Positions 1 to 64,000 of a DNA stretch of 64,000 bases are shown here, piece by piece. Position numbers and translations under genes: made by a program. Within the stretch, counting starts at the first letter, position 1. Each line of letters begins with the position of its first letter. Source of the stretch: Zunongwangia mangrovi (GTDB taxonomy: Bacteria; Bacteroidota; Bacteroidia; Flavobacteriales; Flavobacteriaceae); contig NZ_FOKV01000003.1 in NCBI RefSeq assembly GCF_900112105.1, positions 310,001-374,000 on the forward strand, given 5' to 3'. A model generated the notes under the pieces. It did no database searches. It was given only the letters and a program-made list of their open reading frames with translations, and was not told where the DNA came from.

Positions 1-17
1 CATTTAGAATAATCTGG

Positions 18-138
18 ATGAGATTCTGAATCAAGCCCGCCTGCCGGACGGAAAGGTTCAGAATGACAGTAATACTTGCTGTCACTTCAATTGACTTTAT
101 TGAAGCGAAAGCGTAAATAAAATAGTATTGAGAAATCT
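18..138. repeat. Two dispersed intergenic repeats in the gene-free left edge
   Basis: The first 202 bases hold no gene. Bases 18-69 contain GATTCTGAATCAAG and end TTCAGAATGACAG; the same plan (GATTCTGAAAC, then CAGAATGACAGG) recurs at 29915-29949. Bases 80-138 (TGTCACTTC, ATTGAAGCGA, AGCGTAA, GAGAAATCT) match 30973-31032 almost base for base. A third motif, GCTGAAAGCTAA at about 172-183, recurs at 31105-31116. These are intergenic multi-copy elements; what spreads or maintains them is not visible here. Confidence 0.65.
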
Positions 139-202
139 TATTTAACCCAAAACTAAAGGCTGATAGCTATTCGCTGAAAGCTAAGCGCAAAAAATTTGAA
201 AA

Positions 203-2050
203 ATGAAAACTAAATTATATAATCTTGTGTTACTCCTGTTATGTTTTACAGGAGTAGCGCAAGCCCAGATCGATAAAATGGAACCACCTTTTTGGTGGAG
301 TGATATGAATCTGGAAGAACTTCAGATCATGTTCTACGGAGAGAATATCGGAACTTACAAAGTTTCTTCAGAAGATGAGGTAATTATCAATAATATTAGA
401 AAAACTGAGAATCCAAATTATGTGTTTGTGACCATCAATTCTGGAGATCTTGCTGCAGGAGATTACCAATTTACCTTCAGTAAAAAAGGTAAAAGAAATA
501 TTACCAAAACTTTCGAACTAAAGCAAAGAGAAGAAGGTTCAGCATTAAGAGAAGGATTTGATGCCAGTGATGCGATCTATTTAATTATGCCAGATCGTTT
601 TGCTAACGGAAATCCAGATAATGATTCTTCAGCAGAAATGCAAGAAAAAGCCGATCGTTCTAAACAAGGTGGCCGTCATGGTGGAGACTTGCAAGGTGTG
701 ATCGATAATCTGGATTATTTAGACGATCTTGGAATTACCGCACTTTGGAGTACGCCTTTACTGGCCGATGATGATGCCGGATATTCATATCATACTTATG
801 CGCAAAGCGATGTTTATAAGATCGATCCTCGCTACGGAACCAACGAAGATTACAAGCGTTTAGCTGATGAACTTCATAAAAAAGATATGAAGTTAATTAT
901 GGATTATGTGACGAATCACTGGGGAAGCGAGCATTGGATGATCAAAGATCTGCCAACTTACGATTGGGTTCACCAATTCCCGGGTTACGCTAATTCTAAT
1001 TATAGAATGACTACGCAGTATGATCCTCATACATCTCAGCGTGATTTTAAATATTGTGTGGATGGTTGGTTTACCGGGACGATGCCAGATTTAAACCAGA
1101 GTAATCCTTTGGTGCTAAATTATCTGATTCAGAATGCGATTTGGTGGATCGAATATTCTGGTTTGGACGGTTTTAGAGTAGATACGTATTCTTACAATGA
1201 TAAAGATGGAATCGCAAAATGGACAAAAGCGATCATGGACGAATATCCATATTTCAATATCGTTGGGGAAGTTTGGATGCACGACCAGGCGCAGATAAGT
1301 TACTGGCAGAAAGATAGTCCGATTGGTGCGATTCAGGATTACAATTCTAATTTACCATCGGTAATGGATTTCACTTTGCATGATGCGATGACGTCGATGT
1401 TCAATGAGCCAGATGTCAGCTGGGATCGCGGAATGATAAAAGCTTACGAGAATTTTGTGAACGACTTTTTGTATGCCGATACCGATAATCTAATGGTTTT
1501 TATGGGAAATCATGATACTGGTAGATTCAATGAGATTTATGATGGCGACTTCCAGAAATACAAAATGGCAATGACGATGATCGCTAGCGTTCGTGGTACT
1601 CCACAATTGTATTACGGTGACGAAATAGGTATGCGTGGTGATAAAGGGAAAGGTGATGGTGCGATTAGACAAGATTTTCCCGGTGGTTGGAAAGGCGATG
1701 AACAGTCTGCTTTTACTGCGGAAGGAAGAACGGAGACCCAGTCGCAATATTTCGAATTAACCTCAAAATTGTTGAATTTCAGAAAAGAAAATGAAGTGCT
1801 GCAATTTGGGAAAATGCTTCAGTTTTTACCTGAAAATAATGTGTATGTATATTTTAGATACAATGATAAAAACCATGTAATGGTGGTGATCAATAACAAT
1901 GCTGAAGACCAGACATTGGATCTGAAAAAGTATGCTGAAGGAGTCCAAAGTTCGACATCTGGGAAGGAAATTATTTCCGGAGAAACTATTCAGTTAGATG
2001 AGAGTTTAAGTATTAAGGCTCAGGATGCCATGTTAATTCAACTTCAATAA
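203..2050 (+). CDS. Secreted GH13 alpha-amylase, neopullulanase/cyclomaltodextrinase type
   Basis: Predicted exported glycoside hydrolase family 13 enzyme of the class that includes SusA of Bacteroides, expected to cleave alpha-1,4 bonds in pullulan, cyclodextrin or maltodextrins in the periplasm. Residues 1-22 are a Sec signal peptide ending in AQAQ. A beta-sandwich N domain (about 25-115) precedes the (beta/alpha)8 barrel. The four conserved regions are visible: DYVTNH, GFRVDTY (nucleophile D327), GEVW (acid/base E356) and MGNHD (D438). A C-terminal beta domain fills the last 80 residues. The next gene, another GH13 enzyme, begins two bases after the stop, so the pair is one transcription unit. 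Family assignment is firm; exact substrate is inference. Confidence 0.93.
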   Translation: MKTKLYNLVLLLLCFTGVAQAQIDKMEPPFWWSDMNLEELQIMFYGENIGTYKVSSEDEVIINNIRKTENPNYVFVTINSGDLAAGDYQFTFSKKGKRNITKTFELKQREEGSALREGFDASDAIYLIMPDRFANGNPDNDSSAEMQEKADRSKQGGRHGGDLQGVIDNLDYLDDLGITALWSTPLLADDDAGYSYHTYAQSDVYKIDPRYGTNEDYKRLADELHKKDMKLIMDYVTNHWGSEHWMIKDLPTYDWVHQFPGYANSNYRMTTQYDPHTSQRDFKYCVDGWFTGTMPDLNQSNPLVLNYLIQNAIWWIEYSGLDGFRVDTYSYNDKDGIAKWTKAIMDEYPYFNIVGEVWMHDQAQISYWQKDSPIGAIQDYNSNLPSVMDFTLHDAMTSMFNEPDVSWDRGMIKAYENFVNDFLYADTDNLMVFMGNHDTGRFNEIYDGDFQKYKMAMTMIASVRGTPQLYYGDEIGMRGDKGKGDGAIRQDFPGGWKGDEQSAFTAEGRTETQSQYFELTSKLLNFRKENEVLQFGKMLQFLPENNVYVYFRYNDKNHVMVVINNNAEDQTLDLKKYAEGVQSSTSGKEIISGETIQLDESLSIKAQDAMLIQLQ

Positions 2051-2052
2051 AA

Positions 2053-3498
2053 ATGAAAAGATTTATAATAGCGGCGCTTGCAGTTTCGATGCTTGCTGCC
2101 TGTAAAAATGAAGCTTCAGAAGATTCAATAAAAAAAGAGGACGAAAAAGCTCAAATATTAGCTCCAATTAATGATAGTATTTTAGGACAATCTGTAATTT
2201 ACGAAGCTAATATTCGCCAATATTCTCCAGAGGGTACTTTTAATGAGTTTACGGAAGATATTCCGCAGTTAAAAGAGCTGGGCGTGAAAGTTATCTGGCT
2301 AATGCCGGTATATCCAATATCTTCAGTAAAAAGAAAAGCTGCCGATGGCCGTTTTGCAGAAGAAATAGAAGATGCTAAGGAACGCGAAAAGATTTTAGGG
2401 AGTTATTATGCAATTTCAGATTATACAGGGATTAATCCTGAATTTGGAACGCTAGAAGATTTTCAGGAATTAGTGAAAACAGCACATGATAATGATATTT
2501 ACGTGATTTTAGATTGGGTAGCGAATCATACCGGTTGGGATCATGTTTGGATCGATGAACATCCAGAGTTCTACACGAAAAATGAAGCGGGTGAAATTAT
2601 AGATCCTATAAATCCAGATACCGGCGAAAGTTGGGGATGGACAGATGTAGCCGATCTTAATTATGATAACAAAGAGTTATGGACAGAAATGCGCAAGGAA
2701 ATGCGTTATTGGGTTGAAGAGCAAAATATCGACGGATTTAGATGTGATGTAGCTGGTGAGGTGCCAACCGAGTTCTGGGAATCTGCAGTAAAGGAAATCA
2801 AACAGGTGAAACCAATCTTTATGCTGGCAGAATCTGAAGATAAAGATCTTTTCGAGGAAGCTTTTGATATGGGTTATAACTGGGAAGGTCATCATATTTT
2901 AAATGCTATTGCGAAGGGCGAGAAAAACGCTAAAGATTTAAGTGATTATTTAAAGAAGATCGATACTACATATCAGAAAGATGATTACCTGATGAATTTT
3001 GTGACCAATCACGACGAGAATAGCTGGAGTGGATCTGTAAATGAACGAATGGGAGATGCGGCAGAAGTAATGACGGCACTTACCTTTACAATGCCGGGAA
3101 TGCCGTTAATTTATAGCGGGCAGGAATACGATATGCAAAAGCGTTTGCGATTTTTTGAGAAAGACACCATTCCGCATCAAAAAAATAAATTCTGGCCAAT
3201 TTTATCGAAACTTGGCTCATTAAAGAATAGTAGTATAGCGCTAGATGGATCGAAAACTTCAGCGAATTATATTGAAATTGAAAATTCTAAAGAAAATGCT
3301 ATATTTAGCTTTAAAAGAGCGCAAGGCGATGATAAAGTGATCTTTATAGGAAACTTAACAGATCAGGAAAAAAGCTTTACCGTTGATCTTAAAGGGGAGT
3401 TTATTGATTATATGAATAACGAAAAAGTTTTCGTAATTGAAGAAAATCAAAAATTTCAATTTTCTCCATGGGAATATAAAATTTTAATAATTCAGTAA
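2053..3498 (+). CDS. GH13 alpha-amylase family lipoprotein
   Basis: A second GH13 hydrolase, anchored as a lipoprotein: the signal ends with the lipobox LAAC at about residue 17 and is followed by a charged linker. Conserved barrel motifs are DWVANHT, GFRCDVA (nucleophile D232), MLAESED (acid/base E260) and NHDEN (D321). The protein has 481 residues, with a short C-terminal beta domain and no carbohydrate-binding module that I can recognise. It sits two bases after the neopullulanase-like gene and is closed by a strong terminator, so it is the last gene of a starch/maltodextrin unit that starts left of the window. Expected to degrade linear maltooligosaccharides at the outer membrane or in the periplasm. 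Confidence 0.92.
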   Translation: MKRFIIAALAVSMLAACKNEASEDSIKKEDEKAQILAPINDSILGQSVIYEANIRQYSPEGTFNEFTEDIPQLKELGVKVIWLMPVYPISSVKRKAADGRFAEEIEDAKEREKILGSYYAISDYTGINPEFGTLEDFQELVKTAHDNDIYVILDWVANHTGWDHVWIDEHPEFYTKNEAGEIIDPINPDTGESWGWTDVADLNYDNKELWTEMRKEMRYWVEEQNIDGFRCDVAGEVPTEFWESAVKEIKQVKPIFMLAESEDKDLFEEAFDMGYNWEGHHILNAIAKGEKNAKDLSDYLKKIDTTYQKDDYLMNFVTNHDENSWSGSVNERMGDAAEVMTALTFTMPGMPLIYSGQEYDMQKRLRFFEKDTIPHQKNKFWPILSKLGSLKNSSIALDGSKTSANYIEIENSKENAIFSFKRAQGDDKVIFIGNLTDQEKSFTVDLKGEFIDYMNNEKVFVIEENQKFQFSPWEYKILIIQ

Positions 3499-3516
3499 TA
3501 AAATTCACAAAATGAT

Positions 3517-3546
3517 AAAAACAGCCCCTATTTGGGGCTGTTTTTA
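3517..3546 (+). terminator. Intrinsic terminator after the GH13 pair
   Basis: Left arm AAAAACAGCCCC (3517-3528), loop TATTT, right arm GGGGCTGTTTTT (3534-3545): a 12-bp perfect stem with a GC-rich base and a T run, 19 bases after the amylase stop. Confidence 0.92.
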
Positions 3547-3621
3547 TTAGTTATCAACCGAAATCGATTTAGTTTAAACACAAATTAGGTTATATTTAAG
3601 ATTTAAAATAGATTTGAGGTG

Positions 3622-5624
<2,003 letters not shown>

Positions 5625-5635
5625 TAAATTCATAT

Positions 5636-5698
5636 AAGCCTGAAAGATTGTGCGGTAATTCAGATTTTTTGAATTTGCATGGTTTTTCAGGCTTTTTT
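5636..5698 (+). terminator. Probable terminator after gapA
   Basis: Outer arms AAGCCTGAAA (5636-5645) and TTTCAGGCTT (5685-5694) run into a T tract; a smaller stem, AATTCA/TGAATT (about 5658-5675), sits inside the loop. The long loop makes this less typical than the other terminators here. Confidence 0.6.
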
Positions 5699-5723
5699 AT
5701 CTCTAATCAATACTAAATAGCAA

Positions 5724-6581
5724 ATGATACTAATAGCAGATGGTGGCTCTACAAAGTGCGACTGGATATTAATGGATTCCACCGGTGAAAAGATTTTTAA
5801 GACAAGAACTAAAGGATTAAACCCGGCTGTATTTCCAGAAATAGTATTGGAACAACGTATAGAAGAAAATCCAGATCTTAGAGAAGTAAAGGATAAGGTA
5901 GAAAGAGTTCATTTTTTTGGAGCAGGTTGTGGTACAGATAAACCTAGCAATTTGCTGGCCGGGATTATCGCTAACTTTTTCACCAATGCAGATGATGTAA
6001 TGGTTAAAGAAGATATGGTTGCTGCTGTTTATGCTGCCACTACAGAGCCCGGAATCGTATGTATTCTTGGTACTGGATCTAATTCATGCTATTTTGATGG
6101 AGAAAATATTCACCAGGCGGTAGCTTCTTTAGGATACATTTTGATGGATGAAGCTAGTGGAAATTACTTCGGAAAGAGATTGATTCGTGATTACTACTAT
6201 AAAAGAATGCCTCCGGAACTTGCTGTTAAATTTGAAGAGAAATTTGATGTTAGCAGTGACGAAATAAAAAAGAATATCTACCAAAAAGACAATCCAAATA
6301 CATATTTAGCTTCTTTTGCAGAATTCATTTTTGCTAACGAGCGTAATGGATATTTCTATAAGTTGGTTCACGAAGGATTAACAGATTTTGTACATTCTCG
6401 TGTACTTTGTTATCCAGAATGTCGTACCACTCCGGTTCACTTTATCGGAACGATTGCTTACTTTAGTGAAGATATTATTAAAGCAGTCCTACAGCCTTAC
6501 GGTATAGAAGTAGGAAATATTGTTAGACGTCCTATTGATGCTTTAGTAGATCACTATCGTAAAAATGTGTTAACTGTTTAA
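5724..6581 (+). CDS. BadF/BadG/BcrA/BcrD-type sugar kinase (N-acetylglucosamine kinase-like)
   Basis: Member of the ASKHA ATPase superfamily, close to the BadF/BadG type that contains N-acetylglucosamine kinase. The N terminus ILIADGGSTKCDW is the phosphate-1 loop; GILGTG-like phosphate-2 residues appear as CILGTGSNSC near residue 113, followed by the conserved LGYILMDEASGN segment. 285 residues, one compact kinase with no extra domain. It follows the gapA terminator, so it is probably transcribed separately. The likely job is phosphorylation of N-acetylglucosamine or a related amino sugar, but the substrate cannot be read from sequence. Confidence 0.82.
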   Translation: MILIADGGSTKCDWILMDSTGEKIFKTRTKGLNPAVFPEIVLEQRIEENPDLREVKDKVERVHFFGAGCGTDKPSNLLAGIIANFFTNADDVMVKEDMVAAVYAATTEPGIVCILGTGSNSCYFDGENIHQAVASLGYILMDEASGNYFGKRLIRDYYYKRMPPELAVKFEEKFDVSSDEIKKNIYQKDNPNTYLASFAEFIFANERNGYFYKLVHEGLTDFVHSRVLCYPECRTTPVHFIGTIAYFSEDIIKAVLQPYGIEVGNIVRRPIDALVDHYRKNVLTV

Positions 6582-6634
6582 AATACAGTTAATTAAAATA
6601 TTTTATTTACTACATTTAGAGAAAACGTCTTTAA

Positions 6635-8170
6635 ATGCTGGTAAAAGTTTATGGTAGCGCTGTCTTTGGAGTAGAAGCTACGACCATCGCGGTCGAGGTA
6701 AATATCGACAAAGGAATTGGTTATCATTTAGTAGGTCTGCCAGACAACGCGGTTAAGGAAAGTAGTTTTAGAATTGCCGCAGCACTTCAAAATAACGGAT
6801 ACAAATTTCCGGGAAAAAAGATTATTGTAAATATGGCTCCAGCCGATCTACGTAAAGAAGGGTCGGCTTACGACCTTACTTTCGCGATCGGTATTTTGGC
6901 CGCTTCTGGCCAGATCAAAGCAGAAAATATTTCAGATTATATCATAATGGGAGAATTATCCCTTGATGGAAGTTTACAACCCATCAAGGGAGCACTTCCT
7001 ATTTCCATTAAAGCAAGGCAGGAAGGATTTAAGTATTTTATCTTACCCGAGCAAAATGCTAAGGAAGCGGCTATAGTTTCAGATGTAAAAGTCTTTGGCG
7101 TAAAGAATATCAAAGATGTTTGCGAGCATTTTGATAAGGATATTGAACTTCCTGAAACCATTGTAAATACCAGGGAAGAATTTTATAATCACTTAGATCA
7201 TCCAGAGCACGATTTTGCAGATGTTAAAGGGCAGGAGTCTATAAAACGCTGCATGGAAATTGCTGCTGCCGGTGGGCATAACATTATTCTTATTGGTCCT
7301 CCCGGTGCCGGTAAAACGATGCTCGCTAAAAGATTACCCAGTATTTTGCCTCCCATGACCTTGCATGAAGCTCTGGAAACTACAAAAATTCATAGCGTAG
7401 TTGGAAAAGTAAAAGATCACGGACTCATGGCGCAGCGCCCGTTTCGTAGTCCGCATCATACGATTTCCGACGTCGCACTTGTCGGTGGTGGGGCATATCC
7501 ACAACCGGGAGAGATTTCTCTTTCGCATAATGGTGTATTGTTTTTAGATGAATTGCCCGAATTTAAGCGTAGTGTTCTAGAAGTAATGCGACAGCCTTTA
7601 GAAGATCGAGAAGTGACCATTTCCCGAGCGCGATTCACGGTAACTTATCCTTCCAGCTTTATGTTGGTGGCGAGTATGAATCCAAGTCCCGGCGGTTATT
7701 TTAATGATCCCGATGCTCCCGTTACTTCCTCACCTGCAGAAATGCAACGTTATTTAAGCAAAATTAGCGGCCCACTCTTAGACCGCATTGATATTCATAT
7801 AGAAGTAACTCCGGTTCCATTCGATAAACTTAGTGAAGATAGAAAGGGAGAAAATAGTATCGATATCAGAAAACGGGTCACTAAGGCCCGAGAAATACAA
7901 ACGGAGAGATTTCAGGAATTTGAACATATTCATTATAATGCACAGATGGGAACCAAGCAGATTACGAAATTCTGTAAATTAGATACTACTTCTAAAAACC
8001 TTTTAAAAACAGCAATGGAACGTCTAAATCTTTCAGCTAGAGCTTATGACCGAATTTTAAAAGTTTCCAGAACCATAGCAGATCTGGAAGCTTCTGACGA
8101 AATTAAACCAACTCACATCAGTGAAGCTATTCAGTATCGAAGTTTAGATCGAGATGGCTGGTTGGGATGA
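6635..8170 (+). CDS. YifB/ComM family Mg-chelatase-like AAA+ ATPase
   Basis: AAA+ ATPase of the YifB/ComM family; ComM is a branch-migration helicase that helps integrate transforming DNA. Order of parts: an N-terminal ChlI-like domain (VKVYGSAVFGVEATTIAVEV), a helicase-type core with Walker A GPPGAGKT (residues 221-228), Walker B LFLDELPEF, sensor region ASMNPSPGGYF, and the C-terminal Mg-chelatase domain ending RSLDRDGW. 511 residues, the usual length. Family membership is firm. A role in natural transformation is inherited from Gammaproteobacteria and is not proven for Flavobacteriia. Confidence 0.93.
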   Translation: MLVKVYGSAVFGVEATTIAVEVNIDKGIGYHLVGLPDNAVKESSFRIAAALQNNGYKFPGKKIIVNMAPADLRKEGSAYDLTFAIGILAASGQIKAENISDYIIMGELSLDGSLQPIKGALPISIKARQEGFKYFILPEQNAKEAAIVSDVKVFGVKNIKDVCEHFDKDIELPETIVNTREEFYNHLDHPEHDFADVKGQESIKRCMEIAAAGGHNIILIGPPGAGKTMLAKRLPSILPPMTLHEALETTKIHSVVGKVKDHGLMAQRPFRSPHHTISDVALVGGGAYPQPGEISLSHNGVLFLDELPEFKRSVLEVMRQPLEDREVTISRARFTVTYPSSFMLVASMNPSPGGYFNDPDAPVTSSPAEMQRYLSKISGPLLDRIDIHIEVTPVPFDKLSEDRKGENSIDIRKRVTKAREIQTERFQEFEHIHYNAQMGTKQITKFCKLDTTSKNLLKTAMERLNLSARAYDRILKVSRTIADLEASDEIKPTHISEAIQYRSLDRDGWLG

Positions 8171-8255
8171 TTGTTTTTTCTTTTTGGGAAGACCTTTAAA
8201 TTTTTGTAATTATTTTTTGATAAATTGTTCCTGAATTTTCAAGCATTTCTAATCC

Positions 8256-9410
8256 ATGAAAAAATTAATAGTTGTTTTTGCTGCGCTAGCCTTAGCGGCC
8301 TGTAAAAATGATACCGATACAGATCCAAATCGTAGTAAAGAAGAATCGACAGATAGCATAATCGACATCGATTCTATAACTGAAGGTTTAAAACCTGAAA
8401 CCTCTATTAATTTTACGTTGGAAGAAGCCAATAATTTAGCAGAGCTTCCATTAGAGTGTATTAGCACAGAATATCCTAATAAACTGAGTCAAACTTTATC
8501 TAATGCTGAAGCAATGGGAGAGCCTTCGCAGTTACATCCAGCTTTTTATGGGTGTTTTGATTGGCATAGCTCGGTTCATGGACATTGGTCTTTAGTGGCA
8601 CTTTTAAAGCGTTTTCCGAATCTTGAAAAAGCAGACGAAATTCGTCAAAAATTAGAACAATCTTTATCTGCTGAAAATATTAAAGGTGAAGTAGCTTATT
8701 TTAACCGTCCTGAAGAAAATTCTTATGAGCGGACTTATGGCTGGGCCTGGCTTTTAAAACTCGCTGAAGAATTAAAAACCTGGGAAGATCCACTAGCGAC
8801 AAAATTAGATGAAAACCTTCAACCCTTAACCGATTTAATAATATCCAGATATCTTGATTTCTTACCAAAACTTAACTATCCAATTCGTGTAGGAGAGCAT
8901 ACAAATACTGCTTTTGGATTAGGCTTCGCTTACGATTTTGCGGTAACTATCGAAAATGTAGAATTACAAGAATTGATCTCTAAACGTGCGAAAGATTTCT
9001 ATTTAAAAGATGATAATTGCCCTATTGGATGGGAGCCGGGTGGTTATGATTTTCTGTCACCATGTTTAGAAGAGGTTGATATCATGCGAAGAATTATGCC
9101 TAAAAATGCATTTTTTCTTTGGATAGAAGACTTTATGCCACAACTTACGAACGAAGATTTCTCGATAGAAGTGGGAGAAGTTTCAGATAGAAGTGATGGT
9201 AAATTGGTTCATTTAGACGGACTTAATTTCAGCCGGGCCTGGGTTTTCTACGGTTTAGCAAATCAATATCCAGAGAAGTTTGCGCATTTAAGTGTTTTGG
9301 CTGATAGTCATTTGAGCTATTCTTTTCCAAATGTGGTTGGCGATTCTTACGAAGGTGGTCACTGGCTGGGTACTTTTGCGATCTATGCGTTAAGTCAGGA
9401 TAAAAAATAG
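8256..9410 (+). CDS. DUF2891 family lipoprotein
   Basis: A 384-residue protein with a lipoprotein signal (lipobox LAAC at about residue 16) and then a DUF2891-type body. The family hallmark is clear near residues 90-105: HPAFYGCFDWHSSVHGHW. Further aromatic/acidic blocks follow (YGWAWLLKLAEEL, GWEPGGYDFLSPC, SYEGGHWLGTFA), as in helical-barrel enzymes, but the family has no established reaction that I know. It lies 17 bases before the NRAMP-fold transporter gene, which precedes pxpABC, so a link to 5-oxoproline or peptide-derived substrates is possible but unproven. Confidence 0.85.
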   Translation: MKKLIVVFAALALAACKNDTDTDPNRSKEESTDSIIDIDSITEGLKPETSINFTLEEANNLAELPLECISTEYPNKLSQTLSNAEAMGEPSQLHPAFYGCFDWHSSVHGHWSLVALLKRFPNLEKADEIRQKLEQSLSAENIKGEVAYFNRPEENSYERTYGWAWLLKLAEELKTWEDPLATKLDENLQPLTDLIISRYLDFLPKLNYPIRVGEHTNTAFGLGFAYDFAVTIENVELQELISKRAKDFYLKDDNCPIGWEPGGYDFLSPCLEEVDIMRRIMPKNAFFLWIEDFMPQLTNEDFSIEVGEVSDRSDGKLVHLDGLNFSRAWVFYGLANQYPEKFAHLSVLADSHLSYSFPNVVGDSYEGGHWLGTFAIYALSQDKK

Positions 9411-9427
9411 TCATTTTTAAACATAAT

Positions 9428-10639
9428 TTGAAGAATTACCTCAAAGAACTAGGACCCGGAGTTTTGGTTTCTGCAGCTTTTATTGGCCCGGGAACCGTAA
9501 CCGCCTGTACATTGGCTGGTGTTAATTTTGGCTATTCTTTACTTTGGGCATTATTACTATCTATTTTTTCATGTATCGTTTTACAGGAGATGGCGGCCAG
9601 ATTAGGCGTTGTTTCCCAAAAAGGATTAAGTGATAACATAAGAGCAGAACTAAAAAAACCGGTTTGGCGATTTTTGGCACTCGCCTTAATTTTTTCGGCT
9701 ATCGTGATTGGTAATGCGGCTTACGAAGCGGGTAATATTACCGGTGCAGTTTTGGGATTACAGGCCGTTTTTGGTGAACAACAGATCAGTTTATTCAATT
9801 TTGATATAAATCTTTGGAGTCTTGCTGTAGGAGCAACTGCATTCGCTATCCTTTGGATAGGGAATTATAAAGTTTTAGAGAAGATTTTTATCGCCCTTGT
9901 AATCCTAATGAGTCTGGCGTTTATTATCACCGCCTTTGTTGTAAAACCTGATATTACTGAAATTTTAAACGGATTTATACCGAATAACATTTCTACCGGA
10001 ATTCTTGGAGTAATCGCTTTAATAGGAACTACTGTAGTGCCTTATAATTTGTTCTTACACGCTTCGCTGGTTAGTGAGAAGTGGAAAGAAAAAAAGTATC
10101 TAAAAACGGCTAAAATCGAATTAATTATAGCGATTGTTTTAGGCGGAATCGTTTCTATGGCGATTTTGGTCTGTGGCGCAGCCTCTGGATTAGACGGTGT
10201 AAATAATGCAGTAGACCTGGCTGAAGGTTTAAAACCTGTTTTTGGAGATTTTGCATCATGGTTTATGGCTATTGGACTTTTAGCCGCAGGGATTACCTCG
10301 TCGATCACAGCGCCACTTGCAGCTGCTTACGTTGTAAAAGGTTGTTTAGGCTGGCAAACCAACTTAAAGTCGGGTAAGTTTAAAGCAGTTTGGGCTTTTG
10401 TGGTGATTTTGGGCGTTTTTTGCTCGTCTTTAAAAATTCAGCCAATCCAATTAATCCAGTTTGCACAAATCGCAAACGGAATTTTACTTCCGGTCATTGC
10501 AATTTTTCTTTTTTGGGTAGTAAATAAAACTTCAGTATTAGGTAATTACAAAAATACACTTACGCAAAATATCTTTGGTTTTATAGTGATTGCAATAGCT
10601 GTTTTTCTGGGAGCAAAATCAATCTACACGGTTTTATAA
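9428..10639 (+). CDS. NRAMP-fold membrane transporter lacking the metal-site motif; pxp-linked
   Basis: Integral membrane protein of 403 residues with about 11 transmembrane segments and clear NRAMP similarity (GPGVLVSAAF at the N terminus, GYSLLWALLLS after TM1, YNLFLHASLVSEKW in TM6). Canonical NRAMP metal importers have DPGN in TM1 and MPHN in TM6; here TM1 reads GPGT and TM6 VPYN, so the Asp, Asn and Met metal ligands are all replaced. The start is a TTG at 9428; the N terminus KNYLKELGPGVL then matches the family start. 17 bases downstream of the DUF2891 gene and 105 before pxpA. The Bacillus subtilis homologue YcsG is encoded beside ycsF (pxpA), which suggests uptake of 5-oxoproline or a related acid rather than a metal. 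That function is inference. Confidence 0.82.
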   Translation: MKNYLKELGPGVLVSAAFIGPGTVTACTLAGVNFGYSLLWALLLSIFSCIVLQEMAARLGVVSQKGLSDNIRAELKKPVWRFLALALIFSAIVIGNAAYEAGNITGAVLGLQAVFGEQQISLFNFDINLWSLAVGATAFAILWIGNYKVLEKIFIALVILMSLAFIITAFVVKPDITEILNGFIPNNISTGILGVIALIGTTVVPYNLFLHASLVSEKWKEKKYLKTAKIELIIAIVLGGIVSMAILVCGAASGLDGVNNAVDLAEGLKPVFGDFASWFMAIGLLAAGITSSITAPLAAAYVVKGCLGWQTNLKSGKFKAVWAFVVILGVFCSSLKIQPIQLIQFAQIANGILLPVIAIFLFWVVNKTSVLGNYKNTLTQNIFGFIVIAIAVFLGAKSIYTVL

Positions 10640-10744
10640 ATTCTTACCTAAAACATCGAATTTCAGCATTTTTAAAGGCTTATCATTTCTTTTGCACTTT
10701 TCTACGGAAAAAACTTTATATTAAAATCCTAGCAAAATTAGACA

Positions 10745-11482
10745 ATGAAAGAGATAGATATTAATTGCGATCTTGGTGAAGGTGGTAATTACGATCACTT
10801 ATTAATGCCGTTAATTTCCAGTTGTAATATTGCCTGCGGTGGCCATGCCGGCGATCTTAAAACGATGGGAAAAACGATAGATCTTGCCATAGCAAATAAT
10901 ACAAATATTGGTGCGCATCCTTCGTATCCTGATAAAGAAAACTTTGGTAGAAGCTCGGTAGATATTTCTACGGAAGCACTAAAAAAAAGTATCCAGGATC
11001 AGATAATATCATTACAAAATATTGCTGAAGAAAAAGGAACAAAACTGCATCATGTAAAACCTCACGGAGCCCTTTATAATGATGCCGCAAAAGATGAAAG
11101 AATTGCCCAAATTATCGTTGAAAGTCTCCTCGAAATTGGAGGTGATTTTAGCCTTTTTGCACCCTTAAATTCGGTAATTTCTAAAGTTGCAAAAGGCAAA
11201 ATAAATATCATTTTTGAAGGCTTTGCAGATCGAAATTATGAAGCTGATTATTCCTTAGTAAGTAGATCGAAATCTAATGCTGTAATCGAAGAAAAAGAAG
11301 CTGTTTTTAAGCATGTTTTTAGTATGTTTCAGCAGCAAAAAATCATAGCCGAAAATGGCCAGAATTTGCCTTGTGAAGCAAGTACTTTTTGCCTGCATAG
11401 TGACACTAAAAATTCAGTTGAAATTCTACGATTTTTACATCAAAAATTTTCCGAAGAAAATATAAAGATCAAAAACACATGA
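10745..11482 (+). CDS. pxpA: 5-oxoprolinase subunit PxpA (LamB/YcsF family)
   Basis: Subunit of the prokaryotic ATP-dependent 5-oxoprolinase PxpABC, which opens 5-oxoproline (pyroglutamate) to glutamate. The LamB/YcsF signature is plain: IDINCDLGEG at residues 4-13, NIACGGHAGD at 29-38, GAHPSYPD near 57 and VKPHGALYND near 104. 245 residues, normal for the family. Its stop overlaps the pxpB start by four bases (ATGA), which implies translational coupling. Cytoplasmic, removing a spontaneous degradation product of glutamine. Confidence 0.95.
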   Translation: MKEIDINCDLGEGGNYDHLLMPLISSCNIACGGHAGDLKTMGKTIDLAIANNTNIGAHPSYPDKENFGRSSVDISTEALKKSIQDQIISLQNIAEEKGTKLHHVKPHGALYNDAAKDERIAQIIVESLLEIGGDFSLFAPLNSVISKVAKGKINIIFEGFADRNYEADYSLVSRSKSNAVIEEKEAVFKHVFSMFQQQKIIAENGQNLPCEASTFCLHSDTKNSVEILRFLHQKFSEENIKIKNT

Positions 11483-12213
11483 GTAAGGAATTACCACATA
11501 TTTCTCAGTTAGGAGATAATGCAATTTTAATTCAGTTTGAGAAAATAATAAGCGAGAAAGTACTAGATGAAGTATTGTTTTACAAAAACTTGATTCAGCA
11601 ACTTTATGTTAAACAAAAAGTTGAAGTAATTAATACATATAACTCGATATTAATTAATTACTTTGTTACTATAGAAGATGTTTATAGTGATTTGAAAGCT
11701 GTGAAAGAAGTCTTTCAGCAGAACAATAATACAAAAAATATTGATAGTCGTGTTTTTGAAATCCCGGTGTGTTACGATCTTGATTTTGGGATTGATCTTG
11801 AACTTATTTCGAAAGAGAAAGACTTAGAGGTTTCAGAAATAATTTCACTGCATACACAGCCAGAATACCGAGTTTATTTTATGGGTTTTTTACCCGGATT
11901 TTTATACTTGGGAGGTCTGGATAAAAAGCTTCAGATTTCTAGAAAATCGCAACCCCGAATGAAGATCGAAAAAGGCGCTGTTGGAATTGGTGAAAATCAA
12001 ACCGGAATTTATCCAAAAGTGAGTCCCGGTGGCTGGCAAATTATCGGCAATTGTCCGGTAGATTTTTTTGATAAAAACAGTGAAATTCCAACGCAAATTT
12101 CAGCAGGAGATTACATCAAATTTAAGAGTGTAGAGAAGGAAGAATATGAGCAAATAAAAGAGCAGGTAAAAAACGGGAATTTTCAACTTAAAAAACAGGA
12201 GCGAAATGGGTAA
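11479..12213 (+). CDS. pxpB: 5-oxoprolinase subunit PxpB (KipI / AHS1 family)
   Basis: Allophanate-hydrolase-subunit-1 type protein, the KipI homologue and second subunit of 5-oxoprolinase. The conserved core YRVYFMGFLPGFLYLGGLD (about 132-150) is followed by PRMKIEKGAVGIGENQTGIYP and PGGWQIIG. 244 residues. It overlaps pxpA by 4 bases and pxpC by 8. Older annotations call such genes kinase A inhibitors or carboxyltransferase subunits; the pxpA-B-C context argues for oxoprolinase. Confidence 0.94.
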   Translation: MSKELPHISQLGDNAILIQFEKIISEKVLDEVLFYKNLIQQLYVKQKVEVINTYNSILINYFVTIEDVYSDLKAVKEVFQQNNNTKNIDSRVFEIPVCYDLDFGIDLELISKEKDLEVSEIISLHTQPEYRVYFMGFLPGFLYLGGLDKKLQISRKSQPRMKIEKGAVGIGENQTGIYPKVSPGGWQIIGNCPVDFFDKNSEIPTQISAGDYIKFKSVEKEEYEQIKEQVKNGNFQLKKQERNG

Positions 12214-13066
12214 AATGAAAGTTTTACAATCGGGACTTTTTAGTAGTATTCAGGATTATGGAAGATTTGGCAATATGAAATATGGCGTTCCAGCTAGTGG
12301 AGTGATGGATCGTTATGCGGCAAGAACTGCTAACCTAATGTTGCGAAATGATGCAAACGATGCTGTTTTGGAAATTACCATGATGGGACCAAAATTAGAA
12401 TTTACGGCAGCAACAAAAATCGTGATTTCTGGAGCAAATCTGTCGCCTAAATTGAACACTGAAGAAATTGAAAATAATGAGATCATCGAAATTTCTGAAG
12501 GTGATATTTTAAGTTTTGGCAGAAAAATTTTGGGTTGTAGGACCTACCTGGCAATTTCTGGAGGATTTTCTACGGAAGAGGTTTTAGGGAGTAAAAGTTG
12601 GTATGACGGAATTACCGAGCATCAGAAATTAGAAAAGGGAATGGAAATACCTTTTACTGAAGATGCAGCGAATAAAATCGAAACTTTTGCAGCCCTAAAG
12701 TTCAATGATGATTATTTGCGATCTACGGTAGTTGAAGTTTATAAAGGGCCAGAATTCGAATTTCTTTCAGAAGAACATAAATCAAAGTTAGAGACTTTGG
12801 ATTTTAGTATCGATCAAAACAACAACAGGATGGCGATACAGCTGCAAGAAGAATTACCAAACGAGCTTGAACCCATAATCACCGGGCCGGTAGTTCCCGG
12901 TACGGTGCAATTAACACCTTCAGGAAAATTAATTATTTTAATGCGAGACTGCCAAACTACGGGTGGATATCCAAGGGTTTTACAATTGACAGATAAAGGA
13001 TTGAGAACAATGGCGCAAAAGTTAACTAATGAAGAAGTGAGATTTTATTTAACGAAACCGTTATAA
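12206..13066 (+). CDS. pxpC: 5-oxoprolinase subunit PxpC (KipA / AHS2, biotin-dependent carboxyltransferase family)
   Basis: Third 5-oxoprolinase subunit, of the AHS2/KipA family. The N-terminal block reads LQSGLFSSIQDYGRFGNMKYGVPASGVMD in sequence over residues 6-34, with GPKLEF, ISGANLSP and AISGGF following; near the C terminus are LIILMRDCQTTGGYPRV and MAQKL. 286 residues, a little shorter than the roughly 310-330 common in the family but with no obvious missing block. Start ATG 12206 overlaps pxpB; ATG 12215 is a possible alternative. Last gene of the operon, followed by a nested hairpin at 13069-13147. Confidence 0.94.
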   Translation: MGKMKVLQSGLFSSIQDYGRFGNMKYGVPASGVMDRYAARTANLMLRNDANDAVLEITMMGPKLEFTAATKIVISGANLSPKLNTEEIENNEIIEISEGDILSFGRKILGCRTYLAISGGFSTEEVLGSKSWYDGITEHQKLEKGMEIPFTEDAANKIETFAALKFNDDYLRSTVVEVYKGPEFEFLSEEHKSKLETLDFSIDQNNNRMAIQLQEELPNELEPIITGPVVPGTVQLTPSGKLIILMRDCQTTGGYPRVLQLTDKGLRTMAQKLTNEEVRFYLTKPL

Positions 13067-13068
13067 AT

Positions 13069-13147
13069 AAAAAAGTGCCGACTAGACGTTTAACGAAGTA
13101 ATAAAGACCCTACTCAGAATTACTTCACATTCTATCGACACTTTTTT
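13069..13147 (+). terminator. Nested hairpin / compound terminator after pxpC
   Basis: Outer arms AAAAAAGTG-C-CGA-C-TAG (from 13069) and CTATCGACACTTTTTT (to 13147) pair with small bulges; an inner 8-bp stem GAAGTAAT (13095-13102) / ATTACTTC (13119-13126) closes a 16-base loop. The 3' arm ends in six T, so it can terminate pxp transcription; the 5' arm begins with six A, so it could act in both directions. A second weaker hairpin, GCAAAGGG/CCCTTTTTTGC, lies at 13209-13235. The rest of 13148-13313 shows nothing I can name. Confidence 0.65.
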
Positions 13148-13313
13148 GCCCCAAAACACCTTAGCTAACTAAAATGATATTACAAAAATAGATTAAAAGA
13201 TTGTTATTGCAAAGGGGAAAAACACCCTTTTTTGCTAAAAATTTCTTGAATAGCCTAAAAATTATATTTAATTTTATCTTAAAATTAATTCATCATTAAA
13301 TATTTCGTAATCA

Positions 13314-13697
13314 ATGGATAAGCCAGAAAATTGTATTTCTGCGGCTAAAGCTAAAGCAATGGAAGCCAGCTGGGAAGCGACTAGAGGCGAGGCTTTGCAA
13401 AAAGCATTAGGGTATCCAGATACACATCACACTATTAATTCTATAAAACAAATTAGGGATTATTTAGATTATGTTGAACATAAGTCTCTAGAAGAACATA
13501 TTTTAGAACCTAAAATTTCAATTTTTTTAGAGGTGTACGAGAAAATGGAAAATAGACCTCCTGTAAGCACTTTTTTTTTAGCACCAACAAAACCTGTGCA
13601 AATCGACGAAGTGGTTAAAGATTTACCCAATTATGAAATAGATCCTTATAATTTGGGAGAAGTTCCTTGGCCTCCAGATAAATACGGGACTAAATGA
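13314..13697 (+). CDS. Conserved-looking hypothetical protein, first gene of a two-component operon
   Basis: A 127-residue soluble protein that I do not recognise. It starts MDKPENCISAAKAKAM, has an acidic, helix-forming middle (TINSIKQIRDYLDYVEHKS) and a Pro/Tyr-rich end (NYEIDPYNLGEVPWPP). No signal peptide or membrane segment. Its stop overlaps the start of the 7-TM protein gene by four bases, and the next three genes overlap as well, so it belongs to a tightly coupled signalling operon. It may be an accessory or ligand-sensing partner; that is inference from position only. Confidence 0.75.
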   Translation: MDKPENCISAAKAKAMEASWEATRGEALQKALGYPDTHHTINSIKQIRDYLDYVEHKSLEEHILEPKISIFLEVYEKMENRPPVSTFFLAPTKPVQIDEVVKDLPNYEIDPYNLGEVPWPPDKYGTK

Positions 13698-14434
13698 ATT
13701 TAGTACAGTGGTTTTTTGAAAATGCAGGTTTATACTTTTTCTATGAGTTTGCAGTGGCAATTATCGGAACGTATTTTTATTTTTACCAGGCTAGAGGCAA
13801 TGTACTTTTTAAATGTCTTATGATCTTCTTTTGGTGGACGTGGTTTGCAGATTCTTTTGCAAAATATGCCGCTATTCTATATTTAAATGAATATAAGATG
13901 TTAGATGTTAGAAACACGATTTTTGAAAGAGATGGTTGGATCTATAATTTGGTTCATATTGTAAGTATCGTGTTCTACACCTGGTTTTTTAATCGATTAA
14001 TTCCAGGTGAGAGTTTAAGAAAAATAGTTAAGTATTTGGGAATTTTTGTAGCGGTCGTTAGTTTGATCTTGTTTTTTATATCTGATGATTTCTGGATCGT
14101 TTCAAATGCAGATGTAGCTTTTGTTAAGGGTTTAATGATTATTTTATTTTGCGTACTATGTTTTTTAGGTTTAATAAGTTCAGACCAGATCATCTCATTT
14201 TATAAATTTTTTGGCTTCTATTTTACTATTGGAATCTTTGTGTTCTATCTTTTAACTACGCCACTTTTTATCTACACTAAATACTTTACCTGGGACAGTT
14301 ATGATTTTTCTATGCTACGCATCTTTATCGTAAAATCCTGTAATGTTGTTTTATACAGTTTATGCATTATTGGGTATTTAGTTGCAATGAAGCATAAAGA
14401 TTTGAATTTAAAATACTCTAAAGATGCTACCTAA
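13694..14434 (+). CDS. Seven-TM integral membrane protein, candidate sensor
   Basis: 246 residues with about seven hydrophobic helices (roughly 10-30, 38-60, 82-102, 112-130, 142-162, 168-192, 208-230), aromatic-rich and without a large loop. No enzyme motif is visible. It overlaps the upstream hypothetical gene by 4 bases and the histidine-kinase gene by 11. The kinase has only one membrane helix and no sensor domain, so this protein is a reasonable candidate for the input component. I do not recognise a named family. Confidence 0.8.
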   Translation: MNLVQWFFENAGLYFFYEFAVAIIGTYFYFYQARGNVLFKCLMIFFWWTWFADSFAKYAAILYLNEYKMLDVRNTIFERDGWIYNLVHIVSIVFYTWFFNRLIPGESLRKIVKYLGIFVAVVSLILFFISDDFWIVSNADVAFVKGLMIILFCVLCFLGLISSDQIISFYKFFGFYFTIGIFVFYLLTTPLFIYTKYFTWDSYDFSMLRIFIVKSCNVVLYSLCIIGYLVAMKHKDLNLKYSKDAT

Positions 14435-15212
14435 AGAACAGTTATTATTAATTATATATGTGATCTTTGTTTGCTTTGTTTTGGGGGGCTTTATTATTGC
14501 TTTCTTTGTTACTTATCAACGTAGAAAGAATAAGTTGCTTCGAGAAAAGATAGAGGCAGAGCAGTATTACGAAAAAGAAATTTCGAATACAAAGATCGAG
14601 ATCCAGGAGCAAACTTTAAAGAATATTGGTTGGGAGTTGCATGATAATATAGGGCAATTGTTATCTGTTGCTAAGATGCAACTAAATATGGCAAGTGTAG
14701 CAAAAGAAATTCCTTTAGAAACTATTAAAGATATTAAAGATGTAGTAGCAGATTCGCTACAGGAAGTAAGAGCACTTTCAAAATCTTTAAACAGTGACGT
14801 TATTGGAAATGCAGGCTTGGAAAAATCGGTAGCGTATGAACTGGATCGCTTTTCCAGACTTAACGTTATTCAAACAAATTTTAGCACTAAAGGTGAGCCT
14901 TTCCTCATAGGCCAAAAGAATAGTCTGGTTATTTTTCGAATTCTACAGGAATTTTTCTCAAATGTGATAAAACATTCTGGTGCAGATCACTTAATGGTCT
15001 CTTTTCATTATTCTGAAAATGAATTATTTATAGAAGCTAAAGACGACGGAGTAGGATTCGACCTACAAAATATAGAACGAAATAGTGGATTATACAACAT
15101 GGAGAGCAGAGCGGCATTAATAAATAGCCGATTCACGTTAAATTCTTTTCCTAACAAAGGAACTTCTATATCTTTGCACTTTCCAAAACAACCAAGTCAA
15201 TCAAATGAGTAA
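14424..15212 (+). CDS. Sensor histidine kinase, NarL-partner (HisKA_3) type
   Basis: Autophosphorylating kinase of a two-component system. One TM helix (about 7-30) is followed by a coiled-coil linker (about 32-65), the HisKA_3 dimerisation block NIGWELHDNIGQLL with phospho-acceptor H73, and an HATPase domain with N box EFFSNVIKHS (N180), G1 box DDGVGFD (207-213) and an N-terminal-lid region NMESRAAL. The part before the first TM helix is only six residues, so it has no extracellular sensor of its own. Overlaps its neighbours on both sides (11 and 8 bases), which ties it to the 7-TM protein and the response regulator. Confidence 0.93.
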   Translation: MLPKEQLLLIIYVIFVCFVLGGFIIAFFVTYQRRKNKLLREKIEAEQYYEKEISNTKIEIQEQTLKNIGWELHDNIGQLLSVAKMQLNMASVAKEIPLETIKDIKDVVADSLQEVRALSKSLNSDVIGNAGLEKSVAYELDRFSRLNVIQTNFSTKGEPFLIGQKNSLVIFRILQEFFSNVIKHSGADHLMVSFHYSENELFIEAKDDGVGFDLQNIERNSGLYNMESRAALINSRFTLNSFPNKGTSISLHFPKQPSQSNE

Positions 15213-15831
15213 ATCGATAGTTATTGTCGATGATCATGTTCTTTTTGGCCAATCTTTAAAAGGATTGGTCGATTCGTTCGATGATTATCGGGTAAAAGCA
15301 GTTTACAAGAACGGGAAAGAACTTCAGGAGAATTTGAGAAAAATGGATTTACGTCCAGATCTTATTTTATTGGATATCCGAATGCCGGTTATGGATGGGC
15401 TGCAAACGATGCAATGGCTTAAGCAAGAATTTCCGAAGCAAAAAGCAATGGCTTTAACAATGGAAGATGATGAAGAAATTTTGCTTAAAATGCTCGGTCT
15501 TGGTTGTAGAGGATACCTGGTGAAAGATATCGATCCAGATAAGTTTAAGCAGGCTTTGGATAGTGTCGTTGATACCGGTTATTATGTAGATAAAGAAGTT
15601 ATGGAAGAACTGGAAAGAAAAGAACGTTCTAAAGAACAATTTTCAGAAAGAGAAATCGAGTTTCTGCAATACGTATGTACAGAAATGACTTACAAAGAAA
15701 TCGCAGCCGAAATGCGTCTTAGTCCTAAAACTATCGATGGATATCGCGAAAGTCTTTTTGTGAAATTAGATATTAAAAGCAGGGTAGGGCTTGCTGTTTA
15801 TGCGATTAAGAATAATTTTTGTACCATCTAA
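15205..15831 (+). CDS. NarL/FixJ-family response regulator
   Basis: DNA-binding partner of the upstream kinase. A receiver domain (about 4-120) holds the acidic pair in VDDH, phospho-acceptor D57 in LLDIRMPVMDG, and the switch residues TMEDDE and KDI. A LuxR-type helix-turn-helix fills about 147-205 (FSEREIEFLQYVCTEMTYKE, then SPKTIDGYR). 208 residues, standard for the family. It overlaps the kinase gene by 8 bases. Targets cannot be inferred. Confidence 0.94.
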   Translation: MSKSIVIVDDHVLFGQSLKGLVDSFDDYRVKAVYKNGKELQENLRKMDLRPDLILLDIRMPVMDGLQTMQWLKQEFPKQKAMALTMEDDEEILLKMLGLGCRGYLVKDIDPDKFKQALDSVVDTGYYVDKEVMEELERKERSKEQFSEREIEFLQYVCTEMTYKEIAAEMRLSPKTIDGYRESLFVKLDIKSRVGLAVYAIKNNFCTI

Positions 15832-15855
15832 TATTCCCTGTTTTTAGCTTCATTT

Positions 15856-15888
15856 TTTGAAAATCTAAAGTTTTAGATAGTATCTTCG
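15856..15888 (+). promoter_or_regulatory. Candidate Bacteroidota promoter with a palindrome in the spacer
   Basis: TTTG (15856-15859), 21-base spacer, TATCTTCG (15881-15888), one mismatch from the TAnnTTTG -7 box. The spacer holds a perfect palindrome ATCTAAA-GT-TTTAGAT (15863-15878) between the two promoter boxes, where a bound repressor would block polymerase. The start codon of the nitrilase fusion gene follows 30 bases later. Confidence 0.45.
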
Positions 15889-15918
15889 TTTTCAGAATTA
15901 AACACGCGTTTATAGAAG

Positions 15919-17439
15919 ATGGAGACACCAACGATCGAGCTAAGAAACTTAAAAGTTCAGGATTACAAAGAACTTAAAGTTTCTATGATTAAAAGTTACA
16001 GCGGTATGCCAGATGATTACTGGAGTGAAGCTGAAATTAAAACCTTAGTAAAAAAATTTCCAGATGGCCAGTTTTGTATCGTTATCGATAACAAAATTGC
16101 AGGCTGCGCACTTTCTATTATTGTAGATTATAATAAATTTGATGATAATCATACCTACGACGATATTATTGGTGGTGAGAATTTTGCAAATCACACTAAA
16201 AACGGAGATGTTCTCTACGGAATAGATGTTTTTATTCATCCAGAATATAGAGGAAAACGTCTTGGACGTCGGCTTTACGAAGCGCGTAAAGAATTGTGCG
16301 AGCAACTGAATTTGAAATCTATAATTTTTGGTGGTAGAATCCCCAATTTCGGCAAATACGCACAAGAACTTACTCCAAAAAAATATATTGATAAAGTAAA
16401 ACTTCAGGAGATTCACGATCCTGTATTGTCATTTCAGCTTTCTAACGATTTTCATGTAAAAAAAGTGATCAAAGGATATCTTTCTGGCGATCACGAAAGT
16501 AAAGAATATGCTGTTTTGATGGAATGGAATAATATTTATTATACCAAACCTCAAAAATTAATAGAAAGTACCAAAACCGTGGTTCGCCTTGGATTGGTGC
16601 AATGGCAAATGCGTTTGTTTAAGAATTTTGATGCACTGGTTTCTCAAATTGAGTTTTTTGTAGATGCTGTGAGTGATTATCAAAGCGATTTTATTCTTTT
16701 TCCTGAATTATTTAACGCACCGCTTATGGCCGAATTTAATCATTTAAATGAAGCTGAAGCGATACGTGGACTTTCAACTTATACTGAAAAATTGTTGGAG
16801 GTTTTTATCGATTTTGCCATTACCTACAACATAAATATCATAACCGGAAGTATGCCGCAGGTTATTGGTGAGCATATGTATAATGTTGGTTTTTTATGTC
16901 GTCGCGACGGAAGTTACGAGCGATACGAGAAATTACATATTACTCCGGCTGAAGAATCTGCCTGGGGAATGAAGGGCGGTACCAAATTACAAACTTTTGA
17001 TACAGATTGTGGTAAAATAGGAGTTTTGATCTGTTACGATGTAGAGTTTCCAGAACTTCCAAGGCTATTAGCTGAAGAAGGAATGAACATTTTATTTGTT
17101 CCATTTATGACAGATACTCAAAATGGGTATTCCAGAGTTCGAATTTGTGCGCAATCTCGAGCAGTAGAAAATGAATGTTATGTGGCGATCGCAGGTTCTG
17201 TAGGAAACCTCCCAAAAGTGAATAATATGGATATACAATATTCGCAAAGTGCAGTATTAACACCATCAGATTTTGCATTTCCTGTAAATGGCGTAAAAGC
17301 CGAGGCTACACCAAATACTGAGAGCACACTATTAGCCGATGTAGATCTAGATTTGCTTAAAGAATTACACAATTTTGGAAGCGTGCGTAATTTAAAAGAT
17401 CGTAGAAAAGATCTTTATTCGATAAAACTTAAAAAATAG
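15919..17439 (+). CDS. GNAT acetyltransferase - carbon-nitrogen hydrolase (nitrilase) fusion
   Basis: Two enzymes in one chain of 506 residues. Residues about 5-200 are a GNAT acyltransferase with the acetyl-CoA loop HPEYRGKRLGRRLYEAR; residues about 220-505 are a nitrilase-superfamily amidase with the catalytic triad E263 (FPELFNAP), K338 (YEKLHITP) and C372 (LICYDVEFPE). This architecture corresponds to the nitrilase branch known for an N-terminal RimI-like fusion (branch 12). The substrate is unknown; a coupled acyl-transfer and amide-hydrolysis role is possible. Stands alone between the response regulator and the ilv leader. Confidence 0.93.
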   Translation: METPTIELRNLKVQDYKELKVSMIKSYSGMPDDYWSEAEIKTLVKKFPDGQFCIVIDNKIAGCALSIIVDYNKFDDNHTYDDIIGGENFANHTKNGDVLYGIDVFIHPEYRGKRLGRRLYEARKELCEQLNLKSIIFGGRIPNFGKYAQELTPKKYIDKVKLQEIHDPVLSFQLSNDFHVKKVIKGYLSGDHESKEYAVLMEWNNIYYTKPQKLIESTKTVVRLGLVQWQMRLFKNFDALVSQIEFFVDAVSDYQSDFILFPELFNAPLMAEFNHLNEAEAIRGLSTYTEKLLEVFIDFAITYNINIITGSMPQVIGEHMYNVGFLCRRDGSYERYEKLHITPAEESAWGMKGGTKLQTFDTDCGKIGVLICYDVEFPELPRLLAEEGMNILFVPFMTDTQNGYSRVRICAQSRAVENECYVAIAGSVGNLPKVNNMDIQYSQSAVLTPSDFAFPVNGVKAEATPNTESTLLADVDLDLLKELHNFGSVRNLKDRRKDLYSIKLKK

Positions 17440-17579
17440 AATAAAACTTTATCTGATAAAAAATTAATCCTTAAGTTTACTCGATAATCGAGGTGAAATG
17501 CTGTGTTTTTAGTTGGAATGCCTCGAAAAATAAGTTGTGTATAAATGCCTTAAGGGCTTTTTCCAAGATTTATTGAGTT

Positions 17580-17645
17580 ATGAATTTTAAGAAGCAAAAC
17601 ATTATCTCTTCAATTATTGAGGTCATTTTCATTTTGAAAACCTGA
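17580..17645 (+). CDS. Candidate ilv leader peptide (21 aa, Ile/Val/Leu-rich)
   Basis: Short frame ATG 17580 to TGA 17643-17645. Residues 8-20 read IISSIIEVIFILK: six Ile (ATT ATC, ATT ATT, ATT, ATT), one Val and one Leu among 21 codons, exactly the amino acids made by the downstream operon. A stalled ribosome would sit on the segment that pairs with 17653-17657. The stop is 28 bases before the A/T-flanked terminator stem. Too short for ordinary gene finding; no protein homology is claimed. Confidence 0.6.
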   Translation: MNFKKQNIISSIIEVIFILKT

Positions 17646-17673
17646 CCCTGGAGAAGATGTGTACAATTTATAT

Positions 17674-17705
17674 AAAAAAAGCCATCTCTCGAGATGGCTT
17701 TTTTT
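17674..17705 (+). terminator. Intrinsic terminator between the ilv leader frame and ilvD
   Basis: AAAAAAAGCCATCT (17674-17687), loop CTCG, AGATGGCTTTTTTT (17692-17705): a 14-bp stem with GC core and seven T. It is 235 bases after the nitrilase stop and only 28 after the leader-peptide stop, which favours an attenuator over a plain gene terminator, though it could serve as both. Confidence 0.9.
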
Positions 17706-17722
17706 ATGCTTTTTTCTGAAAA

Positions 17723-17767
17723 TTAAAGGAAATACAGCATTTTTTAAAGCTGCTGTATTTCCTTTAA
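17723..17767. repeat. 17-bp perfect inverted repeat upstream of ilvD
   Basis: Left arm TTAAAGGAAATACAGCA (17723-17739), 11-base loop, right arm TGCTGTATTTCCTTTAA (17751-17767). No T run follows, so it is not a standard terminator. It may stabilise the 5' end of the ilv mRNA or be a protein-binding site. Confidence 0.75.
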
Positions 17768-17892
17768 AACTGAATGTATTTTAAATATAATAACGATGTT
17801 AATGTTAAATCACTGAAAAATTAAATGTTTTTTGAGAGTTTCAGCAGTCGTAATAAAGAGTGTTTTAAATTACTGAAAATCAATAATTTATA

Positions 17893-18000
17893 ATGTTAAA
17901 TATGCCGTTGAAGACAATTAAGCAATCTTGGCTAAAAAACAGAGGCATTTTGAAGGCGGTAATTTTATCTAACGAGAAGAGAAAAATTAGTAATGAATAA
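17893..18000 (+). CDS. Possible 35-codon ORF overlapping the ilvD start
   Basis: ATG 17893 to TAA 17998-18000, ending 8 bases inside ilvD in another frame. It is basic and contains GILKAVIL (residues 18-25). The overlap would allow translational coupling or a second layer of leader control. No homology or clear ribosome site supports it, so it may be chance. Confidence 0.25.
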
Positions 18001-19666
18001 TAAGTATAGTAGTATTTTAACACAGAGTGATTCGCAACCGGGATCACAGGCCATGCTTCACGCAATTGGCTTAACCAAAGAAGATTTTAATAAACCTTTT
18101 GTTGGGATTGCAAGTACAGGTTACGAAGGTAATCCTTGTAACATGCACCTAAACGATCTCGCTAAATTGGTGAAAGAAGGAACACTTTCAGCAGATCTTG
18201 TAGGATTAATATTCAATACTATTGGCGTAAGTGATGGTATTTCTATGGGAACACCGGGAATGCGTTTTTCACTGCCTTCACGAGATATTATTGCAGATTC
18301 TATGGAAACTGTGGTAAATGCTATGTCTTACGACGGTTTGGTTACCGTAGTAGGTTGTGACAAAAATATGCCGGGAGCCTTAATGGCCATGCTTAGATTA
18401 AACAGACCATCAGTTTTAGTTTATGGTGGTACAATTGCTTCAGGATGTCACAACGGTAAAAAATTAGATGTTGTTTCGGCTTTTGAAGCCTGGGGCGCTA
18501 AAGTGAGCGGTGATATCGATCAGGAAGAATATGATAATGTGATCGAGAAAGCCTGCCCTGGTGCAGGAGCTTGTGGTGGTATGTATACTGCGAATACAAT
18601 GGCTTCAGCAATAGAAACATTGGGAATGTCTTTACCTTACAATAGTTCTAATCCTGCCGTAGGAGAAGAAAAGAAATCTGAAAGTGTAAAGGCAGGAGAA
18701 GCAATGAAACTTCTTATCGAGAAAGATCTTAAGCCTAGAGATATTGTAACTAAAAAATCGCTGGAAAATGCGATTCGACTATTAACACTTCTTGGTGGTT
18801 CTACTAATGCGGTATTACACTTTTTAGCGATTGCTCGTTCAGCAGAGATTGAATTAGGTATTGAAGAATTTGGAAAGATCGTAGATAGTACGCCGTTTTT
18901 AGCGAATCTTAAGCCTAGCGGTAAATACGCTATGGAAGATATTCATAGAATTGGCGGGATTCCCGCAGTACAAAAATTCATGTTGAAACATGGATTACTT
19001 CATGGAGATTGTATGACGGTTACTGGTAAAACTTTAGCTGAAAATCTTGCAGATGTTCCAGATCTGGAAGAAGGTCAGGATGTAATTTATCCAATCGATC
19101 AACCAATTAAGAAAACCGGTCATATTAGAATTCTTCATGGAAACCTAGCTGAAGAAGGATCGGTTGCAAAAATTACGGGTAAAGAGGGAATGAGCTTTAC
19201 AGGAATTGCTAAGGTTTTTGAAAGTGAATACGAGGCTAACGATGGTATTTCAGAAGGAAAAGTAAAGAAGGGTGATGTTGTAGTGATTCGTTATGAAGGG
19301 CCTAAAGGAGGACCGGGAATGCCAGAGATGCTTAAACCAACTTCAGCAATTATGGGAGCTAAACTTGGGAAAGATGTTGCACTAATTACAGATGGTAGAT
19401 TTTCTGGCGGAACACATGGTTTCGTGGTGGGACATATTACTCCTGAAGCTCAGGAAGGTGGTATGATCGCTTTATTGCAAGACGGCGACAAAATTACTAT
19501 TAGTGCAGAGGACGATTCTATAAATGTAGATCTTACTGAAGCAGAGATCGAAGAAAGAAGAAAAAACTGGAAAGCACCTGACTTAAAATTTAGTAAAGGT
19601 GTTTTATATAAATATGCGAGAACAGTTTCATCGGCATCAAAAGGATGCGTGACCGATGAGTTTTAA
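17993..19666 (+). CDS. ilvD: Dihydroxy-acid dehydratase
   Basis: Dehydrates 2,3-dihydroxy-isovalerate and -methylvalerate to the 2-oxo acids in valine and isoleucine synthesis. Iron-sulfur ligand cysteines are C49 (GNPCNMHL), C122 (VGCDKNMPG) and C194 ([10 protein letters not shown]); the C-terminal [15 protein letters not shown] block is intact. 557 residues, the common bacterial length (E. coli has about 616). First structural gene of ilvD-B-N-C-A; ilvB starts 11 bases after its stop. Expression is probably set by the leader region at 17472-17767. Confidence 0.97.
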
Positions 19667-19677
19667 TTTGGTGAATT

Positions 19678-21411
19678 ATGGAAGTAAAAACAGCTAGTTT
19701 CGAAAAGACATCGGCAGATACTTCATTGACTGTTTCTGGAGCAGAAGCAGTAATTAAGTGTTTGTTAGAAGAAGGCGTAGAGACGATCTATGGCTACCCG
19801 GGCGGAGCCATTATGCCGGTGTATGATGAATTGTATAAGTACCAGGATAAAATTCACCACGTCCTTACCAGGCATGAGCAGGGCGCTACTCATGCTGCAC
19901 AAGGATATGCTCGCGTAAGCGGTAAAGTAGGAGTGGCTGTGGCAACTTCTGGCCCTGGAGCAACAAATCTTGTAACAGGAATTGCAGATGCTCAAATCGA
20001 CTCTACTCCTCTAGTTTGTATCACCGGGCAGGTAGGTTCTCATTTATTGGGAAGTGATGCATTTCAGGAAACTGATATTGTAGGTATTTCGACTCCAATT
20101 ACTAAATGGAACTATCAGGTAACGAGAGCTGAAGAAATTCCAGAGGTGATCGCAAAAGCATTTTATATCGCAAAATCTGGGCGTCCAGGTCCTGTTTTAG
20201 TAGATATTACTAAAGATGCTCAATTTGCTTCATTAGAATTTAATTATAAAAAATGTAGCGGCATTCGCAGTTACAAACCAAATCCTGAAGTTAACCTAAG
20301 TGAGGTTCAAAAAGCAGCTGAGGTGATTAATTCAGCTAAAAAACCTATGATTGTGTTTGGTCAGGGAGTTATCCTTGGTGGTGCTGAAGAGATATTTAAG
20401 GACTTTGTCGAAAAAACAGGAATCCCTGCAGCATGGACAATTTTAGGACTTTCAGCTTTGCCAACAAAACACCCATTAAATGTTGGGATGGTGGGAATGC
20501 ATGGTAATTATGCGCCAAATATCTTAACCAACGAGTGTGATGTTTTAATCGCAATAGGAATGCGATTTGACGATCGTGTAACCGGTAATTTAGATCATTA
20601 TGCAAAACAGGCGAAAGTAGTGCATATGGAAATTGATCCAGCCGAGATCAATAAGAACGTTCACACCGATTTTCCAGTTCTTGGAAACGTAAATGAAACG
20701 CTTAAAGCACTTTTAGAGTTGGTAAAACCTAATGCTCATGAAGAGTGGCACAACACGTTTAAAGAACTATACAAAACTGAATATGATAAAGTTATTAGTC
20801 GTAACCTGGATGTAAATAAACAGTATATGGGAATGGCCGAGGTTATTCAGCAAATAAATATTAATACTGAAGGCAAAGCTGTAATTGTTTCTGATGTTGG
20901 TCAACATCAAATGGCGGCCTGTCGATATTCAGATTTTACACAAACCAGAAGCAATGTAACCAGTGGAGGTCTAGGAACCATGGGATTTGCCTTACCTGCA
21001 GCTATTGGTGCAAAAATGGGAAGTCCAGAGCGTGAAGTTGTTGCCATTATTGGTGACGGTGGTTATCAAATGACTATCCAGGAGCTTGGTACGATCTTTC
21101 AAACAAAAGTACCTGTTAAGATCGTGATCTTAAACAATGGATTTTTAGGAATGGTAAGACAGTGGCAACAACTGTTCTTTGATAGAAGATATGCCTCTAC
21201 AGAAATGACTAATCCAGATTTTGTAACCATAGCACAGGGATATCATATCGAAGCGAAGCGCGTAACAGAGCGTTCGCAACTTAAAGATGCAATTGAAGAA
21301 ATGATGGATCATGATGGTCCTTATTTCTTAGAAGTAAAAGTAGAGCAGGAAGAAAATGTTTTTCCAATGGTACCAACAGGAGCGTCAGTTTCAGATATAA
21401 TTTTAGAGTAA
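19678..21411 (+). CDS. ilvB: Acetolactate synthase large (catalytic) subunit
   Basis: Thiamine-diphosphate enzyme that makes 2-acetolactate or 2-aceto-2-hydroxybutyrate from pyruvate. The N-terminal pyrimidine-binding domain has GYPGGAIMPVYDEL and the catalytic glutamate E67 in RHEQ; the central FAD-type domain contains MVGMHGNYAPN; the C-terminal ThDP motif is GDGGYQMT...NNGFLGMVRQW. 577 residues. Its last stop base is the first base of ilvN, so the catalytic and regulatory subunits are translationally coupled. Confidence 0.97.
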   Translation: MEVKTASFEKTSADTSLTVSGAEAVIKCLLEEGVETIYGYPGGAIMPVYDELYKYQDKIHHVLTRHEQGATHAAQGYARVSGKVGVAVATSGPGATNLVTGIADAQIDSTPLVCITGQVGSHLLGSDAFQETDIVGISTPITKWNYQVTRAEEIPEVIAKAFYIAKSGRPGPVLVDITKDAQFASLEFNYKKCSGIRSYKPNPEVNLSEVQKAAEVINSAKKPMIVFGQGVILGGAEEIFKDFVEKTGIPAAWTILGLSALPTKHPLNVGMVGMHGNYAPNILTNECDVLIAIGMRFDDRVTGNLDHYAKQAKVVHMEIDPAEINKNVHTDFPVLGNVNETLKALLELVKPNAHEEWHNTFKELYKTEYDKVISRNLDVNKQYMGMAEVIQQININTEGKAVIVSDVGQHQMAACRYSDFTQTRSNVTSGGLGTMGFALPAAIGAKMGSPEREVVAIIGDGGYQMTIQELGTIFQTKVPVKIVILNNGFLGMVRQWQQLFFDRRYASTEMTNPDFVTIAQGYHIEAKRVTERSQLKDAIEEMMDHDGPYFLEVKVEQEENVFPMVPTGASVSDIILE

Positions 21412-21950
21412 TGGAAAAGAAAAATTTCACAGTTTCGATATATACTGAAAATAACTTAGGATTGTTAAGCCGAATCGCGGCGATTTTCCTTAAAAGACAT
21501 ATCAATATTGAAAGCATTACAGCATCACCCAGCGAGGTGACAGAAGTAATGCGTTTTATTATTGTGGTTGAAGTTACCGAAGAACAGATCAAAAAAATAG
21601 TGGGACAGATCGAAAAACAGATCGAAGTGATCAAAGCTTTTTATCACACTGCAGAAGAAATGATCTATCAGGAAACTGCTCTATATAAGATCAAATCTTC
21701 AGAATTTTTGGACGATCTTAATGTGCAGGAATTTATTAAAGCAACAAATGCTCGTATTGTTACCGTAACACCTAAATTTTTTGTGATCGAAAAGACAGGT
21801 AAGCGCAGCGAAGTAGATGAACTTTACGAAACACTAAAGCCTTATGGTTTAATGCAGTTCGTACGTTCTGGAACAATTGCGGTTACAAAAAATGAAATGC
21901 CAATAACAGGAATCTTAGAAAAATTTAATACAACAAATTCAATATCATGA
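21411..21950 (+). CDS. ilvN: Acetolactate synthase small (regulatory) subunit
   Basis: Regulatory partner of IlvB that confers valine feedback control. An ACT domain ([20 protein letters not shown]) occupies about residues 5-75, followed by the C-terminal ALS_ss domain. 179 residues, typical of the ilvN/ilvH class. Overlaps ilvB by one base and ilvC by four. Confidence 0.95.
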
Positions 21951-23422
21951 CAAACTATTTTAACAGCCTTTCTTTACGAGAAAAATTAGCCCAGCTGGGG
22001 ACTTGCAGGTTCATGGAACTAGATGAGTTTAGTGATGGAGTGGCTGCATTAAAAGAAAAAAAAATAGTTATTGTAGGATGCGGATCTCAAGGCCTTAATC
22101 AGGGACTAAACATGAGAGATAGCGGTCTTGATATTTCTTACGCCCTTCGAGAAGGAGCGATCAAAGAAAAAAGACAGTCTTACAAAAATGCAACTGAAAA
22201 CAATTTTACAGTTGGAACTTACGAAGACTTAATTCCATCGGCAGATCTTGTGATCAACCTTACTCCAGATAAGCAACATACAGGAGTTATCAATGCGATT
22301 ATGCCGCATATTAAAAAAGATGGAGTGCTTTCGTATTCTCATGGTTTTAATATTGTTGAAGAAGGGATGCAAATAAGAGAAGATATTACCGTAATTATGG
22401 TAGCTCCTAAGTGTCCTGGTAGTGAAGTTAGAGAGGAATATAAAAGAGGTTTTGGGGTACCAACTTTAATTGCAGTGCACCCAGAAAATGATCATTTAGG
22501 TATTGGTCTGGAATGGGCGAAAGCTTATGCTTATGGTACTGGTGGTCATAGAGCAGGAGTGCTTCAGTCTTCTTTTGTTGCTGAGGTAAAATCTGATCTA
22601 ATGGGAGAGCAAACTATTCTTTGTGGATTGCTTCAAACAGGATCTATCTTAAGCTTTGATAAAATGGTTGCAGATGGTGTAGAGCCTTCTTATGCTGCAA
22701 AATTAATTCAGTATGGATGGGAAACTATTACAGAAGCATTAAAGCACGGTGGTATCACCAATATGATGGATCGTCTTTCTAATCCTGCAAAGATCAAAGC
22801 TTTTGAGATTTCAGAAGAATTAAAAGAAATTATGCGTCCGCTTTTTCAAAAACACATGGACGATATTATTTCTGGTGAGTTTAGTTCCAGAATGATGAAA
22901 GACTGGGCGAATGATGATAAAGAATTATTAGAGTGGAGAGCCGCTACAGGAGAAACTGCTTTCGAGAAAACCGAAGCTTCTGATGATGAAATTTCAGAAC
23001 AGGAATATTTCGATAAAGGTGTGCTAATGGTAGCGATGGTAAAATCTGGTGTAGAGCTTGCTTTTGAAACTATGGTTGAAGCTGGTATTATTGCAGAATC
23101 TGCTTACTACGAATCTTTACATGAAACTCCGCTTATCGCAAATACCATTGCCAGAAAGAAATTGTTCGAAATGAACAGAATTATTTCTGATACAGCAGAA
23201 TACGGTTGTTACCTTTTTGATCATTCTTGTAAGCCACTTATCAAGGATTATGTAAATGCTTTAGATAAGGACTTTATTGGTCATTCTTTTGGAACAGAAG
23301 AAACCGGAGTAGATAATCTAGAATTAATTGCAGTAAACGACGCATTAAGACAGCATCCTGTAGAAAAAGTAGGAGCTAAACTTAGAACAGCGATGACTGC
23401 AATGAAAAGAATACATGAATAA
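21947..23422 (+). CDS. ilvC: Ketol-acid reductoisomerase, long class II form
   Basis: Isomerises and reduces acetohydroxy acids with NADPH and Mg2+. The Rossmann loop is [18 protein letters not shown] (about residues 43-60); [19 protein letters not shown] marks the substrate domain. 491 residues means the duplicated knotted C domain of class II enzymes (E. coli type), not the 330-residue class I. ATGA overlap with ilvN. Confidence 0.97.
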
Positions 23423-23425
23423 TTG

Positions 23426-24694
23426 ATGGATACTGCATTGGCACAAACATATAAACCGAGTATAGAAGCTGTTAAACAGGCATCTGAAAGAATATCTAAA
23501 GTTGTAGTTCATACTCCCTTAGCCGAATCTTTTACCTATAGTAACAGGTTTGGAGCAAATATTATGCTTAAAAGGGAAGATCTACAACAGGTTCGCTCTT
23601 ACAAAATTCGTGGAGCCTACAATAAGATTTCCAGCTTGCCTAAAGATCAGCTAGAGAAAGGGGTCATTTGTGCCAGTGCGGGAAACCATGCACAAGGAGT
23701 AGCTTTTGCCTGTAATAAATTAAAAGCTAAAGGGGTAATTTATATGCCAAGCACTACACCCAGCCAAAAAGTAGCACAAACTAAAATGTTTGGTGGTGAT
23801 TGGGTAGAGGTTGCTTTAGAAGGTGATACTTTCGATGATTCTTTTAAAAACGCGATGATAAGAGCAGGAGAAGATGACCTTGTTTTTATACATCCTTTTG
23901 ATGATGAAAAAGTGATTGAGGGTCAGGCCACAATTGGATTAGAGATCCTTAAACAATCGGACGAGCCGATAGATTATGTATTTGCTCCTCTTGGAGGTGG
24001 AGGTTTGTTAGCCGGAGTTTCTTCGGTTTTTAAAGAATTATCTCCAAAAACAAAGATTATTGGTATAGAACCTGAAGGAGCACCATCAATGTCTGCTTCT
24101 CTAAAGGAGGGGAAATTGATAGAGCTAGAACATATTGAAAGATTTGTAGATGGCGCTGCAGTCCAAAAAGTTGGAAGTCGAAATTTTGAAATATGTAAGC
24201 AAAATTTAGATCAAATGATCACGATTCCTGAAGGGAAAATATGCCAGACGATCCTAGATCTTTACAATCAGGATGCGATCGTGGTAGAACCTGCCGGAGC
24301 GATGTCAATTTCTGTATTAGATTTTTTTGCTGAAGAAATTAAAGGTAAAAATGTGGTGTGTATCGTTAGCGGAAGCAACAACGATATTACCCGTACCGCT
24401 GAAATTAAAGAAAGAGCTTTACTTTATGCGGGTTTAAAACATTATTTTGTAGTTACTTTTCCGCAAAGAGCAGGTGCTTTAAGGGAGTTTCTTGATGAAG
24501 TTTTAGGGCCTACAGACGATATTACACATTTTGAGTATTCAAAAAAGCACGAAAGAGAAAATGGACCTGCAGTGGTAGGGATCGAGCTAAAAGATAAAGC
24601 CGATTTCGAACCGCTAATAAACAGGATGAAAGAGCGTAATTTTTATGGAAGATATCTCAATGATACACCAGATCTATTTCAGTTTATTATTTAA
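23426..24694 (+). CDS. ilvA: Threonine ammonia-lyase (threonine dehydratase), biosynthetic type
   Basis: PLP enzyme that deaminates threonine to 2-oxobutanoate, the entry to isoleucine. PLP lysine K60 lies in RSYKIRGAYNK; the phosphate loop is GGGGLLAG and the C-terminal part is one ACT-like regulatory domain (about 330-422), so shorter than the two-ACT E. coli enzyme. The frame is open from a TTG at 23423 immediately after ilvC; ATG 23426 is the likelier start. Last ilv gene; no strong terminator follows before the arg promoter. Confidence 0.95.
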   Translation: MDTALAQTYKPSIEAVKQASERISKVVVHTPLAESFTYSNRFGANIMLKREDLQQVRSYKIRGAYNKISSLPKDQLEKGVICASAGNHAQGVAFACNKLKAKGVIYMPSTTPSQKVAQTKMFGGDWVEVALEGDTFDDSFKNAMIRAGEDDLVFIHPFDDEKVIEGQATIGLEILKQSDEPIDYVFAPLGGGGLLAGVSSVFKELSPKTKIIGIEPEGAPSMSASLKEGKLIELEHIERFVDGAAVQKVGSRNFEICKQNLDQMITIPEGKICQTILDLYNQDAIVVEPAGAMSISVLDFFAEEIKGKNVVCIVSGSNNDITRTAEIKERALLYAGLKHYFVVTFPQRAGALREFLDEVLGPTDDITHFEYSKKHERENGPAVVGIELKDKADFEPLINRMKERNFYGRYLNDTPDLFQFII

Positions 24695-24706
24695 TTGAAA
24701 AAAGTC

Positions 24707-24737
24707 TTTGAGAATCCGTTTATAAAATTTACATTTA
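24707..24737 (+). promoter_or_regulatory. Bacteroidota-type promoter of the arginine operon
   Basis: TTTG (24707-24710), exactly 19 bases, then TACATTTA (24730-24737), one mismatch from the TTTG-N19-TAnnTTTG consensus. Transcription would start near 24743, about 105 bases before the leader reading frame and 345 before the first arg gene. Confidence 0.6.
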
Positions 24738-24849
24738 CGTTGTGAATACACTAAGTCAAATAATATTAAGTAATAATCGCTGCCCCTTGCGACGCATGTG
24801 GTAATAATTATATATAAATCTTCTTTTAATATTATTTGAAACTTTTATT

Positions 24850-24993
24850 TTGAAAAAATCTCTGAACATACAACAAATCTTAGAAAACCTTAATGAAGGT
24901 TTACAGGATTGGATTGCCCGTTTTAACAGGCCGTCAACTCCTGCAGTTGTTCTTGTTCCCGTACGCCGTCGCCGCACTCCCCGCCGCACGTAA
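24850..24993 (+). CDS. Candidate arginine leader peptide (47 aa, Arg-rich C terminus)
   Basis: Frame from TTG 24850 to TAA 24991-24993. It begins LKKSLNIQQILENL and ends PVRRRRTPRRT; codons 39-42 are CGC CGT CGC CGC and codons 45-46 CGC CGC, six Arg among the last nine. CGN runs are striking in this AT-rich genome. The frame sits between an arg-type promoter and the arg operon. TTG is the only plausible start in the open stretch (24808 onward). It resembles an amino-acid-sensing leader peptide; a functional small protein is the alternative. Confidence 0.6.
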   Translation: MKKSLNIQQILENLNEGLQDWIARFNRPSTPAVVLVPVRRRRTPRRT

Positions 24994-25066
24994 GTGCGTG
25001 TATATTTTTATGGAACTTAGGTGAGTCCGGTTCCCCTTTCGGTCAGAATTTCAATTTATTTTTTTC
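24973..25066 (+). promoter_or_regulatory. Candidate arg attenuator/antiterminator RNA
   Basis: GTGCG (24994-24998) can pair with CGCAC at either 24985-24989, forming a GUAA tetraloop hairpin over the leader stop and followed by TATATTTTTA, or with CGCAC at 24973-24977 inside the Arg codons. Further on, GGAAC (25012-25016) can pair with GTTCC (25030-25034), or TGA..CCG (25022-25029) with CGGTCA (25040-25045); these two exclude each other. A seven-T run lies at 25059-25065, 23 bases before the first gene. Competing folds next to an Arg-codon run suggest regulation; the exact mechanism is not settled by sequence. Confidence 0.45.
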
Positions 25067-25088
25067 AATCTTAATAATCGTTTAGCAA

Positions 25089-25718
25089 ATGAAAATTGTC
25101 ATTGCTAATAAATCTCATGCAAAATTTGCTGAGATTATCTGTACAACTATAGAAGAATCTGCCAAAATTCGTGGCACAGGAATCGCTCGTCGTACGCCAG
25201 AATATGTGATTACCAAAATGGAAAATGGTAATGCTATTATCGCTTTAGATGGTGAAAAGTTTGCCGGTTTCTGTTACATAGAAACATGGAGTCACGAGAA
25301 GTACGTAGCGAACTCTGGTTTAATTGTACATCCCGATTATAGAAATCAGGGACTGGCTAAAGATATCAAAAAAGCGGTTTTTGATTATTCCAGGAAAAAA
25401 TATCCAAACGCCAAGATCTTTGGGATCACAACAGGCTTAGCCGTAATGAAAATAAATTACGAGTTGGGATATCAACCTGTCACTTTCTCTGAACTTACCG
25501 ACGATGATGCCTTTTGGAAAGGTTGCCAAACCTGTAAAAATTATGATATTTTAACTCGTACCGAGCGTAAAATGTGTTTATGTACAGGTATGCTTTACGA
25601 TCCTGAGAAAAAGAAAAAAGAAAAGAAAAAGCACGACCTTAACGATAAAACTTTTACCCGATTAAAGAATATTAAACAAAGCCTTTTTTATAAAAAGGAA
25701 AAAAATAAACTAGATTAA
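25089..25718 (+). CDS. GNAT acyltransferase, first gene of the arg operon (candidate N-acylglutamate synthase)
   Basis: 209-residue GNAT protein: acyl-CoA loop VHPDYRNQGLAKDIKKAVFD near residues 78-97 and a core beta-alpha fold; the C-terminal third is distinctive, with Cys-rich CQTCKNYDILTRTERKMC and then a Lys-rich tail. It is directly downstream of the Arg-rich leader and 15 bases before argG. No argA or argJ is seen in the window, although all other arginine steps are present. An acyl-CoA:glutamate N-acyltransferase is therefore the obvious candidate role, but this is inference from fold and position. Confidence 0.85.
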   Translation: MKIVIANKSHAKFAEIICTTIEESAKIRGTGIARRTPEYVITKMENGNAIIALDGEKFAGFCYIETWSHEKYVANSGLIVHPDYRNQGLAKDIKKAVFDYSRKKYPNAKIFGITTGLAVMKINYELGYQPVTFSELTDDDAFWKGCQTCKNYDILTRTERKMCLCTGMLYDPEKKKKEKKKHDLNDKTFTRLKNIKQSLFYKKEKNKLD

Positions 25719-25733
25719 AACTTACCAATAAAA

Positions 25734-26915
25734 ATGAAAAAAGTAGTTATTGCCTACAGCGGCGGATTAGACACCTCATATTGTGCAAAATCATTGTCTA
25801 ATGAAGGTTTCGAAGTTCATGCAGTAAGCGTGAATACCGGAGGATTTTCTGAAGAAGAAGTTCAGCATATTGGAGACAATGCGAAAAAGATTGGAGCAAC
25901 CACCTATAAAAATATCGACGCAGTTTCTTCATTTTATAGCAAAGTCGTTAAGTATTTGATCTTTGGTAATGTTTTAAAGAATAATACCTATCCACTTTCG
26001 GTAAGTGCAGAGCGTATCGTACAGGCCATCGAAATTATAAATTATGCCAAGGAGATTGGTGCAAAATATATCGCTCACGGAAGTACCGGTGCTGGTAACG
26101 ATCAGGTAAGGTTCGATATGATCTTTCAGATCATTGCTCCAGAAATTGAAATTATCACTCCAATTAGAGATAAGCAATTAAGCCGACAGGAAGAGATCGA
26201 TTATCTAAAGGCAAACGGAGTAGAAATGAACTGGGAGAAGTCTAAATATTCAGTAAACAAAGGACTTTGGGGAACCAGTGTTGGTGGTGCTGAAACTTTA
26301 ACTTCTCACGAACCTTTGCCAGAATCTGCATTTCCATCACAACTTTCAGAAAAAGAAGTAGGTAAAATTAGTCTTAGTTTTACGAAAGGAGAGCTTACTG
26401 CGATTAACGATAAAGAAGATTCACCAGAAAATAACATTCAGATTCTTGAAGAGATCGCTAAAAAATATGCGATTGGAAGAGATATTCATGTTGGGGATAC
26501 CATTATTGGGATTAAAGGTAGAGTAGGTTTTGAAGCTGCTTCTGCAAGTATCATTATTAAAGCGCATCATTTATTAGAAAAGCATACGCTTAGTAAATGG
26601 CAACTTCAGCATAAAGATTATGTGGCGAACTGGTACGGAACACATTTGCATGAAGGCCAATATTTAGATCCTGTAATGCGTGATTTTGAGGCTTTATTGC
26701 AAAGTTCTCAGGAGCGAGTAACCGGAAAAGTTTTTGTAAGCCTACATCCTTACCGATTTGTTTTAGACGGAATTTCATCTCCATACGATCTTATGAACAG
26801 CAATTTTGGTAATTACGGAGAAGAAAATAAAGCCTGGACAGCTAACGACGCTAAAGGATTTATCAAAATTCTATCAAACGCTGGAAAGATCTACCAGTCG
26901 GTAGAAAATAATTAA
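25734..26915 (+). CDS. argG: Argininosuccinate synthase
   Basis: Joins citrulline and aspartate with ATP. The PP-loop motif AYSGGLDTS is at residues 7-15; SVSAERIVQAIEI and HGSTGAGNDQVRFD follow, the latter being the citrulline/aspartate-binding region. 393 residues, in the usual 390-450 range. Second gene of the arg operon, 15 bases after the GNAT gene and 19 before argC. Confidence 0.96.
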   Translation: MKKVVIAYSGGLDTSYCAKSLSNEGFEVHAVSVNTGGFSEEEVQHIGDNAKKIGATTYKNIDAVSSFYSKVVKYLIFGNVLKNNTYPLSVSAERIVQAIEIINYAKEIGAKYIAHGSTGAGNDQVRFDMIFQIIAPEIEIITPIRDKQLSRQEEIDYLKANGVEMNWEKSKYSVNKGLWGTSVGGAETLTSHEPLPESAFPSQLSEKEVGKISLSFTKGELTAINDKEDSPENNIQILEEIAKKYAIGRDIHVGDTIIGIKGRVGFEAASASIIIKAHHLLEKHTLSKWQLQHKDYVANWYGTHLHEGQYLDPVMRDFEALLQSSQERVTGKVFVSLHPYRFVLDGISSPYDLMNSNFGNYGEENKAWTANDAKGFIKILSNAGKIYQSVENN

Positions 26916-26934
26916 TCACAAAATTAGCAAGAGC

Positions 26935-27897
26935 ATGATCAAAGCAGGAATAATTGGAGGCGCAGGATATACAGCAGGAGAACTGGTTAGAATTTTAACG
27001 TATCACCCGCAAGTTAAACTCGATTTTGTCTATAGTACATCAAGACCAGGAACTCCGGTTTCAGGTGTGCATCAGGATCTTATCGGGGAAATCGATCTAT
27101 TATTTTCAGGAGAAATAAATACTGAAGTTGATGTCGTTTTTCTATGTCTTGGGCATGGAAATTCTGTAAAGTTTTTAGCTGAAAATAAATTTTCTAAAAA
27201 CACGAAAATCGTTGATTTGAGCACTGATTTTAGAATGAATGGTGATCACGATTTTGTATATGGTTTACCTGAATTTAAAAAAGATACGATCAAAACAGCG
27301 AATTTCATCGCAAATCCTGGTTGTTTTGCCACGGCTATAAGTTTGGCGATTCTTCCATTGGCAAAAGCTAAGAAAGTTGAAGACGAATGGCATGTAAATG
27401 CGGTTACCGGAGCCACCGGAGCCGGAGTATCACTTTCAGCAACCACACATTTTACATGGAGAGATAATAATTTTTCAGCTTATAAGTCTTTTGAGCATCA
27501 ACATTTAAATGAAATTGGGCAAAGTTTAAAATGGTTGCAACCTGATTTTGATGCGACCGTAAATTTTATTCCGAATAGAGGAAATTTTTCCCGCGGAATA
27601 CATGCAACTGCTTATACCAAATTTACTGGTAGCCTAGAAGATGCAAAAGCGATCTATATCGAACAATATAAAGACGCGGCTTTCACTTTTGTGACCGAAG
27701 AAAATATTCATCTTAAACAAGTAGTGAATACGAATAAATGTTTGCTGAAATTAGAGAAATTCGGCGATAAATTATTAATCACCAGCGTGATCGATAACTT
27801 GTTAAAAGGAGCGTCTGGACAGGCGGTACAGAATATGAATTTAATTTTTGGTTTGCCAGAAGATTCAGGATTACACCTTAAAGCCAGTTATTTCTAA
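26935..27897 (+). CDS. argC: N-acyl-gamma-glutamyl-phosphate reductase
   Basis: NADPH-dependent reduction of N-acyl-glutamyl phosphate to the semialdehyde. The dinucleotide loop GGAGYTAGELVRIL is at 8-21 and the catalytic cysteine C130 in NPGCFATA. 320 residues. The acyl group may be acetyl or succinyl, as for the other enzymes of this operon. Confidence 0.95.
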   Translation: MIKAGIIGGAGYTAGELVRILTYHPQVKLDFVYSTSRPGTPVSGVHQDLIGEIDLLFSGEINTEVDVVFLCLGHGNSVKFLAENKFSKNTKIVDLSTDFRMNGDHDFVYGLPEFKKDTIKTANFIANPGCFATAISLAILPLAKAKKVEDEWHVNAVTGATGAGVSLSATTHFTWRDNNFSAYKSFEHQHLNEIGQSLKWLQPDFDATVNFIPNRGNFSRGIHATAYTKFTGSLEDAKAIYIEQYKDAAFTFVTEENIHLKQVVNTNKCLLKLEKFGDKLLITSVIDNLLKGASGQAVQNMNLIFGLPEDSGLHLKASYF

Positions 27898-27920
27898 ATC
27901 AAATTTCTAAAACTTAAACC

Positions 27921-28715
27921 ATGAAAATAGCCATTATCGGTGCCGGGAATTTAGGAAAGTCCATCGCAAAAGGACTTATCGTAAACAATGCCTTTACCAC
28001 GCTTTACCTAACCAAAAGGAATACTGAAGCCATAAAATCTTACGAAGAATATTCTAAGGTTACGGTAACTTCAGATAACCAGGAAGCAGTTAAAAATTCA
28101 GATATTTTAATTTTTGCCGTTCAACCCCAGCAATTAGAAAGAATTCTGGAGGAAACTAAAGACCTACTGACTGATAAACACGTACTTATTTCGACAATCA
28201 CAGGTTTCAAAATTGAAAGAATTGAAGCTATTATTGGCGAAGATCAGTTTATAATTCGAGCAATGCCTAATACGGCGATCGCTGTTGGAAAATCGATGAC
28301 GTGTATGTGTTCTAACGAAAAAGGGGAGAAGCGCATCGCTATCGCCGAGGCTATTTTTAATCGTTTAGGAACAAGTATTATCATTAAAGAAAATAAGATG
28401 CAGGCCGCTACAGTAATTTGCGCCAGTGGTATAGCTTTTTGGATGCGTTTAATTAGAGCAACTACTCAGGGAGCGGTTCAACTTGGTTTTGATGCAAAAG
28501 ATGCACAGGAACTGGCGATGAATACCTGTTTAGGAGCTGCGAGTTTACTGGTAGAATCTGGCAAACATCCAGAGGAAGAAATTGATAAAGTAACTACGCC
28601 AAAAGGGTGCACTATCGAAGGTTTGAACGAGATGGAACACAATGGTTTAAGTTCTTCTTTAATTAAAGGTTTACAGGCATCTTTCAAAAAAATAAATAAC
28701 ATTTCAGAACAATAA
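27921..28715 (+). CDS. proC: Pyrroline-5-carboxylate reductase
   Basis: Reduces 1-pyrroline-5-carboxylate to proline. GAGNLGKSIAKGL is the NAD(P) loop (residues 7-19); MPNTAIAVGKSMT and the C-terminal TPKGCTIEGLNEME block are the ProC signature. 264 residues. Its place between argC and argD couples proline and arginine synthesis in one transcript; argD starts two bases after the stop. Confidence 0.94.
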   Translation: MKIAIIGAGNLGKSIAKGLIVNNAFTTLYLTKRNTEAIKSYEEYSKVTVTSDNQEAVKNSDILIFAVQPQQLERILEETKDLLTDKHVLISTITGFKIERIEAIIGEDQFIIRAMPNTAIAVGKSMTCMCSNEKGEKRIAIAEAIFNRLGTSIIIKENKMQAATVICASGIAFWMRLIRATTQGAVQLGFDAKDAQELAMNTCLGAASLLVESGKHPEEEIDKVTTPKGCTIEGLNEMEHNGLSSSLIKGLQASFKKINNISEQ

Positions 28716-28717
28716 AT

Positions 28718-29857
28718 ATGGAGCTTTTCGATGTTTATCCATTATTTGATATCACTCCCGTAAAAGGCGAAGGCGCTTTTGTTTTCGATAACGACGGAAA
28801 AAAATATCTTGATCTTTACGGTGGTCACGCCGTGATTTCTATAGGACATTCGCATCCTGCTTATGTAAATGCGATCTCTAACCAGGTTCGTAATCTTGGT
28901 TTTTATTCTAATTCCATTAAAAATCCGTTGCAGTTAGAATTGGCCGAAAAACTTGGTAAATTATCCGGTTGCGAAGAATATCAGCTGTTTTTATGTAATT
29001 CCGGCGCCGAGGCTAACGAAAATGCGCTAAAAGTAGCCTCTTTTGCAACAGGGAAAGATCGTGTGATCTATTTTGATAATGCTTTCCACGGAAGAACCTC
29101 TGGAGTGGTGGCTGTTACCGATAATGAAAATATTAAAGCACCATTTAATAAAGGTCATAAAATCACCAAAATCGCCTTTAATGATCCTGAAACTTTAGCT
29201 TCGGAATTACAAAAAGGAGATGTTGCTGCCATTATTTTTGAAGTGATTCAGGGAGTTGGTGGTTTAGATGAAGCCACAACCGATTTTTACCAGCAAATTG
29301 AAAAACTGGCCAAAGAAAACGGTGCGATGATCATTGCAGACGAAGTTCAGGCTGGTTATGGTAGAACGGGCGACTTTTTTGCCTTCCAGAAGCATCATAT
29401 TCATCCAGATATCATTTCTATCGCAAAAGGAATGGGAAATGGATTTCCAATAGGTGGTGTTTTGATCGATAAAAATATTGCTCCAAAATATGGAATGTTA
29501 GGAACTACTTTTGGAGGAAATCATTTAGCCTGTGCTGCAGGATTATCGGTATTAAATATTCTTGAAAAAGAAGATTTAATGCAGAATGCTTCAGCGATGT
29601 TCGATTATGTTAAAGAGCAGTCAAAAGAGATTCCGCAGATAAAAAATATAAAAGGTCGTGGATTAATGATTGGTTTAGAATTCGACTTCGAAATCGCTAA
29701 TCTTAGAAAAGATTTGTTGTTTGTGCATCAAATTTTTACCGGATCTGCCGCCAACAAGAATTTACTTAGAATTTTACCACCGCTTAATATCGAGAAAAAG
29801 CATTTTGATGACTTTTTCAAAGCTTTAAAGATCAGTTTAGCAAATTTAAAAGATTAA
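28718..29857 (+). CDS. argD: Acylornithine aminotransferase (class III aminotransferase)
   Basis: PLP enzyme that converts N-acyl-glutamate semialdehyde to N-acyl-ornithine. LYGGHAVISIGHSHP near the N terminus, NSGAEANENALK (PLP phosphate contacts), IADEVQAGYGRTGDFFAF and PLP lysine K237 in IAKGMGNGFPIGG are visible. 379 residues. Position between proC and argF' makes ArgD the likely role; ornithine-oxo-acid aminotransferases are close relatives. Confidence 0.93.
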   Translation: MELFDVYPLFDITPVKGEGAFVFDNDGKKYLDLYGGHAVISIGHSHPAYVNAISNQVRNLGFYSNSIKNPLQLELAEKLGKLSGCEEYQLFLCNSGAEANENALKVASFATGKDRVIYFDNAFHGRTSGVVAVTDNENIKAPFNKGHKITKIAFNDPETLASELQKGDVAAIIFEVIQGVGGLDEATTDFYQQIEKLAKENGAMIIADEVQAGYGRTGDFFAFQKHHIHPDIISIAKGMGNGFPIGGVLIDKNIAPKYGMLGTTFGGNHLACAAGLSVLNILEKEDLMQNASAMFDYVKEQSKEIPQIKNIKGRGLMIGLEFDFEIANLRKDLLFVHQIFTGSAANKNLLRILPPLNIEKKHFDDFFKALKISLANLKD

Positions 29858-29865
29858 AAATATTA

Positions 29866-29949
29866 TGTCATTCCGTGCTCGACACGGAATCTCATCATTG
29901 TAATAAAAAAGTATTCTAATGAGATTCTGAAACAAATACAGAATGACAG
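29866..29949. repeat. Dispersed palindromic repeat between argD and argF'
   Basis: TGTCATTCCGTGCTCGACAC and GGAATCTCATC at the left, AATGAGATTCTGAAAC and CAGAATGACAGG at the right, so the ends are inverted copies of each other. The right half matches bases 18-69. It supplies a false ATG (29943) upstream of the real argF' start. Confidence 0.75.
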
Positions 29950-29972
29950 GAACCAAAAACCAACTAATTTCA

Positions 29973-30920
29973 ATGAGACATTACACAAGTGTTCACGATA
30001 TCGAAAACCTTGATGAATTAATACAGGAAGCCATTCAGCTAAAAAAAGAAAATTCAGCCGCCAATTTAGGTAAAGGAAAAACTTTAGGCTTGTTGTTTTT
30101 TAATTCCAGTTTGCGTACGCGTTTAAGTACAGAAAAAGCTGGCCGACTTTTAGGAATGGAAGTGCTTACGATGAATGTTGGTGCAGATGGTTGGGCATTG
30201 GAATTTGAAGATGGAGCGGTAATGAATTCAGATAAAGCAGAGCATATTAAAGAAGCTGCTGCGGTGTTGTCGCAATATTGTGATGTGATTGGTGTACGGG
30301 CTTTTCCGGGATTAAAAGATAAGGCAAAAGATGAAGAAGAGCAGGTAATTACTGCCTTTACAAAGTTTGCAAGTGTACCGGTGGTGAATTTGGAAAGTTC
30401 TACCGGGCATCCTTTACAAGCTTTAACCGATGCGATTTCGATAACCGAATTAAAGAAAAAAGATAAATTAAAAGTCGTTTTAAGCTGGGCGCCTCATCCT
30501 AAAGCTTTGCCGCAATCTGTACCGAATTCTTTTGCTGAAATGATGCAGAAAATGGATGTGGAATTTTGTGTTGCAAATCCTGAAGGTTACGATCTAAGCG
30601 ATCGCGTTTTAGATGATACTAAAGTGTATCACGATCAGGATGAAGCTTTAAAAGATGCCGATTTTGTTTACGTAAAAAATTGGAGTAGTTATGAGAAATA
30701 CGGAGAAGTTTTATCTACAGATTCAAATTGGACATTTTCGAAGGAAAAATTAGCACTTACTAATGATGCGAAAGTGATGCATTGTTTACCGGTAAGACGA
30801 AATGTGGTAATTGCAGATGAGGTTTTAGATAGTGAAAATTCCGCTGTAATTCATCAGGCTAACAATAGAACTTATGCAGCTCAGGCTGTTTTAAAACGAA
30901 TTCTGGAACAACTGGATTAA
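29973..30920 (+). CDS. argF': N-acylornithine (acetyl- or succinyl-) carbamoyltransferase
   Basis: Carbamoylates N-acyl-ornithine, as in Bacteroides and Xanthomonas, rather than free ornithine. The carbamoyl-phosphate loop is FFNSSLRTRLS (residues 42-52); GHPLQALTD and HCLPVRRN follow. I chose ATG 29973 (315 residues, MRHYTSVHDIENL) over ATG 29943, because the first ten codons of the longer frame come from an intergenic repeat and the shorter start aligns with the Bacteroides enzyme. The residue I align with the specificity position (Pro in the succinyl enzyme, Glu in the acetyl enzyme) is A89, in DKAEH, so the acyl group cannot be called. Confidence 0.93.
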   Translation: MRHYTSVHDIENLDELIQEAIQLKKENSAANLGKGKTLGLLFFNSSLRTRLSTEKAGRLLGMEVLTMNVGADGWALEFEDGAVMNSDKAEHIKEAAAVLSQYCDVIGVRAFPGLKDKAKDEEEQVITAFTKFASVPVVNLESSTGHPLQALTDAISITELKKKDKLKVVLSWAPHPKALPQSVPNSFAEMMQKMDVEFCVANPEGYDLSDRVLDDTKVYHDQDEALKDADFVYVKNWSSYEKYGEVLSTDSNWTFSKEKLALTNDAKVMHCLPVRRNVVIADEVLDSENSAVIHQANNRTYAAQAVLKRILEQLD

Positions 30921-30972
30921 TGCGATGATTTGTTGACGCGTTAATTTAATAATGGCATGATTTGAAAATGAG

Positions 30973-31127
30973 TGTCGCTTCGAGTGATTTTATTGAAGCG
31001 ATAGCGTAATATAAAATTGTATCGAGAAGTCTGACCGAAAAATGAATTTTGAATTTTAAATTCGGTTAATTAAGGGATTGCATAACAAATTTTAAAAGCT
31101 GATCGCTGAAAGCTAACAGCTCATAGC
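30973..31127. repeat. Dispersed repeats between argF' and argB
   Basis: Bases 30973-31032 (TGTCGCTTCGAGTGATTTTA, ATTGAAGCGA, AGCGTAA, TCGAGAAGTCT) are a close copy of 80-138. Bases 31094-31127 (AAGCTGATCGCTGAAAGCTA, then ACAGCTCATAG) belong to the GCTGAAAGC family seen at 156-185 and in 43966-44280. The 235-base gap holds no gene. Confidence 0.75.
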
Positions 31128-31155
31128 CAAACACTAACTACTAATTACGAAATAA

Positions 31156-31929
31156 ATGAAACCACTAAAAGTTGTAAAAATAGGAGGGAAATTGATTGAA
31201 GATTCCGCCAAATTCGATGAATTCCTAGAAGATTTTAAAAACCTGGAAGGACATAAAATTCTGGTGCATGGTGGTGGAAATATGGCAACTCAGATTTCAG
31301 AGAAATTAGGCTACGAAACCAAAATGGTCGATGGCCGCCGAATTACAGACGAGGATACGGTAAAAGTAATTACCATGGTTTATGGCGGATTGATAAATAA
31401 AAATATTGTTGCGAAATTACAATCGATGGATACCAATGCAATTGGGCTTTGCGGCGCCGATGGGCAAAGTATTCTTTCAGTAAAAAGACCGGTTAAAAAA
31501 ATCGATTATGGCTTTGTAGGGGACATCGAAAAAGTGAATTCCCAGTTTATTGGAGCATTGCTAAATGACGGAGTAGTACCCGTTTTTTCAGCAATTTCAT
31601 GTACAAAAGAAGGGGTGCTGTTAAATACAAATGCCGATTCGATTGCTTCTGAAATTGCGCGTGCAATGAGCAAATCTTATGAAACCGAGCTGTATTACTG
31701 TTTCGAAAAGCAGGGAGTGCTTGCAGATGCTTCAGATGACGAATCGGTCATTAAAGAGATAGATTTTCTTCAGTATAAAACGCTTGTAGAAAAACAGGTC
31801 ATCACTGATGGAATGCTACCTAAACTTCAAAACTGTTTTGAGGCTTTAGAACAGGGTGTACATAAAATTCATCTTGGAAATCACCAATCTTTAAAAGAAA
31901 ATACAACGCATACAAAAATTATTCAGTAA
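31156..31929 (+). CDS. argB: Acylglutamate kinase
   Basis: Phosphorylates N-acyl-glutamate. Amino-acid-kinase fold with VKIGGKLIED near the start, HGGGNMATQ near residue 38 and NTNADSIASEIA near 157. 257 residues, without the N-terminal extension that mediates arginine feedback in some hexameric kinases, so flux control may rest on gene expression. Its last base is the first base of argE. Confidence 0.94.
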   Translation: MKPLKVVKIGGKLIEDSAKFDEFLEDFKNLEGHKILVHGGGNMATQISEKLGYETKMVDGRRITDEDTVKVITMVYGGLINKNIVAKLQSMDTNAIGLCGADGQSILSVKRPVKKIDYGFVGDIEKVNSQFIGALLNDGVVPVFSAISCTKEGVLLNTNADSIASEIARAMSKSYETELYYCFEKQGVLADASDDESVIKEIDFLQYKTLVEKQVITDGMLPKLQNCFEALEQGVHKIHLGNHQSLKENTTHTKIIQ

Positions 31930-32996
31930 TGGAAATTAAAGCACTTCAGCAGGAAGCACTTCAATTACTTCAAAATTTAATAGAAACGCAATCATTTTCT
32001 GGCGAAGAAGATCAAACAGCGCAGTTATTGGAGCAATGGTTTGTTCAGCATAAGATTCCGCATCAAAGACATTTAAATAATGTTTGGGCAACCAATAAAG
32101 CTTTCGATGAGGCAAAACCTACTTTGCTTTTAAACTCGCATCACGATACGGTAAAGCCAAATGCTGCGTACACCAACGATCCTTTCAAAGCGGAATTTCG
32201 CGATGGAAAACTATTTGGATTGGGGAGTAACGATGCCGGTGGTTGTTTGGTTTCATTATTGGCGACTTTTACCTGGTTTTATAATCGTGAAGATCTAAAT
32301 TACAATATCATTTTTGCTGGTACTGCGGAAGAGGAAACCAACGGTAAAAACGGAATTGCCTGTATGTTGCCCATTATGCCAAAAGTAGATGTGGCGATTG
32401 TTGGTGAACCAACGCTGATGGATCTGGCAGTTGCAGAAAAAGGTTTGGTTGTTTTTGATGCGGTGGTAAAAGGAACACCATCACATGCAGCGCATCCTAA
32501 TAATGACAATGCCATCTATAAAACTGCGGAAGTTTTAAAATGGTTTGAAGCGATTAAATTTCCTGAAGTTTCTAAGCAATTAGGCGAAGTGAAATTAACC
32601 GTAACCCAGATTAATGCCGGGACGCAACATAATGTAGTTCCTGCAAAGGTAGATTTGGTGATCGATGTGCGTGTGAACGATTGTTATTCTAATCAGGATA
32701 TTAGTAATTTTTTACAGGAGAATGCTCCAGTAGATAGTATCGAGCCAAGATCGCTACGATTAAATTCATCTAATATTCCCTTAGATCATGATTTAGTGAA
32801 AGCAGGATTAGAATTGGGAATGAAAACTTATGGTTCGCCAACATTGTCTGACCAGGCGATGCTAAAATGTTCTTCGTTAAAGTTAGGGCCTGGAGATAGC
32901 ACAAGATCACATTCTGCAGACGAATTTATTTACGTGAACGAAGTAGAAGAAGGAATAGAAAAATATATTGCCTTGTTAGAAAAGGCGTTAAGATAA
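31929..32996 (+). CDS. argE: M20-family N-acyl-ornithine/citrulline deacylase
   Basis: Zinc peptidase of family M20 that removes the acyl group in the arginine pathway. Metal ligands appear in NSHHDTVKPN and the following Asp in GLGSNDAGG; the catalytic Glu pair is in GTAEEETNGKNG. 355 residues. Overlaps argB by one base. Where the carbamoyltransferase acts on acylated ornithine, the deacylase acts on acyl-citrulline; that is family knowledge applied here. Confidence 0.9.
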   Translation: MEIKALQQEALQLLQNLIETQSFSGEEDQTAQLLEQWFVQHKIPHQRHLNNVWATNKAFDEAKPTLLLNSHHDTVKPNAAYTNDPFKAEFRDGKLFGLGSNDAGGCLVSLLATFTWFYNREDLNYNIIFAGTAEEETNGKNGIACMLPIMPKVDVAIVGEPTLMDLAVAEKGLVVFDAVVKGTPSHAAHPNNDNAIYKTAEVLKWFEAIKFPEVSKQLGEVKLTVTQINAGTQHNVVPAKVDLVIDVRVNDCYSNQDISNFLQENAPVDSIEPRSLRLNSSNIPLDHDLVKAGLELGMKTYGSPTLSDQAMLKCSSLKLGPGDSTRSHSADEFIYVNEVEEGIEKYIALLEKALR

Positions 32997-33004
32997 GATC
33001 AATC

Positions 33005-33038
33005 AAACCTCGCGGGGTTTTAAAACCTCTGAGGTTTA
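33005..33038. repeat. AAACCTC palindromic repeat between argE and argH
   Basis: AAACCTCGCGGGGTTTT followed by AAAACCTCTGAGGTTT; the second half is a perfect palindrome around one T. A diverged copy is at 59038-59068. Intergenic, not followed by a T run long enough for a terminator. Confidence 0.7.
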
Positions 33039-33055
33039 AAAAATAAGACATCATA

Positions 33056-34330
33056 ATGAAACTTTGGGATAAAGGAATAAGCATCGATAAAAAAATTGAA
33101 AAGTTTACGGTTGGTAACGATCGTGAACTGGATATGTATCTTGCTGAATATGATATTACAGCTTCTAAAGCACATGCTAAAATGCTTGGAGAGATCGGGA
33201 TTTTAGAGAAAAATGAAGTGCCGGCTTTATTAACCGAATTAGAGAAACTTCAAAAACAAGTTGAAAACAACGAATTTGTGATCGAGGAAGAATTTGAAGA
33301 TGTACATTCTAAAATCGAATTTGAGCTGACCAAAGTTTTAGGCGATGCAGGTAAGAAAATCCATACAGCAAGATCTCGAAACGATCAGGTTTTGGTAGCG
33401 ATGCAATTATATTTCAAGGAAAATTTAATCGAAATTCGTCAAAAAACAGAAGGATTAATAGACATCCTTTTAGGCCTTGCAGAGCAATACAAAGATAAAT
33501 TGCTTCCCGGTTATACACATTTACAGGTAGCGATGCCATCTTCTTTTGGGTTGTGGTTTTCCGCCTATGCTGAAATTCTTATAGATGATCTTTTTCAGTT
33601 AGATGCCGCTCTAAAAGTAGCCGATCAAAATCCGTTAGGTTCAGCGGCGGGTTATGGTTCATCTTTTCCGATAGATCGTGAATTTACCACAAAAGAATTG
33701 GGCTTTAAAACCTTAAAATACAACTCGGTTGCCGCTCAAATGAGTCGAGGAAAATGTGAGCGTACGGTAACGTCAGCAATTGCTGGATTAGCCAATACAT
33801 TGGCACGTTTTTCAATGGATATTTGCTTGTATATGAGTCAGAATTTCGGTTTTATCAGTTTTCCTGATGAATTAACTACCGGAAGCTCGATCATGCCGCA
33901 TAAAAAGAATCCAGATGTTTTTGAATTAATTCGTGGGAAATCTAATAAACTTCAGGCGATTTCAACAGAAATGGTTTTAATCACTAACAATCTGCCAAGT
34001 GGTTATCATAGGGATTATCAGTTAATCAAAGAAAACAGTATAACTTCCGTAGAAGGAATAAAAGAGATTCTGGATATATTCTCCTATTCAATTTCGCAGA
34101 TCATCGTTAAAGATATCGATCTTAATGACGAGAAATATAAATACCTGTTTACGGTAGATAGTATAAATGACCTGGTAATTGATGGTGCTAGTTTTAGAGA
34201 TGCTTATAAAGAAATAGGAGGGCAGGTTCAAAGTGGAACTTATAAACCGGGAGAAGGCAGAAAACACAGTCATTTGGGAAGCAAGGATAATTTAGCTTTA
34301 GATAAAATTGCAGCCAAGAAAAAGCTTTAA
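33056..34330 (+). CDS. argH: Argininosuccinate lyase
   Basis: Final arginine step: argininosuccinate to arginine and fumarate. The superfamily signature TGSSIMPHKKNPD is near residue 280, with TARSRNDQVLV near 103 and PGYTHLQVAMP near 151. 424 residues, slightly short of the 455-465 usual in Enterobacteria because of a compact C terminus. A frameshifted GNAT gene starts two bases downstream. Confidence 0.96.
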   Translation: MKLWDKGISIDKKIEKFTVGNDRELDMYLAEYDITASKAHAKMLGEIGILEKNEVPALLTELEKLQKQVENNEFVIEEEFEDVHSKIEFELTKVLGDAGKKIHTARSRNDQVLVAMQLYFKENLIEIRQKTEGLIDILLGLAEQYKDKLLPGYTHLQVAMPSSFGLWFSAYAEILIDDLFQLDAALKVADQNPLGSAAGYGSSFPIDREFTTKELGFKTLKYNSVAAQMSRGKCERTVTSAIAGLANTLARFSMDICLYMSQNFGFISFPDELTTGSSIMPHKKNPDVFELIRGKSNKLQAISTEMVLITNNLPSGYHRDYQLIKENSITSVEGIKEILDIFSYSISQIIVKDIDLNDEKYKYLFTVDSINDLVIDGASFRDAYKEIGGQVQSGTYKPGEGRKHSHLGSKDNLALDKIAAKKKL

Positions 34331-34332
34331 AA

Positions 34333-34885
34333 TTGATCGATTTTAGCCTTCAGTTAGCCAACGAAAAGATTCTTTTAAGACCTATGGAATCTGAAGATTT
34401 TGATGAAATTTCAAAACTGACTCAGGATTCAGTAATGTGGTTTTATTTTACCTCAGATTTATCGAATCTTGAGGTTTTGAGAAATTGGATCGATTCAGCA
34501 GTAATAGACCGGAAGAATAAGAAGCGATTGGCTTTTGTGATTATTGAAAAAGTTTCGGGAAAAATTATAGGCTCTACAAGTTTTGGGAATTATTCTGAAA
34601 GGGATAAGCGTATCGAAATTGGCTGGACCTGGCTGGGGAAAGATTTTCAGGGAAACGGATATAATACTCAGGCAAAAGAATTATTGCTAAACTATTGTTT
34701 TGAAGTTTTAGAGTTAGAGCGGGTAGAAGCAAAAACAGATGTCTTGAACAAAAGCGGCCAGAAAGTCTTTACTGAAATCTGGTTTTACAGAAGAAGGCAT
34801 TTTGCGAAGTCATACACTTATGACGAACAGTCGCCGTCGCAATACGATTTATTTTAGTGTCTTAAAAAGTGAATATTTTGCATAA
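34333..34885 (+). pseudogene. RimJ/RimL-type GNAT acetyltransferase with an apparent +1 frameshift
   Basis: From TTG 34333 the frame encodes a RimJ-like GNAT (LRPMESEDFDEI, GWTWLGKDFQGNGYN, ERVEAKTDVLNK), then leaves the family pattern and stops at 34857. Reading one frame over from the A4 run at 34750-34753 restores the expected end: KAARKSLLKSGFTEEGILRS, then HTLMTNSRRRNTIYF, stopping at 34885 just before the terminator. One extra A in the run explains everything. Either a recent inactivation or a sequencing error; the downstream frame shows no decay. Confidence 0.8.
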
Positions 34886-34923
34886 AAAAAGGAGCTGAAA
34901 TTCGATAATTTCAGCTCCTTTTT
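34886..34923. terminator. Bidirectional terminator between the arg and leu operons
   Basis: An A run, then GGAGCTGAAATT (34891-34902), loop CGAT, AATTTCAGCTCC (34907-34918) and a T run. Perfect 12-bp stem flanked by A and T tracts, between convergent operons, so it can serve both. Confidence 0.92.
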
Positions 34924-34951
34924 AAATATATAATTAAGATTAAAGCTCTAA

Positions 34952-36064
34952 TTAAATAATGGTCATTTGACCAAAATTCAGGTTTTCGTCGTTGATATTA
35001 TTTTCAGATTCGCTTATCAATCCTTCTAGGAAATCTCCAACTTTTTCAGTGCTGTAAGGATTATCTTTATTAATATCTTCAGTACATACATTTAATTTAA
35101 TACTTGTAGCCACTGCCTTTCTAATCACATCACCTTCTTCCACAAGACCAAAATGATCTAATAACATTGCTGCGGAAAGGATCGATGCTACAGGATTGGC
35201 AATTCCTTTACCGGTAGCTTGTGGATAAGAACCGTGAATTGGCTCGAACATCGCATTATCGCCACCAACCGAAGCTGAAGCTAATAAGCCGATACTTCCA
35301 CCAATAACACTGGCTTCATCTGAAATAATATCACCAAACATATTTTCTGTAAGAATTACATCAAATTGTTTAGGGTTTAAGATCATTTGCATGGCAGCAT
35401 TATCAACGAATAAGAAATCTAATGCTACATCCTGATAATCTTCAGCAATTTTCTTAACCGTTTTTCTCCAAAGTCTGGAAGTTTCTAAAACATTGGCTTT
35501 ATCAACCAAAGTCAGTTTTTTACGACGTTGCTGTGCTGCTTTAAAAGCCAAATGCGCCATTCTTTCGATTTCTTCAACAGAATAGGTGCAAATATCTGTA
35601 GCGCTTTGTCCGTCTTCGCTTGTGCTTTTTTCACCAAAATAAATTCCGCCAGTCAGTTCTCTAAAGATTGTTAGATCTGCACCCTGAATTCTCTCAGGTC
35701 GAAGTGGCGACTGATCGATCAATTTGGCATAAGTAGTTACCGGGCGAATATTGGCAAAAAGGCCAAGTTCCTTTCTAAGTTTTAGAAGTCCTTGTTCTGG
35801 TCTTACTTTTGCATCTGGATTGTTGTCGTATTTAGGATGCCCAATCGCACCAAATAAAACAGCATTTGATTTTTTACAAAGATCTAAAGTAGCTTCTGGA
35901 AGCGGATTGTCTAAAAGATCTATTGCAGCAGCACCTACGATAGCATCTTCGAATTCAAATTCGTGATCAAAACGATCTGCGATAGCTTTAAGTACTTTTA
36001 TAGATTGCTGAGTGATTTCTGGACCAATTCCGTCTCCGGCTAATACGGCTATTTTTAATTTCAT
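34952..36064 (-). CDS. leuB: 3-isopropylmalate dehydrogenase
   Basis: NAD-dependent oxidative decarboxylation of 3-isopropylmalate to 2-oxoisocaproate in leucine synthesis. AVLAGDGIGPEI at the N terminus; RELTGGIYFGEKST in the substrate region; NMFGDIISDEAS and PIHGSYPQATGKGIANP toward the C terminus. 370 residues. Last gene of the leuACDB order on the minus strand, 33 bases after leuD. Confidence 0.96.
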   Translation of the reverse strand: MKLKIAVLAGDGIGPEITQQSIKVLKAIADRFDHEFEFEDAIVGAAAIDLLDNPLPEATLDLCKKSNAVLFGAIGHPKYDNNPDAKVRPEQGLLKLRKELGLFANIRPVTTYAKLIDQSPLRPERIQGADLTIFRELTGGIYFGEKSTSEDGQSATDICTYSVEEIERMAHLAFKAAQQRRKKLTLVDKANVLETSRLWRKTVKKIAEDYQDVALDFLFVDNAAMQMILNPKQFDVILTENMFGDIISDEASVIGGSIGLLASASVGGDNAMFEPIHGSYPQATGKGIANPVASILSAAMLLDHFGLVEEGDVIRKAVATSIKLNVCTEDINKDNPYSTEKVGDFLEGLISESENNINDENLNFGQMTII

Positions 36065-36097
36065 AATATTTCTTCTCTAAAAGTTTTAGATTCAGAT

Positions 36098-36709
36098 TTA
36101 CTGAATCGCAGCTTCACGCATTTGCGTTTGTTTCTCTTCAAATTTCTTAATGGCATCTAATTTACTCACTAAAAAATCGATATCATCAAAACCATTAATT
36201 AAACACGTCTTTTTATAAGGATCGATGGCAAAATTTTCAGATTTACCACTGCTTATAATTTCTATCTTCTGGTTTTTAAGATCAACTTTAAAGCTTTCTT
36301 TGTTGTCTTTTCGAATTGCAAGAAAGAGTTCATCTAAAAATTCAGGAGAAACCTGAACAGGCAATAAACCATTATTTAATGCATTTCCTTTAAAAATATC
36401 TGCAAAGTAACTGGAAACAACTACTTTAAAACCATAAGCTTTTAAAGCCCATGCTGCATGTTCTCTACTGGAACCACAACCAAAGTTGTTTCCTGCGATT
36501 AAAATTGAACCTGTATATTGATCTTGGTTTAAAGTAAAATCCTCTACCGGTTTTCCTTCTTTATCAAAGCGCCAGTCTTTAAAAAGATTTTCTCCAAACC
36601 CCGCTTTATCGGTTGCCTTAAGGAAACGTGCAGGGATAATTTGATCTGTATCTATATTTTCGACCTCTAATGGGACGGCTGTATCTTGTAATGTGGTGAA
36701 TTTTTTCAT
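36098..36709 (-). CDS. leuD: 3-isopropylmalate dehydratase small subunit
   Basis: Swivel-domain partner of Leu[13 protein letters not shown] near residue 19, [15 protein letters not shown] near 74 and NNGLLPV near 113 are the family blocks. 203 residues. Its ATG shares one base with the leuC stop, so the subunits are coupled in translation. Confidence 0.96.
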
Positions 36710-38091
36710 TAATTCAAACTTTTTGTAAAGTCGGTTATTTTTCCGGCTACGGCTGTTGCTGCTGCGGTTAGCGGGCTTGCCAAGATCGTTCTTGAACCTT
36801 GTCCCTGTCTACCCTCAAAATTACGGTTACTGGTAGAAACGCAATATTCTCCTTCCGGAATTTTATCATCGTTCATTGCTAAACAAGCGGAACAACCTGG
36901 TTGCCTCAATCTAAATCCAGCTTCTTCAAAAACTTTATCCAGGCCTTCTTCCTGAATTTGAGCAGCAACCTGTCTACTTCCAGGAACAATCAAAGCATTT
37001 ACATTTTCTGCTTTTTTCTTCCCTTTAATATAACTGGCAGCCATTCTGAAATCTTCGATACGGCTATTGGTACAACTACCAATAAAGATATAATTAATTG
37101 GCTTATCAATTAAACTCTCACCTGGTTTAAAGCCCATATAACTTAAAGCTTTCGCATCACTTTTACCTCCTTCAACAGGTATTGCTCCGGTGATTTTAAT
37201 TCCCATTCCCGGGTTGGTTCCGTAGGTGATCATTGGTTCGATATCTTCAGCATCAAAAGAATATTCCTGGTCAAACTCGGCACCATCATCGGTTCTTAAA
37301 GTTTCCCAGTAGGCTTTCAGTTTATCAAATTCTTCACCTTTAGGAGCAAATTCTCTTCCTTCAACATAATCGTAAGTGGTTTGATCTGGCGCTATAAGTC
37401 CGCCACGAGCTCCCATTTCAATACTCATATTACAAACCGTCATACGGCCTTCCATAGACATGTTTTCAAAAACATCTCCGGCATATTCACAAAAATAACC
37501 AGTACCTGAATTTGTTCCCAGTTTACTAATTACATAAAGAATAACATCTTTTGGCGTTACTCCTTTCTTAAGATCACCATTTACATTTACGCGTAATCTT
37601 TTCGGTTTTTCTACCAATAAACATTGAGAAGCAAAAACCTGAGTTACCTGGCTGGTACCAATCCCAAAGGCGATAGCACCAAAAGCACCATGCGTGGAAG
37701 TATGGCTATCTCCACAAACCATAGTTTTTCCTGGTTGTGTAATACCAAGTTCTGGAGCCATTACGTGAACGATGCCGTTATATGGATGTCCTAAACCGTA
37801 AAGTGTAATATTATTTTCTTCGCAATTTTGCGATAATTCTTTCAATTGTTTTCTAGACAGTAAATCCTTTACGGGTAGATGCTGATTTTCTGTAGGCGTG
37901 TTATGATCTGCAGTCGCAACGATCTTATTAGGACGAAAAACAGGAATTTCACGCTCTTTTAGTTCGTTAAAAGCCTGCGGACTAGTAACCTCGTGAATTA
38001 AGTGTTGATCGATATATAAAATATCCGGACCATCCGGAATAGACTCTACCACGTGGGCATCCCAAATTTTATCGAAAAGGGTCTTTTTCAT
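36709..38091 (-). CDS. leuC: 3-isopropylmalate dehydratase large subunit
   Basis: Aconitase-type [4Fe-4S] isomerase of isopropylmalate. Cluster cysteines lie in [12 protein letters not shown] and in [23 protein letters not shown] is the conserved substrate block. 460 residues, normal length. Separated from leuA by 74 bases that include a hairpin. Confidence 0.97.
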
Positions 38092-38106
38092 TTATTTAAA
38101 TTTTAA

Positions 38107-38128
38107 AACACAGCGCAAGGGCTGTGTT
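38107..38128. repeat. Intergenic hairpin between leuA and leuC
   Basis: AACACAGC (38107-38114), six-base loop, GCTGTGTT (38121-38128). On the mRNA strand it is followed by TTAAAATTT, too weak for a firm terminator call; it may adjust leuA versus leuCDB output or protect an mRNA end. Confidence 0.6.
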
Positions 38129-38165
38129 AATATAAGCTTCAAAAACGAAACCTAAAATAATATCG

Positions 38166-39338
38166 TTAAGCGATTGCTTTCATTTTCTTTTTAGAGATCT
38201 CCATGATCTCGTGAATATCGTTATCTAGCACTTCTTTCTTCATATCTGCATAATTAAGAAATTCGGCATAAACAGTATCCAATTCTAATTTTGTAAGATT
38301 ATAACCTACTTTTTTAGCTTTATAAGCTAAAGCCGCACGACCACTACGAGCCGTTAAAACAATAGCAGATTCTGTTACCCCAACATCAGCAGGATCGATA
38401 ATCTCGTAGGTTTCACGATTTTTGATCACGCCGTCCTGATGAATTCCAGAGCTATGAGCAAAAGCATTTGCTCCTACGATTGCTTTATTTGGCTGTACAA
38501 ACATTCCCATTTCTCTGGAAACCATTTTACTTAATTCGAAAAGTAATTTTGGATTAATGTCTGTATTTAAGTTTAAAGTTGGGTGTTGGCGAAGAATCAT
38601 TACTACTTCTTCTAAAGCTGTATTGCCCGCACGTTCACCAATCCCGTTAATTGTACACTCGATTTGACGAGCTCCGTTAGCTACACCGGCGATTGCATTT
38701 GCCGTAGCTAAGCCAAGATCATTGTGGCAGTGACAAGAAATGGTAACATTATCGATACCTACAACATGATCTTTTAAATATTTAATTTTTTTACCGTATT
38801 CTTCAGGAAGACAATATCCTGTAGTATCTGGAATATTTAAAACTGTAGCCCCTACGTTGACGACCTCTTGGCAGACCTGTGCTAAAAAGTCATTGTCGGT
38901 TCTCCCGGCATCTTCAGCATAAAATTCAACATCATCAGCAAAATTCTTAGCGTAAGCAACTGCGTTAACTGCACGCTCGATAATTTGCTCACGAGTCGCG
39001 TTAAACTTGTATTTGATATGAGAATCTGAAGTTCCTATACCAGTATGAATACGAGGTTTTTTAGCGTACTTTAAAGCTTCAGCAGCAACTTCGATATCTT
39101 TTTTAACAGCTCTGGTGAGTCCACAAACGGCAGCGTTTTTTGCGATTTTTGAAATTTCGGTAACAGATTTAAAATCACCGGGACTCGATACAGGAAATCC
39201 GGCTTCTATAACATCTACACCCAGTTCATCTAATCTTGCCGCAATCTTTACCTTTTGTTCTGTATTTAATTTACACCCGGGAACTTGTTCACCGTCTCTC
39301 AAAGTTGTGTCAAAAATTTCTACCTTTTCTGCGCTCAT
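38166..39338 (-). CDS. leuA: 2-isopropylmalate synthase, short form without regulatory domain
   Basis: Condenses 2-oxoisovalerate and acetyl-CoA, first leucine step. DMRL-type TIM barrel: [15 protein letters not shown] near the start, metal histidines in SCHCHNDLG, and GIGERAGN. 390 residues against about 520 for E. coli LeuA: the barrel and linker are present but the C-terminal LeuA dimer (leucine-binding) domain is absent, so feedback inhibition by that domain is not possible. Homocitrate synthase is the nearest alternative, but leuCDB downstream support LeuA. Confidence 0.93.
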
Positions 39339-39394
39339 AAGAGTTTTTTTTTGCTTTATCTTTAACTAAAGTATAATAAAGCCTATTGCTGGCG

Positions 39395-39408
39395 TAGTGA
39401 GCGCACTA
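39395..39408. promoter_or_regulatory. Near-palindromic operator candidate in the divergent leuA region
   Basis: TAGTGAGCGCACTA: five-base arms TAGTG/CACTA around a near-symmetric centre. It lies between divergent leuA and the gene at 39486, where a regulator could act on either. A weak -7-type box TATTTTTG follows at 39435-39442 for the plus-strand gene. Confidence 0.3.
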
Positions 39409-39485
39409 AAGTGTTACGATAATTAAATTAGTTATATTTTTGTAATATATCTGATTTTCAGTTACTTAAAAAGTATCTTGTTACA

Positions 39486-41030
39486 ATGACCAACGATTTA
39501 ACGGATAACCTATTTTCTTTAATTAAATCACTTTCTCCTTCAGAAAAAAGACAATTTTCGCTGTATGTTGGAAGAATTGGAGTGAATTCAGACAGTAAAT
39601 TTCTTAACCTGTTTAAGATTTTAAGCAAGCAAAAGAAGTACGATGAAGAATTAGTGCTTAAAAACACCAATATCACCAAGCAGCAATTATCAAATATTAA
39701 GGCGCATCTTTATAAACAGATCTTAATTAGTTTAAGGCTGAATCCTGCTCACCAGAGCATTCCTATACAGATACGAGAGCAACTGGATTTCGCTATTATT
39801 TTATACCGAAAAGGGCTTTATAAACAAAGTTTAAAACTTTTGGATAAAACTAAAGCTACCGCTTTGGCCTATGAAGAGAAAAATTTAGCTTACGAGATCC
39901 TGGAACTCGAGAAGATCATCGAATCGCAATATATTACTCGAAGTATTGAAAACAGGGCTGAAATTTTAATAAAACAAACCGAAGAACTTACCAAGCTTAA
40001 CCAGATTTCGAGTAAGTTATCTAATTTATCGCTTCAGTTATATGGAATTTTTCTGAAAATGGGATATGCCCGTACTGAAGAAGAAGCTATTGCTATCCAT
40101 GATTATTTTGAAACCAATTTACCAGAATATGAGTTTGCAGACCTGGGTTTCAAAGAGAAATTATGGCTTTTTCAGGCACATTTATGGTATAGTTTTATCA
40201 CACAAAATTTCCTGAATGCATTTCGATATTCTTCAAAATGGATCGATCTTTTTAACGAAAATGACCATCTAATTTCGGTGCATCCAGTATTTTATTTAAA
40301 GGGGAATCATTATTTATTAGAGTCTTTATTCTATTTAAATCACACGGTCACTTTCGAGAAAGTGCTGCATCGTTTTGAAGATACGCTTAAGAATCCAAAA
40401 ATTCCTGATGACGATAATATCGCCTCGCTTTCCTTTCTTTATTTGTACGCAAATAAGCTCAACTTAAGGTTTATGAAAGGCGAATTTCACGGTGGTGAAG
40501 GCCTGGTAGAAAAGATCGATCAAAAAATTAAGCGCTATAAAGGAAAGATCGACGAGCATCATATTATGGTATTTTATTATAAGATCGCTTCACTTTATTT
40601 TGGGGACGGAAACAATAAAAAATGTATTCAATATCTAGGGAAGATCATTCAGAATAAATCTTTAGAAATGCGTGAAGATCTTATGTGTTTTTCAAGGATT
40701 CTAAGTCTTGTGGCGCATTACGAAGCAGGAATGGATTATCATTTAGAACGACTTATTAAATCTACTTATAAGTTTTTGATCAGGATGAACGATTTGCACG
40801 AGGTTCAAAAGGAAATGATTAAATTTTTAAGAAATCTTCCAGATGTTAGTCCGTTAGATATAAAAGACGAGTTTAGAAAACTCCATGCAACACTAAAACA
40901 ATACGAAGATCACCCATTTGAGCGTCGTGCTTTCTTGTATCTAGATATTATTTCCTGGTTAGAAAGTAAGATCGATAATCGCCCGGTTGCCGATGTGATC
41001 AAAGAGAAAGTAAACGAATACGCACGCTAA
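39486..41030 (+). CDS. Hypothetical helical-repeat protein (TPR-like)
   Basis: A 514-residue soluble protein that I cannot place in a named family. It is almost wholly helical with TPR-like spacing of aromatic and small residues (LYRKGLYKQSLKLLDKTKA, YKIASLYFGDGNNKKCIQYL), and starts MTNDLTDNLFSLIKSLSPSE. No signal peptide or catalytic motif. Divergent from leuA and 11 bases upstream of an EamA-type transporter gene, with which it may be co-transcribed. Probably a protein-interaction scaffold; no further claim. Confidence 0.85.
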   Translation: MTNDLTDNLFSLIKSLSPSEKRQFSLYVGRIGVNSDSKFLNLFKILSKQKKYDEELVLKNTNITKQQLSNIKAHLYKQILISLRLNPAHQSIPIQIREQLDFAIILYRKGLYKQSLKLLDKTKATALAYEEKNLAYEILELEKIIESQYITRSIENRAEILIKQTEELTKLNQISSKLSNLSLQLYGIFLKMGYARTEEEAIAIHDYFETNLPEYEFADLGFKEKLWLFQAHLWYSFITQNFLNAFRYSSKWIDLFNENDHLISVHPVFYLKGNHYLLESLFYLNHTVTFEKVLHRFEDTLKNPKIPDDDNIASLSFLYLYANKLNLRFMKGEFHGGEGLVEKIDQKIKRYKGKIDEHHIMVFYYKIASLYFGDGNNKKCIQYLGKIIQNKSLEMREDLMCFSRILSLVAHYEAGMDYHLERLIKSTYKFLIRMNDLHEVQKEMIKFLRNLPDVSPLDIKDEFRKLHATLKQYEDHPFERRAFLYLDIISWLESKIDNRPVADVIKEKVNEYAR

Positions 41031-41041
41031 AAAGCAATAAT

Positions 41042-41908
41042 TTGGTTGAAGAAAGAGCCGATTTAAAACATATCTTAAAGTTAAACCTGGCGGTTATAAT
41101 TATTAGTACATCGGGAACTCTTGGACGCTATATAGAACTGAGTCCGTTTTTGATTATTTTCCTGCGATCTTTTATAGCTATTTGGGCCTTGCTTATTTTT
41201 TGCAAGATCAAAGGATTAAAACTGAATTTTTCAAACAAAAAAGATCTTCTAAAAGTTCTTTTCGCCGGTGTTTTAATGTGTGCGCACTGGCTTACCTATT
41301 TTCAATCGCTTAAATTATCCAGTGTGGCTATAGGGATGCTTTCGATTTATACTTATCCGGTAATTACTACATTTTTAGAACCACTGATCCGTAAAACCGG
41401 TTTCAATAAAATACATCTGTTCTTAGGGATTTTGGTCTTATTTGGAGTCTATTTTTTGGTACCAGAATTTAGTTTAGATAATCAACAAACTATCGCAGTA
41501 TGTTTTGGTGTAGGATCGGCATTTTTATATTCACTTCGGAATATCTTAATGAAACAGCAGGCTTCAAAATATAACGGATCTGTTTTGATGTTATTTCAAA
41601 TGTTTGTGGTAAGCACGCTTTTGATTCCGGTGTTGTTCTTTTTTGATTTATCGGTCATTCCATCGCAATTAGCCCCGGTTTTGGTGTTGGGATTATTAAC
41701 AACATCCGTTGGGCATACGCTTTTAGTGAGCAGTTTTAAGTATTTTTCAGCAACAACCGCAAGTATTATCAGTAGCGCACAGCCTATCTACGGAATTTTA
41801 CTCGGTTATTTTATTCTGAATGAAGTTCCGTCGATAAATACTGTGATTGGCGGACTATTAATCGCGACCGCTGTTTTTACTGAAATTTTTAGAAGTTTTA
41901 AAAAGTAA
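41042..41908 (+). CDS. DMT-superfamily (EamA) transporter
   Basis: 288 residues, about ten membrane helices in two EamA repeats (NLAVIIISTSGTLGRYIELS at the start of the first; SAFLYSLRNILMKQQ at the second). These export or exchange small metabolites; substrate unknown. The start is a TTG at 41042, with no better ATG near. Converges with the GH15 gene 17 bases away. Confidence 0.9.
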   Translation: MVEERADLKHILKLNLAVIIISTSGTLGRYIELSPFLIIFLRSFIAIWALLIFCKIKGLKLNFSNKKDLLKVLFAGVLMCAHWLTYFQSLKLSSVAIGMLSIYTYPVITTFLEPLIRKTGFNKIHLFLGILVLFGVYFLVPEFSLDNQQTIAVCFGVGSAFLYSLRNILMKQQASKYNGSVLMLFQMFVVSTLLIPVLFFFDLSVIPSQLAPVLVLGLLTTSVGHTLLVSSFKYFSATTASIISSAQPIYGILLGYFILNEVPSINTVIGGLLIATAVFTEIFRSFKK

Positions 41909-41925
41909 GCTGAAATTATACAATC

Positions 41926-43728
41926 TTAGCTATTATTTTTTCGATCCATTTTTTTATTCAGTTCAAGACAAGCATTAATAAGTGCCAAATGCGTTAAAGC
42001 CTGCGGAAAATTTCCAACCTGTTCACCACTTTTACTTATCTGTTCACTAAATAATCTAAGCGAATTGCCATAACCTAAAATGCGTGAAAAATTCTCGGCA
42101 GCCTCTTCGATACGATCTCCTAGCGCAAGACATTCAATGTACCAAAAAGAGCACATCGTAAAAGTTCCTTCTTCACCTTCTAAACCATCAGCATCATTTT
42201 CTGCAGCACGATAGCGATACACCAAAACATCATATTTTAATTCACGCTCAATAGCTTTAAGTGTCTTTTCCCATTTTTCGTCATGCTTATCTATAAAATG
42301 CAGAATTGGCATAAGTAGGGCAGAAGCGTCAATTTCATCTGTTCCTTTATGCTGAATAAAAGCCTCTTTTTCTTCATTCCAAAAATCAGCGTAAATGCTG
42401 TCTTTTATTTGTTTTCTAACTTTTTCCCATTTCTCTTTAGGGAAATCAAGATCGTTACCTTCAGCAAGTTTAATTCCGCGATCTAGAGCAACCCAACAGG
42501 TTAACCTAGAATGTAGAAACTCTTTTTTATCGCCTCTAATTTCCCAAATTCCGCGGTCCTTATCTTTCCAGTGTTCACACACATATTCTATATGATGTTT
42601 GATGTTTTCCCAGAAATCTTTCTTTATTGGGCCATCGTGCAAATAATAAACATATACAGCATCGATAAGTTCGCCATAAATATCTAATTGCATTTGGTTT
42701 TTGGCCTCGTTACCAACTCTAACCGGCTTACTATTTTTATAGCCATTAAAATGCTCCAGGTTTCGTTCATCTGGCGGAGTTTTACCATCGTAAGTATAAA
42801 CCAGATCCATTTTATCTTTAAAGCAATATTTTTCTACCCATTTAAAAAATGATTTCGCTTCTTCTTTAAAACCGAGTTTTAAAAAGGCATACATCGCAAA
42901 TGCAGCATCACGAATCCAGGTATAGCGGTAATCCCAATTTCTTTCGCCACCAATCTTCTCTGGTAATCCAAAGGTTGGTGCAGCAATTAGACTTCCTTCT
43001 TTATGAGACGTTAGCAATTTTAGGGTAATCGCAGATCTTAAAACGGTTTCTACCCAGCGACCTTTGTAGGTAGATTTGCTTACCCAATTTTGCCAGTATT
43101 TATTACTTTCTTCAAGATAATTTTCTCCAAAAGAAGGCATGTTTTCCTGTTGCTCTTCGGTTAAATGGAAATCGGTTAAAATGAAGTATGCCGATTCTCT
43201 TTCAGCTAAAGAAAATTCAGAAAAACCATCGTCCATTGAGATATATAGATCCTGGCAACTATTTAGGCATAAAAAATTATCGTCGCCCGTAGAAAAGCAA
43301 ATTTCATTGCCTTTTTGTGTCGCTTTATGTCTGGTTTCGGCATGATTAAATCTTGGGTTGCATTTTACCCGGTAGGAAATATCGCCATAAGTTGTCGTGA
43401 CCTTTCTTAAGAGTTTAAATTTATGATCTTTTTCATCGACCACCATCGTATCACAAATTTCACCCATACCATCCTTAGACGAAAAACGTGTAATTAAAGT
43501 GGCAGTATTGGTTACATAAAATTGTTTGTATTCCAGGTTTTCGATGAGTGGTTCTATGGCAAAACCACCACCTTTATCTTCATCTAAAATAGTGGCAAAA
43601 ACTGTGGGTGAATCGAAATTTGGGAAACACATAAAATCAATGTCACCCTGCAACGACACAAGTGCTGTGGTTTGTAAGTTCCCAATAAAGCCGTAATTAT
43701 TGATCTTGGTAAATTTTGTTTTCTGCAT
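41926..43728 (-). CDS. Glycoside hydrolase family 15 protein (glucoamylase/trehalase-like)
   Basis: Cytoplasmic (alpha/alpha)6-barrel hydrolase. An N-terminal beta-sandwich (ALVSLQGDIDFMCFPNFDSP onward) precedes the barrel, whose motifs include GGERNWDYRYTWIRDAAF and DADGLEGEEGTFTMCSFW, the latter carrying the expected carboxylate. The frame opens at a TTG (43758), but ATG 43728 gives the usual family start QKTKFTKINNYGFIGNL, so I use it: 600 residues. No signal peptide. Bacterial GH15 proteins of this length include glucoamylase, glucodextranase and trehalase-type activities; which one applies here is unknown. Confidence 0.9.
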   Translation of the reverse strand: MQKTKFTKINNYGFIGNLQTTALVSLQGDIDFMCFPNFDSPTVFATILDEDKGGGFAIEPLIENLEYKQFYVTNTATLITRFSSKDGMGEICDTMVVDEKDHKFKLLRKVTTTYGDISYRVKCNPRFNHAETRHKATQKGNEICFSTGDDNFLCLNSCQDLYISMDDGFSEFSLAERESAYFILTDFHLTEEQQENMPSFGENYLEESNKYWQNWVSKSTYKGRWVETVLRSAITLKLLTSHKEGSLIAAPTFGLPEKIGGERNWDYRYTWIRDAAFAMYAFLKLGFKEEAKSFFKWVEKYCFKDKMDLVYTYDGKTPPDERNLEHFNGYKNSKPVRVGNEAKNQMQLDIYGELIDAVYVYYLHDGPIKKDFWENIKHHIEYVCEHWKDKDRGIWEIRGDKKEFLHSRLTCWVALDRGIKLAEGNDLDFPKEKWEKVRKQIKDSIYADFWNEEKEAFIQHKGTDEIDASALLMPILHFIDKHDEKWEKTLKAIERELKYDVLVYRYRAAENDADGLEGEEGTFTMCSFWYIECLALGDRIEEAAENFSRILGYGNSLRLFSEQISKSGEQVGNFPQALTHLALINACLELNKKMDRKNNS

Positions 43729-43965
43729 GAAATCTTCGGATAGTAAAATTTTCTCCAAATTACTTCAAGAATGGCCGATTTGAAAATCTTAATAATGCCT
43801 TTGTGAAAGATTTAATATCGGAAATCGAAATTTTAAAACAAGTTTTTGAAAAATAAGAAGCTCTTAAGAAGTGTTGAAGCCTAGTTATTGCTGCGGTTTA
43901 ATTAGAATAGAGAAAATAGAGAAGTGACCAGAGATCTATTTTGAACACTAAATGTTGAAAGACTT

Positions 43966-44306
43966 AATTTGAAAATTATTTTTAAGCTATAGACCAAGAT
44001 TGTTGATTTGAGAGATGTTTTTTAAATGCTGAAAGCTGACTGTTAGAAGCTGAAAGATTAAATTTGAAAATGTATTGATGTGCTAATTTGAAAATTATTT
44101 TTAAGCTATAGGCTAAGATTATTAATATTTGAGATGTTTTTTTAATGCTGAAAGCTGAAACATTCAATTTGAAAATATGTTGATGTGCTAATTTGAAAAT
44201 AATCTCTAAGCTATAGGTTAAGATTGTAGAATTTCGTGATGTTTTTTTAATTGCTGAATGCTGAAAGCTGAATGCTAAAAGAACTGTAAACCGTCAACTG
44301 TCAACT
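43966..44306. repeat. Degenerate ~105-120 bp tandem repeats in a gene-free stretch
   Basis: The 590 bases before the pseudouridine synthase end (43729-44319) contain no gene. Three copies start with AATTTGAAAATTATTTTTAA-type sequence at 43966, 44085 and 44190, each followed by GCTATAG, AAGATT, GATGTTTTTTT and GCTGAAAGCTGA. The tail 44284-44306 (CTGTAAACCGTCAACTGTCA) recurs as CTGTAAACCGTTAACTGTAA at 61493. Minus-strand frames here are repeat shadows. Confidence 0.85.
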
Positions 44307-44319
44307 GAAAAACTAAACC

Positions 44320-45021
44320 CTAAACACAAGCCTTCCAAAGCGGCTCATCTGGAACGTCAGCAATTACTTTTACAGGTTCATTTTTTACGGGATGGATAAA
44401 TTCTAATTTACGAGCATGTAAATGAATCCCAGCATCCTTATTACTGCGATCAAATCCGTATTTTAGATCACCTTTTATAGGACATCCAATCGCCGAAAGC
44501 TGACTACGAATCTGGTGATGTCTACCGGTGTGTAAATCGATTTCCAATAAAAAATAATTGTTCAATTCCTTCAAGATTCGATATTCCAATATCGCTTTTT
44601 TACTATCTGGAACTTCATTTTTGTGAGCGAAAGATTTATTCTGTTTTGGATTGCGTTTTAAATAATGAACAAGTACATCTTTATCTTTTGGAGGCCTATT
44701 TTTTACCACCGCCCAATAGGTTTTTTTAGCCTCTTTTTGCTGGAACAACTTATTGAGTCTTGGTAGCGCTTTAGAAGTTTTAGAAAATAATACAATGCCG
44801 CTTGTTGGACGATCCAAACGATGCACGACACCTAAATACACATTCCCTGGTTTGTTATATTTTTCTTTTATGTACGATTTTACCACCTCACTAAGTGGTT
44901 TATCGCCGGTTTTATCACCCTGTACGATATCACCCACACGTTTATTCACGATGATCACGTGATTGTCTTCGTGTAAAACCTGTAAATTATCTTTGTTAGA
45001 AAGTAACTTATCTGTCGCCAT
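44320..45021 (-). CDS. RluA-family pseudouridine synthase
   Basis: Converts uridine to pseudouridine in rRNA or tRNA. Catalytic aspartate D70 in VVHRLDRPTSG; LHTGRHHQIRSQL and GDLKYGF follow, as in RluA enzymes. 233 residues and no S4 domain, so it is the short RluA type. Overlaps the ASCH gene by one base and is the last of four minus-strand genes starting with panB. Confidence 0.93.
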   Translation of the reverse strand: MATDKLLSNKDNLQVLHEDNHVIIVNKRVGDIVQGDKTGDKPLSEVVKSYIKEKYNKPGNVYLGVVHRLDRPTSGIVLFSKTSKALPRLNKLFQQKEAKKTYWAVVKNRPPKDKDVLVHYLKRNPKQNKSFAHKNEVPDSKKAILEYRILKELNNYFLLEIDLHTGRHHQIRSQLSAIGCPIKGDLKYGFDRSNKDAGIHLHARKLEFIHPVKNEPVKVIADVPDEPLWKACV

Positions 45022-45518
45022 TATTTTTTAGGATAAATACATTTAAAATATTCGCAAAAGATCATCATATTTTCATCAAACTCAGTTTCAGGAATATTTT
45101 GTTCTCTGCAATAATACGCTTTATGTACCTTTTTCCAATACGCTAAAGATTTATCTCCTTCACCTTCAATTTGGGCAAATTTAGGTGTAATTTTATTGTA
45201 GGGTATACATTCAATTTTTTCGATCTGGATCACGGCTTTTGCAACTCCATCCCAGTTAGTAACGATAAAAAGATCACCTGGTTTACTAAACTCAATTTTA
45301 TTGCTTTTAAACCATTTTAGAGAAGACGCAGTTGCTTTTTTTGTTCCTTCAAGAACCAGATCTGCACATTCATTAGCGTCTTTTTGGTTATCGCAGAAAT
45401 AGAACGACTCCGGAATTCCTTTTTGCTGAAATTGAGGCTGATTTTCAATAAAATCGGCCCACATTTTTTCAACCGAAACATAATTCTTAGCAACCCGATT
45501 TTCATGTTCTGTTTTCAT
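45021..45518 (-). CDS. ASCH-domain protein
   Basis: 165 residues with an ASCH (PUA-like) RNA-binding fold: LEGTKKATASSLKWF near residue 78, FSKPGDLFIVTNWDG near 95 and EGEGDKSLAYWKKVHKAYY near 135. Members bind RNA and some hydrolyse modified nucleosides; function here is open. Lies six bases downstream of a cupin gene and overlaps the pseudouridine synthase, a context that fits RNA metabolism. Confidence 0.88.
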   Translation of the reverse strand: MKTEHENRVAKNYVSVEKMWADFIENQPQFQQKGIPESFYFCDNQKDANECADLVLEGTKKATASSLKWFKSNKIEFSKPGDLFIVTNWDGVAKAVIQIEKIECIPYNKITPKFAQIEGEGDKSLAYWKKVHKAYYCREQNIPETEFDENMMIFCEYFKCIYPKK

Positions 45519-45523
45519 CAGAA

Positions 45524-46027
45524 TTATTCTCGGGTGAAATCGCTAATTAATTCTTTATGCTGAGGAAATTTTTGCGTCAGGGAATCTCGATTAGCAAGTG
45601 TGAAATCTTCAAAATCGAAACCTGGAGCCACAGTGCAACCCACAAACGAAAAATGATCTGGCTGAATAACCTTTGCTGCAAACCAATAATTTCTAGGAAC
45701 TACATATTGCGGAACTTCACCGTTTTCAAGATCTCTTCCAATTTTTATTTCTGAAAGTTCTCCTGATGGTGAAATGGTATATAAAAGAAGAGGTGAGCCA
45801 TCGTAAAAATGCCAAACCTCTTCCTGATTTATTTTATGAAATGCTGAAAAATTCTCTGAAGTCAGCAAAAAGTAAATACTGGTCGAATAATTTCTTTCGG
45901 TTTTAAAAGCTTCAGGCAAAGCATCAGCTTCAATAAGATCTTCACTTCGATAAACTTCCTTAAAAAAGCCACCTTCCGGATGAGCTTGTAAGTTTAAGCG
46001 ATCGATTATTTTTTCCGCAGTATTCAT
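45524..46027 (-). CDS. Cupin-fold protein of the DUF985 type
   Basis: 167 residues, a single cupin barrel. LQAHPEGGFFKEVYRSED at the start, SIYFLLTSENFSAFHKI, EEVWHFYDGSPLLLY and FVGCTVAPGFDFEDFTLA are DUF985 hallmarks. No known reaction that I can assign. 28 bases downstream of panB and six upstream of the ASCH gene. Confidence 0.9.
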   Translation of the reverse strand: MNTAEKIIDRLNLQAHPEGGFFKEVYRSEDLIEADALPEAFKTERNYSTSIYFLLTSENFSAFHKINQEEVWHFYDGSPLLLYTISPSGELSEIKIGRDLENGEVPQYVVPRNYWFAAKVIQPDHFSFVGCTVAPGFDFEDFTLANRDSLTQKFPQHKELISDFTRE

Positions 46028-46055
46028 TCAGTAGAAATCTTTTTAGCAAAAAACT

Positions 46056-46874
46056 TTAGTATTGCTCGTCTTCAGAAGGGAAATCACCACTTTTCACATC
46101 TTCAGCATAACGCTGAAATGCGCCTGTCATTTCGCTATAAAGATCTAGATATCTTCTAAGGAATCTCGGATTAAATTCTTTGGTCATTCCCAACATATCG
46201 TGAACCACTAAAACCTGGCCATCACAACCGTTTCCTGCACCAATTCCTATAACCGGAATGCTCACACTTTCTGCCACTTCTCTAGCTAATTTTGCCGGAA
46301 CTTTTTCTAAGACTACTGCAAAACAACCTAATCTTTCGAGCATTTTTGCATCAGATTTTAGCTTTTCAGCTTCTTCTTCGTCTTTTGCTCTAACCGTATA
46401 TGTACCGAATTTATAAATAGATTGTGGCGTTAAGCCTAAATGTCCCATCACCGGAATCCCGGCATGTAGAATTCGTTTAATAGACTCCTTAATTTCTTTA
46501 CCACCTTCTAACTTGATAGCGTGAGCGCCACTTTCTTTCATAATTCTAATGGAAGAACGCAAAGCTTCTTTAGGATCACTTTGGTAAGTCCCAAACGGAA
46601 GATCTACAACAACCAAAGAGCGACTAATGGCATTTACAACACTTTTAGCGTGGTAGATCATGTGATCTAGCGTCATAGGTAACGTAGTCTCGTATCCTGC
46701 CATAACGTTACTGGCCGAATCGCCCACAAGAATCACATCGATTCCTGCGCCATCCATAATTTTTGCCATCGAGTAATCGTAGGCGGTAAGCATAGAGATT
46801 TTCTCTCCACGCTTTTTCATATCGACTAAAGACTTAACTGTAATTCTTTTATATTCTTTTTTAGCAACAGACAT
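46056..46874 (-). CDS. panB: 3-methyl-2-oxobutanoate hydroxymethyltransferase
   Basis: Adds a hydroxymethyl group from methylene-tetrahydrofolate to 2-oxoisovalerate, first step to pantothenate. Conserved blocks: [57 protein letters not shown] and [14 protein letters not shown]. 272 residues. Leads a four-gene minus-strand set (panB, cupin, ASCH, pseudouridine synthase). Its substrate is the ilvD product. Confidence 0.96.
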
Positions 46875-46959
46875 TAATCTAAGTTTTTATATGCGTAAAA
46901 ATAAGGTTTTAATGAGAGACTAATTAAGATATTGTCAAGAATTTAGGGAATATGAAATC

Positions 46960-47247
46960 TTAAAAAGGATTGTTGAAATAAAAACCCAAGGAAACATATA
47001 GCGTGTAAATAATTGAGATTAGCGTAACAATCCAATTCCAACGCTTAATAACTACTTTGCTAATTGCGAAAACTATAAATCCTATAATCAATAAAAGCCA
47101 TGGATAAATGTAAGGTATTAGAGCTCCGTGATTCGCGCTGGGGGGCATATAGGTGTTATAAGCTATGAAAAATGAAATTATAGCCGTGCAAAAAATACTT
47201 TGAAAATTAAATTTCCAGGAGTTCAATTTATTTTTTGTGATTTTCAT
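46960..47247 (-). CDS. Small membrane protein of unknown function
   Basis: 95 residues with three hydrophobic helices (about 17-30, 45-62, 72-92) and a basic N terminus (MKITKNKLNSWK). No named family recognised. Its start lies 20 bases inside the end of the GH18 gene, which implies translation from the same mRNA. Confidence 0.65.
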   Translation of the reverse strand: MKITKNKLNSWKFNFQSIFCTAIISFFIAYNTYMPPSANHGALIPYIYPWLLLIIGFIVFAISKVVIKRWNWIVTLISIIYTLYVSLGFYFNNPF

Positions 47248-48361
47248 TTTTAAGGTTTAGAAAAAGACTTTCCAAAAGTTCGCCGTCATCTGCATGATAT
47301 TGCCAAAACATCACTCCGGCAAGGTTTTTAGTTTTGATAAATTCCGCTTTCTTTTTTAAGGAAATAGGATCGTCATAGGTAATAAAGATCTTGTCTTTAG
47401 CATTCCACAAAAAGGGTGCTTGCGCAGTTTCGTCCCAATAGCGATGGTATTTTCCGGTGCGTAAACTGTCTTTTAAAGCCGTATAATTTAATGAAAATGA
47501 CTGCCCTGAGGTCGACTGATATAATCCGTTATTTTTAGGAGCTACCTTTTTCCAGCCACGACCATAAAACGGAACTCCTATAACAAGTTTTTTAGGGTCT
47601 GCACCGGCTTCGATATAATTTTTGACAACCTGTGCTGTACTTAGATTCTGGTTGATAGTGCTTGCTGCTGAAGTCAATAAATTAGTATGATGTGCAGTTG
47701 AAGTACTCCAATCGTCATGATAGTTATAACACATAATATTGATGAAATCTACGCTTTTTGATATACTGTCGATTTCGATATTTTCTAGGTATGCTTTATT
47801 TGCTGAAGTTGCTATGCTGAGTACATACTCCTTATTATTTTTTGCTGAAAATGAGTCTAATTTTTGTCGAATTTCAGCTAATAAAGATGTGAAATTCTTT
47901 TTATTTTCAGGAGAGAAGTATTGAGATTCATTGTTTTTTGGATATTCTAAAACCAGGTCGATACCGTCTAAATCATATTTCTTTAAAAACTGAAGCGCAC
48001 TATTAGAAAATTGTGTTCTGGAGATGTCACTGCTCGCAATTTTTGGGAATTTTGGAGCGTTGGCCCATCCACCTACCGAAATTAGAAGATTTAAGGATGG
48101 ATTTTTAGCTTTTAGATTCTTCAGCTTTTTAAAACGCTTGGGATCATCTTCATCTGCAATATTAATTTTCCCCTCTTCGATATTAGCAAAAGCATAATTT
48201 ATATGCGTAAGCTTTTCAGCCTGAATAGATTTTTCGGCTTTTTCCATAAGGTCTCCAAAAACGTAACCTATTAGAAGCGGTTCTTTTTCAGTTTGTTGAG
48301 CAAACAGAGAACTTCCGAAGAAATAGAACGTAAAAACTAATAAGTATCTCTTAATTTTCAT
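47228..48361 (-). CDS. Secreted GH18 (chitinase-like) protein with altered catalytic motif
   Basis: Chitinase-fold protein: signal peptide (KRYLLVFTFYFFGSSLFAQ), then a TIM barrel with LLISVGGWANAPKF and the C-terminal GVMFWQYHADDGE. The GH18 signature should read DxxDxDxE; here it is DGIDLVLE with D132, D135, V137 and E139, so the third Asp is Val and the usual Trp is Leu. The proton-donor Glu is kept but the Asp that assists the substrate acetamido group is lost. I chose ATG 48361 over the longer frame from 48418 because it begins at the signal peptide. It may be a weak hydrolase, a binder or an enzyme for another glycan. Confidence 0.88.
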   Translation of the reverse strand: MKIKRYLLVFTFYFFGSSLFAQQTEKEPLLIGYVFGDLMEKAEKSIQAEKLTHINYAFANIEEGKINIADEDDPKRFKKLKNLKAKNPSLNLLISVGGWANAPKFPKIASSDISRTQFSNSALQFLKKYDLDGIDLVLEYPKNNESQYFSPENKKNFTSLLAEIRQKLDSFSAKNNKEYVLSIATSANKAYLENIEIDSISKSVDFINIMCYNYHDDWSTSTAHHTNLLTSAASTINQNLSTAQVVKNYIEAGADPKKLVIGVPFYGRGWKKVAPKNNGLYQSTSGQSFSLNYTALKDSLRTGKYHRYWDETAQAPFLWNAKDKIFITYDDPISLKKKAEFIKTKNLAGVMFWQYHADDGELLESLFLNLKNENHKK

Positions 48362-48431
48362 TAGGCCGATGTTGTAGAATGTTCTAAATTTAGAAAAAAT
48401 ATATACCAACTTAGGCATAGCTCTCTAATCT

Positions 48432-48439
48432 TAACTTTG
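48432..48439 (+). promoter_or_regulatory. -7 box of a possible leaderless promoter
   Basis: TAACTTTG, a perfect TAnnTTTG box, ends six bases before the ATG of the next gene; TTAG lies 17 bases upstream. Transcription would start at or next to the start codon. Confidence 0.4.
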
Positions 48440-48445
48440 TTTTAA

Positions 48446-48898
48446 ATGAAACCAATTTTATATATTCTTACGCTAATTTTATCTAGCACTTTAACAGCAC
48501 AATCTGAAGCTGAAAATGTAAAATCGACGATCGATTCTTTTTTCGAATCTTTTCATGCTCAGGACACTGTTGGGATGAAAGATCTTGTTTCAGAAAATGT
48601 AGTTATTCAATCGATAGGAGAGGATCAGCAAGGTAAAACGCTAGTGCATGAAACATCAATTTCTGATTTTTTAAAAGGAATTGTGAGTATTCCTAAAAAT
48701 GCCAGTTTTAAAGAAGAATTGCTGGATTATCAAATCTCTATAGATGGTAATATGGCAAATGCCTGGACGCCTTATAAATTTTACTTCAAGGATAATTTTA
48801 GTCATTGTGGGGTAAATTCTTTTCAGTTGGTGAAGATCGATGGTAAATGGCAAATTATTTATATTATCGATACGCGTAGAAAAGAGGGCTGTAATTAA
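48446..48898 (+). CDS. Exported SnoaL/NTF2-like protein
   Basis: 150 residues: Sec signal (KPILYILTLILSSTLTAQ) and an NTF2/SnoaL-like alpha+beta cone (IDSFFESFHAQDTVGMKDLV, NMANAWTPYKFYF, NSFQLVKIDGKWQIIYI). Such exported proteins (often DUF4440) have varied, mostly unknown roles. Convergent with the CPBP protease gene. Confidence 0.85.
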   Translation: MKPILYILTLILSSTLTAQSEAENVKSTIDSFFESFHAQDTVGMKDLVSENVVIQSIGEDQQGKTLVHETSISDFLKGIVSIPKNASFKEELLDYQISIDGNMANAWTPYKFYFKDNFSHCGVNSFQLVKIDGKWQIIYIIDTRRKEGCN

Positions 48899-48917
48899 CC
48901 AAAATCGGTTTTAGAAA

Positions 48918-49613
48918 TTACAGAATTATATCGGTGATCTCTTCTGCTTTAGAAGAAATAATCACTACGATTCCGTTGTTCATTGCGTGCAGTAGCATAG
49001 GCCAGTATAATTCTTTATTTTGAATTTTTAATCTTCCGAAGAAATAACCTGCAATGATCCTTGGGAAGATTAGGATGAAAAGAATAAAATTAAATTCGAA
49101 CCCAGATACATAATTCCACACATGTACGTAGCCAAAAATCACTGCTGAAATTATCCAAATAAAGCGGTGATATTTATGAAGCTGATATTGGAGTTTTTTC
49201 ATCTTCTTTTCTGGAATTACAGATTTTAGAAATAAGAAAATGATAAATACACTTAATAGTAATAAACCATATTTTAAAAAGAGATTAGCTTCAGCAGGAA
49301 TAAAAGCGAGGCTTACAAATAAGATCCAGGAACATATAAAAACCAGAATTTCGTTTTGTGAAGGTTTAATAAGACTTCTAAAAAGACATTCTTCCATGAT
49401 TGGTGCGATAATCACGGCCAGGATAAAGAATACCATTGGATTATCAGTCATCATCTCGTAGATCTCGGTTTGCTTGTAGCGATCGAAATCTAATTCAGGA
49501 AAAAGATTATTTAAAACGCCCATTCCCATAAAGAACAAAAAGTAACAGGCCATCGTCAAAAAATAATGACGAAAGAGATTTTTGATCTTAGATGATAAAT
49601 TATGCGCGTACAA
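48918..49613 (-). CDS. CPBP-family intramembrane glutamic endopeptidase
   Basis: 231 residues with about seven membrane helices. Catalytic motif EECLFR (E74, E75, R79) and later histidines in FGYVHVW and LLHAMNN, as in CAAX-type proteases and bacteriocin-processing enzymes. The start is a TTG at 49613; the next Met is 20 codons in, inside the first helix. It follows sdaA by 24 bases and is likely co-transcribed. Confidence 0.9.
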   Translation of the reverse strand: MYAHNLSSKIKNLFRHYFLTMACYFLFFMGMGVLNNLFPELDFDRYKQTEIYEMMTDNPMVFFILAVIIAPIMEECLFRSLIKPSQNEILVFICSWILFVSLAFIPAEANLFLKYGLLLLSVFIIFLFLKSVIPEKKMKKLQYQLHKYHRFIWIISAVIFGYVHVWNYVSGFEFNFILFILIFPRIIAGYFFGRLKIQNKELYWPMLLHAMNNGIVVIISSKAEEITDIIL

Positions 49614-49637
49614 TTTAATTTTGGATTAGTAGTGAGA

Positions 49638-51062
49638 TTAACAATCACTCAGGCTCACTTTAACTGCGAGTCCGCCTTCACTGGTTTCTTTATATTTCGA
49701 GTTCATATCTTTTGCGGTATCCCACATGGTAGCGATCACTTTATCTAACGGAACCTTAGCTTTGGTGGCATCACTTTCTAACGCAATTTCTGCAGCGTTA
49801 ATTGCTTTAATCGCACCCATCGCATTTCGCTCGATGCAAGGTACCTGCACTAAACCGGCAATAGGATCACAGGTTAAGCCAAGATGGTGTTCCATAGCAA
49901 TTTCGCTTGCCATTAAAACCTGTTCTGGCGTACCACCCAGCAACTCAGTTAAACCACCGGCAGCCATTGCAGAGGAAACTCCAATTTCTGCCTGGCAACC
50001 ACCCATAGCGGCAGAGATCGTCGCTCCTTTTTTAAATAAACTTCCTATCTCACCAGCTACCAGCATAAAGCGTTTCATATCTTCGAAAGTAGCTTCGTGA
50101 TTTTCGATCACCATATAATACATCATCACGGCAGGAACAGTGCCGGCGCTCCCATTGGTTGGTGCCGTTACAACGCGACCTAAACTCGCATTTACTTCAT
50201 TTACACTTAAAGCAAAACAACTCACCCATTTAAGAATCTGGCGGAATTTAACTTCAGTATTTCTTATCGCATCGATCCAATTTTCTGGCGAATCATATTT
50301 TTCTTCACCAATAAGGCGCTGATGCATCTCGAAAGCACGTCGTTTTACACTTAGTCCGCCTGGTAAAGTACCTTCAGTATGGCAACCAATGTACATCGAT
50401 TCTAACATAGTATCCCATATTTGTTTTAGACCGGCATCGATTTGCTCATCGTTTCTTAAAGAACGTTCATTTTGCAATACCAGTTGAGAGATGCTTAAAT
50501 TTTCAGCCTTGCAGTAATCTAAAAGCTGATTTGCACTTTCTACCGGAAAAGGAAATTCGTTGAATTTATCCTGTTTTTTTTTCGCGTTCTTTCGGGTCTT
50601 TTTCACAACAAACCCACCGCCTATAGAAAAGAAAGATGAAGAGCATTTTTTACCATTTTTAAGGCTAGCTCTAAAGATCATCCCGTTTGGGTGAAAATCG
50701 AGAAATTTGCGATTAAATTTTATATCGGTTTCGTAATTGAAAGGAATATCTAGTTCTTTATTAAGAGGAAGGAATCCTTTTTCTTTTATTGCTGAAATTT
50801 CAGTTTCAATTAAAGAAATATCCATGGTAACAGGATCGTGACCACATAATCCTAGCAAAGTTGCAATATCTGTAGCGTGACCTTTTCCTGTTAATGAAAG
50901 AGAACCATAAAGATCGATATGTATTTTTTCAACAAGCTGAAAAGTTTCTTTTGCTTTAAGCTCTGCAATCCATCGCTGTGCAGCGCGCCATGGCCCAAGA
51001 GTGTGAGAACTTGATGGGCCAACGCCAACCTTCAACATGTCGAATACACTAATACATTCCAT
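49638..51062 (-). CDS. sdaA: L-serine ammonia-lyase, iron-sulfur type
   Basis: Deaminates serine to pyruvate and ammonia. The beta domain (FDMLKVGVGPSSSHTLGPW) and catalytic alpha domain are in one chain of 474 residues. Cluster cysteines lie in CDPIAGLVQVPCIERN; GCQAEIGVSSAMAAGGL is the conserved loop. PLP-independent, oxygen-sensitive [4Fe-4S] enzyme. Divergent from dnaK. Confidence 0.96.
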   Translation of the reverse strand: MECISVFDMLKVGVGPSSSHTLGPWRAAQRWIAELKAKETFQLVEKIHIDLYGSLSLTGKGHATDIATLLGLCGHDPVTMDISLIETEISAIKEKGFLPLNKELDIPFNYETDIKFNRKFLDFHPNGMIFRASLKNGKKCSSSFFSIGGGFVVKKTRKNAKKKQDKFNEFPFPVESANQLLDYCKAENLSISQLVLQNERSLRNDEQIDAGLKQIWDTMLESMYIGCHTEGTLPGGLSVKRRAFEMHQRLIGEEKYDSPENWIDAIRNTEVKFRQILKWVSCFALSVNEVNASLGRVVTAPTNGSAGTVPAVMMYYMVIENHEATFEDMKRFMLVAGEIGSLFKKGATISAAMGGCQAEIGVSSAMAAGGLTELLGGTPEQVLMASEIAMEHHLGLTCDPIAGLVQVPCIERNAMGAIKAINAAEIALESDATKAKVPLDKVIATMWDTAKDMNSKYKETSEGGLAVKVSLSDC

Positions 51063-51238
51063 ACCGAAAAATTATGCGGACAAATGTATAATTTCAGGAA
51101 CAGATTCAGAAATAAAAAAGCATTTGTGACTGCCTATTTATACACAGTTATAAAGTTATTCTGAAAAATTTGCATTGATTTTAGCCTAAAATAAAGCTGT
51201 TTAAAAATGTTTCTGCCAACCTGTCATAAGTTTTTTGC

Positions 51239-51254
51239 TGGCATAAAGATTGAC
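51239..51254 (+). promoter_or_regulatory. Sigma-54-like promoter upstream of dnaK
   Basis: TGGCAT, five bases, TTGAC: matches the -24/-12 consensus (TGGCAC-N5-TTGCW) in both boxes and in spacing, except GC to GA at -12. TGCCA at 51214-51218 forms an inverted repeat with TGGCA across 19 bases. The start codon is 50 bases downstream. No TAnnTTTG box is visible. Confidence 0.5.
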
Positions 51255-51303
51255 TTTTAGAGAGCGAAACAATGAATAAAAAATTAAATCAACGTATAAA
51301 GTT

Positions 51304-53223
51304 ATGAGTAAGATAATTGGAATTGACTTAGGTACAACTAACTCCTGCGTTTCAGTTATGGAAGGTAACGAGCCTACGGTAATCCCTAATGCCGAAGGTA
51401 AGAGAACAACCCCTTCTGTAATTGCTTTTGTAGAAGGTGGTGAAATCAAAGTTGGAGACCCTGCAAAAAGACAGGCTGTAACCAACCCAGAAAAAACGAT
51501 CGCTTCTATAAAAAGATTCATGGGAAATAAATTTTCTGAATCTGAGAGAGAAGCAGGACGTGTAGCATATAAAGTAAAAAAAGGAGACAACGATACTCCT
51601 CGTGTAGATATCGATGGGCGTCTTTACACTCCACAAGAACTTTCAGCAATGATTCTTCAAAAAATGAAGAAAACTGCTGAAGATTATTTAGGACAGGATG
51701 TGACTGAAGCTGTAATTACAGTACCAGCATATTTTAATGATTCTCAGCGTCAGGCTACAAAAGAAGCTGGTGAGATCTCTGGTCTTAAAGTTAGACGTAT
51801 CATTAACGAGCCAACGGCAGCTGCACTGGCTTACGGTTTAGATAAAAAATCTAGTGATCAAAAGATCGCAGTTTATGACCTTGGTGGTGGTACTTTCGAT
51901 ATTTCTATCCTTGAATTAGGAGACGGAGTTTTTGAAGTATTATCAACAAATGGTGATACACACCTTGGTGGTGACGATTTTGATGAAGTGATCATCGACT
52001 GGTTAGCAGATACATTCCAAAAAGCTGAAGATATCGATCTTAGAAAAGATCCTATGGCGTTACAACGTCTTAAAGAAGCTGCAGAGAAAGCGAAGATCGA
52101 GTTATCGTCTTCTTCTCAAACAGAAATTAATTTACCTTATGTTACTGCTACTGCTAGTGGACCAAAACACTTAGTTGAAACTTTAACAAGATCTAAGTTC
52201 GAGCAATTAGCAGCAGAACTAGTAACAAGATCTATGGAGCCAGTAAAGAAAGCGCTTCAGGATGCTGGTCTTTCTAAAAGTGATATCGACGAGGTAATTT
52301 TAGTAGGTGGTTCTACTCGTATTCCTAAAATTCAGGAAGAAGTAGAAGGTTTCTTCGGAAAAAAACCGTCTAAAGGAGTAAACCCAGATGAGGTAGTATC
52401 TATTGGTGCTGCAATTCAGGGTGGTGTATTAACTGGTGATGTTAAGGATGTATTGTTATTAGATGTTACTCCACTTTCTTTAGGTATTGAAACTATGGGT
52501 GGTGTAAACACTAAATTGATTGAAGCGAATACAACAATTCCTTCTAAAAAATCACAAACATTCTCTACCGCAGCAGATAATCAGCCTTCAGTAGAAATCC
52601 ACGTGTTACAAGGTGAGCGTCCAATGGCGGCAGATAACAAAACGATTGGTAGATTCCATTTAGATGGTATTCCACCAGCGCCAAGAGGAACACCTCAGAT
52701 CGAAGTAACTTTCGATATTGATGCTAACGGTATTATTAAAGTAAGTGCTACAGATAAAGCAACAGGAAAATCTCAGGATATCCGTATCGAGGCTTCTTCA
52801 GGATTAACGGAAGAAGAAATCGAAAAAATGAAGCAGGAAGCTGAAGCAAATGCAGATGCCGATAAGAAAGCGAAAGAAAAAGTAGATAAGCTTAACGAAG
52901 CAGACGGAATGATCTTCCAAACTGAAAAGCAATTAAAAGAGTTTGGTGATAAACTTTCTGACGATAAGAAAAAGCCTATCGAAGATGCTTTAGAAGAGCT
53001 TAAAAAAGCTTACGAAACTAAAGAATTAGAAACTATTTCTCCTGCATTAGACAAATTGAATGAAGCTTGGAAAACAGCTTCAGAAGAAATGTATAAAGCA
53101 CAAGCTGAAGCTCAGGGAGGCGCTCAACAAGAAGCAACCGGAGCTGAAGGAGGACAAGCTGGAGGCGGTGAAGCCAAAGGTGGAGACGATGTAGAAGATG
53201 TAGATTTTGAAGAAGTTAAGTAA
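51304..53223 (+). CDS. dnaK: Chaperone protein DnaK (Hsp70)
   Basis: Main Hsp70. ATPase domain begins [18 protein letters not shown] and includes [18 protein letters not shown] and [14 protein letters not shown]; the substrate domain contains [17 protein letters not shown]; an Ala/Gly/Glu-rich tail ends DVDFEEVK. 639 residues. Single gene with its own promoter and terminator; neither dnaJ nor grpE is adjacent. Confidence 0.98.
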
Positions 53224-53313
53224 GCAGCGAACAGATTTTTCTTTATAAAATCTTGTGAATCGCTTATCCCGAACTTGATTTGGGATCTTCAAAATTGAAT
53301 ATTATATCTGAAT

Positions 53314-53349
53314 AAAAAAAAAGCCGCTGATTTTCCAGCGGCTTTTTTT
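53314..53349 (+). terminator. Intrinsic terminator after dnaK
   Basis: A run and AAGCCGCTG (to 53329), loop ATTTTC, CAGCGGCTT and a T run (53336-53349). Its loop and right arm are echoed, decayed, at 54495-54517 as part of a duplication. Confidence 0.92.
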
Positions 53350-53442
53350 ATACGCAACCTTTTAGAATTTTTTGCATCTAAGTAAGAAACCAATAAAAAA
53401 TTATGATCAGAAAACTACTAATTTTGGTTTTAGCATCTTGTT
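53325..53442. repeat. Direct duplication, copy 1 (dnaK 3' side)
   Basis: The dnaK terminator loop and right arm, TTTTTTTATACGCAACCTTT, TTTTTTG.ATCTAA and the start TGATCA.AAAACTA of a lipoprotein gene recur 1168 bases downstream at 54492-54598. Confidence 0.8.
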
Positions 53443-53741
53443 CAGACGATGATGATACTAATTGTACCGGTGGATTAAATGAAACTTGGTTTACTAATTA
53501 TAAAGCTGAACTGAACTCAAATTGCGGAACTGAAGTATCAATTTTTAGAGGTGATTAACAGGGACAGACTGTTTACTATGAATTAATCACGGATGGTAGA
53601 GCGAATTTTCAAGCGATGATAACATTTTACAACTGCAACGGTAATGTTGTAGCCGAATTAACTGCAAAAGAAAGTAATGCGTAATTAGAAAATGAAGGCC
53701 GGGATGATATAAAGGTTTTTACCTGCTCTTCTTCAGATTAA
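53403..53741 (+). pseudogene. Decayed lipoprotein gene with two in-frame stops
   Basis: From ATG 53403 one frame reads MIRKLLILVLASCSDDDDTN, a shortened lipoprotein signal with an SCS-Asp run, then a beta-type Cys-containing body. TAA codons interrupt at 53556-53558 and 53682-53684; the same frame continues sensibly after each (QGQTVYYELITDG; LENEGRDDIKVFTCSSSD) to a final TAA at 53739-53741. That continuity argues for an inactivated gene rather than non-coding DNA. Its 5' region duplicates that of the gene at 54570. Confidence 0.7.
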
Positions 53742-53880
53742 ACGATAAAACAGTGATGTCCACTTTTCCATACTTTAACTCACTTAATTTAGACGCTTTG
53801 TACAGATTCTTTAGTGTTAAAAAACTAGTACTTTTTAAATAAATACTTAAAAATATCAGAAAACTAAATTCAGATTACAG

Positions 53881-54465
53881 ATGAAAAAACTTTTACTTCT
53901 TGGCGCATTTTTGTGCCTTACACTTTCTTGCAGTAATGACGACGATGATTCAATAGATTTTCGATATGAATCATATAATTTGAGCGTTGGTTCTTTAAAT
54001 AATTGTACAAAGCTTGAAATCGCTTGCCCTGTCGGCGTTAATTGTGACGAGAACTATTATTATCGCGCTTATAGTTATACGGATGAGCGTTTTCAAATTT
54101 ATATAAGTTTCGATGCAGACATCATTAAAAGTTTTTCCGAAGAAAGTATTCGTAAAAATTTTCGATATATAAATTTTGTATTCCGTTTTCCGGAGCAATC
54201 GAGCGAAACTGTAAGCTATCATTATAGTACACTAGATCCTATTAGAAAATTAGATGAAATTACTGAAGAAGGAGCTAATTTCAGAATTAATAGTTTTGAA
54301 AATGGAGTTTTAAATGCAACAATATCTGGATATACCAATAGGATTTCAAAAATAATAATTTCAGATGATCCAGATTGTAGTATTGGTGACGTTCGGGGTA
54401 TGTGTGGGGAAAATATTGAGGCGGATATTAATTATAGCATCGATTTAAGTTTTTGTTTAGAGTAA
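53881..54465 (+). CDS. Putative lipoprotein of unknown function
   Basis: 194 residues with signal KKLLLLGAFLCLTLSC and lipobox LSCS followed by NDDDD, the pattern that often directs flavobacterial lipoproteins to the cell surface. The mature part is beta-rich with cysteines in paired positions (NCTKLEIACPVGVNCDENYY; DPDCSIGDVRGMCGEN). No named family. Lies between the pseudogene and a third lipoprotein gene, in a small accessory patch behind dnaK. Confidence 0.82.
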   Translation: MKKLLLLGAFLCLTLSCSNDDDDSIDFRYESYNLSVGSLNNCTKLEIACPVGVNCDENYYYRAYSYTDERFQIYISFDADIIKSFSEESIRKNFRYINFVFRFPEQSSETVSYHYSTLDPIRKLDEITEEGANFRINSFENGVLNATISGYTNRISKIIISDDPDCSIGDVRGMCGENIEADINYSIDLSFCLE

Positions 54466-54491
54466 ACTCCGGAAAATGATTTGGGATGAAA

Positions 54492-54598
54492 TCATTGATT
54501 TTCAAGTAGCTTTTTTTATACGCAACCTTTTAGGGTTTTTTGAATCTAATTAGAAATCAATCAACTGTTTTGATCAAAAAACTATCAATTTTAGCTTT
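54492..54598. repeat. Direct duplication, copy 2
   Basis: Decayed terminator half (GATTTTCAAGTAGCTTTTTTT), TTATACGCAACCTTTTAG and the lipoprotein 5' end TTGATCAAAAAACTA match 53325-53442 at a constant offset of 1168 bases. The terminator's left arm is no longer complementary; a different 8-bp stem AATGATTT/AAATCATT sits at 54475-54496. Confidence 0.8.
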
Positions 54599-55226
54599 TT
54601 CCATTTTACTACTTTCTTGTTCCCGTGACGATGATGGGATCGAAGTCTATTTTAACGATTTTGAAGCAATATCTGCAGCCTATCCATTTTCTGATATTCA
54701 GACTGATGAGCAAATTACCTATTTTGAATATATCCAGTCAATGCCAGATTTTGAAGATCCAGCTGATCCAACTTCATTAGTATATCGCAATAACGTACTT
54801 TTTTCTTTTGGTGAAATTTGTTCAGCTCCTGATTGTTTAACGACATTTAATAATTTACAAGCAGATGCTGGTTTTATTGTTGGATGCTTGCCATCATATT
54901 GCTTTTATTACATTAAATATCAGACACAAGAAGAAAATCTTGTAGTTGCTTCTAAAGAGGATCTTCTTAATTTTCTTGGAGAAATTGATTCACCAGGTGA
55001 AGCCTTACTTGTCGCAAGAGCTAATGCTTATTATTGGGCTGTAAATGATAAAAACAGTGGTGCTGTTAAAGAAACTCAAGATGGTTTCGAATTAATTGTA
55101 ATGCAAACGGTAAGCTATTGTTTGCCTTTTCAAACAAACCGATTTCATCTTAAAGTAGATCGCGAGGGAAATGTCACCATAGTTTCTGAAGAGATTGCAG
55201 AGGTAGACGAAAATGCCTGCGTTTAA
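54570..55226 (+). CDS. Putative lipoprotein of unknown function
   Basis: 218 residues from a TTG at 54570 (IKKLSILAFSILLLSCSRDD), chosen because this point aligns with the ATG of the related pseudogene; the frame is open ten codons further up. Lipobox LSCS with Asp run. The acidic mature part has four or five cysteines (EICSAPDCLTTF, VGCLPSYCFYY) and no family that I recognise. Converges with the NRAMP-fold gene, seven bases away. Confidence 0.8.
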   Translation: MIKKLSILAFSILLLSCSRDDDGIEVYFNDFEAISAAYPFSDIQTDEQITYFEYIQSMPDFEDPADPTSLVYRNNVLFSFGEICSAPDCLTTFNNLQADAGFIVGCLPSYCFYYIKYQTQEENLVVASKEDLLNFLGEIDSPGEALLVARANAYYWAVNDKNSGAVKETQDGFELIVMQTVSYCLPFQTNRFHLKVDREGNVTIVSEEIAEVDENACV

Positions 55227-55233
55227 TTGGTTT

Positions 55234-56520
55234 CTACATTAAAAAATTATAGCCTAAATAGGCAATATTGAATACCAATAGCATCACAAAACAAATGATC
55301 GTAAATATTCTGTAATTTTTACCCGGCCTATCGGTTTCTGGCATTTCCTGGCCGGTAACCAGTTTATAATTAAACCAGGCGAGAATTGGGGCAGACAAAA
55401 ATGATAAACCAGCGGCAAAATCTACCAAAATGGTAAATGATCCCGAAGTAAAATAAAGAATCGCCAACGAAAGTATAGGGATTATAAAAATCGATATTCG
55501 ATAAAATTGCCATCTTTTTTTACGATTATCAGCTTCAGTAGAAATAGAATTTTCTGGGTGAAATAATTCAGAAATAACCCTTGGGTAAGCATCAGTGACC
55601 GTAATCACGGTGCTCAACATTGTTACAAAAGCAGCAATGGCGATAACCGGTTTACTCCATTCTCCTAAAGTTCTTCCGTAGAGATTAATAAGTTGCGATG
55701 AAAATTCTACACTATTACTGCTAAAACTTTCTCCACTTCCAAACATCACCAAAACGCCTAGCAGGAAGAATAAAATTCCAATAAAACAAGCCGAAAAATA
55801 ACCAATATTAAAATCTAAAAAAGCGCCTTTTAGATTAAGTTTTTCTTTATTTTCATGCGCTTTTTCTTTAGTCCAGATCGAATGCCAAACGGCAGCATCT
55901 AATGGAATAGGCATCCATCCCATAAAAGCGATGATAAATCCCAGGCTGGCTGTTGTCCATAAAGAAGGAATTTCGACAGTTTCTATCGGTTCTTTTTGAA
56001 TTCCCAAGGCCATGCAAACCGCTGCCAAAGTTGCAAGCGTAAGTAAGCTTACAATGATCTTCATACTTTTATCTAGTCCGGGATATTTCCCGATCAGCAA
56101 TAACGCTATGCTTGCTCCAAAAATGATAAAACTCCACGTAAAAGGGGAGAGCCCGAAATTAAAAAGTCGTTCTGCCAAACCTGCCGTTACGATAGTTACC
56201 GCTGCCTGGATAATAAACATACTGGCTACCGTAATAAAAATGAATAAATAATACGGAATCTTACCTAGCTGTTTATAGCCGGCAATTAAATGCTTCCCGG
56301 TTCCCGCGACATAACGAGGACCAAATTCCAAAAAGGGATATTTAGAAATACAAGCTAGCAACAAGGCCCAAATAAGAATATAACCATAATCGGCGCCGGC
56401 TCGGGTAGATTGAACCAAATGAGAAACGCCAATTGCGGCTCCTGCAAGTAAAAACCCCGGACCGATATTCTTTAAAATTGAAGTCTTTTTTGTTCTTTTT
56501 GCTATTTGCTGTGATTCCAT
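55234..56520 (-). CDS. Second NRAMP-fold transporter lacking the DPGN site
   Basis: 428 residues, about eleven membrane helices, NRAMP-like start KNIGPGFLLAGAAIG and GADYGYILIWALLLA. TM1 reads IGVSHLVQ where metal importers have DPGN, and TM6 reads WMPIPLDAAVWHS in place of MPHN. Many Bacteroidota genomes annotate such proteins as divalent-metal transporters, but the metal ligands are not conserved; substrate unknown. No functional neighbour gives a hint: lipoprotein genes on one side, a repeat and a hydrolase on the other. Confidence 0.85.
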   Translation of the reverse strand: MESQQIAKRTKKTSILKNIGPGFLLAGAAIGVSHLVQSTRAGADYGYILIWALLLACISKYPFLEFGPRYVAGTGKHLIAGYKQLGKIPYYLFIFITVASMFIIQAAVTIVTAGLAERLFNFGLSPFTWSFIIFGASIALLLIGKYPGLDKSMKIIVSLLTLATLAAVCMALGIQKEPIETVEIPSLWTTASLGFIIAFMGWMPIPLDAAVWHSIWTKEKAHENKEKLNLKGAFLDFNIGYFSACFIGILFFLLGVLVMFGSGESFSSNSVEFSSQLINLYGRTLGEWSKPVIAIAAFVTMLSTVITVTDAYPRVISELFHPENSISTEADNRKKRWQFYRISIFIIPILSLAILYFTSGSFTILVDFAAGLSFLSAPILAWFNYKLVTGQEMPETDRPGKNYRIFTIICFVMLLVFNIAYLGYNFLM

Positions 56521-56590
56521 CGTGGTTCTAGATCATATCTGGCGAAAATATTTAAAATAATTCAGAAAAAAATGGAAAGTTTGCAGGTTT

Positions 56591-56658
56591 CAGCTCTCAG
56601 CTTTTAGCTTTCAGCAGAAAAGATTTCTCGACTACACTTCGTTGCGCTCGAAATGACA
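56591..56658. repeat. Dispersed intergenic repeats (inverted copies)
   Basis: CAGCTTTTAGCTTTCAGC (about 56598-56615) is the reverse complement of the GCTGAAAGC family; AGATTTCTCGAC and GCTCGAAATGACA (56621-56658) form the TGTCATTTCGAG...GTCGAGAAATCT type, related to 80-138 and 30973-31032. Nothing else in 56521-56766. Confidence 0.75.
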
Positions 56659-56766
56659 AATTTTAATCAAAGTTAGCAGAAGCATTCAGCGAAAAACTAA
56701 ACATGATTTATTGATAATTGTTTACTGTTAATTCCTCATTGTCCACCACATTTTCAAATCTTCAAA

Positions 56767-57417
56767 TCAACTCAGTTTTTCTATAATTTCGGTATTAAAT
56801 TCGTGTCCGCCGTTGTAGGTTAAAACTTCCAGATTATTAGGAAATAGCGTTTTTAGGCGTTCCTCTTCAACTTCAATGATTCCTTTTTTTAGATATTCAT
56901 CTTCGGTTCCGTAGAGATAAGTGACTTTAGTGTCTTTCAGAAACTCTAGATCTTCAGGATTTAATTCCGAAGGAATCTTGCCTGAATGAAGAATTAATTG
57001 ATCACATTTAATTTTTCGTCGTGCTAAAAACCGTGTAGCGACTGAAACTCCTTGTGAGTATCCCAAAATGATAAGATTAGGCGTTTTAGGCATATTTTTT
57101 TTAGTCAGAATTTCTTCAGCATACACTTCATCTAAATAGCTCAGCACATTTTCGATATCGGCTTCAGTATTTTCTCTGGTCAACCATGAGGCGCCAACAT
57201 GGCGATAATCAGATTTCAGGTAGTATTTGCTTTGCGCCTGTGGTGCGATAATGTAGTTCTCACTGGCATCCAGATGATTAAAATGCCGAATAAAATATCG
57301 GCTTAAATAACCAATGCCGTGGCAAACCAGCCAAATATTTTTCGTCTTTTCGGTAAACTCGTTTAAAACGCTATACGTATTGGTAATTTGGTAAGAAACC
57401 TGTTTTTCGCGGCTCAT
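56767..57417 (-). CDS. Alpha/beta-hydrolase (esterase/phospholipase type)
   Basis: 216 residues with oxyanion region VCHGIGYLSR, nucleophile S121 in GYSQG, D173 in YGTEDEYL and H205 in NGGHEF: a complete carboxylesterase-type triad. No signal peptide. Divergent from menI by 48 bases. A link to menaquinone synthesis (MenH acts on SEPHCHC) is not supported, because the fold belongs to the esterase/phospholipase branch. Confidence 0.88.
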   Translation of the reverse strand: MSREKQVSYQITNTYSVLNEFTEKTKNIWLVCHGIGYLSRYFIRHFNHLDASENYIIAPQAQSKYYLKSDYRHVGASWLTRENTEADIENVLSYLDEVYAEEILTKKNMPKTPNLIILGYSQGVSVATRFLARRKIKCDQLILHSGKIPSELNPEDLEFLKDTKVTYLYGTEDEYLKKGIIEVEEERLKTLFPNNLEVLTYNGGHEFNTEIIEKLS

Positions 57418-57465
57418 GCTGTAGATTCAATTTTGTACTTTTACAAAGTAATTAATCGTATTGCT

Positions 57466-57888
57466 ATGAACAAAGAGGAAATCCTGGGAATGTGTGCAAA
57501 AATGTGTAAAAACACATTAATGGAAACCTTGAATATTGAATTTATCGATGTTGGCGAAGATTTTTTAACCGCAAAAATGCCTGTAACGCCAAAAGTACAT
57601 CAGCCAGATGGAGTATTGCATGGTGGTGCGAGTGTGGCTTTGGCCGAGAGCGTTGGGAGTGCGGCGAGCTATATTTTTTTAGATACTAAAGATTTTGTGA
57701 TTCGTGGGATAGAAATTTCTGCCAATCACCTTAAAAGCATAAAAGAAGGCGATGTTTTTGCCAAAGCGACCTTTATTCATAAAGGGCGAACTACGCAGCT
57801 TTGGAATATTCATATTACCGATGCTCAAGATAATTTAATTTCCCTGGTAAAACTAACTACCATAGCATTAGCAAAAAAGAACTCATGA
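57466..57888 (+). CDS. menI: Hotdog-fold thioesterase, probable DHNA-CoA thioesterase
   Basis: 140 residues, PaaI-type hotdog: VHQPDGVLHGGASVALAESV carries the catalytic Glu, and NHLKSIKEGDVFAKA follows. I use ATG 57466 (NKEEILGMC), since the frame from 57388 adds an unlikely extension. Directly coupled (ATGA overlap) to menF and followed by menD, so hydrolysis of 1,4-dihydroxy-2-naphthoyl-CoA in menaquinone synthesis is the likely job. Confidence 0.88.
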   Translation: MNKEEILGMCAKMCKNTLMETLNIEFIDVGEDFLTAKMPVTPKVHQPDGVLHGGASVALAESVGSAASYIFLDTKDFVIRGIEISANHLKSIKEGDVFAKATFIHKGRTTQLWNIHITDAQDNLISLVKLTTIALAKKNS

Positions 57889-59018
57889 TGCAGGCGATGG
57901 CGTTTTTTAACGCGTTAGAAGATCATATCAATAAAAATTTAGCATTTGTCGCTTATCGAAAACCAGATGAAAATGTGATCAAAGCATTTTTACAAAAGGA
58001 TAAGCAATCGTATACAACGACCGATTTTTCTGAAAGCGGATTTGTTTTTTCTGATTTCTGCGGAACAAAAAGTTTATTAATTCCTGAAGCGAATTCTGAA
58101 GTTATTTCTACGGAATATAAATCCGAGAAGCCTGCTACAGAAACTTCGGAATATATTCCTGAAATCACTAATACCGAAGCTCAAAAGCAGCATGAAGCAT
58201 TAGTGGCAAAAGGGATCGCAGAAATTAAATCGGGAAGTATGAAAAAAGTGGTTTTGGCCAGAAAGGAACAAAACCCAACGCAACTTTCAGTACTTTCGAT
58301 CTTTAAAAATGTACTCGAAAATTATCCAAAAGCATTTTGCTATATCTGGTCGCATCCTGAAAGTGGTATTTGGATTGGAGCTACCCCTGAAACTTTGGTG
58401 AAAGTAGAGCGAAATCGCTTTAAAACCATGGCGCTTGCAGGAACGCAGGCTTTTAAAGGAACCATCGATGAAGCGGCATGGACACCAAAAGAAGTTGAGG
58501 AGCAACAAATCGTTTCAGACGAGATTGTACAAAAATTAAAGGATTTTAAAGTAGCTGCCGGAGAAATAAATCTAAGTGATCCTTATACCGTAAAGGCAGG
58601 GAATTTATTGCATATTCGTACCGATATTTCAGGAGTCTTAGACAACGATAATTTATCGAATCTATTGGAAAGTCTACATCCAACTCCGGCTGTTTGTGGT
58701 TTCCCAAGAGAAAACGCAAAGGAATTCATTCTAAAAAATGAACACAGCGATCGCGAATTTTATTCGGGTTTTCTTGGTGAGATCAATCTAAAACAGGAAG
58801 TAAAACGAAACTCGAATCGTCGAAATCAGGAAAATCAGGCCTATGCCAGTATTTCAAAACAATCGCAAATTTTCGTGAATCTTAGGTGTATGAAGTTAAC
58901 TGAAGGTAAAGCTGAAATATTTATTGGCGGTGGTATCACAGCAGATTCTAACCCGGCGGCCGAGTGGGAAGAAACGGTGAACAAAAGCTATACGATTAAG
59001 TCGGTTTTAGTCAATTAG
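57885..59018 (+). CDS. menF: Isochorismate synthase
   Basis: Chorismate-binding enzyme that makes isochorismate for menaquinone. Motifs: GSMKKVVLARKE, YIWSHPESGIWIGATPETLV, HPTPAVCGFPRENAKEFI, REFYSGFLGEI and FIGGGITADSNPAAEW. 377 residues, the short MenF/EntC length. Overlaps menI by four bases; menD follows. An entC role is less likely in this context. Confidence 0.94.
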   Translation: MMQAMAFFNALEDHINKNLAFVAYRKPDENVIKAFLQKDKQSYTTTDFSESGFVFSDFCGTKSLLIPEANSEVISTEYKSEKPATETSEYIPEITNTEAQKQHEALVAKGIAEIKSGSMKKVVLARKEQNPTQLSVLSIFKNVLENYPKAFCYIWSHPESGIWIGATPETLVKVERNRFKTMALAGTQAFKGTIDEAAWTPKEVEEQQIVSDEIVQKLKDFKVAAGEINLSDPYTVKAGNLLHIRTDISGVLDNDNLSNLLESLHPTPAVCGFPRENAKEFILKNEHSDREFYSGFLGEINLKQEVKRNSNRRNQENQAYASISKQSQIFVNLRCMKLTEGKAEIFIGGGITADSNPAAEWEETVNKSYTIKSVLVN

Positions 59019-59037
59019 GACTAAATTGAAAATGAAT

Positions 59038-59068
59038 AAACCTCACAGGTTTTAAAAACTTTCAGGTT
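59038..59068. repeat. AAACCTC repeat, second copy
   Basis: AAACCTCACAGGTTTTAAAA then ACTTTCAGGTT, related to 33005-33038. In the menF-menD gap. Confidence 0.65.
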
Positions 59069-59219
59069 CGACTAAATTGTCTTCATCAAATAATCCGTTA
59101 AATACTTTTTAAAGGCACTATGGAAGTCTGGCGTAAATCGTAATTTTGAGGTAAAATTATGTTGCGCTGAAGTTTTCCTAATTTCCTTCAGAAACTTGCG
59201 CTCGCAAAAAATAAACTTT

Positions 59220-60950
59220 GTGAAGTATTCTAAAATACCTGTTGCACGTAATGTGGTTTCACTTTGCGTTTCAAAAAATATAAAACACGTTGTAATTTCT
59301 CCAGGCTCAAGAAATGCGCCTTTAACTATTGGTTTTACGCATCATCCAGAGATAAATGCTTACAGCATCGTAGATGAACGTTGTGCAGCTTTCGTAGCCC
59401 TGGGAATGGCGCAGCAATTACAGCAGCCGGTTGCGCTCGTTTGTAGTTCTGGTTCAGCATTGCTTAATTATTATCCGGCTATTTCAGAGGCTTTTTATAG
59501 TGATATTCCGCTGGTGGTTATTTCAGCAGATCGACCAATTGAACGTATAGATATTGGAGACGGGCAAACCATCAGGCAAAAGAATGTGTACGAAAATCAT
59601 ATTCTCTATTCAGCAAATTTATATTCTGAGTTGGTTTTAGAGTCTGAAGCGATCGACAAAAAACTTCAGCAGAAACAGTGGGAAGCGCAAAAGCATAATG
59701 AGCGTGAGATCAATTTAGCCTTAAATAAAGCCATAGAAGAAAAAGGACCGGTACATATTAATGTACCTTTTTACGAACCGCTTTACGATACGGTTGAAAA
59801 TATCGAGGTAAATCCTATCGAGATCTTTCCAGAAATCACCAAAAGACATTATTCGAAAGAAGAGCTTTTACCTTACGCTGAAATTTGGAATAAAGCCAAA
59901 CGAAAAATGGTGATCGTTGGAGCAGCGCAACCAAACGTGGTAGAGCAAAAATTCCTTGAAAAATTAGCTAAAGACGACTCTGTTATTGTTTTTACAGAAA
60001 CAACCTCTAATCTACATCACGACGAATTTTTTACCAGGATCGATACCATAATTGGGCCTATAGAAAAAGACGAAAATATGCAGGAGCTTTTTGAAGCTTT
60101 GCGACCAGATATTTTGTTGACGTTTGGTGGAATGATCGTTTCTAAAAAAATAAAAGCTTTTCTACGGAATTATAATCCAAAACATCACTGGCACGTCGAT
60201 TCTAAAAAGGCGTACAATACTTTCTTTTGCTTAAACAAGCATTTTGAAACTTCGGTAAACGACTTCTTTACAGATTTCTTTCCGCTTACCACAAAAATGG
60301 ATAGTGATTATGGCGAATTTTGGAAAAATATACGCGCAAAACGCCAGGTGCGCCATGATGCGTATATGGACGAAATTCCATATTCAGATCTAAAAGCCAT
60401 GCAATTATTGGTGCCAAAGGTGCCAGATCATTATATCATGCAACTGGCCAACAGTTCAACGATTCGTTATGCGCAATTATTTAAATGGAATCCTTCGCTA
60501 CGAATTTTTTGTAATCGCGGTACCAGTGGTATAGACGGTAGTATTTCTACCGCTGCAGGTTCTGCGATGGCGAGTGAAGATCCAGTTTTGATGGTAACAG
60601 GTGATCTTAGTTTCTTTTACGATAGCAATGCGCTTTGGAATAAATATTTACCTGCTAATTTTAGGATTATTATTCTGAATAACTCTGGTGGCGGAATTTT
60701 TAGAATTCTTCCCGGTAATAAGAATAGCGAACAATTCGATACTTTTTTTGAAACCGTTCACGATTTAAAAGCAGAACAACTGGCGAAAATGTACAATTTT
60801 GAATATGATTCTGCTTCTTCAGAAATTGAAATTAGTCATTCGTTAAGTACATTTTTTGAAGCTTCAGAGCGTCCTAAGATTTTAGAGATTTTTACTCCGC
60901 GTAAAGTCAACGATAAAGTTTTACTCGAATATTTTAGTTATATGAAATAA
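59220..60950 (+). CDS. menD: SEPHCHC synthase (MenD)
   Basis: ThDP enzyme joining isochorismate and 2-oxoglutarate. VISPGSRNAPLTIGF and VDERCAAFVALGMA are the pyrimidine-domain blocks; NRGTSGIDGSISTAAG and NNSGGGIFRILPG the pyrophosphate-domain blocks. Two non-ATG starts fit: TTG 59196 (584 residues) and GTG 59220 (576, KYSKIPVARNVV). The second matches the usual MenD N terminus and is used here. Its last ~50 bases recur at 61361-61409. Confidence 0.93.
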   Translation: MKYSKIPVARNVVSLCVSKNIKHVVISPGSRNAPLTIGFTHHPEINAYSIVDERCAAFVALGMAQQLQQPVALVCSSGSALLNYYPAISEAFYSDIPLVVISADRPIERIDIGDGQTIRQKNVYENHILYSANLYSELVLESEAIDKKLQQKQWEAQKHNEREINLALNKAIEEKGPVHINVPFYEPLYDTVENIEVNPIEIFPEITKRHYSKEELLPYAEIWNKAKRKMVIVGAAQPNVVEQKFLEKLAKDDSVIVFTETTSNLHHDEFFTRIDTIIGPIEKDENMQELFEALRPDILLTFGGMIVSKKIKAFLRNYNPKHHWHVDSKKAYNTFFCLNKHFETSVNDFFTDFFPLTTKMDSDYGEFWKNIRAKRQVRHDAYMDEIPYSDLKAMQLLVPKVPDHYIMQLANSSTIRYAQLFKWNPSLRIFCNRGTSGIDGSISTAAGSAMASEDPVLMVTGDLSFFYDSNALWNKYLPANFRIIILNNSGGGIFRILPGNKNSEQFDTFFETVHDLKAEQLAKMYNFEYDSASSEIEISHSLSTFFEASERPKILEIFTPRKVNDKVLLEYFSYMK

Positions 60951-60951
60951 T
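60901..60951. repeat. menD 3' end, parent copy of a direct repeat
   Basis: GTAAAGTCAA..ATAAAG and TAGTTATATGAAATAAT match 61361-61409 with four mismatches and a two-base gap (45 of 51 positions). Confidence 0.8.
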
Positions 60952-60995
60952 CCGCTGGGAGCATTCATTGTAAAACTCATTTATAACCAAACAAA

Positions 60996-61271
60996 ATGAA
61001 GAAATTTACTACGGATAGAAAATTGATTCTTGTCAATTTTGCAATTGTATTTTATTTCATTTTGATTTGGTTGACAAACATCTATAAAGTAGACTATGCT
61101 TTAATTAGAGTTTTTAGAGAAATCTTGACCATACCATTTCTTATTGCACAAATTATTTTTTTAGTCATCGGGATAAATTATTTAAGAAAAAATCAAAAGA
61201 ATTACTATTTAGCAATTAGTGTTTTGGCATTAGCAATTTGTTCTTTTGTTACAATTGGAAGTTTTTTTTAA
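60996..61271 (+). CDS. Small membrane protein of unknown function
   Basis: 91 residues: basic start MKKFTTDRK, then three hydrophobic helices (about 11-29, 44-61, 71-89). No family recognised. It lies exactly between menD and a relic copy of the menD 3' end, so it probably arrived with an insertion or duplication event. Confidence 0.7.
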   Translation: MKKFTTDRKLILVNFAIVFYFILIWLTNIYKVDYALIRVFREILTIPFLIAQIIFLVIGINYLRKNQKNYYLAISVLALAICSFVTIGSFF

Positions 61272-61360
61272 AACCAGATTTGCTTCAAGGATACCCGTGC
61301 AATTAACATGGAAAATTATAATTCAAATTCCGTAAAGATTGCTTCATAAATATTCAGATA

Positions 61361-61409
61361 GTAAAGTCAAATAAAGATTTACTTGAGTATTCTAGTTATA
61401 TGAAATAAT
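61361..61409. repeat. Relic copy of the menD 3' end
   Basis: GTAAAGTCAAATAAAG to TAGTTATATGAAATAAT; a two-base loss breaks the reading frame. Sits in the 368-base gap 61272-61639, which otherwise holds the CTGTAAACCGTTAACTGTAA repeat (61493-61515) and no gene. Confidence 0.8.
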
Positions 61410-61639
61410 TTAATTAGATCGCTTTATCTGTCATCTCCAAAAGATTACTAACCAATTAACAGCTAAGATTTTATGCCCAATCAGAAAGCAGACTGTAAAC
61501 CGTTAACTGTAAACTAGATTATTTAACAAATTCTTTGTTTTCCGCTTAAATTTTAAATTTTCAGTAAGCTTTCTTATGATTCTGTTAGGTGAGTTTAGGA
61601 ATGTTTCTATGTAAATTCGAAAAAACCAAAAACAAAATT

Positions 61640-61984
61640 ATGAGTACCAAAACCGATGAAAAAGTAGGAAAGTATATTCAGGATATTAAAGAAAAGGTAG
61701 GAGAGGAGCCAGATGTGGCACTTATTCGTAGCATAACCGAATCTTTAGGCCCTGTAGTTTTTAGAAGTGATGCTGAAACGGTTTCAGCAAGTAGCGAAGA
61801 TGAGTTAGAAACGGTAAAACAAAACTTTTTGATCAAGAAATTAGGATTACCTAACGATAGTAAACTTGATGTTGGTATAAATGCAATGCTGGAGAAATAC
61901 GGTAAATCAAACCGAAATAAATATAGAGCAACATTATATTATTTGCTAACCAAACATTTTAAAAAAGAGTCTGTATTTGCCTAA
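61640..61984 (+). CDS. DUF2853 family protein
   Basis: 114 residues from ATG 61640 (STKTDEKVGKYIQDIKE); the frame is open from a GTG at 61589 but that extension is low-complexity and unlikely. Conserved DUF2853 features: ALIRSITESLGPVVFRSDAE, FLIKKLGL and NKYRATLYYLLTKHF. Small helical cytoplasmic protein of unknown role, followed by its own terminator. Confidence 0.9.
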   Translation: MSTKTDEKVGKYIQDIKEKVGEEPDVALIRSITESLGPVVFRSDAETVSASSEDELETVKQNFLIKKLGLPNDSKLDVGINAMLEKYGKSNRNKYRATLYYLLTKHFKKESVFA

Positions 61985-62005
61985 TCTCATAGATTAGTCA
62001 GGATC

Positions 62006-62045
62006 GAATCCGCTTTCTATTTTCAGGAAGCGGATTCTTTTTTTG
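62006..62045 (+). terminator. Intrinsic terminator after the DUF2853 gene
   Basis: GAATCCGCTTTC (62006-62017), nine-base loop, GAAGCGGATTC (62027-62037), then a T run to 62044. Ten-bp GC-containing stem. Confidence 0.9.
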
Positions 62046-62074
62046 CATTCCCCTGAAATTATAAAGTATCTTTG
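62042..62074 (+). promoter_or_regulatory. Promoter of the S1-domain gene
   Basis: TTTG (62042-62045), 21-base spacer, perfect -7 box TATCTTTG (62067-62074). Transcription start about 62080, leaving a 5' UTR of roughly a dozen bases. The -33 box overlaps the preceding terminator's T run. Confidence 0.5.
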
Positions 62075-62091
62075 TCATCTAAATTTATGTT

Positions 62092-62925
62092 ATGCTGAAT
62101 ATTGGCGAAAATCATCGTTTAATTATTGATCGTGAAACCGAACCTGGTTTGTTTCTTAAGAATGCTGAAGGAGACGAGGTTTTATTACCTAATAAATATA
62201 TTCCGAAGGAATTTCAATTAGAAGATGAAATTGAGGTTTTTGTGTACCTGGATCATTCAGAGCGTCCGGTGGCAACTACTTTAGAACCTTACGTGAAATT
62301 AGACGAATTTGCCTTTTTAGAATGTGTAGAAACCACAGATTTTGGTGCTTTTTTAGATTGGGGATTAGAGAAACATCTTTTTGTTCCGTTTAAAGAACAG
62401 GTGTATCCTATGCAAAAAGGACATCGTTATTTGATCTTTTGCTATTTAGATGAAGACACAAATCGGTTGGTAGCTTCAAGTAAAGTTCATGCTTATTTAG
62501 ACAATTCAGATCTTACAATAAAACCTTTCGAAGAAGTAGATCTTATCGTGAGCAATAAAACAGATCTTGGCTATAACGTGATCATCAATGAAATTCATTT
62601 AGGCCTGGTGTATAACGATGATGTTTTTCAGCCCATAGAAATTGGCGACCGTATTAAAGGATTTATAAAGAAAACTCGAAAAGACGGCAAGATCGATGTT
62701 ACGCTGCAACGTCCTGGTTACAGAAGTATAGAGCCAAATGCGCAGGCAATTTTAGATGAACTGCAAAATCAAAACGGATTTTTAAATATCACAGATAAAT
62801 CTTCGCCTGAAAAAATAAAAGCCGTGTTTAAAATGAGTAAAAAGAGTTTTAAACGTGCTGCTGGAAATCTTTATAAACAACGCCAAATCGATATAAAAGA
62901 AGACGGAATTTACCTGAAAAATTAA
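62092..62925 (+). CDS. S1 RNA-binding protein, CvfB/YitL-like
   Basis: 277 residues with three S1-like OB domains and a C-terminal winged helix: EVFVYLDHSERPVATTL, CVETTDFGAFLDWGLEKHLF, INEIHLGLVYND, GFIKKTRKDGKIDVTLQRPG and KSFKRAAGNLYKQRQI. This is the CvfB layout, a family linked to RNA binding and virulence-gene control in Staphylococcus. Role here unknown. Confidence 0.92.
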   Translation: MLNIGENHRLIIDRETEPGLFLKNAEGDEVLLPNKYIPKEFQLEDEIEVFVYLDHSERPVATTLEPYVKLDEFAFLECVETTDFGAFLDWGLEKHLFVPFKEQVYPMQKGHRYLIFCYLDEDTNRLVASSKVHAYLDNSDLTIKPFEEVDLIVSNKTDLGYNVIINEIHLGLVYNDDVFQPIEIGDRIKGFIKKTRKDGKIDVTLQRPGYRSIEPNAQAILDELQNQNGFLNITDKSSPEKIKAVFKMSKKSFKRAAGNLYKQRQIDIKEDGIYLKN

Positions 62926-62939
62926 GTTCTTTTGATTTT

Positions 62940-63449
62940 TTAGTAATAATATCTGCTACTACGGCGATAAGAATAGGGTCTTGAATACATACTATTCATT
63001 GTAGAATTATACAATGAGTTGTGATAGCGGTGAAAAGGATTACTACTAAAATTAGTATTGTTATTATTGAAGTTATTAATGCCGGTATTCAACTGGTCCT
63101 GCTGGTTGTTACCTGTAAGCTGAATTGCTTTTTCTTCCTTTGGTTCTGTTTGTGGTAAACTAATATTGGCCAGGCGTTTGGCTTTTGCCAGTTCTCTTTG
63201 TCGATTTTCTTCGCGAATAATGCCTACCATATCAAATTCTTCACGTTCGTTTTGTACACCAATAAAAGTACCGCTTGGCAAATTAGGATCGTAAACTAAA
63301 AATTGATTGGGTCTTAGATCGGTTAGCACCGGTGGTAGAAATTTGTCTTGATCTAGTTCTAAAACAACAGTTTCTTTTGCAGAGATTTCCTGCGCGAATG
63401 ATACCGTGTTTATCGTTAGTAGAAAAAGGATGCTAAGAAGATGTTTCAT
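62940..63449 (-). CDS. Exported Asn-rich hypothetical protein
   Basis: 169 residues: signal peptide KHLLSILFLLTINTVSFAQ, a charged middle (ENRQRELAKAKRL), and a low-complexity C-terminal half (NTGINNFNNNNTNFSSN; YRRSSRYYY). No family recognised. Convergent with the S1-domain gene. Confidence 0.8.
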   Translation of the reverse strand: MKHLLSILFLLTINTVSFAQEISAKETVVLELDQDKFLPPVLTDLRPNQFLVYDPNLPSGTFIGVQNEREEFDMVGIIREENRQRELAKAKRLANISLPQTEPKEEKAIQLTGNNQQDQLNTGINNFNNNNTNFSSNPFHRYHNSLYNSTMNSMYSRPYSYRRSSRYYY

Positions 63450-63682
63450 TAAACCTGGACGTTTCTAAAACCTGTTTCAAAAATTATGCTAAACTTAAAA
63501 CAGACAGCGCTAAATTCAAAATTAAGAATCAAATTTTTATAGATAACCGATATTGTTGATTTTTAGTACACAAATTTAAAATTCGAGGCCGAATTTTTTA
63601 AAATAAATCTGATAATTAGATTCTTATGCTTAGATATTTTATATATTCCAATTTCTTTCTAACTATTAATCATCAACTCATC

Positions 63683-64000
63683 ATGAAAATATTAGGCTAT
63701 TTCTCGATAGTATTAATTTTATTATTCGGTTTAAATTCGGTGTATGCCCAGCAAACCTCAGGAATAGTAAAATATAAAGGAGTAATAAATGAAGATTTCA
63801 GGAATAAATTTTTAGAAGAATTCAAGAAGAAAAAAGATGTTGCTCCAGAGATTAGAAAAGGTGTCGTGGAAATGTACTTAAATGCTGAAGAAGACAATTA
63901 CGAACTTCATTTTAAGGGTCAGGAATCCTATCTTCATTATGTTGAACATCTTGAAAATGAAAATAGAAATACCGTGAAAATCGGAAGTAAGGCAGGAACT
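63683..64000 (+). CDS. GLPGLI-family-like exported protein, 3' end cut by the window
   Basis: ATG 63683 opens a frame that runs to the window edge (106 codons). Signal peptide KILGYFSIVLILLFGLNSVY-AQ is followed by TSGIVKYKGVINEDFRNKFL and YELHFKGQESYLHYVE, the N-terminal pattern of GLPGLI proteins, which are largely Bacteroidota-specific. The defining GLPGLI motif would lie outside, so the family call is provisional. Confidence 0.65.
   Translation, partial: MKILGYFSIVLILLFGLNSVYAQQTSGIVKYKGVINEDFRNKFLEEFKKKKDVAPEIRKGVVEMYLNAEEDNYELHFKGQESYLHYVEHLENENRNTVKIGSKAGT

Follow-up and report, generated by a model that had tools for sequence, protein, structure and literature searches.

A putative arginine-sensing leader with two conserved hairpins in front of the arg operon of Flavobacteriaceae

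The arg operon and the gap in front of it

We analysed a 64,000-nt stretch of the Zunongwangia mangrovi genome (the window) that contains an arginine biosynthesis operon. The operon starts with a gene for a GNAT-family acetyltransferase and continues through argH (Table 1), with NCBIfam matches, in operon order, to TIGR00032, TIGR01850, TIGR00112, TIGR00707, NF003384, TIGR00761, TIGR01910 and TIGR00838. The gap between an ilvA-like gene (ending at 24694) and the GNAT gene (25089) holds every feature named in an earlier, sequence-only reading of this DNA. The GNAT protein itself has four invariant Cys (146, 149, 163 and 165) and a Lys-rich tail, making a metal-binding or RNA-binding role possible.

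Table 1 Features of the arg leader region and operon (P0, P1 and P2, paired RNA elements; uORF, leader reading frame)
Feature	Positions	Strand	Basis
Bacteroidota-type promoter: TTTG (24707-24710), 19 nt, TACATTTA (24730-24737; -7 box, TAnnTTTG-like)	24707..24737	+	Sequence
uORF1, first leader, GTG 24742 to TAA: MNTLSQIILSNNRCPLRRMW, stop	24742..24804	+	4 nt after the -7 box, near-leaderless
P0 5' arm, CAAATAATATTAA, uORF1 codons 6-9 plus one base	24757..24769	+	Perfect complement of 24826-24838
P0 3' arm, TTAATATTATTTG, just before the uORF2 start	24826..24838	+	Kept, with few variants, in 21 aligned relatives
uORF2, second leader, TTG start: MKKSLNIQQILENLNEGLQDWIARFNRPSTPAVVLVPVRRRRTPRRT, stop	24850..24993	+	Frame and Arg run kept in relatives
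Control region CGC CGT CGC CGC ACT CCC CGC CGC ACG, Arg all CGY	24964..24990	+	Codon counts in relatives
P1, CGCAC-GTAA-GTGCG; 5' arm = last Arg codons, stop codon in loop	24985..24998	+	Covariation
U-rich P1-P2 linker, 13 nt	24999..25011	+	Length and composition in relatives
P2, GGAACT-TA-GG-TGAGT-CC-GGTTCC, bulged stem, loop UGNGU	25012..25034	+	Covarying stem, near-invariant top
Unstructured G-poor spacer to the first gene, T7 at 25059-25065	25035..25088	+	Composition and shuffles
GNAT-family acetyltransferase, first operon gene	25089..25718	+	Pfam PF00583, E 1.3e-07
argG, argC, proC, argD, N-acetylornithine carbamoyltransferase (argF'), argB, argE-like deacylase, argH	25734..34330	+	NCBIfam

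The arginine repressor ArgR (PF01316) was absent from all 21 Flavobacteriales searched, namely this genome and 20 relatives, while the same search was positive in Bacteroides and 8 other control genomes. In the open literature we found no described regulator of the arginine pathway in Flavobacteriales and no description of the element reported here; the subscription surveys (Vitreschak 2004; Lopatovskaya 2010) lay outside the scope of that search. Rfam at gathering level returned no match in the 64,000-nt window, and its E-value mode over 24690-25100 gave chance-level matches only, with T-box, riboswitches, Flavo-1 and Bacteroid-trp among the families covered. Elsewhere in the genome, AGGTGAGTCC occurs only within a TonB-receptor-like gene.

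Across Flavobacteriaceae, the GNAT gene was present in 268 of 397 genomes. For comparison, we took the upstream regions of 113 of the best-scoring GNAT loci and of 80 further organism-named loci, two sets that share some species; the named loci come from Christiangramia, Salinimicrobium, Salegentibacter, Gillisia, Zobellia, Maribacter, Arenibacter, Flagellimonas, Winogradskyella, Leeuwenhoekiella, Robiginitalea, Capnocytophaga and others. Nearly all loci follow a common plan in which an ORF ending in Arg codons is followed by P1, a short linker, P2, ~51 nt and then the GNAT gene. A covariance model built from 68 sequences matched the element in 79 of the 80 named GNAT-arg loci. When genomes sampled across the order and phylum were scanned with it, the clear matches fell in Flavobacteriaceae, one per genome. 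Matches outside the family (L157-L162; E 0.002-0.009) lie in apparent coding sequence without an Arg leader and were set aside as chance.

Leader reading frames and their arginine codons

The promoter and the 47-codon frame on which the sequence-only reading was built were both confirmed, the frame running from TTG 24850 to TAA 24991-24993 and ending PVRRRRTPRRT with six CGN codons among its last nine. Among relatives, the frame and its Arg run are kept. Anchored on the hairpin, the 12 codons upstream of P1 in 97 relatives contained 322 Arg codons in frame, compared with 60 and 31 in the other two frames, and no in-frame stops, compared with 19 and 44. Of the in-frame Arg codons, 299 of 322 (93%) were CGY and 4 (1%) AGA; in the coding sequences of the window, AGA and CGY each make up 38% of Arg codons, AGA being the commonest single one. 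The CGY choice is not explained by P1 pairing, since the counted codons sit outside P1. These counts lie far beyond chance and show that selection maintains the leader ORF as a reading frame carrying a CGY Arg run, and the CGY preference points to a tRNA-Arg that reads CGY as the putative sensed species.

Outside the Arg run, the leader peptide varies freely among relatives. The N-terminal half of uORF2, which had looked conserved, is not: at a locus of the same genus (L005) it differs nearly throughout. A nascent-chain role for this half, raised as a possibility because the half is long for a pure leader, is unlikely, given its lack of conservation and the movement of the stop codon by 12 nt among close relatives. 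In the genus of the window, insertions have made uORF2 longer than the leaders of relatives; within this extended part lies a hairpin, AACCTT-AATG-AAGGTT (24886-24901), and at the matching place related species carry TTTCAG-N-CTGAAA, with a G-C replacement in L015.

Among 41 relatives with a single leader, 5-9 nt (mode 7) separate the end of the TAnnTTTG -7 box from the leader ATG; in 33 of them this ATG lies 24-25 codons before P1. Transcription is expected to start a few bases after the box, so the 5' end of the leader RNA would lie almost at the start codon, and many single leaders appear near-leaderless. The same register fits both TTG 24850 and uORF1, supporting these starts in the window. 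For F. psychrophilum, one study puts leaderless mRNAs at only 5.5% (PMC9723704). Residue 7 of the leader is Ile in 31 of the 41 single leaders, and codon 7 is ATA in 28, usually after TAC, CAC or CAT (for example L029, L045 and L048); the resulting YAYATA looks like a nucleotide-level signal.

The window has a second, upstream Arg-containing ORF that the sequence-only reading did not list, uORF1. About one third of loci (~36 of 109, window included) carry an Arg-rich ORF ending 128-183 nt upstream of P1, and upstream Arg ORFs at any position occurred in 41 of 109 loci compared with 11 on the reverse strand. In the window, the start of uORF2 is preceded by the 3' arm of P0, and the TTGA at that start is invariant in 21 of 21 aligned relatives. 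Native P0 pairing was -10.6 kcal/mol compared with -8.84 for species-swapped 3' elements (sd 0.55; best of 200, -10.23), with 16 loci scored and 9 of 25 not scored, and L163 carries a compensatory change in P0. In genomes with tandem leaders, translation of uORF1 would probably free the uORF2 start, with P0 gating uORF2 initiation.

Two conserved hairpins and a G-poor spacer

The sequence-only reading had proposed that GTGCG (24994-24998) pairs with either of two CGCAC copies, at 24985-24989 and 24973-24977. All three segments are present, and the pairing with the nearer copy is P1, which is conserved and covaries; the upstream CGCAC is not conserved even within the genus, and the competing fold is not supported. 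Across relatives, the arms of P1 switch between CGCCC/GGGTG and CGCAC/GTGCG, with both sides changed in 8 of 68 sequences, and the covariation score was reached by none of 500 shuffles. In the sister-family locus L263, P1 reads CGCCC/GGGCG. AAGGGUG resembles the T-box sequence, but a T-box was dismissed: the Arg codons are the pairing partner of GGGUG, and the Rfam search was negative.

Downstream of P1, the linker measures 11-15 nt in 107 loci and 12-13 nt in 91, and is 56% U and 6% G. It leads to P2, for which 106 loci contained 37 distinct stems; 622 of 636 cells were paired, compared with a mean of 539 (maximum 553) when arms were shuffled. The top of P2 is GGUGNGUCC in 189 of 193 loci and GAUGUGUUC or GAUGAGUUG in two more (191 of 193 in total), and L164 and L224 keep a stem with a different loop. 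In L144, the second upper pair of P2 has gone from G-C to A-U; this change is two-sided and supports the upper stem with its UGNGU loop. In aggregate, the substitution patterns show P1 and P2 to be RNA structures kept by selection.

The sequence-only reading also described a second pair of mutually exclusive stems; the second stem of importance is P2. We found no conserved helix that would exclude it, and pairing of the linker, tried as an alternative to P2, was weak, only ~2 sd better than with swapped linkers. P2 has no U run and does not resemble a terminator; we think that RNA polymerase, the ribosome or a protein docks on it. Complementarity of its loop (AGGUGA-G-UCC) to the 16S 3' end (AGGUGAUCC) is unproven, because at least 28 of 191 loci have U or C in place of the A.

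The spacer that follows is G-poor in relatives (7.3% G compared with 14.6% in 87 control 5' regions), contains T runs of at least 5 in 73 of 107 relatives compared with 15 of 87 controls, and forms less structure than its shuffled versions; it could be a candidate for Rho or ribosome loading. The T7 run cited by the sequence-only reading exists, but no stem adjoins it and the terminator reading of it was rejected.

Upstream of hisG, the same genome carries a classical His leader (L289, ~1290-1450; contig C14), MRTIQLHHHHHIYYCAQAR, near-leaderless, with a -7 box ~8 nt before its ATG. It shows that leader peptides are in use in this genome. Its terminator, AAACCCGTTTGAG-CTA-CTCAAACGGGTTTTTT, has a T6 tail and reaches -17.1 kcal/mol compared with -7.8 kcal/mol for P1, so the genome does use strong attenuator terminators, and none of that kind was seen in the arg leader.

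A proposed arginine sensor and its rivals

Taking the leader frame, its codon choice and the hairpins together, we propose, with a probability of about three in four, that the element is an arginine-sensing leader of the arg operon acting by ribosome stalling on CGY Arg codons. When charged tRNA-Arg (CGY) is scarce, the ribosome would stall on the Arg run and cover the 5' arm of P1, so that P1 would stay open and the operon would be expressed (ON); when arginine is plentiful, the ribosome would finish and leave, P1 would close and expression would drop (OFF). With a ribosome modelled on the Arg codons or at the stop, the probability of P1 fell from 0.75 to 0, whereas P2 was left in place (0.55 to 0.60-0.73). 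Because a ribosome at the stop also covers P1, ON and OFF would have to differ by residence time and not by position alone. Closed P1 could act on transcription, as a weak terminator or pause together with the U-rich linker or by way of Rho on the G-poor spacer, or it could affect translation of the first gene. In either case the leader would do the job of the missing ArgR.

Arg-codon control, the core of the arginine-responsive attenuation suggested by the sequence-only reading, is strongly supported by these comparisons, in which about a hundred flavobacteria retain the frame, the Arg run, the CGY choice, the position and the adjoining hairpin ahead of the arg operon, and by the absence of ArgR; the details of its fold, including the competing CGCAC and the T-run terminator, are not supported. 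Against the sensing model stand the large genus g127, where the first gene is retained with no Arg run before it, the weakness of P1 and the failure to find a conserved antiterminator partner of P2. More tentatively, and at clearly less than even odds, P2 may be a new signal, its UGNGU read by RNA polymerase, ribosome or a protein, through which an Arg stall would exert control without an intrinsic terminator, with a uORF1-P0-uORF2 relay in about one third of genomes.

A classical attenuator as drawn in the sequence-only reading, with P1 or a stem before the T7 serving as intrinsic terminator and alternative CGCAC or P2 pairing serving as antiterminator, draws on the terminator-like score of P1 with its tail in the window (3 sites in the region compared with 0.3 in shuffles, with P1 weak) and on the 61 of 109 relatives that have at least 5 T within 8 nt after P1. 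We nevertheless find it doubtful: compared with the his terminator in this genome, P1 is a short, weak hairpin, and its U tract has interruptions; conservation of the alternative CGCAC is lacking, the T7 has no stem, and P2, the best conserved part, would fall past the end of the terminated transcript. Alternatively, P1-P2 might be a ligand- or protein-binding RNA akin to a riboswitch, the Arg ORF being a by-product of the P1 sequence. A covarying stem with an almost invariant top, as in P2, is typical of recognised RNA, but the excess of Arg codons, confined to a single frame, continues far upstream of P1, and a second Arg ORF without a P2 is present in many genomes, which leaves this the least probable of the explanations, very far from likely.

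Arrest by the nascent chain, with the peptide sensing free arginine in the exit tunnel and stalling the ribosome at or near the stop, has precedents in the fungal arginine attenuator peptide, TnaC and SpeFL. Many leaders end RRRP-stop, Pro before a stop codon slows termination, and the distance to P1 is tight (24-25 codons in 33 of 41), all of which would suit such an arrest. Yet the peptide shows no conservation beyond Arg, with only Ile7 recurring, mostly as the one codon ATA; close relatives place the stop either in the P1 loop or 12 nt downstream; the CGY skew is needless for a peptide-level sensor; and the P1 sequence itself also imposes the final RRP. We consider this arrest improbable and retain stalling on the CGY codons as the preferred reading.

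Similar to trp- and his-type attenuation, the arg leader places a short ORF with a run of end-product codons before a biosynthetic operon and overlaps its control codons with an RNA hairpin, and it shares a near-leaderless start with the his leader of its own genome. It differs from the trp/his type in that no strong terminator was seen, in that the control codons themselves form the 5' arm of P1, and in adding P2, with its invariant top at a fixed distance, and often two tandem leaders. As in pyrBI-type attenuation, ribosome position alone would block the hairpin and no separate antiterminator would be needed; pyrBI responds to UTP and depends on a strong terminator, whereas the signal here would be charged tRNA-Arg. 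The arg leader would work like leader-peptide attenuation, but tests for two features that define the classical type, a strong terminator and an exclusive antiterminator, gave no positive result.

Among described systems, the rbfL uORF of S. aureus is likewise small, and ribosomes pausing at its Arg codons report arginine limitation (PMC13009471). It acts by covering the rbf ribosome-binding site and turns a regulator down (PMC13009471), whereas the arg leader would target a biosynthetic operon, with conserved hairpins in between. Within the same family, leader-peptide attenuation was suspected before amino-acid operons of F. psychrophilum, whose conserved structured 5' elements include pheA and hisG; the main text of that study contains no arginine leader and no P1-P2 element (PMC9723704).

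Present ahead of almost all arg operons examined in the family, such a leader would close the gap left by ArgR, and P1-P2 would add an RNA element absent from Rfam. It also poses the question of how ribosome stalling could switch an operon that has no strong terminator in front of it. The phylum Bacteroidota rarely uses Shine-Dalgarno pairing, and near-leaderless translation would offer such a phylum a way to load ribosomes at once onto attenuator peptides.

In genus g127, where the element and the Arg run are absent, a diverged leader-like ORF lies ~200-330 nt upstream of GNAT (L269, L288 and L149-L151; MNNKRVHITSNSRMNRPVTSPEVRMLLV in L269). It has few Arg codons (CGT, CGG and AGA), relatives of L269 carry a hairpin TACTTC-TCCC-GAAGTA, and the ORF may substitute for the arg leader in that genus. 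Simpler versions occur in other families of the order, where an Arg leader and a P1-like hairpin precede the same gene in f2 (L263 and L270), f3 (L243) and f7 (L281 and L282). Read by eye, the second hairpin of f2 and f7 has UACGU or UCCGU where Flavobacteriaceae have UGNGU, and a UNNGU loop may be the older form of the P2 loop. Family f9 (L273-L276) has a shorter Arg stretch and a hairpin of its own, and in family f15 (L277-L280) an Arg-containing leader is accompanied by a hairpin of a different kind. The f15 peptide is largely conserved (MKQVNxYTPxERPVLTIGIG...RFxREPNRQ), in contrast to the free peptides of the main family, and is a candidate for a nascent-chain effect. At L243, the region ~170-60 nt upstream of GNAT contains the leader MNKTTKHINTLAPRFFRRPLWVLN, P1 and then two mutually exclusive stems, ATGCT-TTATCG-AGCAT and TATCGAGC-N-GCTCGATA followed by T, an arrangement nearer the textbook attenuator.
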